37,004 nucleotides of DNA from a virus, in the IMG/VR virus record IMGVR_UViG_3300036792_000242, positions 1-37,004 of that record; one strand, written 5' to 3'. The position numbers were made by a program, and so were the translations under genes. This document shows, piece after piece, positions 1 to 37,004 of this stretch. The notes under the pieces were generated by a model. It did not search any database. It was not told the DNA's origin and was given only the letters and a program-made list of their open reading frames with translations. Within the stretch, counting starts at the first letter, position 1; the number at the start of each line of letters is the position of its first letter.

Positions 1-14
1 CTCTTCCTGGGCAT
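1..14 (-). CDS. 5' end of a leftward gene cut by the window edge
   Basis: Only the start is present: an ATG at 14-12 followed by codons for Pro, Arg and Lys before the window ends. It is called because a strong Shine-Dalgarno run (AAAAGGAGAG) lies about 8 nt upstream, over the stop codon of the preceding leftward gene, which suggests an operon continuing to the left. Nothing can be said about function. Confidence 0.45.
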
Positions 15-16
15 CC

Positions 17-277
17 TCACTCTCTCCTTTTCGTCACGCTCGCCAGCAGGCGAGCCAGCTCAGCAGGGCCAGGGCGGCAGCGCCAACCGCCGCTCGCCTC
101 CCGCAGCCGCCACGCCTCCGCGGCGGCACCTGACCCGTCGTCGTGATCCTCGTTCCCACCTGCCTGCTCCTCACTCACCGTCGACAGGCACACGCAGCTC
201 GATCCCGCGTGGCAGGCCCCGGTCAGCCAGGGCACGCACGCCCCGCGCACCTCTTGAACGTGGGTCAGCTTACTCAT
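17..277 (-). CDS. small hypothetical protein
   Basis: An 86-residue open frame whose ATG overlaps the last codons of the upstream leftward gene (stop at 272-270). The first third is Cys-rich, the middle is acidic and the C-terminus basic. No family is recognised. There is no clear ribosome binding site at this ATG. An internal GTG near 182, giving about 54 residues, is an alternative start, because part of the N-terminal stretch also reads well in another frame. The tail of the gene contains the ribosome binding site of the next leftward gene. Moderate to low confidence. Confidence 0.42.
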   Translation of the reverse strand: MSKLTHVQEVRGACVPWLTGACHAGSSCVCLSTVSEEQAGGNEDHDDGSGAAAEAWRLREASGGWRCRPGPAELARLLASVTKRRE

Positions 278-560
278 CGGGGCCGGGCACCCAGCTTAGC
301 CGGCCACGGCTGACCTCGAAGCAGGTCACCCACGTTGGCTGGAACACCAGGACCGACCAGCTGCCGCGGTCACGCAGGTGAACGCGCTTCCAGCCGTACT
401 CGTCGACGTCCTTCAGCCACTCTAGGAACGTCGCTTCAGCGTCCTGGAGGCTCGTCGCGGTCTCGAGCTCCATCGGGACCTGTGAGTGCGGCCCGACGGT
501 GAACCTGACGACGTACCCCAGCGCCGGTGACTCCCAACGGTCACGTCGGAAGATCGACAC
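270..560 (-). CDS. small hypothetical protein
   Basis: A 96-residue protein starting at a GTG (560-558). The open frame extends further upstream, but this start follows a purine-rich leader (GAGTGAGAAGGAACGAG) like those before other genes in this phage and lies downstream of the leftward promoter at 652-681. The sequence is rich in Trp, Arg and beta-prone segments with no membrane segment or recognised domain. It is the first gene of the leftward group at the left edge. Function unknown. Confidence 0.65.
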   Translation of the reverse strand: MSIFRRDRWESPALGYVVRFTVGPHSQVPMELETATSLQDAEATFLEWLKDVDEYGWKRVHLRDRGSWSVLVFQPTWVTCFEVSRGRLSWVPGPDE

Positions 561-651
561 GGTGCCCCCATCTCGTTCCTTCTCACTCCGCTGGGTCACG
601 GTCCCACGTTCCGGCCTGGCCGGTGAAGTGGGCCGCTTCCCGTCGGGACCG

Positions 652-681
652 AACCTACCACCACGCCGCTCAAAAGTAAAC
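652..681 (-). promoter_or_regulatory. leftward promoter, GTTTAC-N18-TAGGTT
   Basis: On the minus strand GTTTAC (681-676) is followed by exactly 18 nt and then TAGGTT (657-652), preceded by TGG. Spacing and sequence match four rightward promoters in this window. Transcription would start about 85 nt upstream of the GTG at 560. Confidence 0.7.
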
Positions 682-702
682 ACGAGGCTCGACGAGATCA
701 GG

Positions 703-711
703 TGATATGGT
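703..711 (+). promoter_or_regulatory. rightward extended -10 promoter (TGATATGGT)
   Basis: TGATATGGT matches the extended -10 of the other promoters of this phage. The expected -35 position (682-687) reads ACGAGG and has no good match, so the extended -10 may carry most of the activity. It lies back to back with the leftward promoter and 33 nt before the ATG at 744, with the typical leader GGAACGAGTGAGAGGAG between them. Confidence 0.6.
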
Positions 712-743
712 ACCGCACAGGAACGAGTGAGAGGAGCTATCCC

Positions 744-1244
744 ATGAGCCAACCCGACCCCAGCGCTACCGACCTGGTACGCGTCCCCGGTGAGATCCAC
801 CCCTACGAGTTCCACGGCCGGCTGGTCGCGGACGTCACCACCGAGACGGACGAGTCCCCGCGGTGGACCGAGATGGAGCTGTACCGGTTCACCGATGGCA
901 CCGGTCGCTACCTGGTTCACATCGCGGGTCGGTCGGTGGTGTACCACGAGCACGACTCGATGTGCAACGCCGGCTCACCCACCACCCGTGACCAGCTGCT
1001 CGAGGACGCTGAGCCCTGCCCACGGTGCCGGCCCGACGTCCGGGGCCAGGACGATACCTACGTCATCGACGCCGAGAGCGACCGCCACAGCGTGACCGTC
1101 TGCGAGGCCGCGACCGACGTCCTTCAGGCCCTTCGCCTGCCGGGTCGCCGCGGCTACAGCGCGCCGGCGCAGCGGCTGCTCGAGCGCGCCAAGCTGGCTG
1201 ACCAGGGGTTCGCGGCCGCGACGAGCCTGGTTGAACGGCTTTGA
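744..1244 (+). CDS. hypothetical protein, first gene of rightward operon
   Basis: A 166-residue protein starting at an ATG with GAGGAG 7 nt upstream, directly after a promoter. The N-terminal half has regular beta-type sequence. The centre contains Cys residues (MCNAG, then CPRC) and a His-rich YHEHD segment that could bind a metal. The C-terminus is helical. No family is recognised. It is the first gene rightwards from the divergent promoter region, so it is probably expressed early. Confidence 0.75.
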   Translation: MSQPDPSATDLVRVPGEIHPYEFHGRLVADVTTETDESPRWTEMELYRFTDGTGRYLVHIAGRSVVYHEHDSMCNAGSPTTRDQLLEDAEPCPRCRPDVRGQDDTYVIDAESDRHSVTVCEAATDVLQALRLPGRRGYSAPAQRLLERAKLADQGFAAATSLVERL

Positions 1245-1252
1245 CCTCAACT

Positions 1253-1282
1253 GTTTACCGCGCCCCGGTCACTTGGTATGGT
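1253..1282 (+). promoter_or_regulatory. promoter GTTTAC-N18-TATGGT
   Basis: GTTTAC (1253-1258), 18 nt, then TATGGT (1277-1282) preceded by TTGG. It is followed by the leader GGAACGAAGGAATGGAG and the GTG at 1327. It probably drives the nucleotide-modification operon starting there. Confidence 0.75.
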
Positions 1283-1326
1283 CGGGACGTGGCACCGAGC
1301 TAGGAACGAAGGAATGGAGCCGCCGA

Positions 1327-1539
1327 GTGAACGAGAACACCGAGGCGCGGGCCCTCGACCGCCTCGTATCGATCATGAGGAGCCGGGATGAGAGCCGCCA
1401 CTCCGCCCCCCACGTCGCCGCCTACGGCTGGCTCAGCCGCGCGGTGAAGCAGTTCCTGGATGGTGACGCGACCGCCGACGAGCTCGCCGCGGACCTATCT
1501 ACCTGCGAGACCGCGCTGCTGCAGGTCGGTGGCCACTGA
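1327..1539 (+). CDS. small hypothetical protein
   Basis: A 70-residue, mostly helical protein starting at GTG 1327, with GGAG about 8 nt upstream. Its TGA shares a base with the ATG of the following kinase gene (TGATG at 1537-1541), so the two are translationally coupled. It is the first gene after the promoter at 1253-1282. No domain is recognised and its role is unknown. Confidence 0.7.
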   Translation: MNENTEARALDRLVSIMRSRDESRHSAPHVAAYGWLSRAVKQFLDGDATADELAADLSTCETALLQVGGH

Positions 1540-2630
1540 TGCTGATCGTGATCGAGGGACCCGACCTCGGCGGCAAGACCACCCTCGCGGCGAACCTGGC
1601 CCGACGCTGGCACCGTCCCACGCTGCGTAGCCTGTCCCGGCCGCCGGCACCGACGGTGCTCACCGTCAAGAAGGGCCAGCCGGTCCCGGGCGTGGGGCCG
1701 TTCGAGGAGTATGAGCTCGCCCTGGACGAGGACAAGCTCGGTGAGGCCATCCGCAGCCGCCACGACCTCGTCCTGGCCGACCGCTGGCACACGGGAGAGG
1801 GCGTCTACGGGCCCCTTCTCCGCGGCCGGTCCCGTCTCACCGAGGCCGGCCTGACCCACGTGGAGCTCGCTCTCGACGCGCTCGGTGCGGTCAAGGTCGC
1901 GTGCCTGCCCCCGCTCGACGTCCTCCGTGACCGTCACACGACCCGCGGCGACGACCTGGTCACCGCCGACCAGCTCGAGCTGATCCGCGGCTGGTACGAC
2001 CTGGTCACGCGGCGGTACGGCTACGAGGTTCTCAACGGCACGGAGCCGGCGCACCTGGTTCCCATGCTGCTGGTCAACCGCGCCCGGACCCGTCGGGAGT
2101 GGGCCTACCACGCGCAGCGCCTCAGCGCCGGCACGTACCTCGGTAACCCCGTCCTGCCCCGCGCCATCCTCTGCGGGGACGTCCGCAACCCACGGGGTGA
2201 CGCGCGGTTCCGCCGTCCGTTCACGCCGCTCACCGCCGCCGGCAGCCCCACCTGGCTGCTCAACGCGTTGGTATTCAGCGGCTACCACAACGACGTTGGC
2301 CTGATCAACACCGCGGAACCCGGCGTAGACCTGCCGCAGCTCTGGCGCGCGCTGGGTCGGCCACGGCTGGTGGCCCTGGGACGGCTCGCCGAGGCTCGAC
2401 TGACCAGGCTCGACCTGAACCACGTCGCGGTGCCTCACCCGCAGCACGCGAAGAGGTTCCGGTACCACGACCTCGACGGCTACGTCGCCCAGCTCAAGGA
2501 GGCCATCCACCCGTGGAGCTCGACCACAGCAGTGGCTCACACGTCTACCTCAACCTCCTTCGAGACGCTCTCGACCACGGCGCGCTGGTCAGCCCCCGCG
2601 GCCAGCGAACCCGGGAGCTCCGCCACGTAA
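1539..2630 (+). CDS. dNMP/thymidylate-kinase-like protein with C-terminal glycosylase-like domain
   Basis: Residues 1-175 form a P-loop nucleotide kinase of the thymidylate kinase type: Walker A EGPDLGGKTT at 6-15, the DRW substrate loop at 81-83, and an Arg-rich lid near 130-140. Residues about 208-322 form a second domain (LCGDVRNPRG, then PF...S..WLLNAL, a central VALG and a late VPHPQHAKRF). Its pattern resembles the uracil-DNA-glycosylase superfamily, but the classical catalytic motif is not obvious. Inference: the kinase would phosphorylate the modified dNMP made by the downstream enzyme, as T4 gp1 does for hydroxymethyl-dCMP. The role of the second domain is unknown. The last 39 residues (from 325) are a Ser/Thr-rich tail that overlaps the next gene in another frame by 118 nt. 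Confidence 0.78.
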   Translation: MLIVIEGPDLGGKTTLAANLARRWHRPTLRSLSRPPAPTVLTVKKGQPVPGVGPFEEYELALDEDKLGEAIRSRHDLVLADRWHTGEGVYGPLLRGRSRLTEAGLTHVELALDALGAVKVACLPPLDVLRDRHTTRGDDLVTADQLELIRGWYDLVTRRYGYEVLNGTEPAHLVPMLLVNRARTRREWAYHAQRLSAGTYLGNPVLPRAILCGDVRNPRGDARFRRPFTPLTAAGSPTWLLNALVFSGYHNDVGLINTAEPGVDLPQLWRALGRPRLVALGRLAEARLTRLDLNHVAVPHPQHAKRFRYHDLDGYVAQLKEAIHPWSSTTAVAHTSTSTSFETLSTTARWSAPAASEPGSSAT

Positions 2631-3805
2631 CGGTACGGATCAACGACCCCAGCCAGGTGCACGTCCTGCGAACCAGGCGCCGGCCCAACGTGCGGATCGC
2701 CGCGGTGGAGGGCCTGCAGCTCCTGGCGGGGATCAGCAACCTGGACCAGCTGAACGCGGTGAGCGGCGGCCGGTTCAGCGCGTTCGCCGACCACGGTGAG
2801 CTGCGTGGGGCCTACGGCCCGCGGCTACACGGCCAGCTCGGCCACGTCGTGCGGCTCCTGGAACGTGACCCCGCCACGCGCCAGGCCCTCGCCACGGTCT
2901 GGCGGGGCGACGAGCACGCCGTGACGAGCCGGGACGTGCCCTGCACCACGACGCTGCAGTTTCTGCTCCGTGACGGCCAGCTCGAGCTGCGCGTCACGAT
3001 GCGGTCCAACGACCTGTGGCTCGGCGTGCCCTACGACTGGATGATGTTCAGCCTGCTGCACCGCGCGGTCGCGGAGGCCCTGGACGTGCCGGCGGGAGCG
3101 TACGTTCACAGCGTGGGGTCCATGCACCTCTACGAGAGCAACCTGGACCAGGCGAGGCAGGTCATCGAGGCGGGGCTGCTCACCGACCCGCTCCGCTTCC
3201 CGCCGGTGCCGCCCGACGTCGGCGTCAGCGACGCGTTCACGGACCTGCGTACCACCGCGCTGAGCATCCTTCTGCGCCGACCGGGTGACCGGCTGACGCT
3301 GCCGGTCACCGACGAACGCTCAATGTGGTGGTATGACCACGTGCCAGCGGTGCCGCCTACCACGCGCCTGTGCCTGGCCTGCCGCTACGTCTACGACGAG
3401 GCGACCACCTACCACCGGTGCCGTAACCTGACCGAGCGGCTGCCTGACCGGCTGAGGGTCGCGACCGATGACCTGCTTATCGAGTACCGCCGGGCCCGCG
3501 CCAAGCACGGCGCGTACTCGCTCGACGGGAGCGAGATCAACGACCGACAGCGAATCGCCGCCCTGGTGGAGGAGGTCGGGGAGGTCGCGCGGCTCCTGAC
3601 CTACGACCACGACGGGCCCGACAGTGAGACCGAGCTGTACCGTGAGCTGATCCAGGTCGCGAACGTCGCCGTGACCTGGGCCACGGTGGTTCACCGTGGC
3701 TACCGCGCGCCGACCAACGAGGAAGACAAGGAGAACGAGGTTGAAGCGTCTGTGGAACCGGTTGATCCAGCTCGTGAACGCGCCGGTGATCTGGCTGCTG
3801 GTTAG
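2513..3805 (+). CDS. dCMP-specific thymidylate-synthase-family enzyme (probable dCMP hydroxymethylase) fused to a MazG-like domain
   Basis: Residues 1-270 are thymidylate-synthase fold: PRG near 28, the YGPR segment at 101, catalytic Cys144 in DVPCTTTLQF, the RSNDLWLG phosphate/fold motif at 164-171, and HLY at 205-207. Asp175 in VPYD replaces the Asn that binds dUMP in thymidylate synthase. Asp there is the known signature of dCMP hydroxymethylases such as T4 gp42. A short zinc-ribbon-like stretch (C287, C290, H301, C303) links to a MazG-type all-alpha pyrophosphohydrolase at about 315-395 (EEVGE at 353-357, ELIQ at 378-381, with Gln where Asp is usual). Inference: one polypeptide could convert dCTP to dCMP and then to 5-hydroxymethyl-dCMP; dCMP methylation is the alternative. 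The GTG start has AAGGAGG 10 nt upstream and preserves the conserved N-terminus. Confidence 0.82.
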   Translation: MELDHSSGSHVYLNLLRDALDHGALVSPRGQRTRELRHVTVRINDPSQVHVLRTRRRPNVRIAAVEGLQLLAGISNLDQLNAVSGGRFSAFADHGELRGAYGPRLHGQLGHVVRLLERDPATRQALATVWRGDEHAVTSRDVPCTTTLQFLLRDGQLELRVTMRSNDLWLGVPYDWMMFSLLHRAVAEALDVPAGAYVHSVGSMHLYESNLDQARQVIEAGLLTDPLRFPPVPPDVGVSDAFTDLRTTALSILLRRPGDRLTLPVTDERSMWWYDHVPAVPPTTRLCLACRYVYDEATTYHRCRNLTERLPDRLRVATDDLLIEYRRARAKHGAYSLDGSEINDRQRIAALVEEVGEVARLLTYDHDGPDSETELYRELIQVANVAVTWATVVHRGYRAPTNEEDKENEVEASVEPVDPARERAGDLAAG

Positions 3806-3941
3806 GCTCCCCGACCCCGACACGACGGGTCACTGGACGGACCTCGACGACCGACCCGGACACGACGATCAGTTCGGGGAGCTGCTGAGCGAGTTCCGCA
3901 AGGAGGGTACGGTACCCAACCTGGTACCCGTCACGCGATGA
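3741..3941 (+). CDS. small protein with N-terminal hydrophobic helix
   Basis: A 66-residue protein starting at TTG 3741, inside the 3' end of the preceding gene, with AAGGAG 8 nt upstream. The first 24 residues form a basic, amphipathic to hydrophobic helix (LIQLVNAPVIWLLVRL). The rest is acidic and soluble. Its stop overlaps the ATG of the next gene (ATGA at 3938-3941). The similar helix at the start of the next product suggests both may associate with membranes. No family is recognised. Confidence 0.6.
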   Translation: MKRLWNRLIQLVNAPVIWLLVRLPDPDTTGHWTDLDDRPGHDDQFGELLSEFRKEGTVPNLVPVTR

Positions 3942-4171
3942 GAACGAGGGTCAGCGTCTGGCTGCTGCGGTTGATGATCTGGGTTCTGCCGTGGCAAGAT
4001 AAACACCCGGTCCAGGACGCGGACCTGAACGTGACGCAGCTGCCCGACGGCTGGCACGTGTGGGGTACCATCGCCACCCTGGATGGCACGTCGTACGTGG
4101 TTGACCTCAGCGGCGCCAACCCCGCGGTCGTGGGTCAGGCGCTGGTTGAGCTGGTGGAGGCGATCACGTGA
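3938..4171 (+). CDS. small hypothetical protein with N-terminal hydrophobic helix
   Basis: A 77-residue protein. Residues 5-18 (VSVWLLRLMIWVLP) could be a short membrane anchor. The remainder looks like a small alpha/beta domain. Both ends overlap neighbours: its ATG lies in the stop of the gene before, and its TGA overlaps the GTG of the deaminase gene. It therefore sits inside the nucleotide-metabolism operon, but its function is unknown. Confidence 0.65.
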   Translation: MRTRVSVWLLRLMIWVLPWQDKHPVQDADLNVTQLPDGWHVWGTIATLDGTSYVVDLSGANPAVVGQALVELVEAIT

Positions 4172-4674
4172 CCCTGACCCTGACCGACGTTCCCGAGCCA
4201 CCGCCCCGCGCCACGTGGGACCAGACCTGGCTCGCCGTCGCGACGGTGGTCGCGCAGCGAAGCTGGTGCTCCCGCCGTCAGGTGGGAGCGGTGATCGTGA
4301 CCCGGGACAACCGCGTCGCCAGCGTCAGCTACAACGGGCCACCGCGGGGCCAGCACGTGACCACGACGTGTGACCACTGGTGCCGTCGCGCCATCGACCG
4401 TGACCTGCAGGCGTACGACAACTGCGACGCCATCCACGCCGAGGCGAACGCGCTCCTGCGAGCCGACTACACGGACATCGCGGGTGGCACGGTCTACGTG
4501 TCGAGCGCGATGTGCGTCAACTGCGCCAAGCTTGTCGCCAACTCGGGCCTGGTACGAGCGGTTCACGTGGTGGATGAGGAACGAGACGCGCACCGTCGGC
4601 CCGACGACGTGGAGCTGCAGCTCCGGCAGTGGGGCCTGTCCGTTCAACGAGCGAGGAACCTGGGTGACGGCTGA
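4168..4674 (+). CDS. deoxycytidylate (dCMP) deaminase
   Basis: A 168-residue zinc-dependent deaminase. The zinc site is clear: HAEAN at 90-94 (His ligand and Glu proton shuttle) and SSAMCVNC with Cys116 and Cys119. The N-terminal VGAVIV..DNRV....YNGPP stretch is typical of dCMP deaminases. It would make dUMP from dCMP to feed host thymidylate synthesis, and it competes with the dCMP-modifying enzyme for substrate, as the corresponding T4 pair does. The GTG start overlaps the stop of the gene before. The gene ends just inside the polymerase gene. Confidence 0.88.
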   Translation: MTLTLTDVPEPPPRATWDQTWLAVATVVAQRSWCSRRQVGAVIVTRDNRVASVSYNGPPRGQHVTTTCDHWCRRAIDRDLQAYDNCDAIHAEANALLRADYTDIAGGTVYVSSAMCVNCAKLVANSGLVRAVHVVDEERDAHRRPDDVELQLRQWGLSVQRARNLGDG

Positions 4675-6517
4675 GGTAGCGACCCGCCGACCGGCGGAGG
4701 TCCGGGAGTCCCCGCTCCAGGGGATCTCACTGCGGCTGGTGGAGTCCCTGGCCGACGCGAACGAGATGGCTCGCTGGCTCGGTGAGCGCCGTGACGTCCT
4801 GGCGTACGACACCGAGTCCGGTGGCCTGAACGCGAAGAAGGACCCGCTGCGACTGGTGCAGCTCGGTGACGAGCGCACCGGCTGGGCGGTTCCCTGGCCG
4901 CTCTGGGGCGGCCTCGTCGTGGAGCTGCTGACCCGGTACGAGGGTGACAAGGTCGCGCACCACAAGAAGTTCGACGACGGGTTCCTGCACGTTCACGCCG
5001 GGCTGCCGATCCCCGCGCTCGGTGACGACACCATGATCCAGCTCGCCCTGGCGGACCCTACCTACCCCAAGGGCCTGAAGCCGGCCAGCGCGCGGCTGAT
5101 CGACCCCCGGGCGACCGCGGGCGAGAAGCTGCTGCACGACGGCATGCGGGACCACGGCTGGACGTGGGCCACGGTGCCGTACACCTTCCCACCGTACTGG
5201 GTGTACGCCGCCCTGGACCCGGTGCTGACCGCGCACCTGCATCGGCTGAAGCGAGCCGAGGTGCGTGCTCGCTGCGAGGACCTGTACCAGCTCGAGCTGG
5301 CGGTGTCGCGGATCTGCGGGCGTATGTCTCTCGCCGGCGTCCTCATCGATCGGCCCTACGTCACGAACGCCCTCGAGAAGCTGAGAGGCTACACCGGGCG
5401 CGTCCGGTCCTGGCTCAGCGACGTGTACGGGGTGACCAGCCTGGCCTCCGGCAGGCAGCTCTACCAGGCGTTCCTCCAAGCTGGGTACGCGATCACCGAC
5501 ACGACGCCGACGGGCATGCCCAAGGTGGACAAGGACACCCTGGCGGGGATCGCCGCGGCGGGGTTCGAGGCCGACGCGGCGGCCACCCTCGGTGACGGCG
5601 CCGCGCCGCCGGCCGCGGCCCGGCTCGCGAAGCTGGTGATCGACGGCCGCCACGCCGACAAAGTGATCAACGGCTACCTGGAGAACTTCCTGGAACTCGT
5701 CGACGCCGACGACGTCATCCACGCCGGGATCAACACCATCCAGGCCCGGACCGGGCGCATGTCCGTGACCGAGCCGGCGCTGCAGACGCTGCACCGGGAC
5801 GACAAGATCGTGCGGGGCTGCTTCATCCCCCGTCCCGGCCACGTGTTTGTCACCGTGGACTTCAGCCAGGTGGAGATGCGTCTGGCCGCCGCGCTGAGCG
5901 AGGATCCCGGCCTGATCCAGGCCTTCTACGAGGCCGACAACGGGGGTCGGGACTTCTACTCCGGGATCGCGAGCGAGCTCTTCGGGGTTGACGTGCCCAA
6001 GAGCGACCCGCGCCGGCAGGCGGTCAAGACCATGTCCTACGCCAAGCTGTACGGCGCCGGCGTGCCCACCATGGCTCGGTCCATCGGCCTGCCGCAGGCC
6101 CGGGTCCGGGTCATCCACGACGCCTTCAACGAGCGGTTCCCCGGCCTGGAGCGCATGGCCAGGGAGCTGAGCAACCGGGCGTACGCGATGAAGCGGGCCG
6201 GTGAGCGACCCGCCACGTTCACGACCATGAACCGGTACCTGCCCTGTGACCCCGGCCGTGAGTTCGCGCTCATGAACTACAAGCTGCAGGCCGAGGCCGC
6301 GGACGCGTTGAAACGTGCCATCGTGAGCGCCGCCAACGCGGGGCTCGAGGATGAGCTGCGGCTGCCGGTGCACGACGAGCTGATCGCGGAGGTCGAGGAA
6401 CGCGACGCCGAGGAGGCGTTGCGGACCATGATCGCCGCCATGACGGACCGCGACAGCTACGCGGTGCCGCTCACCTGTGACGGCAAGATCCTGCGGGAAC
6501 GGTGGGTCAAGAGCTGA
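4664..6517 (+). CDS. DNA polymerase I family replicative polymerase
   Basis: A 617-residue family A polymerase with an N-terminal 3'-5' exonuclease. Exonuclease motifs: DTE at 49-51, HHKKFD at 99-104 (His where Asn is common) and YAALD at 181-185. Polymerase motif A is DFSQVEMR from Asp399, motif B is RRQAVKTMSYAKLYG with Lys455, and motif C is HDE at 570-572. Tyr459 sits at the O-helix position that is Phe in E. coli Pol I and Tyr in T7 polymerase, where Tyr goes with weak discrimination against dideoxynucleotides. No 5' nuclease domain is present. GTG 4664 is chosen because GCGAGGAACC precedes it; an upstream frame extension to 4370 overlaps the deaminase and lacks support. Confidence 0.93.
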   Translation: MTAEVATRRPAEVRESPLQGISLRLVESLADANEMARWLGERRDVLAYDTESGGLNAKKDPLRLVQLGDERTGWAVPWPLWGGLVVELLTRYEGDKVAHHKKFDDGFLHVHAGLPIPALGDDTMIQLALADPTYPKGLKPASARLIDPRATAGEKLLHDGMRDHGWTWATVPYTFPPYWVYAALDPVLTAHLHRLKRAEVRARCEDLYQLELAVSRICGRMSLAGVLIDRPYVTNALEKLRGYTGRVRSWLSDVYGVTSLASGRQLYQAFLQAGYAITDTTPTGMPKVDKDTLAGIAAAGFEADAAATLGDGAAPPAAARLAKLVIDGRHADKVINGYLENFLELVDADDVIHAGINTIQARTGRMSVTEPALQTLHRDDKIVRGCFIPRPGHVFVTVDFSQVEMRLAAALSEDPGLIQAFYEADNGGRDFYSGIASELFGVDVPKSDPRRQAVKTMSYAKLYGAGVPTMARSIGLPQARVRVIHDAFNERFPGLERMARELSNRAYAMKRAGERPATFTTMNRYLPCDPGREFALMNYKLQAEAADALKRAIVSAANAGLEDELRLPVHDELIAEVEERDAEEALRTMIAAMTDRDSYAVPLTCDGKILRERWVKS

Positions 6518-6524
6518 CCGCCTG

Positions 6525-6533
6525 TGGTAGGTT
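6525..6533 (+). promoter_or_regulatory. possible promoter, extended -10 TGGTAGGTT
   Basis: TGGTAGGTT lies in the only gap between the polymerase and resolvase genes. It is followed by the phage-typical leader GAACGAGCGAACGAGGAG. The -35 position has no GTTTAC, so this is weaker than the other promoters. Confidence 0.45.
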
Positions 6534-6568
6534 TGGCCAGCTGAACGAGCGAACGAGGAGCGAACCCG

Positions 6569-7177
6569 TTGAGTCGCAAGGACACGGGGAAGGCAGCTAT
6601 CGCCGACCTTCGCCAGGCGATGTACGCGTACCACCCCGGGGCACCGGACGTCACGCTGTGGGTGGACCCCGGCGAGAGCACCGGCTGGGCGGCCTGGCTG
6701 GACCCTCCCACGCTGGCGGATGAGGGTGCGATGCTGCGGTACTTCCAGGTTCTCGGGTTCACCGAGCCGCCCCGGTTCTTCGGTGGCCAGGCGCCGTGGC
6801 GCGTCGTGTGTGAGGACCTCTACGCCCTGACCTGTCAGTTCGGTAGCTTCCTCAGCCTCGGCTGGGAGGACTACCTCCTGCTCCCTGGCAGCCGCCACCA
6901 CGATCCCAGCGCCCTGAAGGTGATCGGCTTCCTGGAGTGGTTGACCAGCCGCGGCGGTGAGAGCAGCCGCCCTCACACCCTGGTTCCTCAGCCCAGCTCG
7001 AACCGCCTCCTCGGTGCCAGCAAGCTGACCATGCTGGGCTGGTTCAGGCCGGGGGAACGGGACAGCAACAGCGCCGCGGCCCACCTGCTGAGCCACCTGC
7101 TGAGCCAGAACCGCCTGCCTGCCGAGCTGCTGGCGCGGGTGCTCCCCGGCGAGGAGGCGTCGAGTGGCGGTTGCTGA
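6569..7177 (+). CDS. RuvC-like Holliday junction resolvase
   Basis: A 202-residue protein with an RNase H-like fold of the RuvC type: WVDPGESTGWA with Asp33, a second strand ending in CEDLYAL with an acidic residue, and a C-terminal helix motif ERDSNSAAAHLLSH carrying the last acidic residue. Phage members cut branched DNA during replication and packaging. It starts at TTG 6569, preceded by GAGGAG about 9 nt upstream. It overlaps the helicase start by 14 nt, which supports a recombination and replication operon. Confidence 0.75.
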   Translation: MSRKDTGKAAIADLRQAMYAYHPGAPDVTLWVDPGESTGWAAWLDPPTLADEGAMLRYFQVLGFTEPPRFFGGQAPWRVVCEDLYALTCQFGSFLSLGWEDYLLLPGSRHHDPSALKVIGFLEWLTSRGGESSRPHTLVPQPSSNRLLGASKLTMLGWFRPGERDSNSAAAHLLSHLLSQNRLPAELLARVLPGEEASSGGC

Positions 7178-9422
7178 GATCCGTGAGAAACGCGGTGAGC
7201 GGATCTTCGTCGCCACGAGCCCCGTGGAGAAGGACCAGATCACGCAGGTTCCCGGCGCGAGCTGGGACCGGCGAGCCAACGGCTGGTGGGTACCGCTGAC
7301 CTGGGCGGCGTGCCTGCAGCTCCGCGGCGTGTTCGGCCAGCGCCTCGTGCTGGGTGACGCGCTGAGGGAGTGGGCGTGGCGGGAGCGAGAGGATGAGATC
7401 CAACCGGCGTTGACGCTGCGTGAGGCGCTGGACCTCGACCCAAGCCACGAGGTCACGAAGGTGCTCGACGTCATCGAGACCGGTGAGCTAAGGTTGAAGC
7501 CGTTCCAGCGGGCCGCCGTCGCGTTCCTGGTTCTCCTGGAAAAGGCGTGCTGCTTTGAGGCCATGGGTAGCGGCAAGACGGTCATCAACATCCGCACCCT
7601 ACAGGTGCTGGCGGAGCTGGGCCGGGAACCGTATCCCGCTCTCATCGTCTGCCCCAGCAGCCTCAAGCACACGGTCTGGGCACGTGAGATCGCCAGGTGG
7701 GCGCCCGAGCTAAATGTCATCGTGATCGATGGGAGTGCGTCATCGAGACGGAAGAGCCTCAGCCTAGCAGCCGAGTACATTGGCGGCAAAAGGCACCTCC
7801 CGCATTGTGTCACCCAGACCAACCAACCGAGGCTCGACGAATGTGTCGATCATGCTACACCACATGGCATCGAGAAAACATCCGCACACCAGAGTGGGAA
7901 CAGCACAAACGAGAATACCTCGATCGTTGGTGGAAAGGGCAGTCTCCCGAAGAAGTCGATCGACGTAAGCGACGTGGCAAAGAACTCTATGTCTTCAAAA
8001 AATTTGGCATCTCACTCGATGACTATCACGCCTGGTTCGAACGAGCCAGCTACCGATGTGAGCTCTGCCCCGAAACCGCTCTTGTCCTCGATCACAACCA
8101 CTCCACCGGCCGCATCCGAGGCGTTCTCTGCTTCAAGTGCAACGCTTCAATCGCCAGAGCTGACCAAGACATCGAATGGCTCGACCGTGCCAAGCTGTAC
8201 GTGCAGCGAGGTAGTTCTGATCTGTAATTGGGAGACGCTGCGCATGCACTCCCGCCTGGCTCCCTACGGTTCCGCGCACCTGACCGACGCTCAGCGTGAG
8301 CCCAAGGAGCTGAACGAGCTGCCGCTGCGCACGATCATCCTGGATGAGGCACATCGCCTCTGCAACGTAGGACAGAAGACTGAACGTCAGGATGATGGCA
8401 GCACGATGACGCTGCCGTCCAGCCAGCAGGCGCTCGCGGCCTGGGCGGTGACGCACCAGGCCCACTACCGGTTCGCGCTCACCGGCACGCCCACCGACAA
8501 CCACGTGGGCGACCTGTGGGGCATCCTGCACGCGGTCCGACCCGACTGGTTCCCCGCGAAGACCCGGTTCCTGGATCGGTACGCGCAGACCAGCTACGGG
8601 TTGTTTGGGGGGATGGAGGTGATCGGGCTGCGGCCGGACACCGAGGCTGAGTTCCGCGCCGTGACCCAGCCGATGTACCGCCGTATCCCGCAGGAGGTGC
8701 TGCTGCCGCAGCTGCCCGCGTTCCGGGAGCCACAGCTGCGGGACGTGGCACTGACCCCCAAGCAGCTCGCCGCGTACCGTCAGATGGAGGAGACGATGCT
8801 GGCGCAGCTGAACGAGCTCCTGGTCGCCCGTGGCCCGGGGGTGCAGTTCGCGCGCCTGATGCAGTTCGCGGCGGCGAGCGTGGAGGTCACCGGTCGGGAC
8901 GAGGAGGGGCACCCGTTGACGCGGCTCATCGCTCCCTCCGCGAAGGTGGATGACCTGGTGGAGCTGCTTCGGGAGCTGGGTGACGAGCCGCTCGTGGTGG
9001 GCGCCGAGTCACGACAGCTGATCGAGCTGGCCGCGGCTCGCCTGGAGAAGGAGAAGGTCAGCCACTCCCTGGTGACCGGCTCGGTGGCACCGGTGGACCG
9101 GGCGCACGCGGTGCGACGGTTCCAGGACGGCCAGGTGCGGGTGATCCTGCTGACGTTCGGCGCCGGCGCGGAGGGGATCACCCTGACCCGGGCACGTTAC
9201 CTCTGCTACCTGCAGCGGTCCTGGCGGCCCCGGTTCAACGACCAGTTCCGCAAACGGGTTCAGCGGATCGGTGCCGAGGACCACGCCTGGCTGCAGGAGA
9301 TCGAGATCCGCGCCGTGGGGACCGTGGAGGAGCGCCGGGAGGCGGTTCTCGCGGGCAAGGAGGAGCGCATCGAGGAGGTCCTACGGGACCGCGACACGCT
9401 ACGGAGGCTGCTCGGTGGCTGA
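7164..9422 (+). CDS. SNF2-family DNA helicase/translocase interrupted by an HNH gene
   Basis: A superfamily 2 helicase of 752 residues: an N-terminal accessory domain, motif I MGSGKT at 134-139, DEAH at 394-397, the GTPT motif near 436, and a C-terminal helicase half with LTFGAGAEGITLT and RVQRIG. Residues about 195-347 do not look like helicase. They are a Ser/Thr/Pro/Asn-rich stretch read from DNA of lower GC that encodes an HNH endonuclease in the -1 frame. Without it the protein would be about 600 residues, normal for this type. The frame stays open across the insert, so either a helicase with a long disordered loop is made or the gene is impaired. The insert lies between motifs Ia and II, after GSASSRRK and before VVLICNWETLR. 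Confidence 0.85.
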   Translation: MAVAEIREKRGERIFVATSPVEKDQITQVPGASWDRRANGWWVPLTWAACLQLRGVFGQRLVLGDALREWAWREREDEIQPALTLREALDLDPSHEVTKVLDVIETGELRLKPFQRAAVAFLVLLEKACCFEAMGSGKTVINIRTLQVLAELGREPYPALIVCPSSLKHTVWAREIARWAPELNVIVIDGSASSRRKSLSLAAEYIGGKRHLPHCVTQTNQPRLDECVDHATPHGIEKTSAHQSGNSTNENTSIVGGKGSLPKKSIDVSDVAKNSMSSKNLASHSMTITPGSNEPATDVSSAPKPLLSSITTTPPAASEAFSASSATLQSPELTKTSNGSTVPSCTCSEVVLICNWETLRMHSRLAPYGSAHLTDAQREPKELNELPLRTIILDEAHRLCNVGQKTERQDDGSTMTLPSSQQALAAWAVTHQAHYRFALTGTPTDNHVGDLWGILHAVRPDWFPAKTRFLDRYAQTSYGLFGGMEVIGLRPDTEAEFRAVTQPMYRRIPQEVLLPQLPAFREPQLRDVALTPKQLAAYRQMEETMLAQLNELLVARGPGVQFARLMQFAAASVEVTGRDEEGHPLTRLIAPSAKVDDLVELLRELGDEPLVVGAESRQLIELAAARLEKEKVSHSLVTGSVAPVDRAHAVRRFQDGQVRVILLTFGAGAEGITLTRARYLCYLQRSWRPRFNDQFRKRVQRIGAEDHAWLQEIEIRAVGTVEERREAVLAGKEERIEEVLRDRDTLRRLLGG
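7697..8227 (+). CDS. HNH endonuclease (endonuclease VII type), nested in helicase gene
   Basis: Up to 176 residues in the -1 frame relative to the helicase. Zinc and catalytic motifs: C38 then CRSCY at 50-54, CELC at 121-124, LDHNHSTGRIRG from 131, and CFKCN at 145-149. This is the endonuclease VII pattern (DH.H.tG..RG.lC..CN) seen in phage homing nucleases. GTG 7697 lies in normal helicase sequence; TTG 7805 is the only later in-frame start that keeps C38, and neither has a strong ribosome binding site. GC content and codon use differ sharply from the neighbours, with many A/T-ending codons. The stop lies about 20 nt into recognisable helicase sequence. It is probably a selfish homing nuclease gene. 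Confidence 0.8.
   Translation: MGARAKCHRDRWECVIETEEPQPSSRVHWRQKAPPALCHPDQPTEARRMCRSCYTTWHRENIRTPEWEQHKREYLDRWWKGQSPEEVDRRKRRGKELYVFKKFGISLDDYHAWFERASYRCELCPETALVLDHNHSTGRIRGVLCFKCNASIARADQDIEWLDRAKLYVQRGSSDL
7745..8205 (+). mobile_element. approximate extent of HNH insertion in the helicase gene
   Basis: Boundaries are estimated from where helicase-like protein sequence stops (after GSASSRRK) and resumes (VVLICNWETLR), and from the drop in GC. At about 460 nt it is nearly filled by the HNH reading frame, leaving no room for a group I intron core. The ends carry no intein splice residues. The inserted length keeps the helicase in frame. Confidence 0.55.
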
Positions 9423-9597
9423 CCAACCAACCAAGGGGGTGCGCGTGGCGTGTCCCAACCAGATGAGTCACCTGTTCGTGACCGCGACGTCGTTCGCGGT
9501 GGAGGCTGAGACCGACATCCTGTACGTCTACCGGGACACGAAGACCATCGCGGTCTTCAAGACGTGGGACCACGCCTGGTACGCGGAGGAACGGTGA
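9415..9597 (+). CDS. small hypothetical protein
   Basis: A 60-residue protein from GTG 9415, with GGAGG 7 nt upstream. It overlaps the helicase stop at one end and the GTG of the Cas4-like gene at the other (GTGA). A predicted beta-rich middle carries TDILYVYRDTKTIAVFKTWDHAWY. No family is recognised. Its tight packing between helicase and nuclease suggests co-translation with the recombination genes. Confidence 0.65.
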   Translation: MADQPTKGVRVACPNQMSHLFVTATSFAVEAETDILYVYRDTKTIAVFKTWDHAWYAEER

Positions 9598-10550
9598 CAG
9601 CCGACACCGTTCTCGAGATCTCCAACTCGGAGATCCAAACGGCGCAGCGCTGCCCGCGCCAGTGGGCGCTGACGTACCACTGGCACTGGCAGCCGCGGCC
9701 CGAGGCCACCTCTCCGGTGGGCAAGGCGCAGATGGGTGGGAACATCCACCTCGCGCTCGAGGCGTGGTACGGCCACGACGTGGACCCTCTCGTGGCCCTC
9801 CGGTGGGTGTACGACCGCCTGGCCACGGAGCATCCAGGCTGGCAGGACCTGCTCGAGAAGGAGCACGCCCTGGCGCAGGCCATGCTGCTGGGGTTCAGGC
9901 AGTGGCTGGACGAGACGGGGGTGGACAGCCAGCTGGAGGTCATCGGCGTCGAGCGAGAGCTCGTGGTGCCGCTCGACGCGTCACCGGGCTACGACGTCTC
10001 CTGGCGGGCCCGGTTCGATCAGGTGGTGCTCAACCGGGTCACCGGCGCGTACCTGGTGCGGGACTGGAAGACCGTGGACAGCCTCGCGAAGGCGAACCAG
10101 CTGGCGCTCAACCAGCAGATGCGCTTCTACGCCCTGCTTCTGTCCCTGTGGCACCGCCACGACGACCCCCCGATCGTGATCGGGGGTGCCCTGTACGTCA
10201 TGCTGAAACGGTCCAAGCGCACCCTGCGGGCCAGGCCCCCGTTCTACGAGCAGGTCGAGATCACGTACAACGAGCACGACCTGAACTCAACCTTCCTTCG
10301 GTCCCGCGCCGTGACGAACCGGATCGTGGACTGGCACGCCCGCCTGGACGCCGGCGAGGACCACCGCGCCGTGGTGTACCCGAACGCGACGGACTTCTGT
10401 GACTGGGGCTGCCCGTTCCGCAACGTGTGCCCGCTGCTGGACGACGGTAGCCGGTGGGAGGACGCGCTCGTCGGCAGCTTCAACCGCGGGGACCCCTACG
10501 CGTACTACGAGCGAGACCGCATCACCGACCTCGTGAGGGAGCTGAGCTGA
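9594..10550 (+). CDS. Cas4-like PD-(D/E)XK exonuclease with Fe-S cluster motif
   Basis: A 318-residue RecB/Cas4-type nuclease. The nuclease core has His52, Asp142 in RFDQVV, and DWK at 157-159. Cys20 in RCPRQW together with Cys269, Cys273 and Cys279 (CDWGCPFRNVC) matches the four-cysteine iron-sulfur site of Cas4 and AddB. It would resect double-stranded ends to give single strands for the downstream annealing ATPase and SSB-like protein. There is no nearby CRISPR array or cas1, so a role in phage recombination is preferred. The GTG overlaps the previous stop (GTGA). Confidence 0.85.
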   Translation: MTADTVLEISNSEIQTAQRCPRQWALTYHWHWQPRPEATSPVGKAQMGGNIHLALEAWYGHDVDPLVALRWVYDRLATEHPGWQDLLEKEHALAQAMLLGFRQWLDETGVDSQLEVIGVERELVVPLDASPGYDVSWRARFDQVVLNRVTGAYLVRDWKTVDSLAKANQLALNQQMRFYALLLSLWHRHDDPPIVIGGALYVMLKRSKRTLRARPPFYEQVEITYNEHDLNSTFLRSRAVTNRIVDWHARLDAGEDHRAVVYPNATDFCDWGCPFRNVCPLLDDGSRWEDALVGSFNRGDPYAYYERDRITDLVRELS

Positions 10551-10551
10551 C

Positions 10552-11040
10552 ATGCCTCGATACTGCGAGCCAGGTTGCACCTGCAAGAGACACACGGTAT
10601 CGGTTGAGAAAGCGAAACAGCGTTACGCGAAGATGACCCTTGAGCAGCGTCGAACGTTGACTCAGGCGGCACGCAACGCTCACGGGAGCTGCAGTGATGG
10701 CTGTACCTGTGGCAATCACCGCGGCAGGGTCTTCGAGGAGAAGAACTACGGCAACATCCACGCTCGGGTCGCTCGCTCACGCGGTCTTGCCAAGAACTAC
10801 ATCTGCATCGACTGTGGTAACTCGGCTGAGGAGTGGTCACAGGTTCACGGAACCGACGGCCTCAACCCGAGCACCGATTTTGTGCCACGCTGCGTCACCT
10901 GCCACCGTGGCTACGATGGGTGGCCAGAGATGATCAGTAACGCTCAGCGACGACGGTGGGCCGCGACATCGAGTGAGGAGAGATCGAGAATGGGACGACT
11001 CATGAATGAGGCCAAGGCAGCCAGGAGGAGGGTTGAGTGA
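10552..11040 (+). CDS. free-standing HNH endonuclease
   Basis: A 162-residue basic protein. It has two similar Cys-rich fingers (CEPGCTCKRH near residue 5 and CSDGCTCGNH near 48) and a C-terminal zinc/HNH-like domain: HARVARSRGLA, CIDCGNSAEEWSQVHG, then PRCVTCHRGYD. This resembles intergenic phage homing nucleases. It begins 1 nt after the Cas4-like stop, and its TGA overlaps the GTG of the Sak4-like gene, so the operon is not disrupted. The DNA is lower in GC than most neighbours. Its final residues are highly basic. It is distinct from the HNH gene inside the helicase. Confidence 0.78.
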   Translation: MPRYCEPGCTCKRHTVSVEKAKQRYAKMTLEQRRTLTQAARNAHGSCSDGCTCGNHRGRVFEEKNYGNIHARVARSRGLAKNYICIDCGNSAEEWSQVHGTDGLNPSTDFVPRCVTCHRGYDGWPEMISNAQRRRWAATSSEERSRMGRLMNEAKAARRRVE

Positions 11041-11831
11041 GCCTGCACTACGGGATCAATATGATCATTTTTGGTCACTCCAAGCACGGTAAGTCATTTC
11101 TGGGTGACACCACGCCGGCGCCACGTGTCGTTCTCGACGCTGAGGGTGGTAGCCTATTCACACCGAGTCGCAAGACCGAGTGGAGCCCCAGCACGTCCCC
11201 GCCACCTGAGCCAGATGGCACGTGGGACACCGCGATCGTAAGGGTCCGCACCTACCGGGACGTGCAGCAGGCGTTTCAATGGCTCAACAGCGGCAAGCAC
11301 TCGTTTCGCTCGGTAGTGATGGATTCCATCAGCGAGGTGCAGCAACGTTGCGTCGACGACATCGCCGGTACCAACCAGATGCAGACCCAGGACTGGGGCC
11401 AGCTGCTGCGCGTCGTGTCGTCCTTGGTTCGCCAGTTCCGGGACCTCACCGGCCACCCCACCAAGCCTCTCGACGCCGTCGTTTTCATCGCCATGGCCAA
11501 GCAGAACGGGGAAGGCACTTGGTACCCCTACGTTCAGGGAAGCCTCGCGACCACGTTCCCCTACTACGTTGACGCGTCAACCTTTCTGAGCGTCGTTACC
11601 GCTGAGGATGGCACGCAGTTCCGTCGCCTCTATTGCGGCACGTTCAACGGTTACGCGACCGGCGAACGGCTCGGTGGACGGATTCCACCGTTCATCGACA
11701 ACCCAAACATCAGTGGCATGCTTGCCATGATTCGTGGTGAGGCCACGGTGCTTCCCACCACGTCATCCACGGTGTCGACGCCCGTCGGCACCCTCGACCT
11801 GAACCTCAACATCGACAACCGGGAGGGCTGA
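11037..11831 (+). CDS. Sak4-like RecA-fold ATPase (single-strand annealing recombinase)
   Basis: A 264-residue AAA/RecA-like ATPase. Walker A is GHSKHGKS at 13-20, and a Walker B-like strand VVMDSISEV lies near 92-100. This layout matches the Sak4 group of phage recombination proteins, which pair with an SSB. The SSB-like gene follows directly and the Cas4-like nuclease precedes, separated only by the HNH gene. The GTG overlaps the HNH stop. The first part of this gene is noticeably poorer in GC and richer in T-ending codons than the genes around it, which may reflect transfer together with the HNH gene. Confidence 0.75.
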   Translation: MSLHYGINMIIFGHSKHGKSFLGDTTPAPRVVLDAEGGSLFTPSRKTEWSPSTSPPPEPDGTWDTAIVRVRTYRDVQQAFQWLNSGKHSFRSVVMDSISEVQQRCVDDIAGTNQMQTQDWGQLLRVVSSLVRQFRDLTGHPTKPLDAVVFIAMAKQNGEGTWYPYVQGSLATTFPYYVDASTFLSVVTAEDGTQFRRLYCGTFNGYATGERLGGRIPPFIDNPNISGMLAMIRGEATVLPTTSSTVSTPVGTLDLNLNIDNREG

Positions 11832-11833
11832 CC

Positions 11834-12466
11834 ATGGAGGTCAACTGGGACGACCTGATGAAGGCGGCCGGCGACGCGGCGCTTGAGGCGCTGCCGCCGG
11901 ACACCTACGACGTCACGGTCGACAGCGCGGAGGCCACGGAGTCCTCCACCGGCAAGCCAATGATCAAGGTGCGGTTCAAGGTCCAGGGCGGCCCCTACGA
12001 CCAGAAAACCGTGTTCAACCAGTTCGTCATCAGCTACGACAGCAACGTCGCGCTGAACTTCTTCTTCCGCTACATGGCCGCTCTCGGCCTCGGTGAGGCG
12101 TTCTTCGCGGCGAAGCCGCCGATGGCGCAGGTCGCGTCGGCTCTCGTGGGCCGACGCTGCCAGGTGAAGCTCAGCCAGCGGGAGTGGCCGGCTGGGAGCG
12201 GGCAGATCCGCAACAACGTCGACAACGTGCTGGCTCCCACCGGTGGCGGTGTCTCGCCCGTGGCGGCACCGGCCAGCACCGGTCTCCCCGGCCTGCCGGG
12301 CTCCACAACCGCGGCGCCCCTGCCGACCGGCACCGTCGCGATGACTACCAGTTCTCCCACCGCGGTCAGCTACGCGCCGCCGTCGAGTGCCGTGCCGCCC
12401 CCGCCGGTACGGGACGCGGTGCCGCCGCCCCCGCCGCCGAGCCTCGACGATGAGCTGCCGTTCTGA
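11834..12466 (+). CDS. SSB-like single-stranded DNA-binding protein
   Basis: A 210-residue protein. Residues 1-140 form a beta-rich core (YDVTVDSAEA, MIKVRFKVQGG, VFNQFVISYD), a DUF669-like pattern often found beside Sak4-like ATPases. A Pro/Ala/Thr-rich linker follows from about 140 and ends in DDELPF, which mirrors the acidic C-terminal tip of bacterial SSB that recruits partner proteins. Role (inferred): coat single strands made by the Cas4-like nuclease and load the Sak4-like ATPase. It starts 2 nt after the ATPase gene and its TGA overlaps the ATG of the glycosyltransferase gene. Confidence 0.75.
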   Translation: MEVNWDDLMKAAGDAALEALPPDTYDVTVDSAEATESSTGKPMIKVRFKVQGGPYDQKTVFNQFVISYDSNVALNFFFRYMAALGLGEAFFAAKPPMAQVASALVGRRCQVKLSQREWPAGSGQIRNNVDNVLAPTGGGVSPVAAPASTGLPGLPGSTTAAPLPTGTVAMTTSSPTAVSYAPPSSAVPPPPVRDAVPPPPPPSLDDELPF

Positions 12467-13494
12467 TGCGTGTCCTGGCAACGGGTGTCACGAAGCAGCA
12501 GTGCGGCGGTGGCACCTCGGTCGACTACGAGCCCGTCGCCGCGCTGCTGGTGAAGGCACTCCGCGCGGCGGGCCACGGCGTGGATCACCGCGTCGTGGGC
12601 GCCGCCGAGCGCCTCGACGGCTACGACGCGGTGCTGGTGGGGCTCGTGCCGTTCTTCTCCATCGCGAGCCATCACCTGTACCCCGCCCTGCACGTGCTGA
12701 GCGAGGCCAGGCGCACCGGGCGGCCGATCGTCCTGTACGTCGACGACTGGGGCTTCAGCCAGCTGATCGCGAACCTGGGAACCCACCTCCGACAGCCGCA
12801 CCAGCTGACGAAGGAGTTCTTCAAGGGTCGCCTCAACCGGGACTGGGCACTCAGCCACGAGGCCGAGCTGATGGAGGTCGTGCGCTGGCTCGGGGAGGAC
12901 CCCTGGCCACCGCTCCTGGTTCCCACGTTCCGCTGGGGCAACCACGAGAAGCTCGGCAACCTGCTGCCCAACGCTCACGACGTCACCTACGTCGACCCCT
13001 CGAGGTTCGCACGCTCCTACGACGTGGTGGCTACCGCCGTCGAGGAGCGGGACCGGCAGTGGGTGCTCGGCACGGTGTCGAACCAGCTGGAGTGGGTCGA
13101 GTCACTGAACCTGGCCTGGCCTCTCAACCACCTCGGTACCCGCACCAGCCGGGCGCCGCGGAAGATGCCGGAGAGGGACCTGGTGCAGCTGTACGCCGAC
13201 AGCTGGGGCGTGCTGTCACCACCGTACCGGAAGATCCTCGGCACGGGCTGGTGGCGGAACCGCTTCGTGTACGCCGCTCGGACCCGTTCGGTGCTGCTCT
13301 GCGACCCCGGTGAGGCGGCTCAGCTCGGTGAGCCGTACCTCCTGACGCCCGACGTGGTGGAGAAGCAGCCGACCACGGCTCTCCGTGACCTGGCTCACGC
13401 TCAGGCCGCTGCCCTGGAGGGAGCCATGGGCTCAGCTGCCGCGGCGTGCGCTCAGATCAACGACGCGTTTCAACGAGCGAGGGAGCTGACGTGA
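12466..13494 (+). CDS. GT-B-type glycosyltransferase, possible DNA base glycosyltransferase
   Basis: A 342-residue protein with a two-domain GT-B look. The N-terminal Rossmann-like part runs from MRVLATGV through YDAVLVGLVPFFSI and RPIVLYVDDW. The C-terminal half has YADSWGVLSPPYRKI, GWWRNRFVYAARTRSVLLCDP and EPYLL, the region that binds nucleotide sugar in this fold. The order of features resembles T4 beta-glucosyltransferase, which glycosylates hydroxymethylcytosine in DNA. Its position among replication genes, not beside surface genes, and the dCMP-modifying enzyme upstream fit a DNA substrate. Target and sugar are inferred, not shown. A protein or capsid target is the alternative. Confidence 0.62.
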   Translation: MRVLATGVTKQQCGGGTSVDYEPVAALLVKALRAAGHGVDHRVVGAAERLDGYDAVLVGLVPFFSIASHHLYPALHVLSEARRTGRPIVLYVDDWGFSQLIANLGTHLRQPHQLTKEFFKGRLNRDWALSHEAELMEVVRWLGEDPWPPLLVPTFRWGNHEKLGNLLPNAHDVTYVDPSRFARSYDVVATAVEERDRQWVLGTVSNQLEWVESLNLAWPLNHLGTRTSRAPRKMPERDLVQLYADSWGVLSPPYRKILGTGWWRNRFVYAARTRSVLLCDPGEAAQLGEPYLLTPDVVEKQPTTALRDLAHAQAAALEGAMGSAAAACAQINDAFQRARELT

Positions 13495-13925
13495 CCGATC
13501 ACCTGGACGCGATCTTCCAGCGGCAGTACGCCATGCAGCGGCGCTACGGCTACGACCTGGTAGCTCTGACACCGGCCGAGCGCGTGACCTACCTGAAAGA
13601 CAACAACCAGGCCGCGATCGCTGAGCTGGTGGAGGCGCTGCAAGAGATCAGCTGGAAGCCGTGGGCCACAGGTGAACCATGGATCAACCGGGAGGCGCTG
13701 GTCCGTGAGCTCGTCGACGTCCTCTGCTTCCTGGTCAACCAGTTCCTCGCGCTGGGAGCGACCCCCTCTACCGTGGACCGCTTCCACGCGGCGAAGGTAG
13801 AGGTGAACGAGCGGCGACGCCTTGACGGGTACACCGGTCGGGACAAGTGCCCCAGCTGCGGGCGCGCGCCCGACGAGCCAGGAGCGGACGAGGCTCAGCC
13901 AGACGCGGTACTGTCTGATACGTGA
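13491..13925 (+). CDS. all-alpha NTP pyrophosphatase, dimeric dUTPase/dCTPase-like
   Basis: A 144-residue protein starting at GTG 13491, overlapping the glycosyltransferase stop (GTGA) and preceded by ACGAGCGAGGGAG. The core ELVEALQEISWKPW...ELVDVLCFLVNQ is the metal-binding pattern (E..E, then E..D) of dimeric dUTPases and related dCTPases, with the characteristic WKPW. A C-terminal CPSCG is a single pair of Cys. It would hydrolyse dUTP or dCTP to the monophosphate. In a cytosine-modifying phage the T4 gp56 role, removal of unmodified dCTP, is a natural reading, but substrate choice cannot be read from the sequence. Confidence 0.75.
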   Translation: MTDHLDAIFQRQYAMQRRYGYDLVALTPAERVTYLKDNNQAAIAELVEALQEISWKPWATGEPWINREALVRELVDVLCFLVNQFLALGATPSTVDRFHAAKVEVNERRRLDGYTGRDKCPSCGRAPDEPGADEAQPDAVLSDT

Positions 13926-15178
13926 CGTACTCGGTCGCGGATTGCCAGGGTTTCGCCGGCGGCATGACCGTCGGCGCGACCCTGGCCGGGTACCGCCTGG
14001 TGGGGAAGCTTGAGCAGGTTGGTGGCTTCGGGGTCCTCGCCTTTGAGGCGAACCGCGCCTTCCTCGGTGACCACTGGGAGGCGCAGGTCGGGGACCCCGC
14101 CACCTGGCGAGCCGTGCCCGCGGACGTCGTCGTCGGCACCCCGCCGTGCGCCGCGTTCAGCGGCATGAGCGTGGGAACCACGCAGCACGGCATAGGGTCG
14201 GCGATCAACGACTGCATGCGTGAGCTGTTCCGGTACGCGGCGAGGGTCACGCCGCTCGCGGTGGTCATGGAGAGCGTCGGCCAGGCGTACAGCCGTGGGC
14301 TGCCGCTGATGCGGGAGCTCGTCACGGACCTGAACGACACGACCGGCCTGCGCTACGCGGCCACGCACGTGCTGCAGAACAACCTCACGCTGGGTGGCTG
14401 CACCCGCCGGCGACGCTACTTCCTCGTGGCCAGCCGGCTGCCGTTCGGGGTGGATCCCCCGCCGTACCGGCCGGCCACGATCGCCGACGCGTTGGCCGAC
14501 CTACGTGACCTGCCGTTGGGCTGGGAGAACCAGCCCTACCGTGATCCACCCACGTGGTGGTCCGTTAGGCTGCGGCGGCTGGACGGCTTGGTGGACGGCC
14601 ACGTGCCGCCCGGGTCCCCGTTCAGTCGCCGTATCCACGACCTCGTTGACCCGCCACGTGGCGTGGCCTGGTACCCGGGTGAGGGTGAGACCGACATCCT
14701 GCGGCGGTACCACACCACGTACGGTGAGCTGCCGCCTTCCTGGTGCTACACGACGCCGCGGTCGAAGTTCGGCCTGGCTCACCTTACCCGCGACAAGCAG
14801 CTGCTCGAACGTGACTTCGACGCCGGTGGCTTCTCGAAGCCGCGTTACTGGCCGTGGGACGCCCCGGGACGCGTGCTCAACGGGGCGGGCCCGTTCCAGG
14901 TCTGGCACCCCAATGGTCGGTTCATCACGCACCGTGAGGCGGCTCGGATCATGGGCTTCCCCGACGCGTGGCGGGTCGAGCCGTTGCGTGACGTGCGAAA
15001 CCTGCACGCGTTCTGGGGAAAGGGCACGTCGGTGCATCCCGCTCGCTGGGTCATGGCCTGGCTGAAGCGGTCCCTCGACGGGCGACCGGGTGCGGATCTG
15101 GGGGTGCCCCTGGACGCGGGTGACCGTCTGATCGACGTGTCGCGACTTCCCCGGTTTGAGGCACGTCCCGCTGCGTGA
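13922..15178 (+). CDS. C5-cytosine DNA methyltransferase
   Basis: A 418-residue protein of the Dcm/C5-MTase family. Motif I is CQGFAGGMTVGATLAGY, motif IV is GTPPCAAFSG with catalytic Cys76, motif VI is MESV at 116-119 (ESV instead of the usual ENV), motif VIII is TRRRRYFLVA near 161-170, and the late REAARIMGFPDAW motif is well conserved. It transfers methyl from S-adenosylmethionine to C5 of cytosine in a DNA recognition site. No restriction enzyme is adjacent, so it is an orphan enzyme that may protect phage DNA. If cytosines are already modified at C5 its target is unclear. The GTG overlaps the previous stop. Confidence 0.85.
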   Translation: MTYSVADCQGFAGGMTVGATLAGYRLVGKLEQVGGFGVLAFEANRAFLGDHWEAQVGDPATWRAVPADVVVGTPPCAAFSGMSVGTTQHGIGSAINDCMRELFRYAARVTPLAVVMESVGQAYSRGLPLMRELVTDLNDTTGLRYAATHVLQNNLTLGGCTRRRRYFLVASRLPFGVDPPPYRPATIADALADLRDLPLGWENQPYRDPPTWWSVRLRRLDGLVDGHVPPGSPFSRRIHDLVDPPRGVAWYPGEGETDILRRYHTTYGELPPSWCYTTPRSKFGLAHLTRDKQLLERDFDAGGFSKPRYWPWDAPGRVLNGAGPFQVWHPNGRFITHREAARIMGFPDAWRVEPLRDVRNLHAFWGKGTSVHPARWVMAWLKRSLDGRPGADLGVPLDAGDRLIDVSRLPRFEARPAA

Positions 15179-15180
15179 GT

Positions 15181-15210
15181 GTTTACCTCTGCGTCCCAAT
15201 GTGGTATGGT
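15181..15210 (+). promoter_or_regulatory. promoter GTTTAC-N18-TATGGT
   Basis: GTTTAC (15181-15186), 18 nt, TATGGT (15205-15210) preceded by TGG, starting 2 nt after the methyltransferase stop. The leader CGAACTGAGTGAGAGAGGA follows. It drives the DUF932 gene. Confidence 0.78.
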
Positions 15211-15256
15211 TACAGCAGCACGTCAGCGAACTGAGTGAGAGAGGAACGTGCCACCC

Positions 15257-16195
15257 ATGACCGCAACCCTGACTTCACCTCCAGAGAGCACGGAGCGTCC
15301 ACTGCCCTGGGCCGGCCTCACGACCGGGTCTTTCAAGGCCAACGGGCAGTTCCACACCAGCGCCGACCTTCTGACCAAGGCCGGCCTGAACTGGTCGGTC
15401 GCGAAGAGGCCGTACCTCCGCAGCACCCCCGAGGGCCCGACGCCCTCCACCCGCAGCTACGAGGTGTACCGCACCGACACGGGTGAGGAGCTCGGTAACG
15501 TCAAGGGCCACTACCAGGTCTACCAGAACGCCGACGCGTTCGCGTTCGCGGACTCCCTCGTGCTGACGGGTCAGGCCCGCTGGGCCGAGGCCGGTCTGCA
15601 GGGCAACGGCTGGCGAATCTTCGTCACCATGGAGCTGACGGAGAAGTTCGAGGTCCTCGGCAGCGACCTGCACTCCATGTACGTCGTGCTGCAGACCAGC
15701 CACGACGGCAGCGCCGCGGTCCGCGGGTTCCTGACCCCGATCCGCTACTGGTGCACCAACCAGAACGACGTGCTGCGTGACACGTCCCTGTCACGGTTCA
15801 GCTACCAGCACACCACGAACCTGCACGAGCGGCTGCAGGAGGCTCAGCTGAGCTTCCAGCAGGCCGTGCACTACGAGACCGCGTTCAAGCAGCTGGCCGA
15901 GGACCTGGCCAAGGTGAGCGTGACCGAGAGCGGGCTGCGTAACATCCTGGTGAAGGCGATCCCCAACGACCGGGCCCGTAAGCTGGAGCTGGTGGAGGAG
16001 ATCGTCGCCACGTACCGCACGTCGCCCACGATCGAGGGCTTCCGCGACAACGGCTGGGGCGCGATCAACGCCGTAACCGAGCACATGGACCACGTCATCA
16101 CCCGTCGGACCGGCAACGCGCGGTTCGAGCAGATCATGACGGGAGAGGGCGCAAAGCTGCGGCGAAACGTCACCAACGCCTTGCTGTCCACCTGA
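15257..16195 (+). CDS. DUF932 family phage/plasmid-like protein
   Basis: A 312-residue protein of the DUF932 type often found on phages and plasmids. Recognisable parts are the Y.VYR.DTGEELGNVKGHYQVYQN strand region, the central VVLQTSHDGSAAVRGFLTPIRYWCTNQ and a helical C-terminal half. The family's biochemical role is not established. ATG 15257 is preferred over GTG 15248, which lies only 2 nt from the AGAGGAA ribosome site. It is a single-gene unit: its own promoter lies upstream and a hairpin terminator follows about 60 nt after the stop. Confidence 0.8.
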   Translation: MTATLTSPPESTERPLPWAGLTTGSFKANGQFHTSADLLTKAGLNWSVAKRPYLRSTPEGPTPSTRSYEVYRTDTGEELGNVKGHYQVYQNADAFAFADSLVLTGQARWAEAGLQGNGWRIFVTMELTEKFEVLGSDLHSMYVVLQTSHDGSAAVRGFLTPIRYWCTNQNDVLRDTSLSRFSYQHTTNLHERLQEAQLSFQQAVHYETAFKQLAEDLAKVSVTESGLRNILVKAIPNDRARKLELVEEIVATYRTSPTIEGFRDNGWGAINAVTEHMDHVITRRTGNARFEQIMTGEGAKLRRNVTNALLST

Positions 16196-16252
16196 GGGCT
16201 GCCGTCGCGTCGGCTGCACCTCCCCACAGGCACACCGGCACGATGGCGTACG

Positions 16253-16287
16253 GCGGTCCCTCCTCGCTAGTTCCGGGGAGGGGCCGC
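16253..16287 (+). terminator. hairpin terminator after DUF932 gene
   Basis: An 11-bp stem GCGGTCCCTCC / GGAGGGGCCGC (one T-G pair) with a 13-nt loop is followed by TTTC. It lies between the DUF932 stop and the next gene's GTG. The T run is short, so termination may be partial. Confidence 0.55.
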
Positions 16288-16329
16288 TTTCACGTTGTGG
16301 GTTCCCCGTTACCGAGGAGGTGCTCGCCG

Positions 16330-16593
16330 GTGGCTGACACCCCGGATCAGCAAGACACCCGTCCCACCGGTGGGTACACGGACGCTGCCCGCTTTCTCAC
16401 CGAGAACCGCGGCCGACCCGTGTCGAAGCAGCAGGTGTGGGTGTGGTGGAGCCGACGCGAACGCAACGGCTTTCCCGAGGGCTGGGAACGCACCACCCGT
16501 GGCGGCGGGGTGCGGCGGTTCTACCTGGATGAGGTCCTGGCCTGGCACCTGGAGAGGTACCCCGACGATCCCACGGTTCCCGACACCACCTAA
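16330..16593 (+). CDS. helix-turn-helix DNA-binding protein (excisionase/MerR-like)
   Basis: An 87-residue protein. The order TDAARFL, then VSKQQVWVWWSRR, then GGGVRRFYLDEVLAWHLE is the winged helix-turn-helix arrangement of small excisionase or MerR-like phage proteins: helix, recognition helix, beta wing, and closing helix. GTG 16330 is used because GAGGAGG lies 9 nt before it; the open frame upstream includes the terminator hairpin and is unlikely to be translated. No integrase is present, so a transcription factor role is more likely than excision. Confidence 0.7.
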   Translation: MADTPDQQDTRPTGGYTDAARFLTENRGRPVSKQQVWVWWSRRERNGFPEGWERTTRGGGVRRFYLDEVLAWHLERYPDDPTVPDTT

Positions 16594-16597
16594 AACT

Positions 16598-16627
16598 GTT
16601 TACAAATCACCGCGGTGGTGGTACGGT
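16598..16627 (+). promoter_or_regulatory. promoter GTTTAC-N18-TACGGT
   Basis: GTTTAC (16598-16603), 18 nt, TACGGT (16622-16627) preceded by TGG. The leader GGAAGCGAGCGAGAGGA follows. It drives the last two rightward genes before the convergent terminator. Confidence 0.73.
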
Positions 16628-16658
16628 TGTCCCAGGAAGCGAGCGAGAGGAACTGGGG

Positions 16659-16895
16659 ATGACCGTCTACCGACACGCGACCCGTGAGCAGGTTGAGCTG
16701 ATCGCACAGCTCGCACACGAACGCTACATCGCCGACCCGGTCAACCGTGCCAGGCTTCAGGAGCTGGTGCGGTCGCACCTCGCCGGCGCCTACCGCTTCA
16801 CGCCCGGTGAGGCGGACGCCACCGTCGCCTGGCTGCTGCGGCGCCCGGCGCGACGCGGTGTTCCCCAGCGAACCATGCTGGCTCCCGCGGCGTGA
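16659..16895 (+). CDS. small hypothetical helical protein
   Basis: A 78-residue basic protein starting at an ATG with GAGAGGA upstream, directly after a promoter. Predicted helices include REQVELIAQLAHERYIADP and RARLQELVRSHLAGAY, with an Arg-rich end. No family is recognised. Together with the WhiB gene it forms a two-gene unit under its own promoter, so a regulatory role is possible but unproven. Confidence 0.62.
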   Translation: MTVYRHATREQVELIAQLAHERYIADPVNRARLQELVRSHLAGAYRFTPGEADATVAWLLRRPARRGVPQRTMLAPAA

Positions 16896-16935
16896 CATAA
16901 AGATGACAACGAGAAGCGTTAGGGAGGTGCCACCG

Positions 16936-17223
16936 ATGACGAACCTCGACCCGGATACCCGCACCAAGACCGACTGGCGGCACCGCGCCGCCTGCCGTGA
17001 CGAGGACCCCGAGCTGTTCTTCCCCGTGGGAACCACGGGTCCCGCCCTGGTACAGACCGCCGAGGCCAAGAAGGTCTGCCACCGCTGCCCAGTAGCGGCC
17101 ACCTGCCTCGCGTGGGCCCTGGCCAACGGCCAGGACGCGGGCGTGTGGGGCGGCCTGAGCGAGGATGAGCGTCGGGCACTGAAACGCCGGCGCAAGTATG
17201 AGCTCAGCAAGGCTCGTCGCTAG
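16936..17223 (+). CDS. WhiB-family transcriptional regulator
   Basis: A 95-residue protein with the four cysteines of the WhiB Fe-S cluster: one in RAACRDEDPELFF, CHRC, and the last in TCLAWAL. The GVWGGLSEDERR turn and a basic C-terminal helix are also present. WhiB proteins occur in actinobacteria and their phages and act on transcription through the primary sigma factor. This is the best single clue to the host group. ATG 16936 has AGGGAGGTG 6 nt upstream. The gene is the last one rightwards before the convergent terminator. Confidence 0.92.
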   Translation: MTNLDPDTRTKTDWRHRAACRDEDPELFFPVGTTGPALVQTAEAKKVCHRCPVAATCLAWALANGQDAGVWGGLSEDERRALKRRRKYELSKARR

Positions 17224-17230
17224 AAACGAG

Positions 17231-17266
17231 AGCAGCGGCCCCTCACCTTTCGGGTGAGGGGCTGCT
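17231..17266. terminator. bidirectional hairpin terminator between convergent gene sets
   Basis: The stem CCCCTCACC / GGTGAGGGG (9 bp) has loop TTTCG. It is extended by AGCAG / CTGCT with a CGG bulge and followed by a T-rich TGTGTTGT on the plus strand and CTCGTTTCT on the minus strand. It lies between the WhiB and holin stop codons, where rightward and leftward transcription meet. Confidence 0.75.
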
Positions 17267-17300
17267 GTGTTGTCTGGTTAAGAGGTTGATGGCTAGGATA

Positions 17301-17768
17301 TCACTCGGTCTTGCCCTGCGCGGTGGTGCCCTGCGTTGGATACGTCACGGTGACGCTACTGCCGTTGGATGTCGTCACGACGGGTGAGACGAGCCCCACG
17401 GGGTAGCTCACGGTGGCAGCTGTCTTCAGTTTCGCCGTCGGTGTCAGGTTCTCGCGGAAGATCAGGCTCAGGACCAGGCTGATGGCGGCGACACCCGACG
17501 CGACGTAGCCGGCCGGCAGCTGCAGACCGAACCCCTCGCACGCGGTGATCAGCGTCGCCAGCGCCCCAGCCAGCACCGACAAGGACACCGGTCGTGCCTG
17601 GATGGCCGTGTAGGCCGCGGCTAGCGCCGTGGTAGCGGTGGTCACCGTGGCGGTCTGCGTGTCCCCGAGGTGGAACACGAAGGCCAGCAGGGCGGCCAGG
17701 CCACCGTTGGTGAACCACGCCACGAGCGCGGGCTCGTGACGCAGCAGGTCCCTGAGCCTCTGGGGCAT
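17301..17768 (-). CDS. putative holin
   Basis: A 155-residue membrane protein with hydrophobic segments near residues 14-33, 61-78 and 86-105, and a further weak one near 40-57. A soluble, Thr/Ser/Val-rich C-terminal tail follows. It lies directly downstream of the lysin, the usual position for a holin, and no other gene here fits better, although the small membrane proteins upstream could share the task. Holins form membrane lesions that release the lysin to the cell wall at a set time. It is the last gene of the leftward late operon, before the terminator. Confidence 0.65.
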   Translation of the reverse strand: MPQRLRDLLRHEPALVAWFTNGGLAALLAFVFHLGDTQTATVTTATTALAAAYTAIQARPVSLSVLAGALATLITACEGFGLQLPAGYVASGVAAISLVLSLIFRENLTPTAKLKTAATVSYPVGLVSPVVTTSNGSSVTVTYPTQGTTAQGKTE

Positions 17769-17779
17769 AGCCGATCCTC

Positions 17780-18625
17780 CTACTTGCTGAGCTGAGCGTC
17801 GAGAGCCGCCACGACGGCCTGGCCGAACTCTTGCGGCGTGGCGTTCGCCGGCAGCAGCGGCACCAGCGCCGGCGCCAGGGCGTCCGCCAGTGTCTTCACG
17901 TCGACCTGTCCACCGGTCGGCTGAGCCTTGATCGCGGTCAGCAGGGCGGCTTGCTCAGACGACAGGACGCCGGAGAGAGCCGCCATGGCGGCCTGGGTTC
18001 GTTCGCCGTCACCGAGGACGTCCCAGACCTGACGGCCGCTGGAGCCGGCCGGCTTGTTGGGGGTGACGATGTAGTAGTTGAGCAGGGTCGCGGCGACGAG
18101 GTTCGCGTCGTCCTGGGTCAGTGCCACGTCTACCTCCGGGTCAACGCCGGGCCAGTGATCGGCCACGACGGAGATGTCGTAGTTGGCGGTTGAGGAGTAC
18201 TGGTGAGCCACCGCGCCGGCTGGGATGACCGCGCCCCCACCGGGGTACGCCGCGACCCACCAGTGCGGCTCGGGCTCGGCGGCGGCGGCGAAGGCCGCTC
18301 GACAGGCCGCCCAGCCGTACGTGACGCCGTTCTGGTTGAACGACCCCTCGGAGCAGTAGCCGGTGGGGTCGACGCCCGCGGCGCGACGCATCTTGACCCA
18401 CCGAACCAGGCCGGCGGGTGTCATGTCACCTGGCTCGCTGTCACCGACGAGGCCGGCGTTGGTCGTGGAGAACACCGCGATCGGCACGTGGATGGCGTTC
18501 GGGAACAGCTTCCAGTCCGCGGCGGTCCACGCGAACCTGCCATCGGCGTAGCCGGCGACCAGCCTGGCGTCGGTGGGGATGCCGCTGGAGGTGATCGAGT
18601 CGTACATGGTACGCACGTCTGTCAC
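17780..18625 (-). CDS. endolysin, GH25-like glycoside hydrolase fold
   Basis: A 281-residue protein. Residues 1-190 resemble the TIM-barrel lysozyme-like (GH25/DUF1906-like) lysins of actinophages: YDSI near the start, RLVAGYADGRFAWT, IHVPIAVFSTT, GLVRWVKMRRAAGVDPTGYC, HWWVAAYP, AHQYSS and PGVDPEVDV. A helical C-terminal region (about 215-281) may bind the wall or mediate assembly; no standard wall-binding repeat is seen. It cleaves peptidoglycan at the end of infection. The GTG overlaps the upstream stop (GTGA), and the holin gene follows after 11 nt. Confidence 0.75.
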   Translation of the reverse strand: MTDVRTMYDSITSSGIPTDARLVAGYADGRFAWTAADWKLFPNAIHVPIAVFSTTNAGLVGDSEPGDMTPAGLVRWVKMRRAAGVDPTGYCSEGSFNQNGVTYGWAACRAAFAAAAEPEPHWWVAAYPGGGAVIPAGAVAHQYSSTANYDISVVADHWPGVDPEVDVALTQDDANLVAATLLNYYIVTPNKPAGSSGRQVWDVLGDGERTQAAMAALSGVLSSEQAALLTAIKAQPTGGQVDVKTLADALAPALVPLLPANATPQEFGQAVVAALDAQLSK

Positions 18626-18846
18626 CGTACCTCGTCCGCGGGTGCGGTGGAACCCTCGGTGGGAAGCTGATCAACCTTACGGTGCAGGTGATCGAGCCGG
18701 CTGTTGACCCGCTTGAAGTGGGGTCGGATGCCGACGAGGTAGCCAGCCAGGAAGCAGATGCCGCTGGCCACCAGGTTGGGATAGACCTGTGACCAGCCGT
18801 CGCTGAGCCTGCCGAGCGGCCAGAGGACCCACAGCAGCCCCGTCAC
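18622..18846 (-). CDS. small membrane protein in lysis cassette
   Basis: A 74-residue protein with a hydrophobic segment at about 23-42 (YPNLVASGICFLAGYLVGI) and a helical, charged C-terminal part containing VNSRLDHLHRKVDQL. Start and stop overlap both neighbours. Single-pass proteins in this place are often auxiliary holins or anti-holins in actinophages. This is inferred from context only. Confidence 0.65.
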   Translation of the reverse strand: MTGLLWVLWPLGRLSDGWSQVYPNLVASGICFLAGYLVGIRPHFKRVNSRLDHLHRKVDQLPTEGSTAPADEVR

Positions 18847-19202
18847 GGTCCGGCTGCCTTGGCCTCGAACGCGCGTTGGTAGTAGTCGGCTCGGCGGTTG
18901 GCGAGCTCGAGACGGGAGCCGGCGTCTTGCATCAGCGACCGCTCGTGCTGAACCTCCGCGGTGAGGTCACGGACCTGCTCGCGGAGGGCGCTGCACTCAT
19001 CCTCGAGCTCACGGACGCGCTCACGGAGGGGGGTCAGGAGCTGCAGCGCGGTCGCGGAGATGACCTGCACGTCCTCGGTCTCGAGGTGCGTGGCCTCGTT
19101 GGTCAGCTTGCGGTTCTTGGCGCGGGCGTGGATCAGGGCTCCTACCAGGGTGGGCAGGGACACCACGGACAGCACGGACAGCACGGCGTCGAACACGCTC
19201 AC
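18843..19202 (-). CDS. membrane-anchored coiled-coil protein
   Basis: A 119-residue protein. Residues 2-24 form one membrane helix (VFDAVLSVLSVVSLPTLVGALI). Residues 45-110 have strong heptad character (LRERVRELEDECSALREQVRDL). The plan, one anchor plus a long coiled coil, resembles spanin-type or other lysis accessory proteins. Actinobacteria lack the Gram-negative outer membrane, so a true spanin is not expected. It sits between two membrane proteins upstream of the lysin. Confidence 0.68.
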   Translation of the reverse strand: MSVFDAVLSVLSVVSLPTLVGALIHARAKNRKLTNEATHLETEDVQVISATALQLLTPLRERVRELEDECSALREQVRDLTAEVQHERSLMQDAGSRLELANRRADYYQRAFEAKAAGP

Positions 19203-19204
19203 GG

Positions 19205-19654
19205 CTACTCCCTTGCGTCGGTGGTGCCGGATGGTCTCGTCACGTCCTCGGTCAGGCTGGTCTCAACCTCGTGAAGCTCCCCTCCGATCTGGCTGAACCG
19301 CCAGGCGCACGCGGCCGCGAGGCTGACGAAGAACAGCGCGCTGACGGCGGCACGTAGCCCGTAGGCATCCAGGGTCAGGGCAGAATACACCAGCATGAGA
19401 AGAGCGAGGACGGAGAGGCCGGCGCGTTCGAGCAGCGTGCCCCACAGCGTGCGCAGGGCGAGGCCCACGAGCACGGTGCCGGCGCCGATCATGAGGCCGA
19501 TGCCGAAGATGATCGTCACCACGACCGGTAGCTGGCCGGTGGCCGAGCCGGTTCCGAGGTGCTGACGCAGCAGGAGGATCGCCGCGCCTCCCAGCAGCGC
19601 GGCGACCATGAACATCACCTCGAAGGGACTGGGTCGGGCACGCATGATGATCAC
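19205..19654 (-). CDS. four-helix membrane protein
   Basis: A 149-residue protein with four predicted membrane segments near 11-29, 41-68, 76-95 and 100-120, and a charged tail with ELHEVETSLTEDV. GTG 19654 is chosen because GGGAGG lies 9 nt upstream; an ATG at 19645 is the alternative, and a longer frame upstream overlaps the minor tail gene. It may be an alternative holin, or it may change the host membrane. No specific family is recognised. Confidence 0.65.
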   Translation of the reverse strand: MIIMRARPSPFEVMFMVAALLGGAAILLLRQHLGTGSATGQLPVVVTIIFGIGLMIGAGTVLVGLALRTLWGTLLERAGLSVLALLMLVYSALTLDAYGLRAAVSALFFVSLAAACAWRFSQIGGELHEVETSLTEDVTRPSGTTDARE

Positions 19655-19676
19655 TATCTTCCACCTCCCGGTGTCG

Positions 19677-20207
19677 TTACACGTGGACCCAGCGGACTCG
19701 CATGAGCGAGGTGTAGTCCGTGCCAGACGCACCGGTGTTGAGCGCGCCGCCCGAGCTCTGGCTTACCTGCACCTCGACGAAGTCGTTGACGTTCAGGAAC
19801 ACGTCACACACGGTCACGGCGGCGGCGGTGACGGCACCGCCGTAGGCGGGGCCGTTGCTGGCGGTTCCCAGCACGGCGGTGCCGTTGACGGCGAGACGGA
19901 CGCCCCAGTTGTTGACCGTCGCGGAGCCGGCGACGGCGATGCCGCTGACGTTGTACCAGCCGGCGACCTGCGCGGTGTACCGTGACGTGTTGGTCGTGAC
20001 CGAGTGACCGCCGTACGTGTCCACCCGGTTGAGGTTGAACAGCAGCGAGGTCCACGTCGCGTTCGGGATGGACTGTACCGCTCCCGCGTAGCAGACGCAG
20101 ATCGGCGGGTTCTGCAGGAACAGGATGCCCTGGTAGTACGTGTTGATGTTGTCGGCGGTGACGATCTCGGCGACGGCGAACTGGTGTGGGGAGGGAACGG
20201 TAGCCAC
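19677..20207 (-). CDS. minor tail protein with C1q/TNF-like beta domain
   Basis: A 176-residue protein. After a short N-terminal stretch (VADNINTYY-type adhesion sequence, PHQFAVAEIVTADNIN) the rest is a beta sandwich: ATWTSLLFNLNRVDTYG, YTAQVAGWYNVSGIAVAG, RLAVNGTAVLGT, and a closing SLMRVRWVHV. This matches the C1q-like heads often found on phage tail appendages. The likely role is in tail tip structure or host recognition. GTG 20207 has AAAGGAG 5 nt upstream. The gene follows the large minor tail gene. Confidence 0.65.
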   Translation of the reverse strand: MATVPSPHQFAVAEIVTADNINTYYQGILFLQNPPICVCYAGAVQSIPNATWTSLLFNLNRVDTYGGHSVTTNTSRYTAQVAGWYNVSGIAVAGSATVNNWGVRLAVNGTAVLGTASNGPAYGGAVTAAAVTVCDVFLNVNDFVEVQVSQSSGGALNTGASGTDYTSLMRVRWVHV

Positions 20208-20216
20208 GGTGCTCCT

Positions 20217-23200
20217 TTACCAGCCGATCACGTTCGTGGTGTCAAGCTTTCCCAGGACGCTGTCGTTCAGCTTCAGGGCCCTGGTCTGGATCGCCGCGAT
20301 CGCGGTTGGCATGATGTCGAGCTTGTAGGACCACTTCCCGCTCTTCTCCTCGATGTCGTGGTGGATGCCGATGATGGTGACATCGAGAGAGATGACGTTG
20401 TTGGCGCCGATGGGTCGACGGTTGAGCGTGACACGGTCCCCGATGTCGAGGCCCAGGATGGTCGCGAACGCGGCCGGTTGGGAACCGGGGGTGATCTCTA
20501 CCTGAGCGACCCGCATCAGGGGGTTCTGGTACTGGTTGGCGAGGTAGTTACCGAGGTCGATCGACTGCTGCAGGGAGGAGTAGTAGCTCGTGATCTGCAG
20601 CGTCTTGTCGCCGTTCCGGAGCACCGACGCCGGCTTGCGGATCAGGATCGTGGTGGATGTGCTGGCCGACGTGGCGACCGTGGTCGCGGGTGCGGAGCTG
20701 GTGACCTGGAACGGCGGCGTTCCCTTGTGGGTCAGCTGGATGTCATTGCTGATGTACTGCGGGTCGTAGTCGATCACGAGGGTGACGCGGTACGGGATCT
20801 CGCCGAGGCTCGTTTTCTCCCCAAACACGGCCTGCGTGCCGCGGTTGGTGGCGGCCATCCGTGTGCGGTAGGTGACGTAGCCGTTGCGGTCCACGTACTG
20901 GAGCGACTGGGTCGTCTGGCCAACGTTGTTGATGGCTGTGCCGACGTCCTGGCCGTCGATGTCCGTGGCACCGGACAGCCGACCGTTGACCGCGTCGTAG
21001 TAGATGCGCTGCGGGGGCGCCCACTGCAGGTAGGAGAGGTAGCGGGACACGCGCCAGTCGCCGAGGTCACCGGCCATGCCGTTGGTTGAGGCGAAGTAGT
21101 ACGTGATCAGTCGGCTGACCGGCAGCGGTCGGTTGAACACGGCGATGTGACTGAACGACATGTTGCCGAACGCGCCGGTCGCGTACGGGTCCGACCGACC
21201 GCAGAACGTCATGCTACGCCAGGCGGGATCGAGCGTGTTCGACGCGTTCAGCTGAAGCACGCTGTCGATGTAGAGCGACCAGCCGCCGGCGTAGACCTTG
21301 AGTGCGTAGTTGTTCTTGTTGAAGAATGAAAATCCCGTCGACACGGCCGTGGAGGCACCGGTGGTCGCGTTCCAGGTGACGACCTGGATGACCCCCGAGC
21401 TAAGCTGCTGGATGGCCAGGATCGGCCCTCGAGACCCGATCATGGAGAAGATCTCAACGAACCGGGTCGTGATCGGCCCGGTGTCGGGTAGCATGCACCA
21501 GAAGACGATGGTGTTCGCGTTGAACGGCGACGACGCGAGAGGCGGCAACGTGGGTGACGTGAAGTTCAGGCTGTGCCCGAAGAAGGCCTGAGAGCTGCTT
21601 GACTTGAGGCCGGACATGGACCAGTTCGTGCCGGTGTCACCAACGAGGCTGAGGTTCGACGCACCGAACGTGGCGACGGAGGACGCCGGGCCAAAGGCCG
21701 ACGTGGTGACGGGAAGCTGGTCGCTGTAGAAGCCGAGGTTCGCGGCGCTCGAGTTGGCGGTGGGGTCCGCCAGCGGCCAGTACAGCAGTGGCTGGTCGAC
21801 GAGGATCTCCTCGCGGACGATCGACTGAAGAAGCGGCGTCATCATCACCCACGAGTCGACGCCGACGGCCGGCACGAGGCCGAAGTGGGCGTCTTCCCAC
21901 GTCTGTGGCCAGCGCTCAACGTAGCCGACGCACAGGTTGTACCGCCGACCGCTCCAGATGGCGTACAGCCGAAACGGGTTGTATGGCTGCACGCTGAAGG
22001 CACCCGCCGCGGAGGAGCCGGGCGTCAGGAGCCCGTCATCGTTGCGAAGAACGAAGTTGACGTTGGCGGCCTGCAGCGCGTTCAGCTCGTACTGGCGGCC
22101 GCGATCCGTTGAAACCGCGAACAGACGATCGCTGATGTTGGTGTACGACAGCAGGTCAACCGAGGTTCCCGCGGCCTGGCCGAACGCGACCTCGAGCTGC
22201 AGGTTGGGCCAGGTTGAGCTGGGCTGCGACGGGGACGGCGGTGACAGCTCGATCGCTGCCATGGCACCCGCGACCGTCAACGGGTGGGTGAACGCGGCGC
22301 CGGAGATGGCGTTGGTGACCTGGGTAAGCGCGGCCTCGCCCACGTTGACGCGGTGCCCGGCCGGTGGCGTGCCGGGTAGCTTCAGGTGCACGGAGGCGAA
22401 CCTGGCGGTTCCCGGCGCGATGGCCTGGATGACGTTGTTGTACCACTGGCTGGCCCCGGACCCGGGGATGGTGAACGTTCCACTGTAGACGGTGGTGATG
22501 GAGGACCGTGACGCGTTCAGCCACTCGATGCCCACCTGAGCGGTGACAGCCGATGTGTTGGGAGCGGTGGCGTACACGCTCGCCGTGTAGGTGAAGGTGC
22601 TGCTGACCGCCGGTGCGCTGGCATGTGTGATCGAGAAGTCCACGTTCGCGCTCGTGCCGTTTGGGGTAAGCAACGCGGAGTGGAACGGGGAGATAAGGCC
22701 GACGCTGGTGGAGTACGCGAGCGCGCCACCGACGACCTGCCAGCCGGTGGTGGAGCTGGCGAAGATGGGGTTGGTGTTGGCCGCGAACACGCCGTAGAAC
22801 GAGGCCGTGGTGGCGGTGGACGCCACCTGCCAGATGGTCAGCAGGTCCAGGTCGGCGTTGGCGTCCACGCCGTTGTTGAAGCTGATACCTAGGTTGCCGT
22901 TCCAGGTGTTGCGTACCCGCTCGATGACGTACCGGTTGGCGTTGCCGGCCCCGCCCGCCAGGATGAGGCTGTTCTGGGACGGCGTCAGGGACAGGTTCAC
23001 GGTGCTGGAGGTGGCGGCGAACCCACTCGTGACCGGGGACGCGGTCAGCCAGTTCGGTAGGCCGCTCATCTCGTAGACGATCGCGGCGACGCCGTTCACC
23101 TGGCCGAGCGGTGACATCGAGACCGTCGTCGTTCCCGAGCGGACGTTCGGCGCCGCCCAGATCGCGACCCGCGTGGCCGCGGACCAGCCGTTGCCGGTCG

Positions 23201-23885
23201 TCAGGGTAGCGAGGTCGGCGTAGACGGTGTCCCAGGCCTGAGGCGAGTTCAGCAGCTGCACGCCCCAGACCGCTTGCCCCGCGTTTGAGGGTGCCTGAAG
23301 GCTGAGCGTCAGCTGGGACCACAGGCTCGGTGCGATCGTCGTCGTGGTGCCGAACGTCACCGAGATGAACACCGAGGACGTCGTCAGCCAGGAGATGAAC
23401 GGACGTATGCCGCTGTAGCCGCTGGGCGAGTACATCCAGATCGACCCGCTGTAGAACAGGTTTGAGGTGACGACCACCGCAGCGCTCTGTAGGGTGCACG
23501 CCGCTGAGGTGCCGTTGGGCGTGATCAGGCAGGAGTAGGTGCCGGAGTACGCCTCGTTGGTGACCGCCGCGATCGTGGCGTTGACCCCGGCCCAGCCGGT
23601 GGTGTTGCCGGTCTCGAAGCTGGGGTTGGTGTTGAGAGCCAGGCTCGTTGGCGGTGAGAGAGGCGTCGTGACCAGCGGCGTCCAGTTGTTGCACGCGTCG
23701 TCCCCCACGCTTACCGTGGTGGGGATCCCCGGGATGGTGTGCAGGGCGACGAACGCGAGCAGCCAGTGACCGGCCGTGACGCTGCTGACGCCGACCTGAA
23801 GCGTTCGGTTGACCGGTGGGGTGGTGACCTCGGCGTCGGGGGTGCCCCACGAGCTGCCCCACACGTTGACCTGCGTTACGGTCAC
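20217..23885 (-). CDS. large minor tail protein with carbohydrate-binding and LamG-like domains
   Basis: A 1222-residue tail tip protein. Two related beta-sandwich segments start at NTNPSFETGNTTGW (about 85-230) and NTNPIFASSTTGW (about 370-530). Each contains LLTPNGTS or LITPNGTS, so they look like an internal duplication of a carbohydrate-binding module. Residues about 740-930 resemble a LamG/concanavalin-like lectin ending in IAVFNRPLPVSRLITYYF. The C-terminal 250 residues (YLSYLQWAPPQRIYYDAVNGRL, LGLDIGDRVTLNRRPIG, GIHHDIEEKSGKWSYKLDI) resemble tail hub sequences of actinophages. It probably binds host surface glycans. The GTG overlaps the tape measure stop. Confidence 0.75.
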   Translation of the reverse strand: MTVTQVNVWGSSWGTPDAEVTTPPVNRTLQVGVSSVTAGHWLLAFVALHTIPGIPTTVSVGDDACNNWTPLVTTPLSPPTSLALNTNPSFETGNTTGWAGVNATIAAVTNEAYSGTYSCLITPNGTSAACTLQSAAVVVTSNLFYSGSIWMYSPSGYSGIRPFISWLTTSSVFISVTFGTTTTIAPSLWSQLTLSLQAPSNAGQAVWGVQLLNSPQAWDTVYADLATLTTGNGWSAATRVAIWAAPNVRSGTTTVSMSPLGQVNGVAAIVYEMSGLPNWLTASPVTSGFAATSSTVNLSLTPSQNSLILAGGAGNANRYVIERVRNTWNGNLGISFNNGVDANADLDLLTIWQVASTATTASFYGVFAANTNPIFASSTTGWQVVGGALAYSTSVGLISPFHSALLTPNGTSANVDFSITHASAPAVSSTFTYTASVYATAPNTSAVTAQVGIEWLNASRSSITTVYSGTFTIPGSGASQWYNNVIQAIAPGTARFASVHLKLPGTPPAGHRVNVGEAALTQVTNAISGAAFTHPLTVAGAMAAIELSPPSPSQPSSTWPNLQLEVAFGQAAGTSVDLLSYTNISDRLFAVSTDRGRQYELNALQAANVNFVLRNDDGLLTPGSSAAGAFSVQPYNPFRLYAIWSGRRYNLCVGYVERWPQTWEDAHFGLVPAVGVDSWVMMTPLLQSIVREEILVDQPLLYWPLADPTANSSAANLGFYSDQLPVTTSAFGPASSVATFGASNLSLVGDTGTNWSMSGLKSSSSQAFFGHSLNFTSPTLPPLASSPFNANTIVFWCMLPDTGPITTRFVEIFSMIGSRGPILAIQQLSSGVIQVVTWNATTGASTAVSTGFSFFNKNNYALKVYAGGWSLYIDSVLQLNASNTLDPAWRSMTFCGRSDPYATGAFGNMSFSHIAVFNRPLPVSRLITYYFASTNGMAGDLGDWRVSRYLSYLQWAPPQRIYYDAVNGRLSGATDIDGQDVGTAINNVGQTTQSLQYVDRNGYVTYRTRMAATNRGTQAVFGEKTSLGEIPYRVTLVIDYDPQYISNDIQLTHKGTPPFQVTSSAPATTVATSASTSTTILIRKPASVLRNGDKTLQITSYYSSLQQSIDLGNYLANQYQNPLMRVAQVEITPGSQPAAFATILGLDIGDRVTLNRRPIGANNVISLDVTIIGIHHDIEEKSGKWSYKLDIMPTAIAAIQTRALKLNDSVLGKLDTTNVIGW

Positions 23886-26800
23886 GTGCGCCCCCTGCCA
23901 AACAGGGACAGGCCGTTGGTGGGGTTCCGCTGGTTGTACCTGAGAACCTGGGTGCGTAGCACGTCACTCAGCTGGGACTCACCTACCACGGTGCCGGCGA
24001 TGTTGTTGTTGATGATGAGAGCGCCGGCGCCGGAGCCGGCGCTTCCCGCGCCGGCGGCCCCGTAGCCGAGCGAGCCGTAGCTGCCGCTGCCGAAGTTGCC
24101 CGTGGTCAGCGTGTTACGGATCTGGCCGATGGCGCCGTGAACGTGACTCATCCCGTTCAGCATGCCCTGGGCTATGCCGGCGCTGATGTTGGTGCCCACC
24201 TGGTCGGCCATCAACCGAGACGGGGAGCTGATCCCGAGCGCTGACTTGAAGCCGTTGATGATGCCGCTCGCGAAGCTGCTGATCTGGTTCCAGAGCCAGC
24301 CACCGGCGGCTGAGATGCCGGCCCACAGGCCCTTGATGATGTCCCAGCCGACGTTGACCAGCCACTTGGTCGCGTCACCGAGCCAGCGAAGCAGGTCACC
24401 GGGAAGGCTGGTAGCCCAGTGAGCGATCGCCGACGCGGCGTCGCCGATCCCCGTGACCAGGCCGTGGACGACGTCGCTGCCGATGCCGAGCAGCCACTTG
24501 GCGGCGCTGGCGAGCCAGCTTAGGAGCTCACCTGGCAGGTTGATGGCCCACTGCTGGATCGCTTTCGCGGCGTCACCGATGCCGGTAACCATGCCCTTGA
24601 TGATGTCTTGACCGGTCTTGAGCAACCAGGACAGCGCGTCACCCATCCACGACACGAGGTTTCCCGGTAGGTTGATCGCCCACTGCTGGATCGCCTTCGC
24701 GGCGTTGCCGATGCCGTGTACCAGGCCCATGACGAGGTTCCTGCCGGTGGTGACGAGCCACACGCCAGCGCTCCCCAGCCAGCTCAGGATCTTCGACGGC
24801 AGGGACGAGAAGAACTGCTGCAGCGTGGTGATAGCGCTCGAGATACCGTGCACCATCGATGTGATGGCGTCGCGGCCGGCCTTGTACAGGGTGCCAACGA
24901 GGTACCCCAGCGCGTAGCCGATGTCGTAAGGCAGCTTCTTGAAGAAGTCGAGAACGGCCGACACGCCGTCACCGAGGGCCCCGGTGAAGGCGTTCCACGC
25001 GTCGGTGGCCGCCTTGGCGAGGGTCTTACCCAGCGACGAGAGAGCCTTCATGATGTTGCCGGGTAGGTTCTCGAAGAAGTGAACCACGTCCATGACGATG
25101 TTCTTGACGGTGTCGAACGCGCCGACGAAGAACCCCGCGAAGGGTCCCGCGAACCAGTGAGCGACCGCCTCGGCCGCGGTCTGGATGCCGTGCCAGATGC
25201 CGATGAAGAAGTCGCGGAAGCCGGCGACGTGGGTCCAGAGGTAGGCGAAGATGGCGGCGAGCGCGACGATGGCGCCGATGATGATGAAGATGGGGTTCGC
25301 GTCCATGACCACGTCCAGCGCGGCCTGCGCGGCGGCCAGCAGCTTGGTCGCGACGCTGGCCTCGGTGCTCGCGGCGGCCCACGCCTTGGTCGCCGCGGCT
25401 GCCATCGCGCTGACCGCCATCCACACCCTCGTGAGGGTCGTCAGCACCGTGATCCCGCCGGTGACGACGCCCTGGATCAGCGCCCACGCCTTCATCGCGC
25501 CGACGACGGCGAGGATGCCCGCGGCGACCATGCCCAGCGGCAGCTTGCCGGCCAGCCAGTTCGCGAGGTCGGCGACAGCGACCACGACCTTCATCACGAT
25601 GCCGGCCAGGACGCCGAGGAGCGAGACGAGGGGACCGAGGTGGCTGATCCAGCCCGCGAACGCGCCGACCGTGGTGGTGATACCGGGGGTGAGAGCCGTG
25701 AGCGCGCTGGCGAGGCCGCTGGCGAGGATCACGGCGAGCTGACCGAGGGGGCCGATGAGCGGGATGATGGCGCCGGCCAGGGCGGTGAACGCGCTGTTCA
25801 GCGTGCCCGTCAGCAGGTTCGCGATCGCGATGATGGGCGGCAGGAGGGCCGCGATCACGCCGCTCACGGCGGCGAACAGGGGCTGAGCCTTCTCGAACAC
25901 GGTGTCGAGGCTCGCGAAGGCGAGGACGATCTGCAGCAGCCCCGGGATCAGCGGCGCCAGCGCCTGGAACAGCGCGAGGAACGCCTGTCCCATCGAGATG
26001 AGGATGCCCGCCAGCGGCTTGATGATCGGCGCCGCCTGCTGCATCACACCCCCGAGGAGGTCCGTGAACGCGTTGAGAAGCTGAAGCAGCGCGGGCAGCA
26101 GGGAGCTGAGGATCGCGTTGCCGACCGGCATGAGGGCGCTCAGCAGCTTGCCCAGGATGGGCAGCAACCCGCCAACGAAGCTCAGTAGCTGCCCCAGCCC
26201 CTGCGCGGCGGCGCTGAAGTCAATGTTCTTGAACAGCCCTACCAGGCCGGAGGCGAGGCTGCCGAGCCCCTGGGACAGCGCCTGCACCACGGGAAGCATG
26301 TGCGAGAGCAGCGGCGCCAGGCCGTTGACGAAGATCGATAGGAACTGGCTGAACCCGGCGCCCAGCGCCTGGACCATGGGAACCATCGCGTTGCCTGCCT
26401 CGTGCAGCGCGGGAGCCAGCTTCACGATGGTGTTCAGGATGCCCTGACCGGCCTGGCTGGCCGCGGCGTCGAGGCCCTTGAACGCGCCGTTGACCGCCGT
26501 CACCACGGGAAGCAGCCGCTGCTGGGTGGCGGTCAGCGCGGTGCCGGCCTGCTGCGCCTGCTGGATGGTGCTGGCGTACTTGGCCGCGCCGATGGCCATG
26601 CCGGCGAAGATGCCGGGGACACCCAGCGACAGCAGGCCGGCGGCGGGGCCGGAGAGGCCCGCGACCGCGGTGCCGATCAGGCCGATCTTGCTGCTGACGG
26701 CGGCACCGACGTTGCCCGCCTGGTTCGCCATCGTGTTGAACGACTTGTACAGGTTGATGGCCGCGTTGTTCGTGAGGTTCAGGCTCTTGGTGGTCTGGTC

Positions 26801-27331
26801 CGCGGCCTTACCCAGGTTCTCGATCGACTTGGCTGCGTCGTCCGTGGTCTTCTTCGCCGCGTCCACCGACGCGGCCGTGTCGTCGACGGCCTTCTTCGTG
26901 GAGCTGAAGCCGTTGCCCAGGCCACTGGCGCTGGATGAGACGCTCGACGCGACCTGAGCGGCCTTGGTGCCGACGTTCTGCAGCGACTGAACGAGGTTGT
27001 CGGAACCGCTCCGCGTGTTTCCCAGCGCGCTGTTGGTGGTGTCGGCGGTCTTCTTGACGTCGTTCAGCGACTGAACCGTCTGCCTGTCCATGCCCTGGAC
27101 CGCGGCCGACGCCTCCGCGGCCGCCTTCTTGACGTCGTCGAGGGCGATAACGGTGCCCTGCGCGTCCTGGGCCTGGCCGGTGACGTCACCGATCCCGGTG
27201 GTGTCCACCTTGACACCGGTGGCCGCCTGAGCCATCGCGTCAACCTCGGCGCGAGCCGCGGCGAACTTCGCCATGAAGTCACTGGTGTCCGCGATCAGCT
27301 TCGCGACGACCGGGGGCAGCTCGTTGGCCAC
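23882..27331 (-). CDS. tail tape measure protein
   Basis: An 1149-residue protein, the longest tail gene except for the minor tail gene. The N-terminal 330 residues are helical and rich in Ala, Asp, Lys and Gln (long coiled-coil-like stretches). The middle (about 330-700) is strongly hydrophobic, with many Leu-Leu-Pro segments such as LLPILGKLLSALMPVG. The C-terminal third holds tandem 44-residue repeats with a WL...G.D...GLV.GI..A core. Such proteins set tail length and help DNA pass the membrane. The gene follows the chaperone genes and the gp10-like gene. The GTG has GGAGGGG 7 nt upstream. Confidence 0.93.
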   Translation of the reverse strand: MANELPPVVAKLIADTSDFMAKFAAARAEVDAMAQAATGVKVDTTGIGDVTGQAQDAQGTVIALDDVKKAAAEASAAVQGMDRQTVQSLNDVKKTADTTNSALGNTRSGSDNLVQSLQNVGTKAAQVASSVSSSASGLGNGFSSTKKAVDDTAASVDAAKKTTDDAAKSIENLGKAADQTTKSLNLTNNAAINLYKSFNTMANQAGNVGAAVSSKIGLIGTAVAGLSGPAAGLLSLGVPGIFAGMAIGAAKYASTIQQAQQAGTALTATQQRLLPVVTAVNGAFKGLDAAASQAGQGILNTIVKLAPALHEAGNAMVPMVQALGAGFSQFLSIFVNGLAPLLSHMLPVVQALSQGLGSLASGLVGLFKNIDFSAAAQGLGQLLSFVGGLLPILGKLLSALMPVGNAILSSLLPALLQLLNAFTDLLGGVMQQAAPIIKPLAGILISMGQAFLALFQALAPLIPGLLQIVLAFASLDTVFEKAQPLFAAVSGVIAALLPPIIAIANLLTGTLNSAFTALAGAIIPLIGPLGQLAVILASGLASALTALTPGITTTVGAFAGWISHLGPLVSLLGVLAGIVMKVVVAVADLANWLAGKLPLGMVAAGILAVVGAMKAWALIQGVVTGGITVLTTLTRVWMAVSAMAAAATKAWAAASTEASVATKLLAAAQAALDVVMDANPIFIIIGAIVALAAIFAYLWTHVAGFRDFFIGIWHGIQTAAEAVAHWFAGPFAGFFVGAFDTVKNIVMDVVHFFENLPGNIMKALSSLGKTLAKAATDAWNAFTGALGDGVSAVLDFFKKLPYDIGYALGYLVGTLYKAGRDAITSMVHGISSAITTLQQFFSSLPSKILSWLGSAGVWLVTTGRNLVMGLVHGIGNAAKAIQQWAINLPGNLVSWMGDALSWLLKTGQDIIKGMVTGIGDAAKAIQQWAINLPGELLSWLASAAKWLLGIGSDVVHGLVTGIGDAASAIAHWATSLPGDLLRWLGDATKWLVNVGWDIIKGLWAGISAAGGWLWNQISSFASGIINGFKSALGISSPSRLMADQVGTNISAGIAQGMLNGMSHVHGAIGQIRNTLTTGNFGSGSYGSLGYGAAGAGSAGSGAGALIINNNIAGTVVGESQLSDVLRTQVLRYNQRNPTNGLSLFGRGRT
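24262..24795 (-). repeat. tandem 44-residue repeats in the tape measure protein
   Basis: About four in-frame copies of a 132-nt unit. Each encodes a pattern like (N/E/D)LLSWLGDAxKWLLxxGxDIIKGLVTGIGDAAKAIQQWAINLPG, with a more diverged copy at each end. The two central copies are nearly identical in protein over the IGDAAKAIQQWAINLPG part. Limits are approximate. Confidence 0.7.
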
Positions 27332-27334
27332 GCG

Positions 27335-27790
27335 TTACCCCTCCACTACCTCGCGGAAGGCGTCCTCCGCGGCTCGGGCCAGCTCACGTCGCGCTCGCTC
27401 CAGGGCCGGCCGCACGTAGGGTCGCGACGGCAGGTAGGTCTGGTGCCCGGCGCCGGTCCAGCCCCCGAGCTCCTGGATGCGGGCGTAGACCGCGGTGGGA
27501 GCGACGTGGTTCTCGGCGTGTCCCCGGTCGGGCTCATGGTGCCGGAGGGTCTCTCGCACCGAATCATCGAGCTGACCGGTGATTCGGGACGGGGGAAAGC
27601 CCGGGGGGCTGGGCGTCGGCGTGCCCGGCGCGTGGCTCGTCAGGTTCAGGTTGGTGTGGATGGCCGTCTTCGCCACGCTGGCCATGCGGTCGGTCGCGAC
27701 GCCGGCGGCGACACCCGCCTGGTCCCGGAGGTTGTCGAGGGCGCGAGCGAGAGCGTCGGTTCCCTCGAGGTGCACGGTCACCTGCGTCAC
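27335..27790 (-). CDS. HK97-gp10-like tail completion protein
   Basis: A 151-residue protein with the HK97 gp10 pattern: VHLEGTDALARALDNLRDQAG at the N-terminus, and a late YARIQELGG...LPSRPYVRPALERARREL. Such proteins usually act at the head-tail joint. Here the gene lies between the tail chaperone and tape measure genes instead of next to the connector genes. GTG 27790 follows AGGAGG and overlaps the stop of the second chaperone frame. A Pro-rich loop with the segment TPTPSPPGFPPSR lies in the middle. Confidence 0.72.
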   Translation of the reverse strand: MTQVTVHLEGTDALARALDNLRDQAGVAAGVATDRMASVAKTAIHTNLNLTSHAPGTPTPSPPGFPPSRITGQLDDSVRETLRHHEPDRGHAENHVAPTAVYARIQELGGWTGAGHQTYLPSRPYVRPALERARRELARAAEDAFREVVEG

Positions 27791-28035
27791 GTCGACCTCC
27801 TACGTTCCTCTTGACGGCGCTTGATCTCCTGGGCCCGGTGATCCGCCTGCTCGATCAGCGGGAACCAGGTGAGGTCCTCGAGGTCGAGGTCCACGACCTG
27901 CGAGGGCGTCCACCCATACGTCACCGCGAACCAGCGGAACACGAGCTTCATGGGATCCATGCCCTCCGGCAGCTGAAGGTTGTCACGTTTCCCGTCGGTG
28001 AGGAAGAGCGCGACCAGCCGGCGGCGAGCCGCCAC
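27787..28035 (-). CDS. tail assembly chaperone, downstream (T) frame
   Basis: An 82-residue frame. It can start at the GTG that overlaps the stop of the upstream chaperone (TAGTG at 28037-28033), or be translated as a -1 frameshift extension of it through CCCAAAC at 28044-28038. In tailed phages the two frames together make the gpG and gpGT chaperones that coat the tape measure protein. The sequence is basic with a helical, highly charged C-terminus (AQEIKRRQEERRRST) and a central LVFRWFAVTYGWTPSQVVDLDLEDLTWFPL. Its location between major tail and tape measure genes fits. Confidence 0.78.
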   Translation of the reverse strand: MAARRRLVALFLTDGKRDNLQLPEGMDPMKLVFRWFAVTYGWTPSQVVDLDLEDLTWFPLIEQADHRAQEIKRRQEERRRST

Positions 28036-28379
28036 TAGTTTGGGGAGCTGCCTCCACTGAAGCTGACCTTCTGGAACAGGTCCTCGATGCCCAGCGAGAG
28101 CGCGTTGTACTCGTCCAGGTCGAGCTCACCGAGGATGCCTGACCCACCCGGGTTGTTCGCCGGGATCGGCCAGCCCTCACGCTCCGTGTAGGACCACGAC
28201 GTGATGATCTGAGCCAGGAAGGCCTGCCGCATCTCGTCCTGGATGACCGCGGACACCTCCTGGCTCCCGCCACTGCCGCCGATCGTGAACGTGACGGCCC
28301 GGTGAACCTCGACCTTGTCACGCGCCTTCAGCCGGTCGCGAACCTCAACCCAGTGATCGTTGGGCAGCTCCACGCGCAT
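28035..28379 (-). CDS. tail assembly chaperone, upstream (G) frame
   Basis: A 114-residue protein between the major tail protein and the second chaperone frame. It starts at ATG 28379, 11 nt after the major tail stop. The sequence begins with a PNDHWVEVRDRLKARDKVEV segment common in actinophage chaperones. The last codons are CCA AAC before the stop TAG, and form the slippery site for a -1 shift into the following frame. The short form and the fused form probably work together in tail tube assembly. Confidence 0.8.
   Translation of the reverse strand: MRVELPNDHWVEVRDRLKARDKVEVHRAVTFTIGGSGGSQEVSAVIQDEMRQAFLAQIITSWSYTEREGWPIPANNPGGSGILGELDLDEYNALSLGIEDLFQKVSFSGGSSPN
28038..28044 (-). other. 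probable -1 programmed frameshift site, CCCAAAC
   Basis: In the zero frame the codons read TCC CCA AAC TAG, so the heptamer C CCA AAC fits X XXY YYZ exactly. A -1 slip gives CCC AAA CTA GTG, which enters the downstream chaperone frame just past the stop. This is the classical position for tail chaperone frameshifting in siphophages. Confidence 0.75.
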
Positions 28380-28390
28380 AGCGGTTCCTC

Positions 28391-29623
28391 TCAGTACGTC
28401 GGGTAGTTGTTGATAACCGTGACCTTGATGGGGCCGAGCCCACCGCTGCCGCCGACGTCCGTCGCGTTGGCGACGCCGACGTACTCGTCCTGGTACCCGA
28501 AGAGGACGGACGAGCGCTCGGGCTTCGCCTTGATGAAGGCGCACTGGTGGATGTCGAACGAGTAGCTGATCTGGTTCGTGGTGGACAAGCCGTTGTTGAC
28601 GGCGATGACCGCGCTGGGCTGCGTGTTGTTGAGCATCTGCGTCAGCGGGGACTCGTCCGACACGACCGCGTAGTTGATGGTGCCGGTCACGTCGAGCGGG
28701 CCGCGGGCGATGATGTACGGGTTCTGGAAGCCCTGGTTGGTGTAGTAGACCTGCAGCTGCCGCTTGATGGAGATGGTCCACTCGCCGACGTCGTACAGCG
28801 GGGAGCCACCGATGGTGACCGTGGATCGCCAGTTGGGGATCGGCACCGTGAACGTGGTGGTGTTGGTCGGCTTCGCGCCGGCGGGAGTGCTGACCCACGA
28901 GTTGCCGCTGACCTTGGCCTCGAAGAGGCGTTCCGCGTTGCCGGTGAAGTCGAGCTGTGCGACGCAGAGCGACGGGTAAGCCCGGGCTCCCACGGTGGGG
29001 GTCAGGCCGGTGTAGTCGGTGACCGTGTGTGTCGGCGGCTGCCCGTTGCCGGAGTTCAGGCTGGCGAACACGTGGGTGTAGGGGCCGATGACGGTGTGTA
29101 GCGCGACCGCGGTGCTGTGCGCGAACCGCAGCGGCGTGGTCGTGAACGTCAGGGTGGGACCGGTGACGTTGCTAAGCTTGACGACCTCGGCGGTGCTGCC
29201 GGCCGCGACCTGCACGAACTGGCCGATCGAGAAGCCGGTGCCACTGGCCGCGGTTAGGGTCGTGGCGCCGGCGGTGAGGGCGCCGCTGACCGTGGAGGAG
29301 CCGCCCGCCGTGGCGGTGCCGATGGTGGAGAGGTCCCCGAAGACGTTGTCGAGGAAGTAGCCGTAGACGTCCCCGAACACGGGGCCACCGTAGCTGAAGG
29401 TCGCGTCCTCGACACCGAGGATCTCGGCGTACGTCTTCGCCATGGCGCCACGGATGGCGTCGTCCGGCAGGAAGATCGGCGTGTCCTCGGGCTGGTACGA
29501 GCCCTGGTCGAGGGGGATCGTCGCCACGGGCGCGACGGGGGTGCCGGCCGCACCCGCCGCCTCGCGTCCGATCCCCAGCCAGGTGAGGACGGAGGGGGCG
29601 ACCGTGCTGGGGATGTTGCTCAC
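28391..29623 (-). CDS. major tail protein
   Basis: A 410-residue tail tube protein. The N-terminal half has TPIFLPDDAIRGAMAKTYAEILGVEDATFSYGG and DNVFGDL. A Thr/Ala/Val-rich insert of about 70 residues (GGSSTVSGALTAGATTLTAASG) follows, resembling the small beta domains in other structural proteins here. The C-terminal half has FTGNAERLFEAKV, VGEWTISIKRQLQVYYTNQGFQNPYIIARGPLDVTG, and a C-terminal DIHQCAFIKAKPERS. This matches actinophage major tail proteins and the position just before the chaperones. The GTG overlaps the stop of the preceding small gene. Confidence 0.85.
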   Translation of the reverse strand: MSNIPSTVAPSVLTWLGIGREAAGAAGTPVAPVATIPLDQGSYQPEDTPIFLPDDAIRGAMAKTYAEILGVEDATFSYGGPVFGDVYGYFLDNVFGDLSTIGTATAGGSSTVSGALTAGATTLTAASGTGFSIGQFVQVAAGSTAEVVKLSNVTGPTLTFTTTPLRFAHSTAVALHTVIGPYTHVFASLNSGNGQPPTHTVTDYTGLTPTVGARAYPSLCVAQLDFTGNAERLFEAKVSGNSWVSTPAGAKPTNTTTFTVPIPNWRSTVTIGGSPLYDVGEWTISIKRQLQVYYTNQGFQNPYIIARGPLDVTGTINYAVVSDESPLTQMLNNTQPSAVIAVNNGLSTTNQISYSFDIHQCAFIKAKPERSSVLFGYQDEYVGVANATDVGGSGGLGPIKVTVINNYPTY

Positions 29624-29874
29624 TTCTCGTCCTCCGTCTCGGTGCCGTCACCGGTCTCGGTGGCGTCATCGGCAGCGGGTGGCGGCGACGTCTCATCAGC
29701 GTCGTCGGGCACGTCCCACCGGTCGTCGGCCGGCGGCACCGGGTCGCCGTGGTTGATGGCACGCATCCGGTACGTCTCACCCGGCTCCACGACCAGCAGC
29801 TGACCGGTGTCGTCGTCGACGTAGGCCAGGTAGCCTCGCCGGTCGCCACCGGTGTAGCGGTATCCCTCAGCCAC
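29620..29874 (-). CDS. small acidic hypothetical protein
   Basis: An 84-residue protein. A small beta-type N-terminal part (GYRYTGGDRRGYLAYVDDDTGQLLVVEPGETYRM) is followed by a Pro/Asp/Glu/Thr-rich acidic tail from about residue 47. It lies between the tail terminator and the major tail gene and overlaps the latter (GTGA). Its role is unknown; short acidic proteins in this place may help neck or tail assembly. Confidence 0.7.
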   Translation of the reverse strand: MAEGYRYTGGDRRGYLAYVDDDTGQLLVVEPGETYRMRAINHGDPVPPADDRWDVPDDADETSPPPAADDATETGDGTETEDEK

Positions 29875-29889
29875 ACGGGCTCCTTCGCG

Positions 29890-30411
29890 TCAGGAGGGGA
29901 AGACCTCGTTGATCGTCAGGTTGAGCAGGGCGTCGTAGCGGTTGTAGCGCTGGTCCAGGATCGCTCGCAGCGTGATCTCGTAGTCCATGACCTCGCCGAT
30001 GTCGATGAGGTAGGACTGGATGCTGGGGCTCCACACGTCATCCTGGATAGGTGAGGGGTTCTCGGTGACGCGCAGTGACGCCATCACCCAGTCCACCATG
30101 CCGGGGAACAGCGTGTCGGCGTCGGGGTCGTCGTCGGCCTGGAACCACACCAGCCAGAGGCTGACGTGGTGCGTCTGCGCCTTGAGGCCGGAGGGCGCGC
30201 CCTGGGAGGTGGCGCGGGGCAGGGTGCCGCCGCGGCGGGAGTCACGCGTCTCGTCGCCCCGGCTGGGCCAGACGTACGCCTGCGGGATCTGAGCGTCGAC
30301 GTTCGGGTCGGGCGGCGTGATCTGGCACTGCAGCGCCGGCAGGTTGGGGATCGGCCAGGTGAGGTTGTCGAGCAGGCCCTTGACGTAGAGAAGCGTGGAG
30401 TTGATGGGCAC
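29890..30411 (-). CDS. putative tail terminator / tail completion protein
   Basis: A 173-residue protein with the typical helix-strand-strand plan of a siphophage neck/tail terminator: LLYVKGLLDNLTWPIPNL, QAYVWP, HHVSLWLVWFQADDDP, and YEITLRAILDQRYNRYDALLNLTINEVFPS. The GTG start directly follows the stop of the adaptor gene. It lies between the head-tail adaptor and the major tail gene, where the tail terminator belongs. The identification rests more on place and general plan than on diagnostic residues. Confidence 0.62.
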   Translation of the reverse strand: MPINSTLLYVKGLLDNLTWPIPNLPALQCQITPPDPNVDAQIPQAYVWPSRGDETRDSRRGGTLPRATSQGAPSGLKAQTHHVSLWLVWFQADDDPDADTLFPGMVDWVMASLRVTENPSPIQDDVWSPSIQSYLIDIGEVMDYEITLRAILDQRYNRYDALLNLTINEVFPS

Positions 30412-31362
30412 CTAGACCACCCGTCTAAACGGCGCCAGGTCCGCCTTGGCCTGCGCGACGAGCCCCGCCACCCGGATGGGGCCGGCGCCGGCGCTGCCGC
30501 CGCCACCGGGGATCTGCTGCACCGTGGTGGCGGTGGCGCCGCGGGTCATCGCCTGTGCGGCGGCGAGCTCGGTGACCGCCCACATCACCGAGCCAGGCAG
30601 GCTGCTGAACAGGGTGCCGGCGGCGTGCGGGTAAGCCAGGGGAGCGGCGAGGGTCACGGTGCCGGGGCCGGCGGTGACGGTCGTCGCGGTGGCCTGCGCG
30701 ACCTCCTGCGCGCCGGCGTCGTAGACCACGCCAGTGACGCCGGTGCTGCCGAGCGCCTCGGAGACCGTCGCCCAGCCGGTGCAGTCATCCACCTGCAGGA
30801 CCGCGTCACCGGCGCTCGCGGCCACGGTCAGGCTGGTGTGCGGCCAGCCGTTGACGTATGTGACCCGGTACCAGTAGCCGTTACGGCCCAGCCGCCAGCC
30901 GCCGTAGCCTCGCGCGACGAGGATGGACTGGCCACCCTCACCGGCCGCGGACGGCGCGGACGTGCCGTAGAGGCCGATGACGGGGTGCTCGACGTCGTAG
31001 TTCCCGACGGGAACGGTCGTCCACTGCCGTGGGAACGTGTTGGGGCTGACCTGGATGGCCTGGATGGTGAGGATCGGCCAGCGCTGCAGGACGATGCGGG
31101 TGTTGCCGGTGTCGTTCTGGACCGTGATGCGGCGGTCCGGGCCGGACTGGTACTCGGTGTCGACCGTAGCGCGGAGCACCTGGTTGCAGATGGTGTCGGC
31201 CTCGGCGGTGGCGCGCATGCAGATGTTGAGCTGCTCCGCGCGGCGTTCCGCGTCGGTGACGCTGCGGCCCGGCGGGATGCTGGACCAGCTGATGCCGGTG
31301 GGCGCGTTGACCAAGATGTCGGGGGTGACGTAGGGTGTGAGCGGCCCCACGGGCAGGGTCAC
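30412..31362 (-). CDS. head-tail connector/adaptor protein
   Basis: A 316-residue protein. The N-terminal part (ERRAEQLNICMRATAEADTICNQVLRATVD, then PILTIQAIQVSPNTF) resembles the gp6-type head-tail adaptors. A beta-rich insert (HTSLTVAASAGDAVLQVDDCTGW through VTLAAPLAYPHAAGTLF) and a helical end (AVTELAAAQAMTRGATATTVQQ) follow. GTG 31362 is chosen because it overlaps the stop of the preceding zinc-finger gene. A longer open frame up to 31380 is possible but would overlap that gene further. Confidence in the adaptor role is moderate to good. Confidence 0.7.
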   Translation of the reverse strand: MTLPVGPLTPYVTPDILVNAPTGISWSSIPPGRSVTDAERRAEQLNICMRATAEADTICNQVLRATVDTEYQSGPDRRITVQNDTGNTRIVLQRWPILTIQAIQVSPNTFPRQWTTVPVGNYDVEHPVIGLYGTSAPSAAGEGGQSILVARGYGGWRLGRNGYWYRVTYVNGWPHTSLTVAASAGDAVLQVDDCTGWATVSEALGSTGVTGVVYDAGAQEVAQATATTVTAGPGTVTLAAPLAYPHAAGTLFSSLPGSVMWAVTELAAAQAMTRGATATTVQQIPGGGGSAGAGPIRVAGLVAQAKADLAPFRRVV

Positions 31363-31538
31363 GGCGCCTCCTTCAGGCACTTGCGGCAGAGGTAGCCGAC
31401 GCGCTCACCCACCCAGGTGGCGTGCTTCGCGCACAGTGGGGTCAGGCAGTCCAGGCACTGCGTGATGGGCTGACTGGGCGCGGCGCGGCTGCCACGACGG
31501 GTCACCCCGCAGCGACCGCACACGCCGCGCCTCGTCAC
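31359..31538 (-). CDS. small zinc-finger protein
   Basis: A 59-residue protein with eight Cys and one likely His ligand: CGRC near residue 7, CLDC near 32, a lone Cys and His in LCAKH, and CRKC near the end. The GTG start lies 2 nt after the stop of the gene before, and the TGA overlaps the GTG of the adaptor gene (GTGA), which supports real translation. It fits one or two zinc ribbons. Function unknown; similar tiny zinc proteins flank actinophage capsid genes. Confidence 0.7.
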   Translation of the reverse strand: MTRRGVCGRCGVTRRGSRAAPSQPITQCLDCLTPLCAKHATWVGERVGYLCRKCLKEAP

Positions 31539-31540
31539 GC

Positions 31541-32179
31541 TCAGTCCAGCGGGGAGGCTAGACGCTCCACGAGCTCCTGCTTGGTGCCGCTGGCGTCGAC
31601 CTCCTGCGCCTCAGCCAGGGCCCGTAGCTCGGCGACCCGCAGCCTGGCGAGGTCGGGAACGGACGTGGGAGGCGAGGGTGCGGCGTCGGCCTCCTGGCCG
31701 GTGGCGGCGGCCCGGGGCTCGATGCGGGAGCCACACGTGCCGCAGAACCGGTGCGCGGGGTCGCAGGGGTGGCCCTGCGGGCAGTCCACGGTGGGGGCGT
31801 CGATGACGTCCCCGGGGCGGATGGGGTCCCCGCTGAGCAGGCCGGCCGCGGCGATGGCCCGGGCGAGCTGCTCGGGAAGCTTCTCGTGGCTGCCGGCGAT
31901 GGCCAGGATGGCGTCGACGAGCTGCCCCTCGCGGTCGCGCTGGCCGCGCTTGTCCCGTTCCTCCCGGGCGCGCTGCTCGTCGGGGGTCTCGGGGATCTCG
32001 GCCAGGGTCGGGGACCAGAGGGGGTCGGTGCGCAGGTGCTGCTCGCAGGCTGGGCAGTCCAGGGCCCAGATCTTCACCGCGGCGCCTTGGGTCACCTCGC
32101 GGGAGTGCGAGGCTCCGCAGCCACCGTGGTCGGCGGACAGCGCGACGTGAACGACGTCGCTTCGGGCGTACAGGGTCAC
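31541..32179 (-). CDS. zinc-ribbon and SAP-like domain protein
   Basis: A 212-residue protein. It has a first Cys-pair with CPACEQH near 42-48, a helical middle (EQRAREERDKRGQRDREGQ), and a second zinc ribbon HPCDPAHRFCGTCGSR near 137-152. A C-terminal SAP-like helix-turn-helix segment follows (LARLRVAELRALAEAQ, then SGTKQELVERLASP), as used for DNA or protein binding in phage head proteins. GTG 32179 has GGAGG 10 nt upstream. This ribosome site lies close to the -35 of the opposite-strand promoter at 32200. Confidence 0.7.
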   Translation of the reverse strand: MTLYARSDVVHVALSADHGGCGASHSREVTQGAAVKIWALDCPACEQHLRTDPLWSPTLAEIPETPDEQRAREERDKRGQRDREGQLVDAILAIAGSHEKLPEQLARAIAAAGLLSGDPIRPGDVIDAPTVDCPQGHPCDPAHRFCGTCGSRIEPRAAATGQEADAAPSPPTSVPDLARLRVAELRALAEAQEVDASGTKQELVERLASPLD

Positions 32180-32199
32180 GACTCAACGACCTCCAAAGT

Positions 32200-32229
32200 G
32201 TTTACATTGTGACGGGTCCGTGGTATGGT
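32200..32229 (+). promoter_or_regulatory. promoter GTTTAC-N18-TATGGT of the rightward island
   Basis: GTTTAC (32200-32205), 18 nt, TATGGT (32224-32229) preceded by TGG, then the leader GGAACGAATGAGAGAGGA. It directs transcription against the surrounding late genes into four small genes. Confidence 0.78.
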
Positions 32230-32264
32230 TGGTACCAGGAACGAATGAGAGAGGATGGTTCCAG

Positions 32265-32627
32265 ATGTCGAACCCCGCGCCCTGGTTGCCCCCGCAGCTG
32301 CAGGCCCCTCCCGGCCTGACCGCGAAGGAGCAGGAGGAGAAGCTCAAGGCCGACTTCCCGACCGTGCAGAAGGGTCACACGGCCGAGATCCCGAAGGAGC
32401 TGGAGGACGCGTACCGCTACGCGGCCAACGCCGTGGACTACTGGGAGAACCAGAAGAGGCTGGTCCTCAACCAGATCCGCGCTCACATCGGTAGCGCTCA
32501 GACCGCGACCGTGAACGGCATCCCGGTCGTGTCCCGACGTTCCTACAAGGTGGAGGAGAAGGTCATCCCGTCCCACTGGGTGGACGGCTTCTGGCCGGCC
32601 ACCGGCTCGAAGGCGAGCCAGGCGTGA
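32265..32627 (+). CDS. small helical protein resembling C-terminal part of YqaJ-type proteins
   Basis: A 120-residue protein starting at ATG 32265 after the typical leader with GAGAGAGGA. The order of a long helix (EIPKELEDAYRYAANAVDYW), a second helix (NQKRLVLNQIRAHIG) and a small beta part (AQTATVNGIPVVSRRSYK) is like the C-terminal segment of phage YqaJ-like nucleases, but the nuclease domain itself is absent. Whether it is a remnant or a partner protein is unknown. It is the first of four overlapping rightward genes within the leftward structural region. Confidence 0.62.
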   Translation: MSNPAPWLPPQLQAPPGLTAKEQEEKLKADFPTVQKGHTAEIPKELEDAYRYAANAVDYWENQKRLVLNQIRAHIGSAQTATVNGIPVVSRRSYKVEEKVIPSHWVDGFWPATGSKASQA

Positions 32628-32749
32628 ACGTGTTTCTGGCTGCCACGAGCCAGGCTGAGGCTACGTCCTGGCCGGACGCGGTGGTCAAGATCTTCCTGAT
32701 CATCGCCATCGCGACCGTGACGATCGTGTTCTTCAGGTTGTTCAAGTGA
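32624..32749 (+). CDS. 41-residue single-pass membrane protein
   Basis: The GTG overlaps the stop of the gene before (GTGA). A short polar start (ATSQAEATSWPD) precedes a membrane helix at about 20-36 (VVKIFLIIAIATVTIVFF) and a short basic end RLFK. The next gene overlaps the same way, so the three tiny frames are coupled. No family is recognised. Confidence 0.62.
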   Translation: MNVFLAATSQAEATSWPDAVVKIFLIIAIATVTIVFFRLFK

Positions 32750-32841
32750 CCGCGGGAGACTGGGTCGCCATCGCCGTTGGCGTCGTGTTCGTGGCTACGT
32801 TCGTGGCGGTCTGGGTGACCATGAAGAGGAACGGTAAGTGA
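32746..32841 (+). CDS. 31-residue single-pass membrane protein
   Basis: The GTG overlaps the previous stop (AAGTGA), and the stop overlaps the next GTG in the same way. Nearly the whole protein is one membrane helix (WVAIAVGVVFVATFVAVWV) followed by a basic end MKRNGK, so the C-terminus is probably cytoplasmic. Confidence 0.58.
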   Translation: MTAGDWVAIAVGVVFVATFVAVWVTMKRNGK

Positions 32842-32924
32842 TCGCTAACGTCTTGTTCATCGTGTTCATCGTGGTCGCCTGCGTCGCCATCGTGGTGGGC
32901 GGCGGCAGCGACGATTTCATCTAG
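32838..32924 (+). CDS. 28-residue membrane microprotein
   Basis: GTG start in AAGTGA, as for the gene before. It is a single hydrophobic helix (ANVLFIVFIVVACVAIVV) with an acidic C-terminus (GGGSDDFI). The stop TAG overlaps, on the other strand, the stop of the leftward gene in the palindrome CTAG at 32921-32924. Confidence 0.52.
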   Translation: MIANVLFIVFIVVACVAIVVGGGSDDFI

Positions 32925-33205
32925 GCCTCAGCCTCCGGTGCGGTGATAACGCCGCACCGGGGGCACACGTATGACCAGGCGTTCCATAGCCGACGGCAGG
33001 GCTCACAGCGTCGGCCCTTCTTGGTGCCCAGGTAGGAGCGCGGTCGGGCGCTGACCAGGCCGGCGTCGCCCCCGGTGGACAGCCTCTCCACCGCGGCGGC
33101 GTGGTGCTCCGCCACGTCGACGTGGCCGTTGTGACCCGTGTAGCGGGTGCCGTCCTGCAGGTTCAAGCCGTTGCAACCGGGAGGCAGGTTCACGCGGACG
33201 GTCAT
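32921..33205 (-). CDS. small zinc-ribbon protein
   Basis: A 94-residue protein. The N-terminal part has RVNLPPGCNGLNLQDGTRY, common in small actinophage head-region proteins. A C-terminal zinc ribbon is formed by CEPC and CPRC (RRCEPCRRLWNAWSYVCPRCG). ATG 33205 follows GAGGTG and lies 9 nt after the stop of the gene before. Its 3' end contains a perfect hairpin (32935-32960) that may end transcription of the opposing island. Function unknown. Confidence 0.7.
   Translation of the reverse strand: MTVRVNLPPGCNGLNLQDGTRYTGHNGHVDVAEHHAAAVERLSTGGDAGLVSARPRSYLGTKKGRRCEPCRRLWNAWSYVCPRCGVITAPEAEA
32935..32960 (+). terminator. possible terminator hairpin after the rightward island
   Basis: A perfect 9-bp stem CCGGTGCGG / CCGCACCGG with an 8-nt loop TGATAACG begins 11 nt after the last island stop. 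There is no T run. It lies within the coding end of the opposite gene. Confidence 0.4.
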
Positions 33206-33214
33206 GTCACCTCG

Positions 33215-33889
33215 TCACTTAAAGTTGATGTGCTTGGGGAAGCAGTCCCCGCGCACGACCCGGACCTTGAAGCCCTTGGCCTTGGCTAGCTCGTGCATGT
33301 TCTTGTCGACGTTGGGGTAGTGCCAGGTCCGCAGCCCCGCCTTGATCGCTGCCTCCATCAGCGCTCGTGGTAGGTAGGTAAAACAAAAGGTCCAGTAGTC
33401 GGGGTCATCCACGTCCTGCTGCCACAGCCGCATGATCTCCTGCGGGTCGGTGATCCCGTCGGGGATCGCCTTGCGGTGGCCCCACACCCAGGTCGGGAAG
33501 TGGGTGGACACCGGCCAGAGCTTGACCCGTGACACCCAGACCGACTCACGGTCGCTCGCGACGTGCTGGATCATGGTGTTGAGGTCCACCGGGTCGATGG
33601 CCACGTCGGCGTCCACCGTGAGGTAGCCCTCGTCGGTGAGGCTGGCCATCTGCTTCCAGGTGCTGGCCATGACGAGGCCCTTGCGGCCCTTGGGGTACTG
33701 CGCCTCCCGACGGACCCAGATGTCGTGGAACGGCGCGTCGAGCGAGGGTACCTTGGGGGTGCCCTCCCAGCATACCTTGACGCAGATCAGGTTCAGCTGA
33801 CCGCTCTCGCCCTGGGTCGGGGTGATGGGGGTGGTCGTCTGTGAGGCGTTCTCGGCGGCAGCGGCCGGTCCCGTGGGCTGGTTAGGCAC
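33215..33889 (-). CDS. GT-A-like protein near capsid genes, putative glycosyltransferase
   Basis: A 224-residue protein with a low-complexity N-terminus (to about residue 30). The rest has an alpha/beta pattern (LNLICVKVCWEG, DIWVRREAQYPKGRKGLVMASTWKQMA) and TVDADVAIDP at 91-100, where DAD (93-95) could be the metal-binding DxD of a GT-A glycosyltransferase. A late SVWVSRVKLWPVSTHFPTWVWG and HYPNVDKNMHELAKAKGFKV complete a nucleotide-sugar-transferase-like plan. It could decorate the capsid or another structural protein. GTG 33889 has GAGGGAG 6 nt upstream. The identification is tentative. Confidence 0.55.
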   Translation of the reverse strand: MPNQPTGPAAAAENASQTTTPITPTQGESGQLNLICVKVCWEGTPKVPSLDAPFHDIWVRREAQYPKGRKGLVMASTWKQMASLTDEGYLTVDADVAIDPVDLNTMIQHVASDRESVWVSRVKLWPVSTHFPTWVWGHRKAIPDGITDPQEIMRLWQQDVDDPDYWTFCFTYLPRALMEAAIKAGLRTWHYPNVDKNMHELAKAKGFKVRVVRGDCFPKHINFK

Positions 33890-33980
33890 AGCGTCTCCCT
33901 CTCAGCGGGGATGGCTCACCCGCTGGCGGTACTGTATCTCGTACCAGCGCGACGGTACACGGCCGCCACCGCGTTGGTTC

Positions 33981-34262
33981 TCAGTGCGTGGTACTGATGA
34001 TGACGCCGAGCGACGCGGCCGTCGACGTGCCGATCGCGTAGAGCGTCGTGTCCGCCGCGGCCTCGAAGCCGGGGATGGTGAGGGGCGGTGAGCCGGTGGG
34101 GATGCCGACCCCGTTGCTCGTCGTGGTGTGCTGGCTGGTGCCGACCCACACGGTGACGCCACTGGTGTTGCTGATGATCAGCGTGGCCGCGCCGGGAACG
34201 CGGGCGACCAGGCTCGCCGTGGTGGACTTTCCCACGGCGGCCTGATCCATGATGAGTGCCAT
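33981..34262 (-). CDS. small decoration-like structural protein, copy 3
   Basis: A 93-residue beta-rich protein. It shares the order of features of the two genes before it in the transcript: an early ATLIISNTSGVTVWVGTS strand pair, a G(V/I)PTG turn, and a late DTTLYAIGTSTAASLGVI. It probably has the same fold as a decoration or head-associated protein, although function is inferred from context. The ATG overlaps the stop of the previous gene (TGATG). Confidence 0.62.
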   Translation of the reverse strand: MALIMDQAAVGKSTTASLVARVPGAATLIISNTSGVTVWVGTSQHTTTSNGVGIPTGSPPLTIPGFEAAADTTLYAIGTSTAASLGVIISTTH

Positions 34263-34768
34263 CAGCTGGTTCCCGGGACGACCCGCAGGGTTCCCGTCGT
34301 GGCGTTGGTCACCACGGTCACCGCGGCGCCGCTGACGTGGTCGAGCTGCGGCTGCGTGGTGAACGTGATCGACGGGGCCGTGCTCGTGGACGCGACCGCC
34401 AGCGTCTCCGCCGCCGTCCCCGCCCCGACCTGCACCGTCTGGCCGGCCGCGAAGTTGGTGATCGCGGTCACGGTGACCTTGGTTGACGCGCCGTGGGTGA
34501 TCGCGGCCGTGGTTGTGGTCGTGATCGTGCCGCTGAGGGTGAGGCCACCCACCACGGCGTAGAGCGGGTTCGGCGCGTAGCCGTAGTCGATCTGCTGCTT
34601 GGCCGGCAGGGGCAGCCCCTGGTTCACGGTGACGCCGGGGCCGCCAACGTAGACGGTCCCGGGACCCGTGTTGTAGATGAACACGTGCGGCTTACCCACC
34701 ACCGGCGGGCTGTACACCTGCGCGGCGAGCGCCGTGACGGGCACCGTGATCGGTGCGTTGGCGACCAC
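34262..34768 (-). CDS. decoration-like structural protein, copy 2
   Basis: A 168-residue protein. Residues 1-75 match the shared pattern (PHVFIYNTGPGTVYVGGPG, a GLPLPAKQQ turn, NPLYAVVGG). Residues 80-168 add a second beta domain (TTTTTAAITHGASTKVTVTAITNFAAGQTVQVGAGTAAETLAV), which is like the Thr/Ala/Val-rich insert in the major tail protein. The GTG lies close to the stop of the first copy. A capsid decoration or head fibre role is inferred from its place after the major capsid gene. Confidence 0.62.
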   Translation of the reverse strand: MVANAPITVPVTALAAQVYSPPVVGKPHVFIYNTGPGTVYVGGPGVTVNQGLPLPAKQQIDYGYAPNPLYAVVGGLTLSGTITTTTTAAITHGASTKVTVTAITNFAAGQTVQVGAGTAAETLAVASTSTAPSITFTTQPQLDHVSGAAVTVVTNATTGTLRVVPGTS

Positions 34769-34769
34769 G

Positions 34770-35123
34770 TCACGCCACCGACTGCATGCTGACCAGCGCG
34801 GCCTCGGTGATGGTCGTACCCGACGCCGTGATGGCGTACAGCGCCGAGATCGGCGTGGCCGGCGTGCTGATCAGGGTGAGCTGGTCACCGGGGTTGAGCG
34901 GCACGCCGTTGGCGGTGGCGGTGCTGCCCATGACGAAGCACTTGCTGGCGCCCACGTTGACCACGGTGACGGCGTACGCGTTGGCCGCGAACGTCGCCGC
35001 CACGGTGGTGGACGTGCCATAGATGTTGGCGCGGGTCGTGCCGGTGCTGTAGAAGATCTGGTTCGACGTGGAGCTGGTGGTGAAGATCTGGTTGGCCGGC
35101 GAGCCCTGGGTGAAGATAGCCAT
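34770..35123 (-). CDS. decoration-like structural protein, copy 1
   Basis: A 117-residue beta-rich protein, the first gene after the major capsid protein. The order is a Ser/Thr-rich N-terminus, then AYAVTVVNVGASKCFVMGS, the GVPLNPGDQL turn, and ISALYAITASGTTITEAALVS. It lacks charged helices. Small beta proteins encoded directly after the capsid gene are often capsid decoration proteins. The gene is separated from the capsid gene by a strong hairpin. Confidence 0.62.
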   Translation of the reverse strand: MAIFTQGSPANQIFTTSSTSNQIFYSTGTTRANIYGTSTTVAATFAANAYAVTVVNVGASKCFVMGSTATANGVPLNPGDQLTLISTPATPISALYAITASGTTITEAALVSMQSVA

Positions 35124-35159
35124 GCTGGCTCCTCGCTGAGGATGGTGGACGAGGGAGGA

Positions 35160-35192
35160 GGTGGCGGGCCGGGTGAGCCCCGACCCGCCACC
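35160..35192 (-). terminator. hairpin between major capsid and decoration genes
   Basis: A perfect 9-bp stem GGTGGCGGG / CCCGCCACC with a 15-nt internal part that can pair further (GGG with CCC). It lies 7 nt past the capsid stop in the late operon. No T run follows, so partial termination or RNA stabilisation is likelier than full termination. Confidence 0.42.
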
Positions 35193-35198
35193 GCCGGA

Positions 35199-37004
35199 TC
35201 AGCTGTAGGGGGTCGTGGCCGACTGCTGCAGGCCACCCAGGTGCGCCGAGTACTGCGGCGCGTGCGCGACCATGGCCCCGAACAGGAAGATCGAGTACCG
35301 GAAGGTCGCGTCGATGACCGGCCAGGCGATGGACACGTAGTCCTGCACGCAGGTCATCTCCCAGGCGTTGGCCACGTTGGTCCACGTCTGGGGGAGCTGG
35401 TAGGTCAGCAGGTCCGCGTTGCCCTGCTGGTACCACGGGTGCACGACGAGCTTGAGGATGGACCGCGTGAGCGGGTTCCGGAACTCGTCGACCGCGGCAC
35501 CGGTCTGGATGCCACCGGTCTCGCTCTGCTGGATGAACAGCCGGTAGTTCGTGGCCGTTCCCTGCGAGACCACGTCGTCGCTGAGGTTGGCGATGTCGAT
35601 GCCGGAGGAGATCAGCTCCGCCGGGTCGGCCTTGAACGAGCCCGGGTTGTTGCCCGAGGTCGCCCACAGCTGCTTCAGCACCGTGTTGATGGTGCTGTAG
35701 TTCAGCGTGGTACCCACCGCGTTGTTGACGTACCCGCCCTGCCAGCCCGACGGGTAGATGCCGGCGTTCGCCGAGACGCCGGTCAGCGTCGGGATGACGC
35801 CCTCCATGCGAGTCGGCTTGCCCGTGCCGGTGTCCACCGTCGGCGGGACCGCGGTGGCGGTCGGGATCGTTGGGCCCTGCAGCGTGAAGCGCACGCCACC
35901 CACCTGGGACTGCATCAGGTGGAAGGAGCTGTTCGCGAAGCCGGCCGTGGTGGACACGTAGATGTTGTAGAAGATCGCGCCGGCCACGGTGGGGATCGTG
36001 ACGTCCACGACCTGCGTTCCCGACAGGGTGGTGATGTCGGTGCTGTGCACCGAGCCCGCGGTCTCACCCCAGTAGTTGCCCGCCGTGACGATCACGGCGA
36101 AGTGCGACCCCGAGGGGAGCGCCGTCTCGTTGGAGCCGGCGGTGCGGGCCGTGGTGGTCGGCGTGCCGGTGCTGGCGAGCGGGACCGAGGTCCCCGCGAT
36201 CATCTGGTACTCCTCGCCCAGCATCATCTCCTGAAGCATGATGAGGTTCGCGAGCGCGGAGATGTCCTCGAAGCCCTGGCCGGCGAACTGAGCCAGCCAC
36301 GACAGCTGCTCGGTGATGCCGAAGAACCGGTACGGGACGTTGAGCTGGACCTCGGTCTGGTTACCGGACTGGGGCAGGTTCAGCGGCCAGGTGTTGAAGG
36401 TCGCGTTGGACTGCACCAGCTCCGGGATCGAGATGTCCAGGACGCCCTGGCCGCCGGTCTGCGAGCCCGAGATACCGGTGAATACCTTCTCCATCCGCGA
36501 CAGGCCCTGGCCCTGCGGGCGCGGGAACTTGTTGCGGTACAGGGTGTAGACCGGGTAGATCAGCCGGCTGGGCGCCAGGAGGTCGAACGGCACCAGGCCG
36601 TAGACCGAGCCGATGCCGAGGTTGCCGGCGGTGAAGCTCTTCAGCGCGTCCGAGCCACCGGGCAGCATCTTGACCAGCTGCTGGATCTGCTCGAACATGG
36701 ACGGCGCCGACAGGGCGGTCTTCAGCGTGCCGAAGTTGTCCAGGAAGCCCTGGTTCAGGCCCTTGACGACGGTCGGCCGGTCGGTGAAGCCGCGGTAGGT
36801 CTCCGTGCGCAGGTCCAGGGTGGCCTGGTGCGCGCGGACGGTGATGTCACGCTGGTTCTCCAGCGGCCGGTTGCCGCCGATGGGGGCCAGGCCGGCGCCC
36901 TTGACCAGGGTGGTCATGGACGTCTTGATGGCCTCGCCGACCTTGGAGTGCGCCTGGGCGCCGGAGGTGAGGGTCGCGAGCGCGTCGGTGGGGTTCGCGG
37001 CGGG
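35199..37004 (-). CDS. major capsid protein, 5' end outside the window
   Basis: The frame is open to the window edge; the first visible ATG is at 36917, and 29 further codons run upstream without a stop, so the true start may lie beyond. From ATG 36917 the product is 572 residues. It has a long N-terminal helical part, NKFPRPQGQGLSRMEKVFTGISGSQ, and VPYRFFGITEQLSWLAQFAGQGFEDISALANLIMLQEMMLGEEYQMIAG. An insertion of about 110 residues with Ig/FN3-like pattern (HFAVIVTAGNYWGET, AIFYNIYVSTTAG) follows, then a C-terminal HPWYQQGNADLLTYQLPQTWTNV and YVSIAWPVIDATFRYSIFLFGA. This fits actinophage capsid proteins of HK97 fold. Confidence 0.82.
   Translation of the reverse strand, partial: PAANPTDALATLTSGAQAHSKVGEAIKTSMTTLVKGAGLAPIGGNRPLENQRDITVRAHQATLDLRTETYRGFTDRPTVVKGLNQGFLDNFGTLKTALSAPSMFEQIQQLVKMLPGGSDALKSFTAGNLGIGSVYGLVPFDLLAPSRLIYPVYTLYRNKFPRPQGQGLSRMEKVFTGISGSQTGGQGVLDISIPELVQSNATFNTWPLNLPQSGNQTEVQLNVPYRFFGITEQLSWLAQFAGQGFEDISALANLIMLQEMMLGEEYQMIAGTSVPLASTGTPTTTARTAGSNETALPSGSHFAVIVTAGNYWGETAGSVHSTDITTLSGTQVVDVTIPTVAGAIFYNIYVSTTAGFANSSFHLMQSQVGGVRFTLQGPTIPTATAVPPTVDTGTGKPTRMEGVIPTLTGVSANAGIYPSGWQGGYVNNAVGTTLNYSTINTVLKQLWATSGNNPGSFKADPAELISSGIDIANLSDDVVSQGTATNYRLFIQQSETGGIQTGAAVDEFRNPLTRSILKLVVHPWYQQGNADLLTYQLPQTWTNVANAWEMTCVQDYVSIAWPVIDATFRYSIFLFGAMVAHAPQYSAHLGGLQQSATTPYS

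Follow-up and report, generated by a model that had tools for sequence, protein, structure and literature searches.

The viral DNA analysed here, a stretch of 37,004 nucleotides that we call the window, encodes a pyrimidine hydroxymethylase of the thymidylate synthase (TS) fold fused to a MazG-like domain. We read this protein, with a probability of about 0.78, as a dCMP hydroxymethylase that carries the fused domain as its accessory and belongs to a cassette for precursors of 5-hydroxymethylcytosine (5hmC). The features at the locus are listed below.

1539-2630, +: P-loop nucleotide kinase-like protein with an extra C-terminal domain, a candidate 5-hydroxymethyl-dCMP kinase (phrog_761, thymidylate kinase, E 3.2e-10)
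2513-3805, +: fused open reading frame (ORF) of 430 aa with a GTG start, comprising the pyrimidine hydroxymethylase (TS fold), a Cys-rich tail and the MazG-like domain
2513-3322, +: TS/pyrimidine-hydroxymethylase domain, about residues 1-270 (PF00303 at residues 11-219; alignment)
2933-2947, +: active-site stretch D141-V-P-C144-T145, with Cys144 as the nucleophile (alignment)
3035-3037, +: codon of Asp175, the base-specificity position (ThyA N177, T4 D179; alignment)
3371-3421, +: Cys-rich tail, C287-x2-C290...H301-x-C303 (comparison with unfused relatives)
3446-3697, +: MazG-like all-alpha domain of NTP-pyrophosphohydrolase type, residues about 312-395 (phrog_2831, homologues, AF2 and VIA)
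4168-4674, +: dCMP deaminase (PF00383, E 4.3e-15; phrog_174)
4370-6517, +: family A DNA polymerase (PolA), with its true start probably near 4670 (PF00476, E 2e-50)

The fused ORF runs through 430 codons in one frame without a stop. GC3 was about 0.9 up to residue ~387 and 0.58 over the last 43 codons; the value near 0.9 across the MazG part indicates that this part is coding and in frame. The open frame, the GC3 values and the profile matches bear out the original prediction that a TS homologue, a Cys-rich segment and a MazG-like domain share one polypeptide. A full-length AF2 model (pLDDT 85.6) had the CMP hydroxymethylase MilA as its best PDB match (E 2.6e-19) and contained a low-confidence stretch ahead of the MazG-like domain.

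The TS domain matched PF00303 (E 3.5e-25, residues 11-219) and PHROG 5131 (E 1.5e-38), and its closest solved relative in sequence was again MilA (E 1.9e-27). We aligned the fused ORF with E. coli ThyA, T4 gp42, SPO1 gp29, MilA and twelve other phage enzymes using MAFFT. The PF00303 match and the equivalents of Cys146, Arg166, His207 and Tyr209 place the domain in the TS/pyrimidine hydroxymethylase superfamily; Glu66, Tyr101, Cys144, Arg164, Ser165, Asp175, His205 and Tyr207 all fall on T4/ThyA active-site positions. Cys144 aligned to the nucleophile (C146 in ThyA, C148 in T4 gp42), and Asp175 to ThyA N177 and T4 gp42 D179, the base-binding position to which it had been assigned from the sequence alone. 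Asp141 occupies the position of T4 Asp145, which is required for full activity (PMC6400193), and Thr145 that of ThyA His147. The protein shares with T4 gp42 the Cys nucleophile, the Asp at the base position (177 in ThyA), the Asp three positions ahead of this Cys (D141), the Thr after it (T145) and the Met-Arg-Ser-Asn-Asp motif. By contrast, T4 gp42 has 246 aa, with neither a Cys tail nor a MazG domain, and gp56 is a separate gene. The two also differ at the second phosphate-site Arg (ThyA R127), which is Gln124 in the fused ORF and counts against a T4-type dCMP hydroxymethylase; Gln is usual here for the group (111 out of 120 TS clusters).

The original prediction described Asp175 as a switch to dCMP as substrate. 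dCMP is indeed the likely substrate, but the "switch" is the norm: Asp stood at position 177 in 118 of the 120 TS clusters (defined at 90% identity), a set whose search patterns and ranking favoured Asp-bearing enzymes. Moreover, the Asn/Asp rule at this position is already established (PMC8670742, PMC5175136, PMC6400193), and MetaGPA found Asp177 in the TS of modified contigs and also singled out position 147 (PMC8670742). That position was Thr in 117 out of 120 clusters, as in the fused ORF.

Asp177 alone is insufficient for assigning the chemistry, because it is also found in the AXL1 and PaMx28 enzymes (AXL1 gp63 and PaMx28 ThyA of Pamexvirus/Bosavirus), which are likely dCMP methylases of the Xp12 clade; hydroxymethylation therefore needs residues beyond this one. 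Methylation oxidises folate and needs dihydrofolate reductase (DHFR), and hydroxymethylation does not. In Xp12, a relative of AXL1 and PaMx28, 5-methylcytosine (5mC) replaces all cytosine in the DNA (PMC7653180, PMC9206674), and a dCMP methylase making 5-methyl-dCMP in the same manner would fit the shared Asp177. We consider this improbable for the TS domain. An adjoining deaminase is common to the window, AXL1 and PaMx28, and AXL1 also has an adjoining NTP-pyrophosphohydrolase (NTP-PPase). AXL1 and PaMx28 keep Asn143, Pro147, Leu/Ile165 and Trp80 and have a DHFR gene beside the deaminase, a pattern drawn from two relatives only, whereas Asp141, Thr145 and Met163 of the fused ORF are identical in T4 gp42 and AXL3. 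Phe88 replaces Trp80, although T4 gp42 keeps Trp at this position; AXL3 has Ile. A DHFR profile matched AXL1 and found nothing in the window, six related viral contigs, DSL-LC01 or AXL3. At 37 kb, compared with 95-147 kb for its relatives, the contig may lack genes, and the missing DHFR in the window alone says little. Taking Asp141, Thr145 and Met163 together with the lack of a phage DHFR, we group the enzyme with the T4 gp42-type dCMP hydroxymethylases, an assignment that we regard as very likely. Positions 143, 147 and 165, besides 177, offer a testable sequence rule for separating phage dCMP hydroxymethylases from dCMP methylases. Action on CMP, as in MilA, or on dUMP would suit the position of MilA (5jnh, 5b6d) as the nearest solved protein by both sequence and fold, with the same Asp and the same D..CT motif, but it is highly improbable. 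MilA carries Lys133 and Ala176, the ribose-type pocket residues of MilA/BcmA, whereas the fused ORF has Arg123 and Ser165, of the deoxyribose type (PMC5175136), so that deoxyribose is favoured over ribose; Asp175 disfavours dUMP.

The genes around the fused ORF belong to a common cassette of kinase, hydroxymethylase, NTP-pyrophosphatase, dCMP deaminase and PolA, which MetaGPA has already tied to modified cytosine through the co-occurrence of TS, PRA-PH and dCMP deaminase on contigs with modified cytosine (PMC8670742). The order in the window is kinase-like gene, fused ORF, dCMP deaminase, PolA and further replication genes. The kinase-like gene holds the same place in relatives, and kinase, TS, deaminase and polymerase follow the same order in DSL-LC01 and in Phendrix, a phage of Gordonia. 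The cassettes of AXL3, PW916 and three Manatee Spring phages also include an NTP-pyrophosphohydrolase as a separate gene. Such a separate gene lay within the fetched locus for 38 out of 120 TS clusters, on the same strand in 48 out of 48 cases. AXL3 matches the window in both active-site residues (Asp/Thr/Met) and cassette, and its DNA was cut by only 2 out of 37 enzymes, both with A/T-only sites (PMC7504290). AXL3, ct3Et533, ctIqW946, DSL-LC01 and the MetaGPA contigs have an overlapping set of NTP-PPase, kinase, hydroxymethylase and dCMP deaminase, with the order shared in several, but any nearby NTP-PPase in them is a separate gene of PRA-PH or dUTPase_2 type. The kinase-like ORF shares the 118 bp at its 3' end (2513-2630, +) with the fused ORF, compared with an overlap of 17 bp in the related contig L016, which suggests that the kinase gene in the window lost an earlier stop. 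Residues about 190-320 of the kinase-like protein form a conserved C-terminal domain (HPQxAKRF, DGYVAxLKEA) common to L016 and three further viral contigs (L017, L019 and L144).

Among 176 TS-homologue loci, we found the TS and a MazG-like domain in one frame only in the window, of which L001 is a copy. Searches with the MazG part yielded no other TS-MazG fusion, no record in the phage collection covered 80% of the fused ORF, no close relatives by whole protein were found in IMG/VR, and a scan of genome contigs yielded no relative. The open-access literature searched held no earlier description of the three-part fusion. The fusion is thus real and looks new within these collections and this literature, in agreement with the initial suspicion that it was undescribed. 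In the nearest viral contigs (L016, L017, L019, L021 and L144; about 50% identity), the protein consists of the TS and the Cys tail and then ends. In L144, the MazG orthologue is an ORF of its own, 109 aa long and about 1 kb downstream (RELIQVANVALTWA in L144 against RELIQVANVAVTWA in the fused domain). The simplest history is that intervening DNA was lost and a free neighbouring gene was joined to the hydroxymethylase. The tail reads CxxCRYV...CxxC in unfused relatives and C287-x2-C290...H301-x-C303 in the fused ORF, and may bind metal, judging from these motifs. We rejected the idea that the tail arrived with the fusion, as unfused hydroxymethylase relatives have it; the "zinc-knuckle linker" first proposed does contain a Cys/His motif, but it belongs to the hydroxymethylase subfamily and was not made for the fusion.

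By sequence, the MazG-like domain is less firmly assigned than the TS domain. It had no match in Pfam or NCBIfam and matched phrog_2831, a PHROG of unknown function (E 4.4e-7). VEEVGEVA and ELIQ are common to 30+ viral homologues, and VEEVGEVA and the Glu of ELIQ are kept by all MazG-like relatives, an invariance partly built in because VEEVGEVA was one search pattern. The key residues are E353/E354/E357, E378 and Q381; the four Glu are invariant across the subfamily, free-standing proteins included. Against the ExxE...ExxD metal motif, E354xxE357 matches and E378xxQ381 departs, with Gln at the fourth ligand position. Gln381 in place of the Asp usual for the family had been pointed out before; the substitution is confirmed, but Gln is the usual residue in the domain's own subfamily, with Asp or His in a few members. 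For this reason, we set aside the view that Gln381 is an inactivating change. The AF2 model of the domain (pLDDT 86) best matched 2p06 (archaeal AF_0060; Z 10.7, 83 out of 84 residues), followed by human DCTPP1 (Z 7.3), with two-helix ribosomal chains close behind and mouse dCTPase also present; for helical-bundle models, Z scores under about 13 can arise by chance. We detected no significant link when the MazG part was compared by hhalign with PRA-PH-type and gp56-type NTP-PPase sets. The domain resembles the phrog_2831/Q-type MazG-like proteins, DCTPP1 and AF_0060 in its VEEVGEVA and ELIQ motifs and four-helix model; it differs from the all-alpha NTP-PPases (DCTPP1, AF_0060) in having Gln, not Asp, as fourth ligand and in lacking a Pfam match. 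We regard the evidence for a MazG-like NTP-PPase fold, which comes from modelling, as moderate. We know of no solved structure or assay for phrog_2831 or Q-type MazG-like proteins.

Two further genes on the contig bear on the role of the fused domain.

13446-13925, +: free-standing dUTPase_2 protein of the T4 gp56 dCTPase/dUTPase family (PF08761, 26.0 bits, cut-off 22.9)
13922-15178, +: C5-cytosine methyltransferase homologue with altered cofactor motifs (PF00145, E 2.1e-11)

The first protein aligned with T4 gp56, which likewise passes the dUTPase_2 cut-off, along its full length, has a complete ExxE...ExxD motif and has homologues in seven related genomes. By its sequence, it is a better candidate for the dCTPase/dUTPase than the fused domain, which need not be a dCTPase when a complete gp56-type gene is on the contig. 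The proposal that the fused domain supplies dCMP from dCTP is weakened by this separate gene and its conservation in relatives.

The role of the fused domain admits several readings. It might be a dCTP pyrophosphatase in a bifunctional enzyme, converting dCTP to dCMP and handing this to the hydroxymethylase. NTP-PPases are common neighbours in such cassettes, including those of MetaGPA; DCTPP1 was the second-best solved match, with mouse dCTPase listed too; and in T4, gp42 works together with gp56 in a single precursor complex. We nevertheless find this bifunctional role doubtful, given the complete gp56-type gene in the window and in seven relatives, the Gln at the fourth metal-ligand position and the presence of the MazG subfamily in many phages without a TS gene in the fetched flank. 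The specific claim that the Q-type domain splits dCTP, or a dNTP related to it, and that dCMP passes straight to the hydroxymethylase seems rather unlikely; if true, pool cleansing and base-modification synthesis would be genetically fused, with the T4 gp56-gp42 pair united in a new form in one polypeptide. It is possible, though less likely than not, that the domain is a catalytically weak or dead module for dimerisation or docking, for example to the polymerase or the gp56-like protein. The Gln at the ligand position, the low-confidence stretch ahead of the domain and the free dCTPase-type gene elsewhere on the contig would all suit this, but the invariant E353/E354/E357 and E378 suggest selection for metal binding, and Gln, being usual in the subfamily, does not imply loss of activity.

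In our preferred reading of a dCMP hydroxymethylase with an accessory domain, the enzyme would convert dCMP and methylene-tetrahydrofolate to 5-hydroxymethyl-dCMP without oxidising the folate. The adjoining P-loop kinase would phosphorylate this product, the host would carry it on to the triphosphate, and PolA of the phage would put 5hmC into DNA. The gp56-like protein would clear dCTP and dUTP and yield dCMP, part of which the dCMP deaminase would divert to dUMP. The MazG-like domain would be a lineage-specific accessory, either a dNTP pyrophosphohydrolase near the hydroxymethylase or a docking module. Should the fused protein function as one unit, it would provide direct genetic evidence, outside T4, of a coupling between dCTP removal and dCMP hydroxymethylation, and channelling could be tested with a single protein.

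In the window, the divergent C5-methyltransferase homologue and the end of the gp56-like gene overlap; in seven relatives (including L227-L232), it lies within about 2 kb of the gp56-like homologue. It retains the catalytic motifs PPC, Glu and RxR, but has DCQGFAGG as motif I and GKGTSV in place of GNSV in motif X, where the alignment is ambiguous. With these altered motifs, it may use an unusual cofactor or substrate, for which CmoX offers a comparison (PMC12783734); no CmoA for a CmoX-like route was found. The conservation of this homologue counts against our preferred reading, because it would serve little purpose in DNA in which 5hmC had already replaced all cytosine. A GT1-type glycosyltransferase (PF00534), possibly a later modifier of 5hmC, occurs in three relatives (L223, L224 and G008:C1:52960-53388) and was not found in the window or the contig of L019. 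Neither the window nor the relatives contain a carbamoyltransferase (PF02543) as a next modifier.

The SNF2-type helicase gene (7164-9422, +) contains an insert with an endonuclease VII ORF in another frame (7697-8227; PF02945, E 3.9e-15). A search for Rfam introns in this gene was negative, and the insert looks like a mobile insertion. A WhiB-type regulator at 16747-17223 (+; PF02467, E 1.2e-27) points to an actinobacterial host. The contig thus probably comes from a phage of actinobacteria, and phages probably infecting this group join those likely to carry 5hmC.

Follow-up and report, generated by a model that had tools for sequence, protein, structure and literature searches.

A rightward, moron-like cassette within the late arm of an uncultured soil phage encodes a putative nuclease-free YqaJ C-terminal homologue and three coupled single-helix microproteins

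The DNA analyzed here, called the window, is an IMG/VR virus record of 37,004 bp. It has a GC content of 67.7% and is organized into two arms. The rightward arm encodes replication functions, comprising thymidylate synthase, DNA polymerase, helicase, a PD-(D/E)XK exonuclease of the PF12705 family (9564-10547), a Sak4-like annealing protein and SSB, together with a methyltransferase and a WhiB-domain protein (16747-17223; PF02467, E 1.2e-27). The leftward arm is the late operon and includes the tape measure gene. The window comes from a large uncultured phage group that encodes WhiB, and given WhiB and the GC content the host of the group is probably actinobacterial. No lysogeny genes were recognized within the 37-kb fragment. 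A late gene of 572 aa (about 35199-36917) matches PHROG 13692; neither this gene, nor a second large gene in the vicinity at 28391-29623, nor the two genes flanking the locus described below gave matches with a named function. On the late strand, a block of transmembrane (TM) protein genes at 17301-19732 (-), beside a 281-aa gene, is a candidate lysis region encoding a three-TM protein of 155 aa, a 119-aa protein with an N-terminal TM segment and a coiled coil, and a four-TM protein of 175 aa.

Inside the late arm, a unit on the opposite strand runs rightward from 32201 to 32924 (+) and consists of one promoter and four overlapping genes, followed by a hairpin. The promoter (32201-32229) has the form TTTACA-17-TATGGT, with the -35 element at 32201-32206, the -10 element at 32224-32229 and a TG before the -10; a leader motif common to the replication-arm promoters, AGGAACGA, follows at 32237-32244. 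The first gene (32265-32627) starts with ATG and encodes a 120-aa protein. The next three start with GTG and encode microproteins of 41, 31 and 28 aa, here called m41 (32624-32749), m31 (32746-32841) and m28 (32838-32924), and each start overlaps the preceding stop as GTGA. Each microprotein is predicted to be mostly a single membrane helix, with peak 19-residue hydropathy of 2.7, 2.5 and 3.2, respectively. An earlier note on this DNA had described the same reading frames and overlaps, the single-helix character of the microproteins and a promoter-driven unit opposed to the late operon, and the analysis agrees on each point. Directly past the m28 stop lies a 15-bp hairpin (32931-32964; -33.6 kcal/mol, z -5.5), which falls inside the final part of the convergent gene's reading frame; the stop codons of m28 and that gene overlap as CTAG. 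The hairpin, which has no T tract, is a candidate terminator for the cassette. The unit is flanked on the left by a SAP-domain gene (31541-32179, -; PF02037, E 9.3e-7) and on the right by a 94-aa zinc-ribbon-like gene (32921-33205, -), whose zinc-ribbon matches are weak and below the cut-off. Both flanking genes are kept in relatives. The GC content of the island is 62.6%, and that of its microprotein part 59.7%, a modest difference from the window.

The promoter belongs to a small family in the window. The motif TTTAC-N-TGGTAYGGT, with a AGGAACGA-like leader after it, is found near positions 703, 1274, 15202, 16619 and 32221, always on the plus strand, and the stricter form of the motif is expected zero times by chance. 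The leader motif itself is present in five copies versus 0.74 expected. Four of the five promoter copies serve the rightward replication arm, although the copy at 703 has a poor -35 match. The claim that the cassette uses an early-type promoter is therefore right in the sense of a replication-arm type, while its timing is an extrapolation: judging by where promoters of the same type are located, the cassette would be transcribed early, alongside the replication genes. Two other features of this family were observed. The copy at 16619 sits upstream of a small ORF (16659-16895), and positions 573-720 likely hold a divergent promoter pair, made up of a TTTACTTTTGAGCGGCGTGGTGGTAGGTT-like sequence on the minus strand, whose AGGAACGA is at 573-580 (-), and, facing it, the plus-strand copy at 703; the minus-strand copy, near 690-573, was judged by eye.

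The three microprotein frames carry a strong coding signal. GC at the third codon position is 0.90, 0.87 and 0.93 in the three ORFs, which lie in three different frames, compared to 0.31-0.59 in the other frames, and the observed frame score was reached by none of 20,000 shuffles. This codon-position signal changes frame exactly at every GTGA junction, and for this reason m41, m31 and m28 look truly coded. The window contains a single run of three coupled hydrophobic micro-ORFs, and no such run appeared in 60 Markov windows or in 1.5 Mb of relatives.

Relatives of the window were reached via the 572-aa gene and a 410-aa late gene. From scans with the 572-aa gene the best 80 of 97 relatives were kept, with contigs of up to 135 kb. 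The space between the zinc-ribbon-like and SAP-domain genes was defined as a slot, counted in 52 distinct loci having both flanks and called empty when fewer than 60 bp separated them. By this measure the slot is empty in 24 loci; nine hold a member of the 120-aa family, six a late-strand insert of 4-5 kb and 13 other content. All nine 120-aa homologues are on the strand opposite to the late operon. A profile search of 42 IMG/VR relative records and phage Leaf recovered no copy of the 120-aa gene elsewhere, save the C-terminal part of a full-length nuclease discussed below. When mapped on the tree of the marker gene (572 aa), the 120-aa gene is present in both deep clades and requires at least four changes on well-supported branches and six at best fit. 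Long residence in the slot with repeated loss or replacement appears to fit best, repeated transfer being a less likely alternative. The closest homologue (L029; 58% identity over 106 aa) lies in a slot that starts with the same promoter layout and the leader (TTTACT...TGGTATGGT...AGGAACGA) and continues after the 120-aa gene with a hairpin-like element, and other occupied slots also show promoter-like starts. This pattern points to the slot as a hot spot at which related phages swap accessory genes. The earlier note had likened the placement of the cassette to that of a moron between head genes. The head-gene identity of the neighbors is conjectural, while the moron-like placement is borne out by the adjacency of the flanking genes in the 24 empty loci, the cassette's own promoter, its end hairpin and its real microprotein frames.

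The microproteins are absent from all nine relatives that carry a 120-aa homologue in the slot, and the trio as such from every relative, so the microproteins would be dispensable for whatever the 120-aa gene does. By these comparisons the conserved core of the cassette is the 120-aa protein, not the microproteins, a point that had been overlooked. Other slot contents were also noted. The slots closest to the window by marker gene (L002:5257-9925 and L006-L009) hold inserts of 4-5 kb, which contain no microproteins, only other late-strand genes, some of them sugar-epimerase- or glycosyltransferase-like by eye. A further gene that recurs in the slot, in L046, L048 and L049, encodes a small protein on the opposite strand whose shared motif is close to EAFP.....DRE....(M/L)H(D/G)(E/D)C(F/Y)..W. 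In L053 and L058, the members of the 120-aa family carry, close to their last strands, an extra insertion that contains C..C and resembles a zinc ribbon.

The 120-aa protein has a partial relationship to recombination nucleases. Family members from the window and two relatives (L029 and L076) match PHROG 434, a RecE-like exonuclease family, at positions 241-348 only. A relative whose slot is empty (G003) encodes a full-length nuclease of this type (PF09588 YqaJ, E 7.5e-26; TIGR03033 lambda-exonuclease family, E 1e-26), and the 120-aa family profile matches this nuclease only in the region of about 220-290 (hhalign 94%, E 1.2e-7; hmmsearch E 1.4e-7). The matched region follows the nuclease domain and extends from a YP...GK..E segment through a (L/M)GDA..A...G motif. 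Because the profile matches only the C-terminal region of the full nuclease, we infer that the 120-aa protein is a free-standing, nuclease-free relative of the YqaJ/lambda-exonuclease C-terminal extension, a kinship that the earlier note likewise did not report. It is not a YqaJ nuclease itself, since the PD-(D/E)XK nuclease domain (PF09588) is missing from it: the protein shares the post-nuclease extension of the YqaJ/lambda-exonuclease family (PF09588, TIGR03033, PHROG 434) but lacks the domain and active site, and it is encoded as a separate gene in an accessory slot. Homologues were not found by nucleotide and tblastn searches of phage records, by a single-protein IMG/VR scan or by a scan of bacterial genomes. 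The AlphaFold model of the protein (pLDDT 86) has a helix at 20-30, a long helix at 44-75 and three strands. Foldseek and VIA searches with this model returned no convincing fold, the best Z score being 2.8 to HU/IHF-like and unrelated proteins, and for the YqaJ C-terminal extension no solved fold turned up. A model of the full nuclease built from four sequences was poor (pLDDT 42) and was set aside.

It is conceivable that the 120-aa protein is what mainly acts, inhibiting or redirecting recombination nucleases of the host or of competitors, with the microproteins incidental. In favor of this, the 120-aa gene alone is conserved in the slot, and its product has no nuclease domain and aligns with a segment that is not part of the nuclease core. 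The exonuclease of the window phage is of a different family, PF12705, in which the YqaJ-type C-terminal region was not found, and such an inhibitor would thereby avoid interference with the phage's own enzyme. Phages are described as carrying inhibitors of host end-processing enzymes (PMC9836394). We judge an inhibitor acting in this way to be rather unlikely and favor a moron-like accessory cassette in which the microproteins also have a part.

One of the microproteins has relatives outside the group. Among 50,697 phage records, the sole matches to m41 at E values up to 10 came from two Microbacterium phages, Leaf and Dewdrop, in each case the annotated gp20 (50% over 34 aa, E 8e-3). m41 also matches a 39-aa frame in a relative (G036; E 9e-4), and this frame in turn reaches gp49 of the Gordonia phages GodonK (E 6e-3) and Phendrix (E 4e-2). 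These peptides of 39-41 aa have an N-terminus resembling (M/V)N..L.AA..Q....(T)SWPD(A/V)(V/I), followed by one helix and a C-terminal Arg, and are referred to here as the TSWPD family. Deviations are seen in Leaf, where N and Q are missing and F replaces W, and in G036, which has GWPD. The start of each overlaps an upstream stop, as GTGA in the window, G036, GodonK and Phendrix and as TGATG in Leaf. m41 shows the length of 39-41 aa, the WPD/FPD before a single hydrophobic helix and the start-stop overlap; the WPD/FPD motif is absent from m31 and m28. All of the microprotein matches are short, with E values of about 1e-3 to 1e-2 in large searches, and no single E value is strong; it is the joint agreement of motif, length and coupling that makes membership of m41 in a recurrent, translationally coupled family across Microbacterium and Gordonia phages and one relative convincing at the sequence level. 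The hypothetical 40-aa proteins Leaf gp20, GodonK gp49 and Phendrix gp49 are thus like m41 in length, (T)S-W/F-P-D motif, helix, C-terminal Arg and stop overlap, but unlike the cassette they have another upstream gene and no 31- or 28-aa partners. The upstream partner is the 120-aa YqaJ-tail protein in the window, a 140-aa secreted-looking protein in G036 and gp48 in GodonK, which is named an antitoxin in its RefSeq record. The conservation that the earlier note had proposed to look for was accordingly found for m41, in other actinophages, but not for m31 or m28, for which no relatives were found.

Several further candidates were rejected. Leaf gp19 showed no homology to the 120-aa protein; matches of Katyusha and GMA2 to the 41-aa family were weak or frame-inconsistent and were left uncounted; a DNA pattern for TSWPDAV found four frames, all unrelated; and the weak similarity of m28 to an NCBIfam entry, a small hypothetical membrane protein, was far below the cut-off and was discarded. 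A scan using GodonK, Phendrix and window rows recovered GodonK alone. In GodonK (gp48-gp51; L118:1252-2937), the 40-aa TSWPD gene lies between the antitoxin-named gene and a gene named as an ADP-ribosyltransferase or phosphatase, which is macro-domain-like by eye. In G036 (L116:1079-1617), the stretch carrying the TSWPD microprotein and its coupled 140-aa partner resembles a tRNA gene cluster by eye.

Small hydrophobic proteins encoded in tandem could also form a distal lysis cassette, with the three microproteins as holin-like or holin-regulating peptides. Overlapping chains of TM genes away from lysA are known in Gordonia DR, AN and B-cluster phages (PMC9671378), and in mycobacteriophages, proteins with one TM segment that are encoded near holins are toxic (PMC11797047). 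Against this, the promoter is of the replication-arm type and transcription runs against the late operon, each microprotein has only one helix in 28-41 residues, and the late strand already has the TM-protein block at 17301-19732; the linkage to lysis genes and the late transcript of a lysis cassette are thus contradicted by promoter class, strand and distance from that block. The promoter class and the existing late-arm block make a lysis role improbable, and since distal holin cassettes are known it is lowered rather than dismissed. The orientation of the cassette against the late operon, together with the CTAG overlap with the convergent gene, could instead mean that its transcript interferes with transcription of the late operon and so delays it, with the proteins of minor importance. 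The slot is empty in nearly half of relatives, the reading frames carry a strong coding signal and the terminal hairpin would curb read-through, all of which make such antisense regulation very improbable. That the microproteins are chance open frames is hardly credible, even though the nearest relative lacks them and has its hairpin-like element straight after the 120-aa gene, given the frame-switching codon bias, the triple GTGA coupling, the absence of such chains from Markov windows and the annotated relatives of m41.

Taken together, the best reading appears to be that the cassette is a moron-like accessory unit of an early type at a long-lived insertion site, serving host takeover or superinfection exclusion; we give this explanation as a whole a probability of roughly one half. 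The anatomy and evolution of the cassette as described are held with high confidence. A role of the 120-aa protein in recombination or at DNA ends is plausible at slightly less than even odds, and a role of the microproteins in exclusion or membrane takeover is more tentative. In this accessory cassette, transcription from the replication-arm-type promoter would begin early with the replication genes, and late transcription crossing the cassette in antisense would later silence or overrun it. Coupled translation would set the ratios of the cassette proteins. The 120-aa protein may be a decoy or accessory factor without a nuclease domain, binding to DNA ends, to an exonuclease or to an annealing partner, and the three microproteins, predicted to insert as single helices in the host membrane, may alter it for takeover or to exclude competing phages. 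A two-part form of exclusion, in which the nuclease-tail domain would capture incoming DNA ends or recombination machinery while the co-translated peptides act at the membrane where DNA enters, is a long shot.

Comparison with known systems is consistent with this accessory reading. Morons have been described as prophage elements that have promoters of their own and do not belong to the lytic cycle (PMC6814406). The cassette is like them in its own promoter, its end hairpin, its position between two genes that are neighbors in relatives and its lower GC, but differs in having a promoter type common to the replication arm, which suggests early expression in the lytic cycle, and no recognized lysogeny gene in the fragment. 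HK97 gp15-type proteins, small membrane morons for superinfection exclusion, resemble the cassette by description, as small membrane proteins in a moron-like unit within structural genes, and differ in orientation and promoter class. None of the four cassette proteins matched PADLOC defense models, and none matched defense, exclusion or holin families; superinfection exclusion, membrane alteration and defense against other phages, which the earlier note raised, are hypothetical functions.

In a large uncultured phage group of actinobacterial type, the late operon appears to hold a dedicated site for recurrent opposite-strand cassettes that carry their own promoters. This slot ties in two unstudied gene types, a putative nuclease-free YqaJ C-terminal protein and 40-residue membrane peptides coupled stop to start. 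Since GodonK, Phendrix and Leaf have been isolated and their hosts are named, the TSWPD peptides are immediately testable at the bench.
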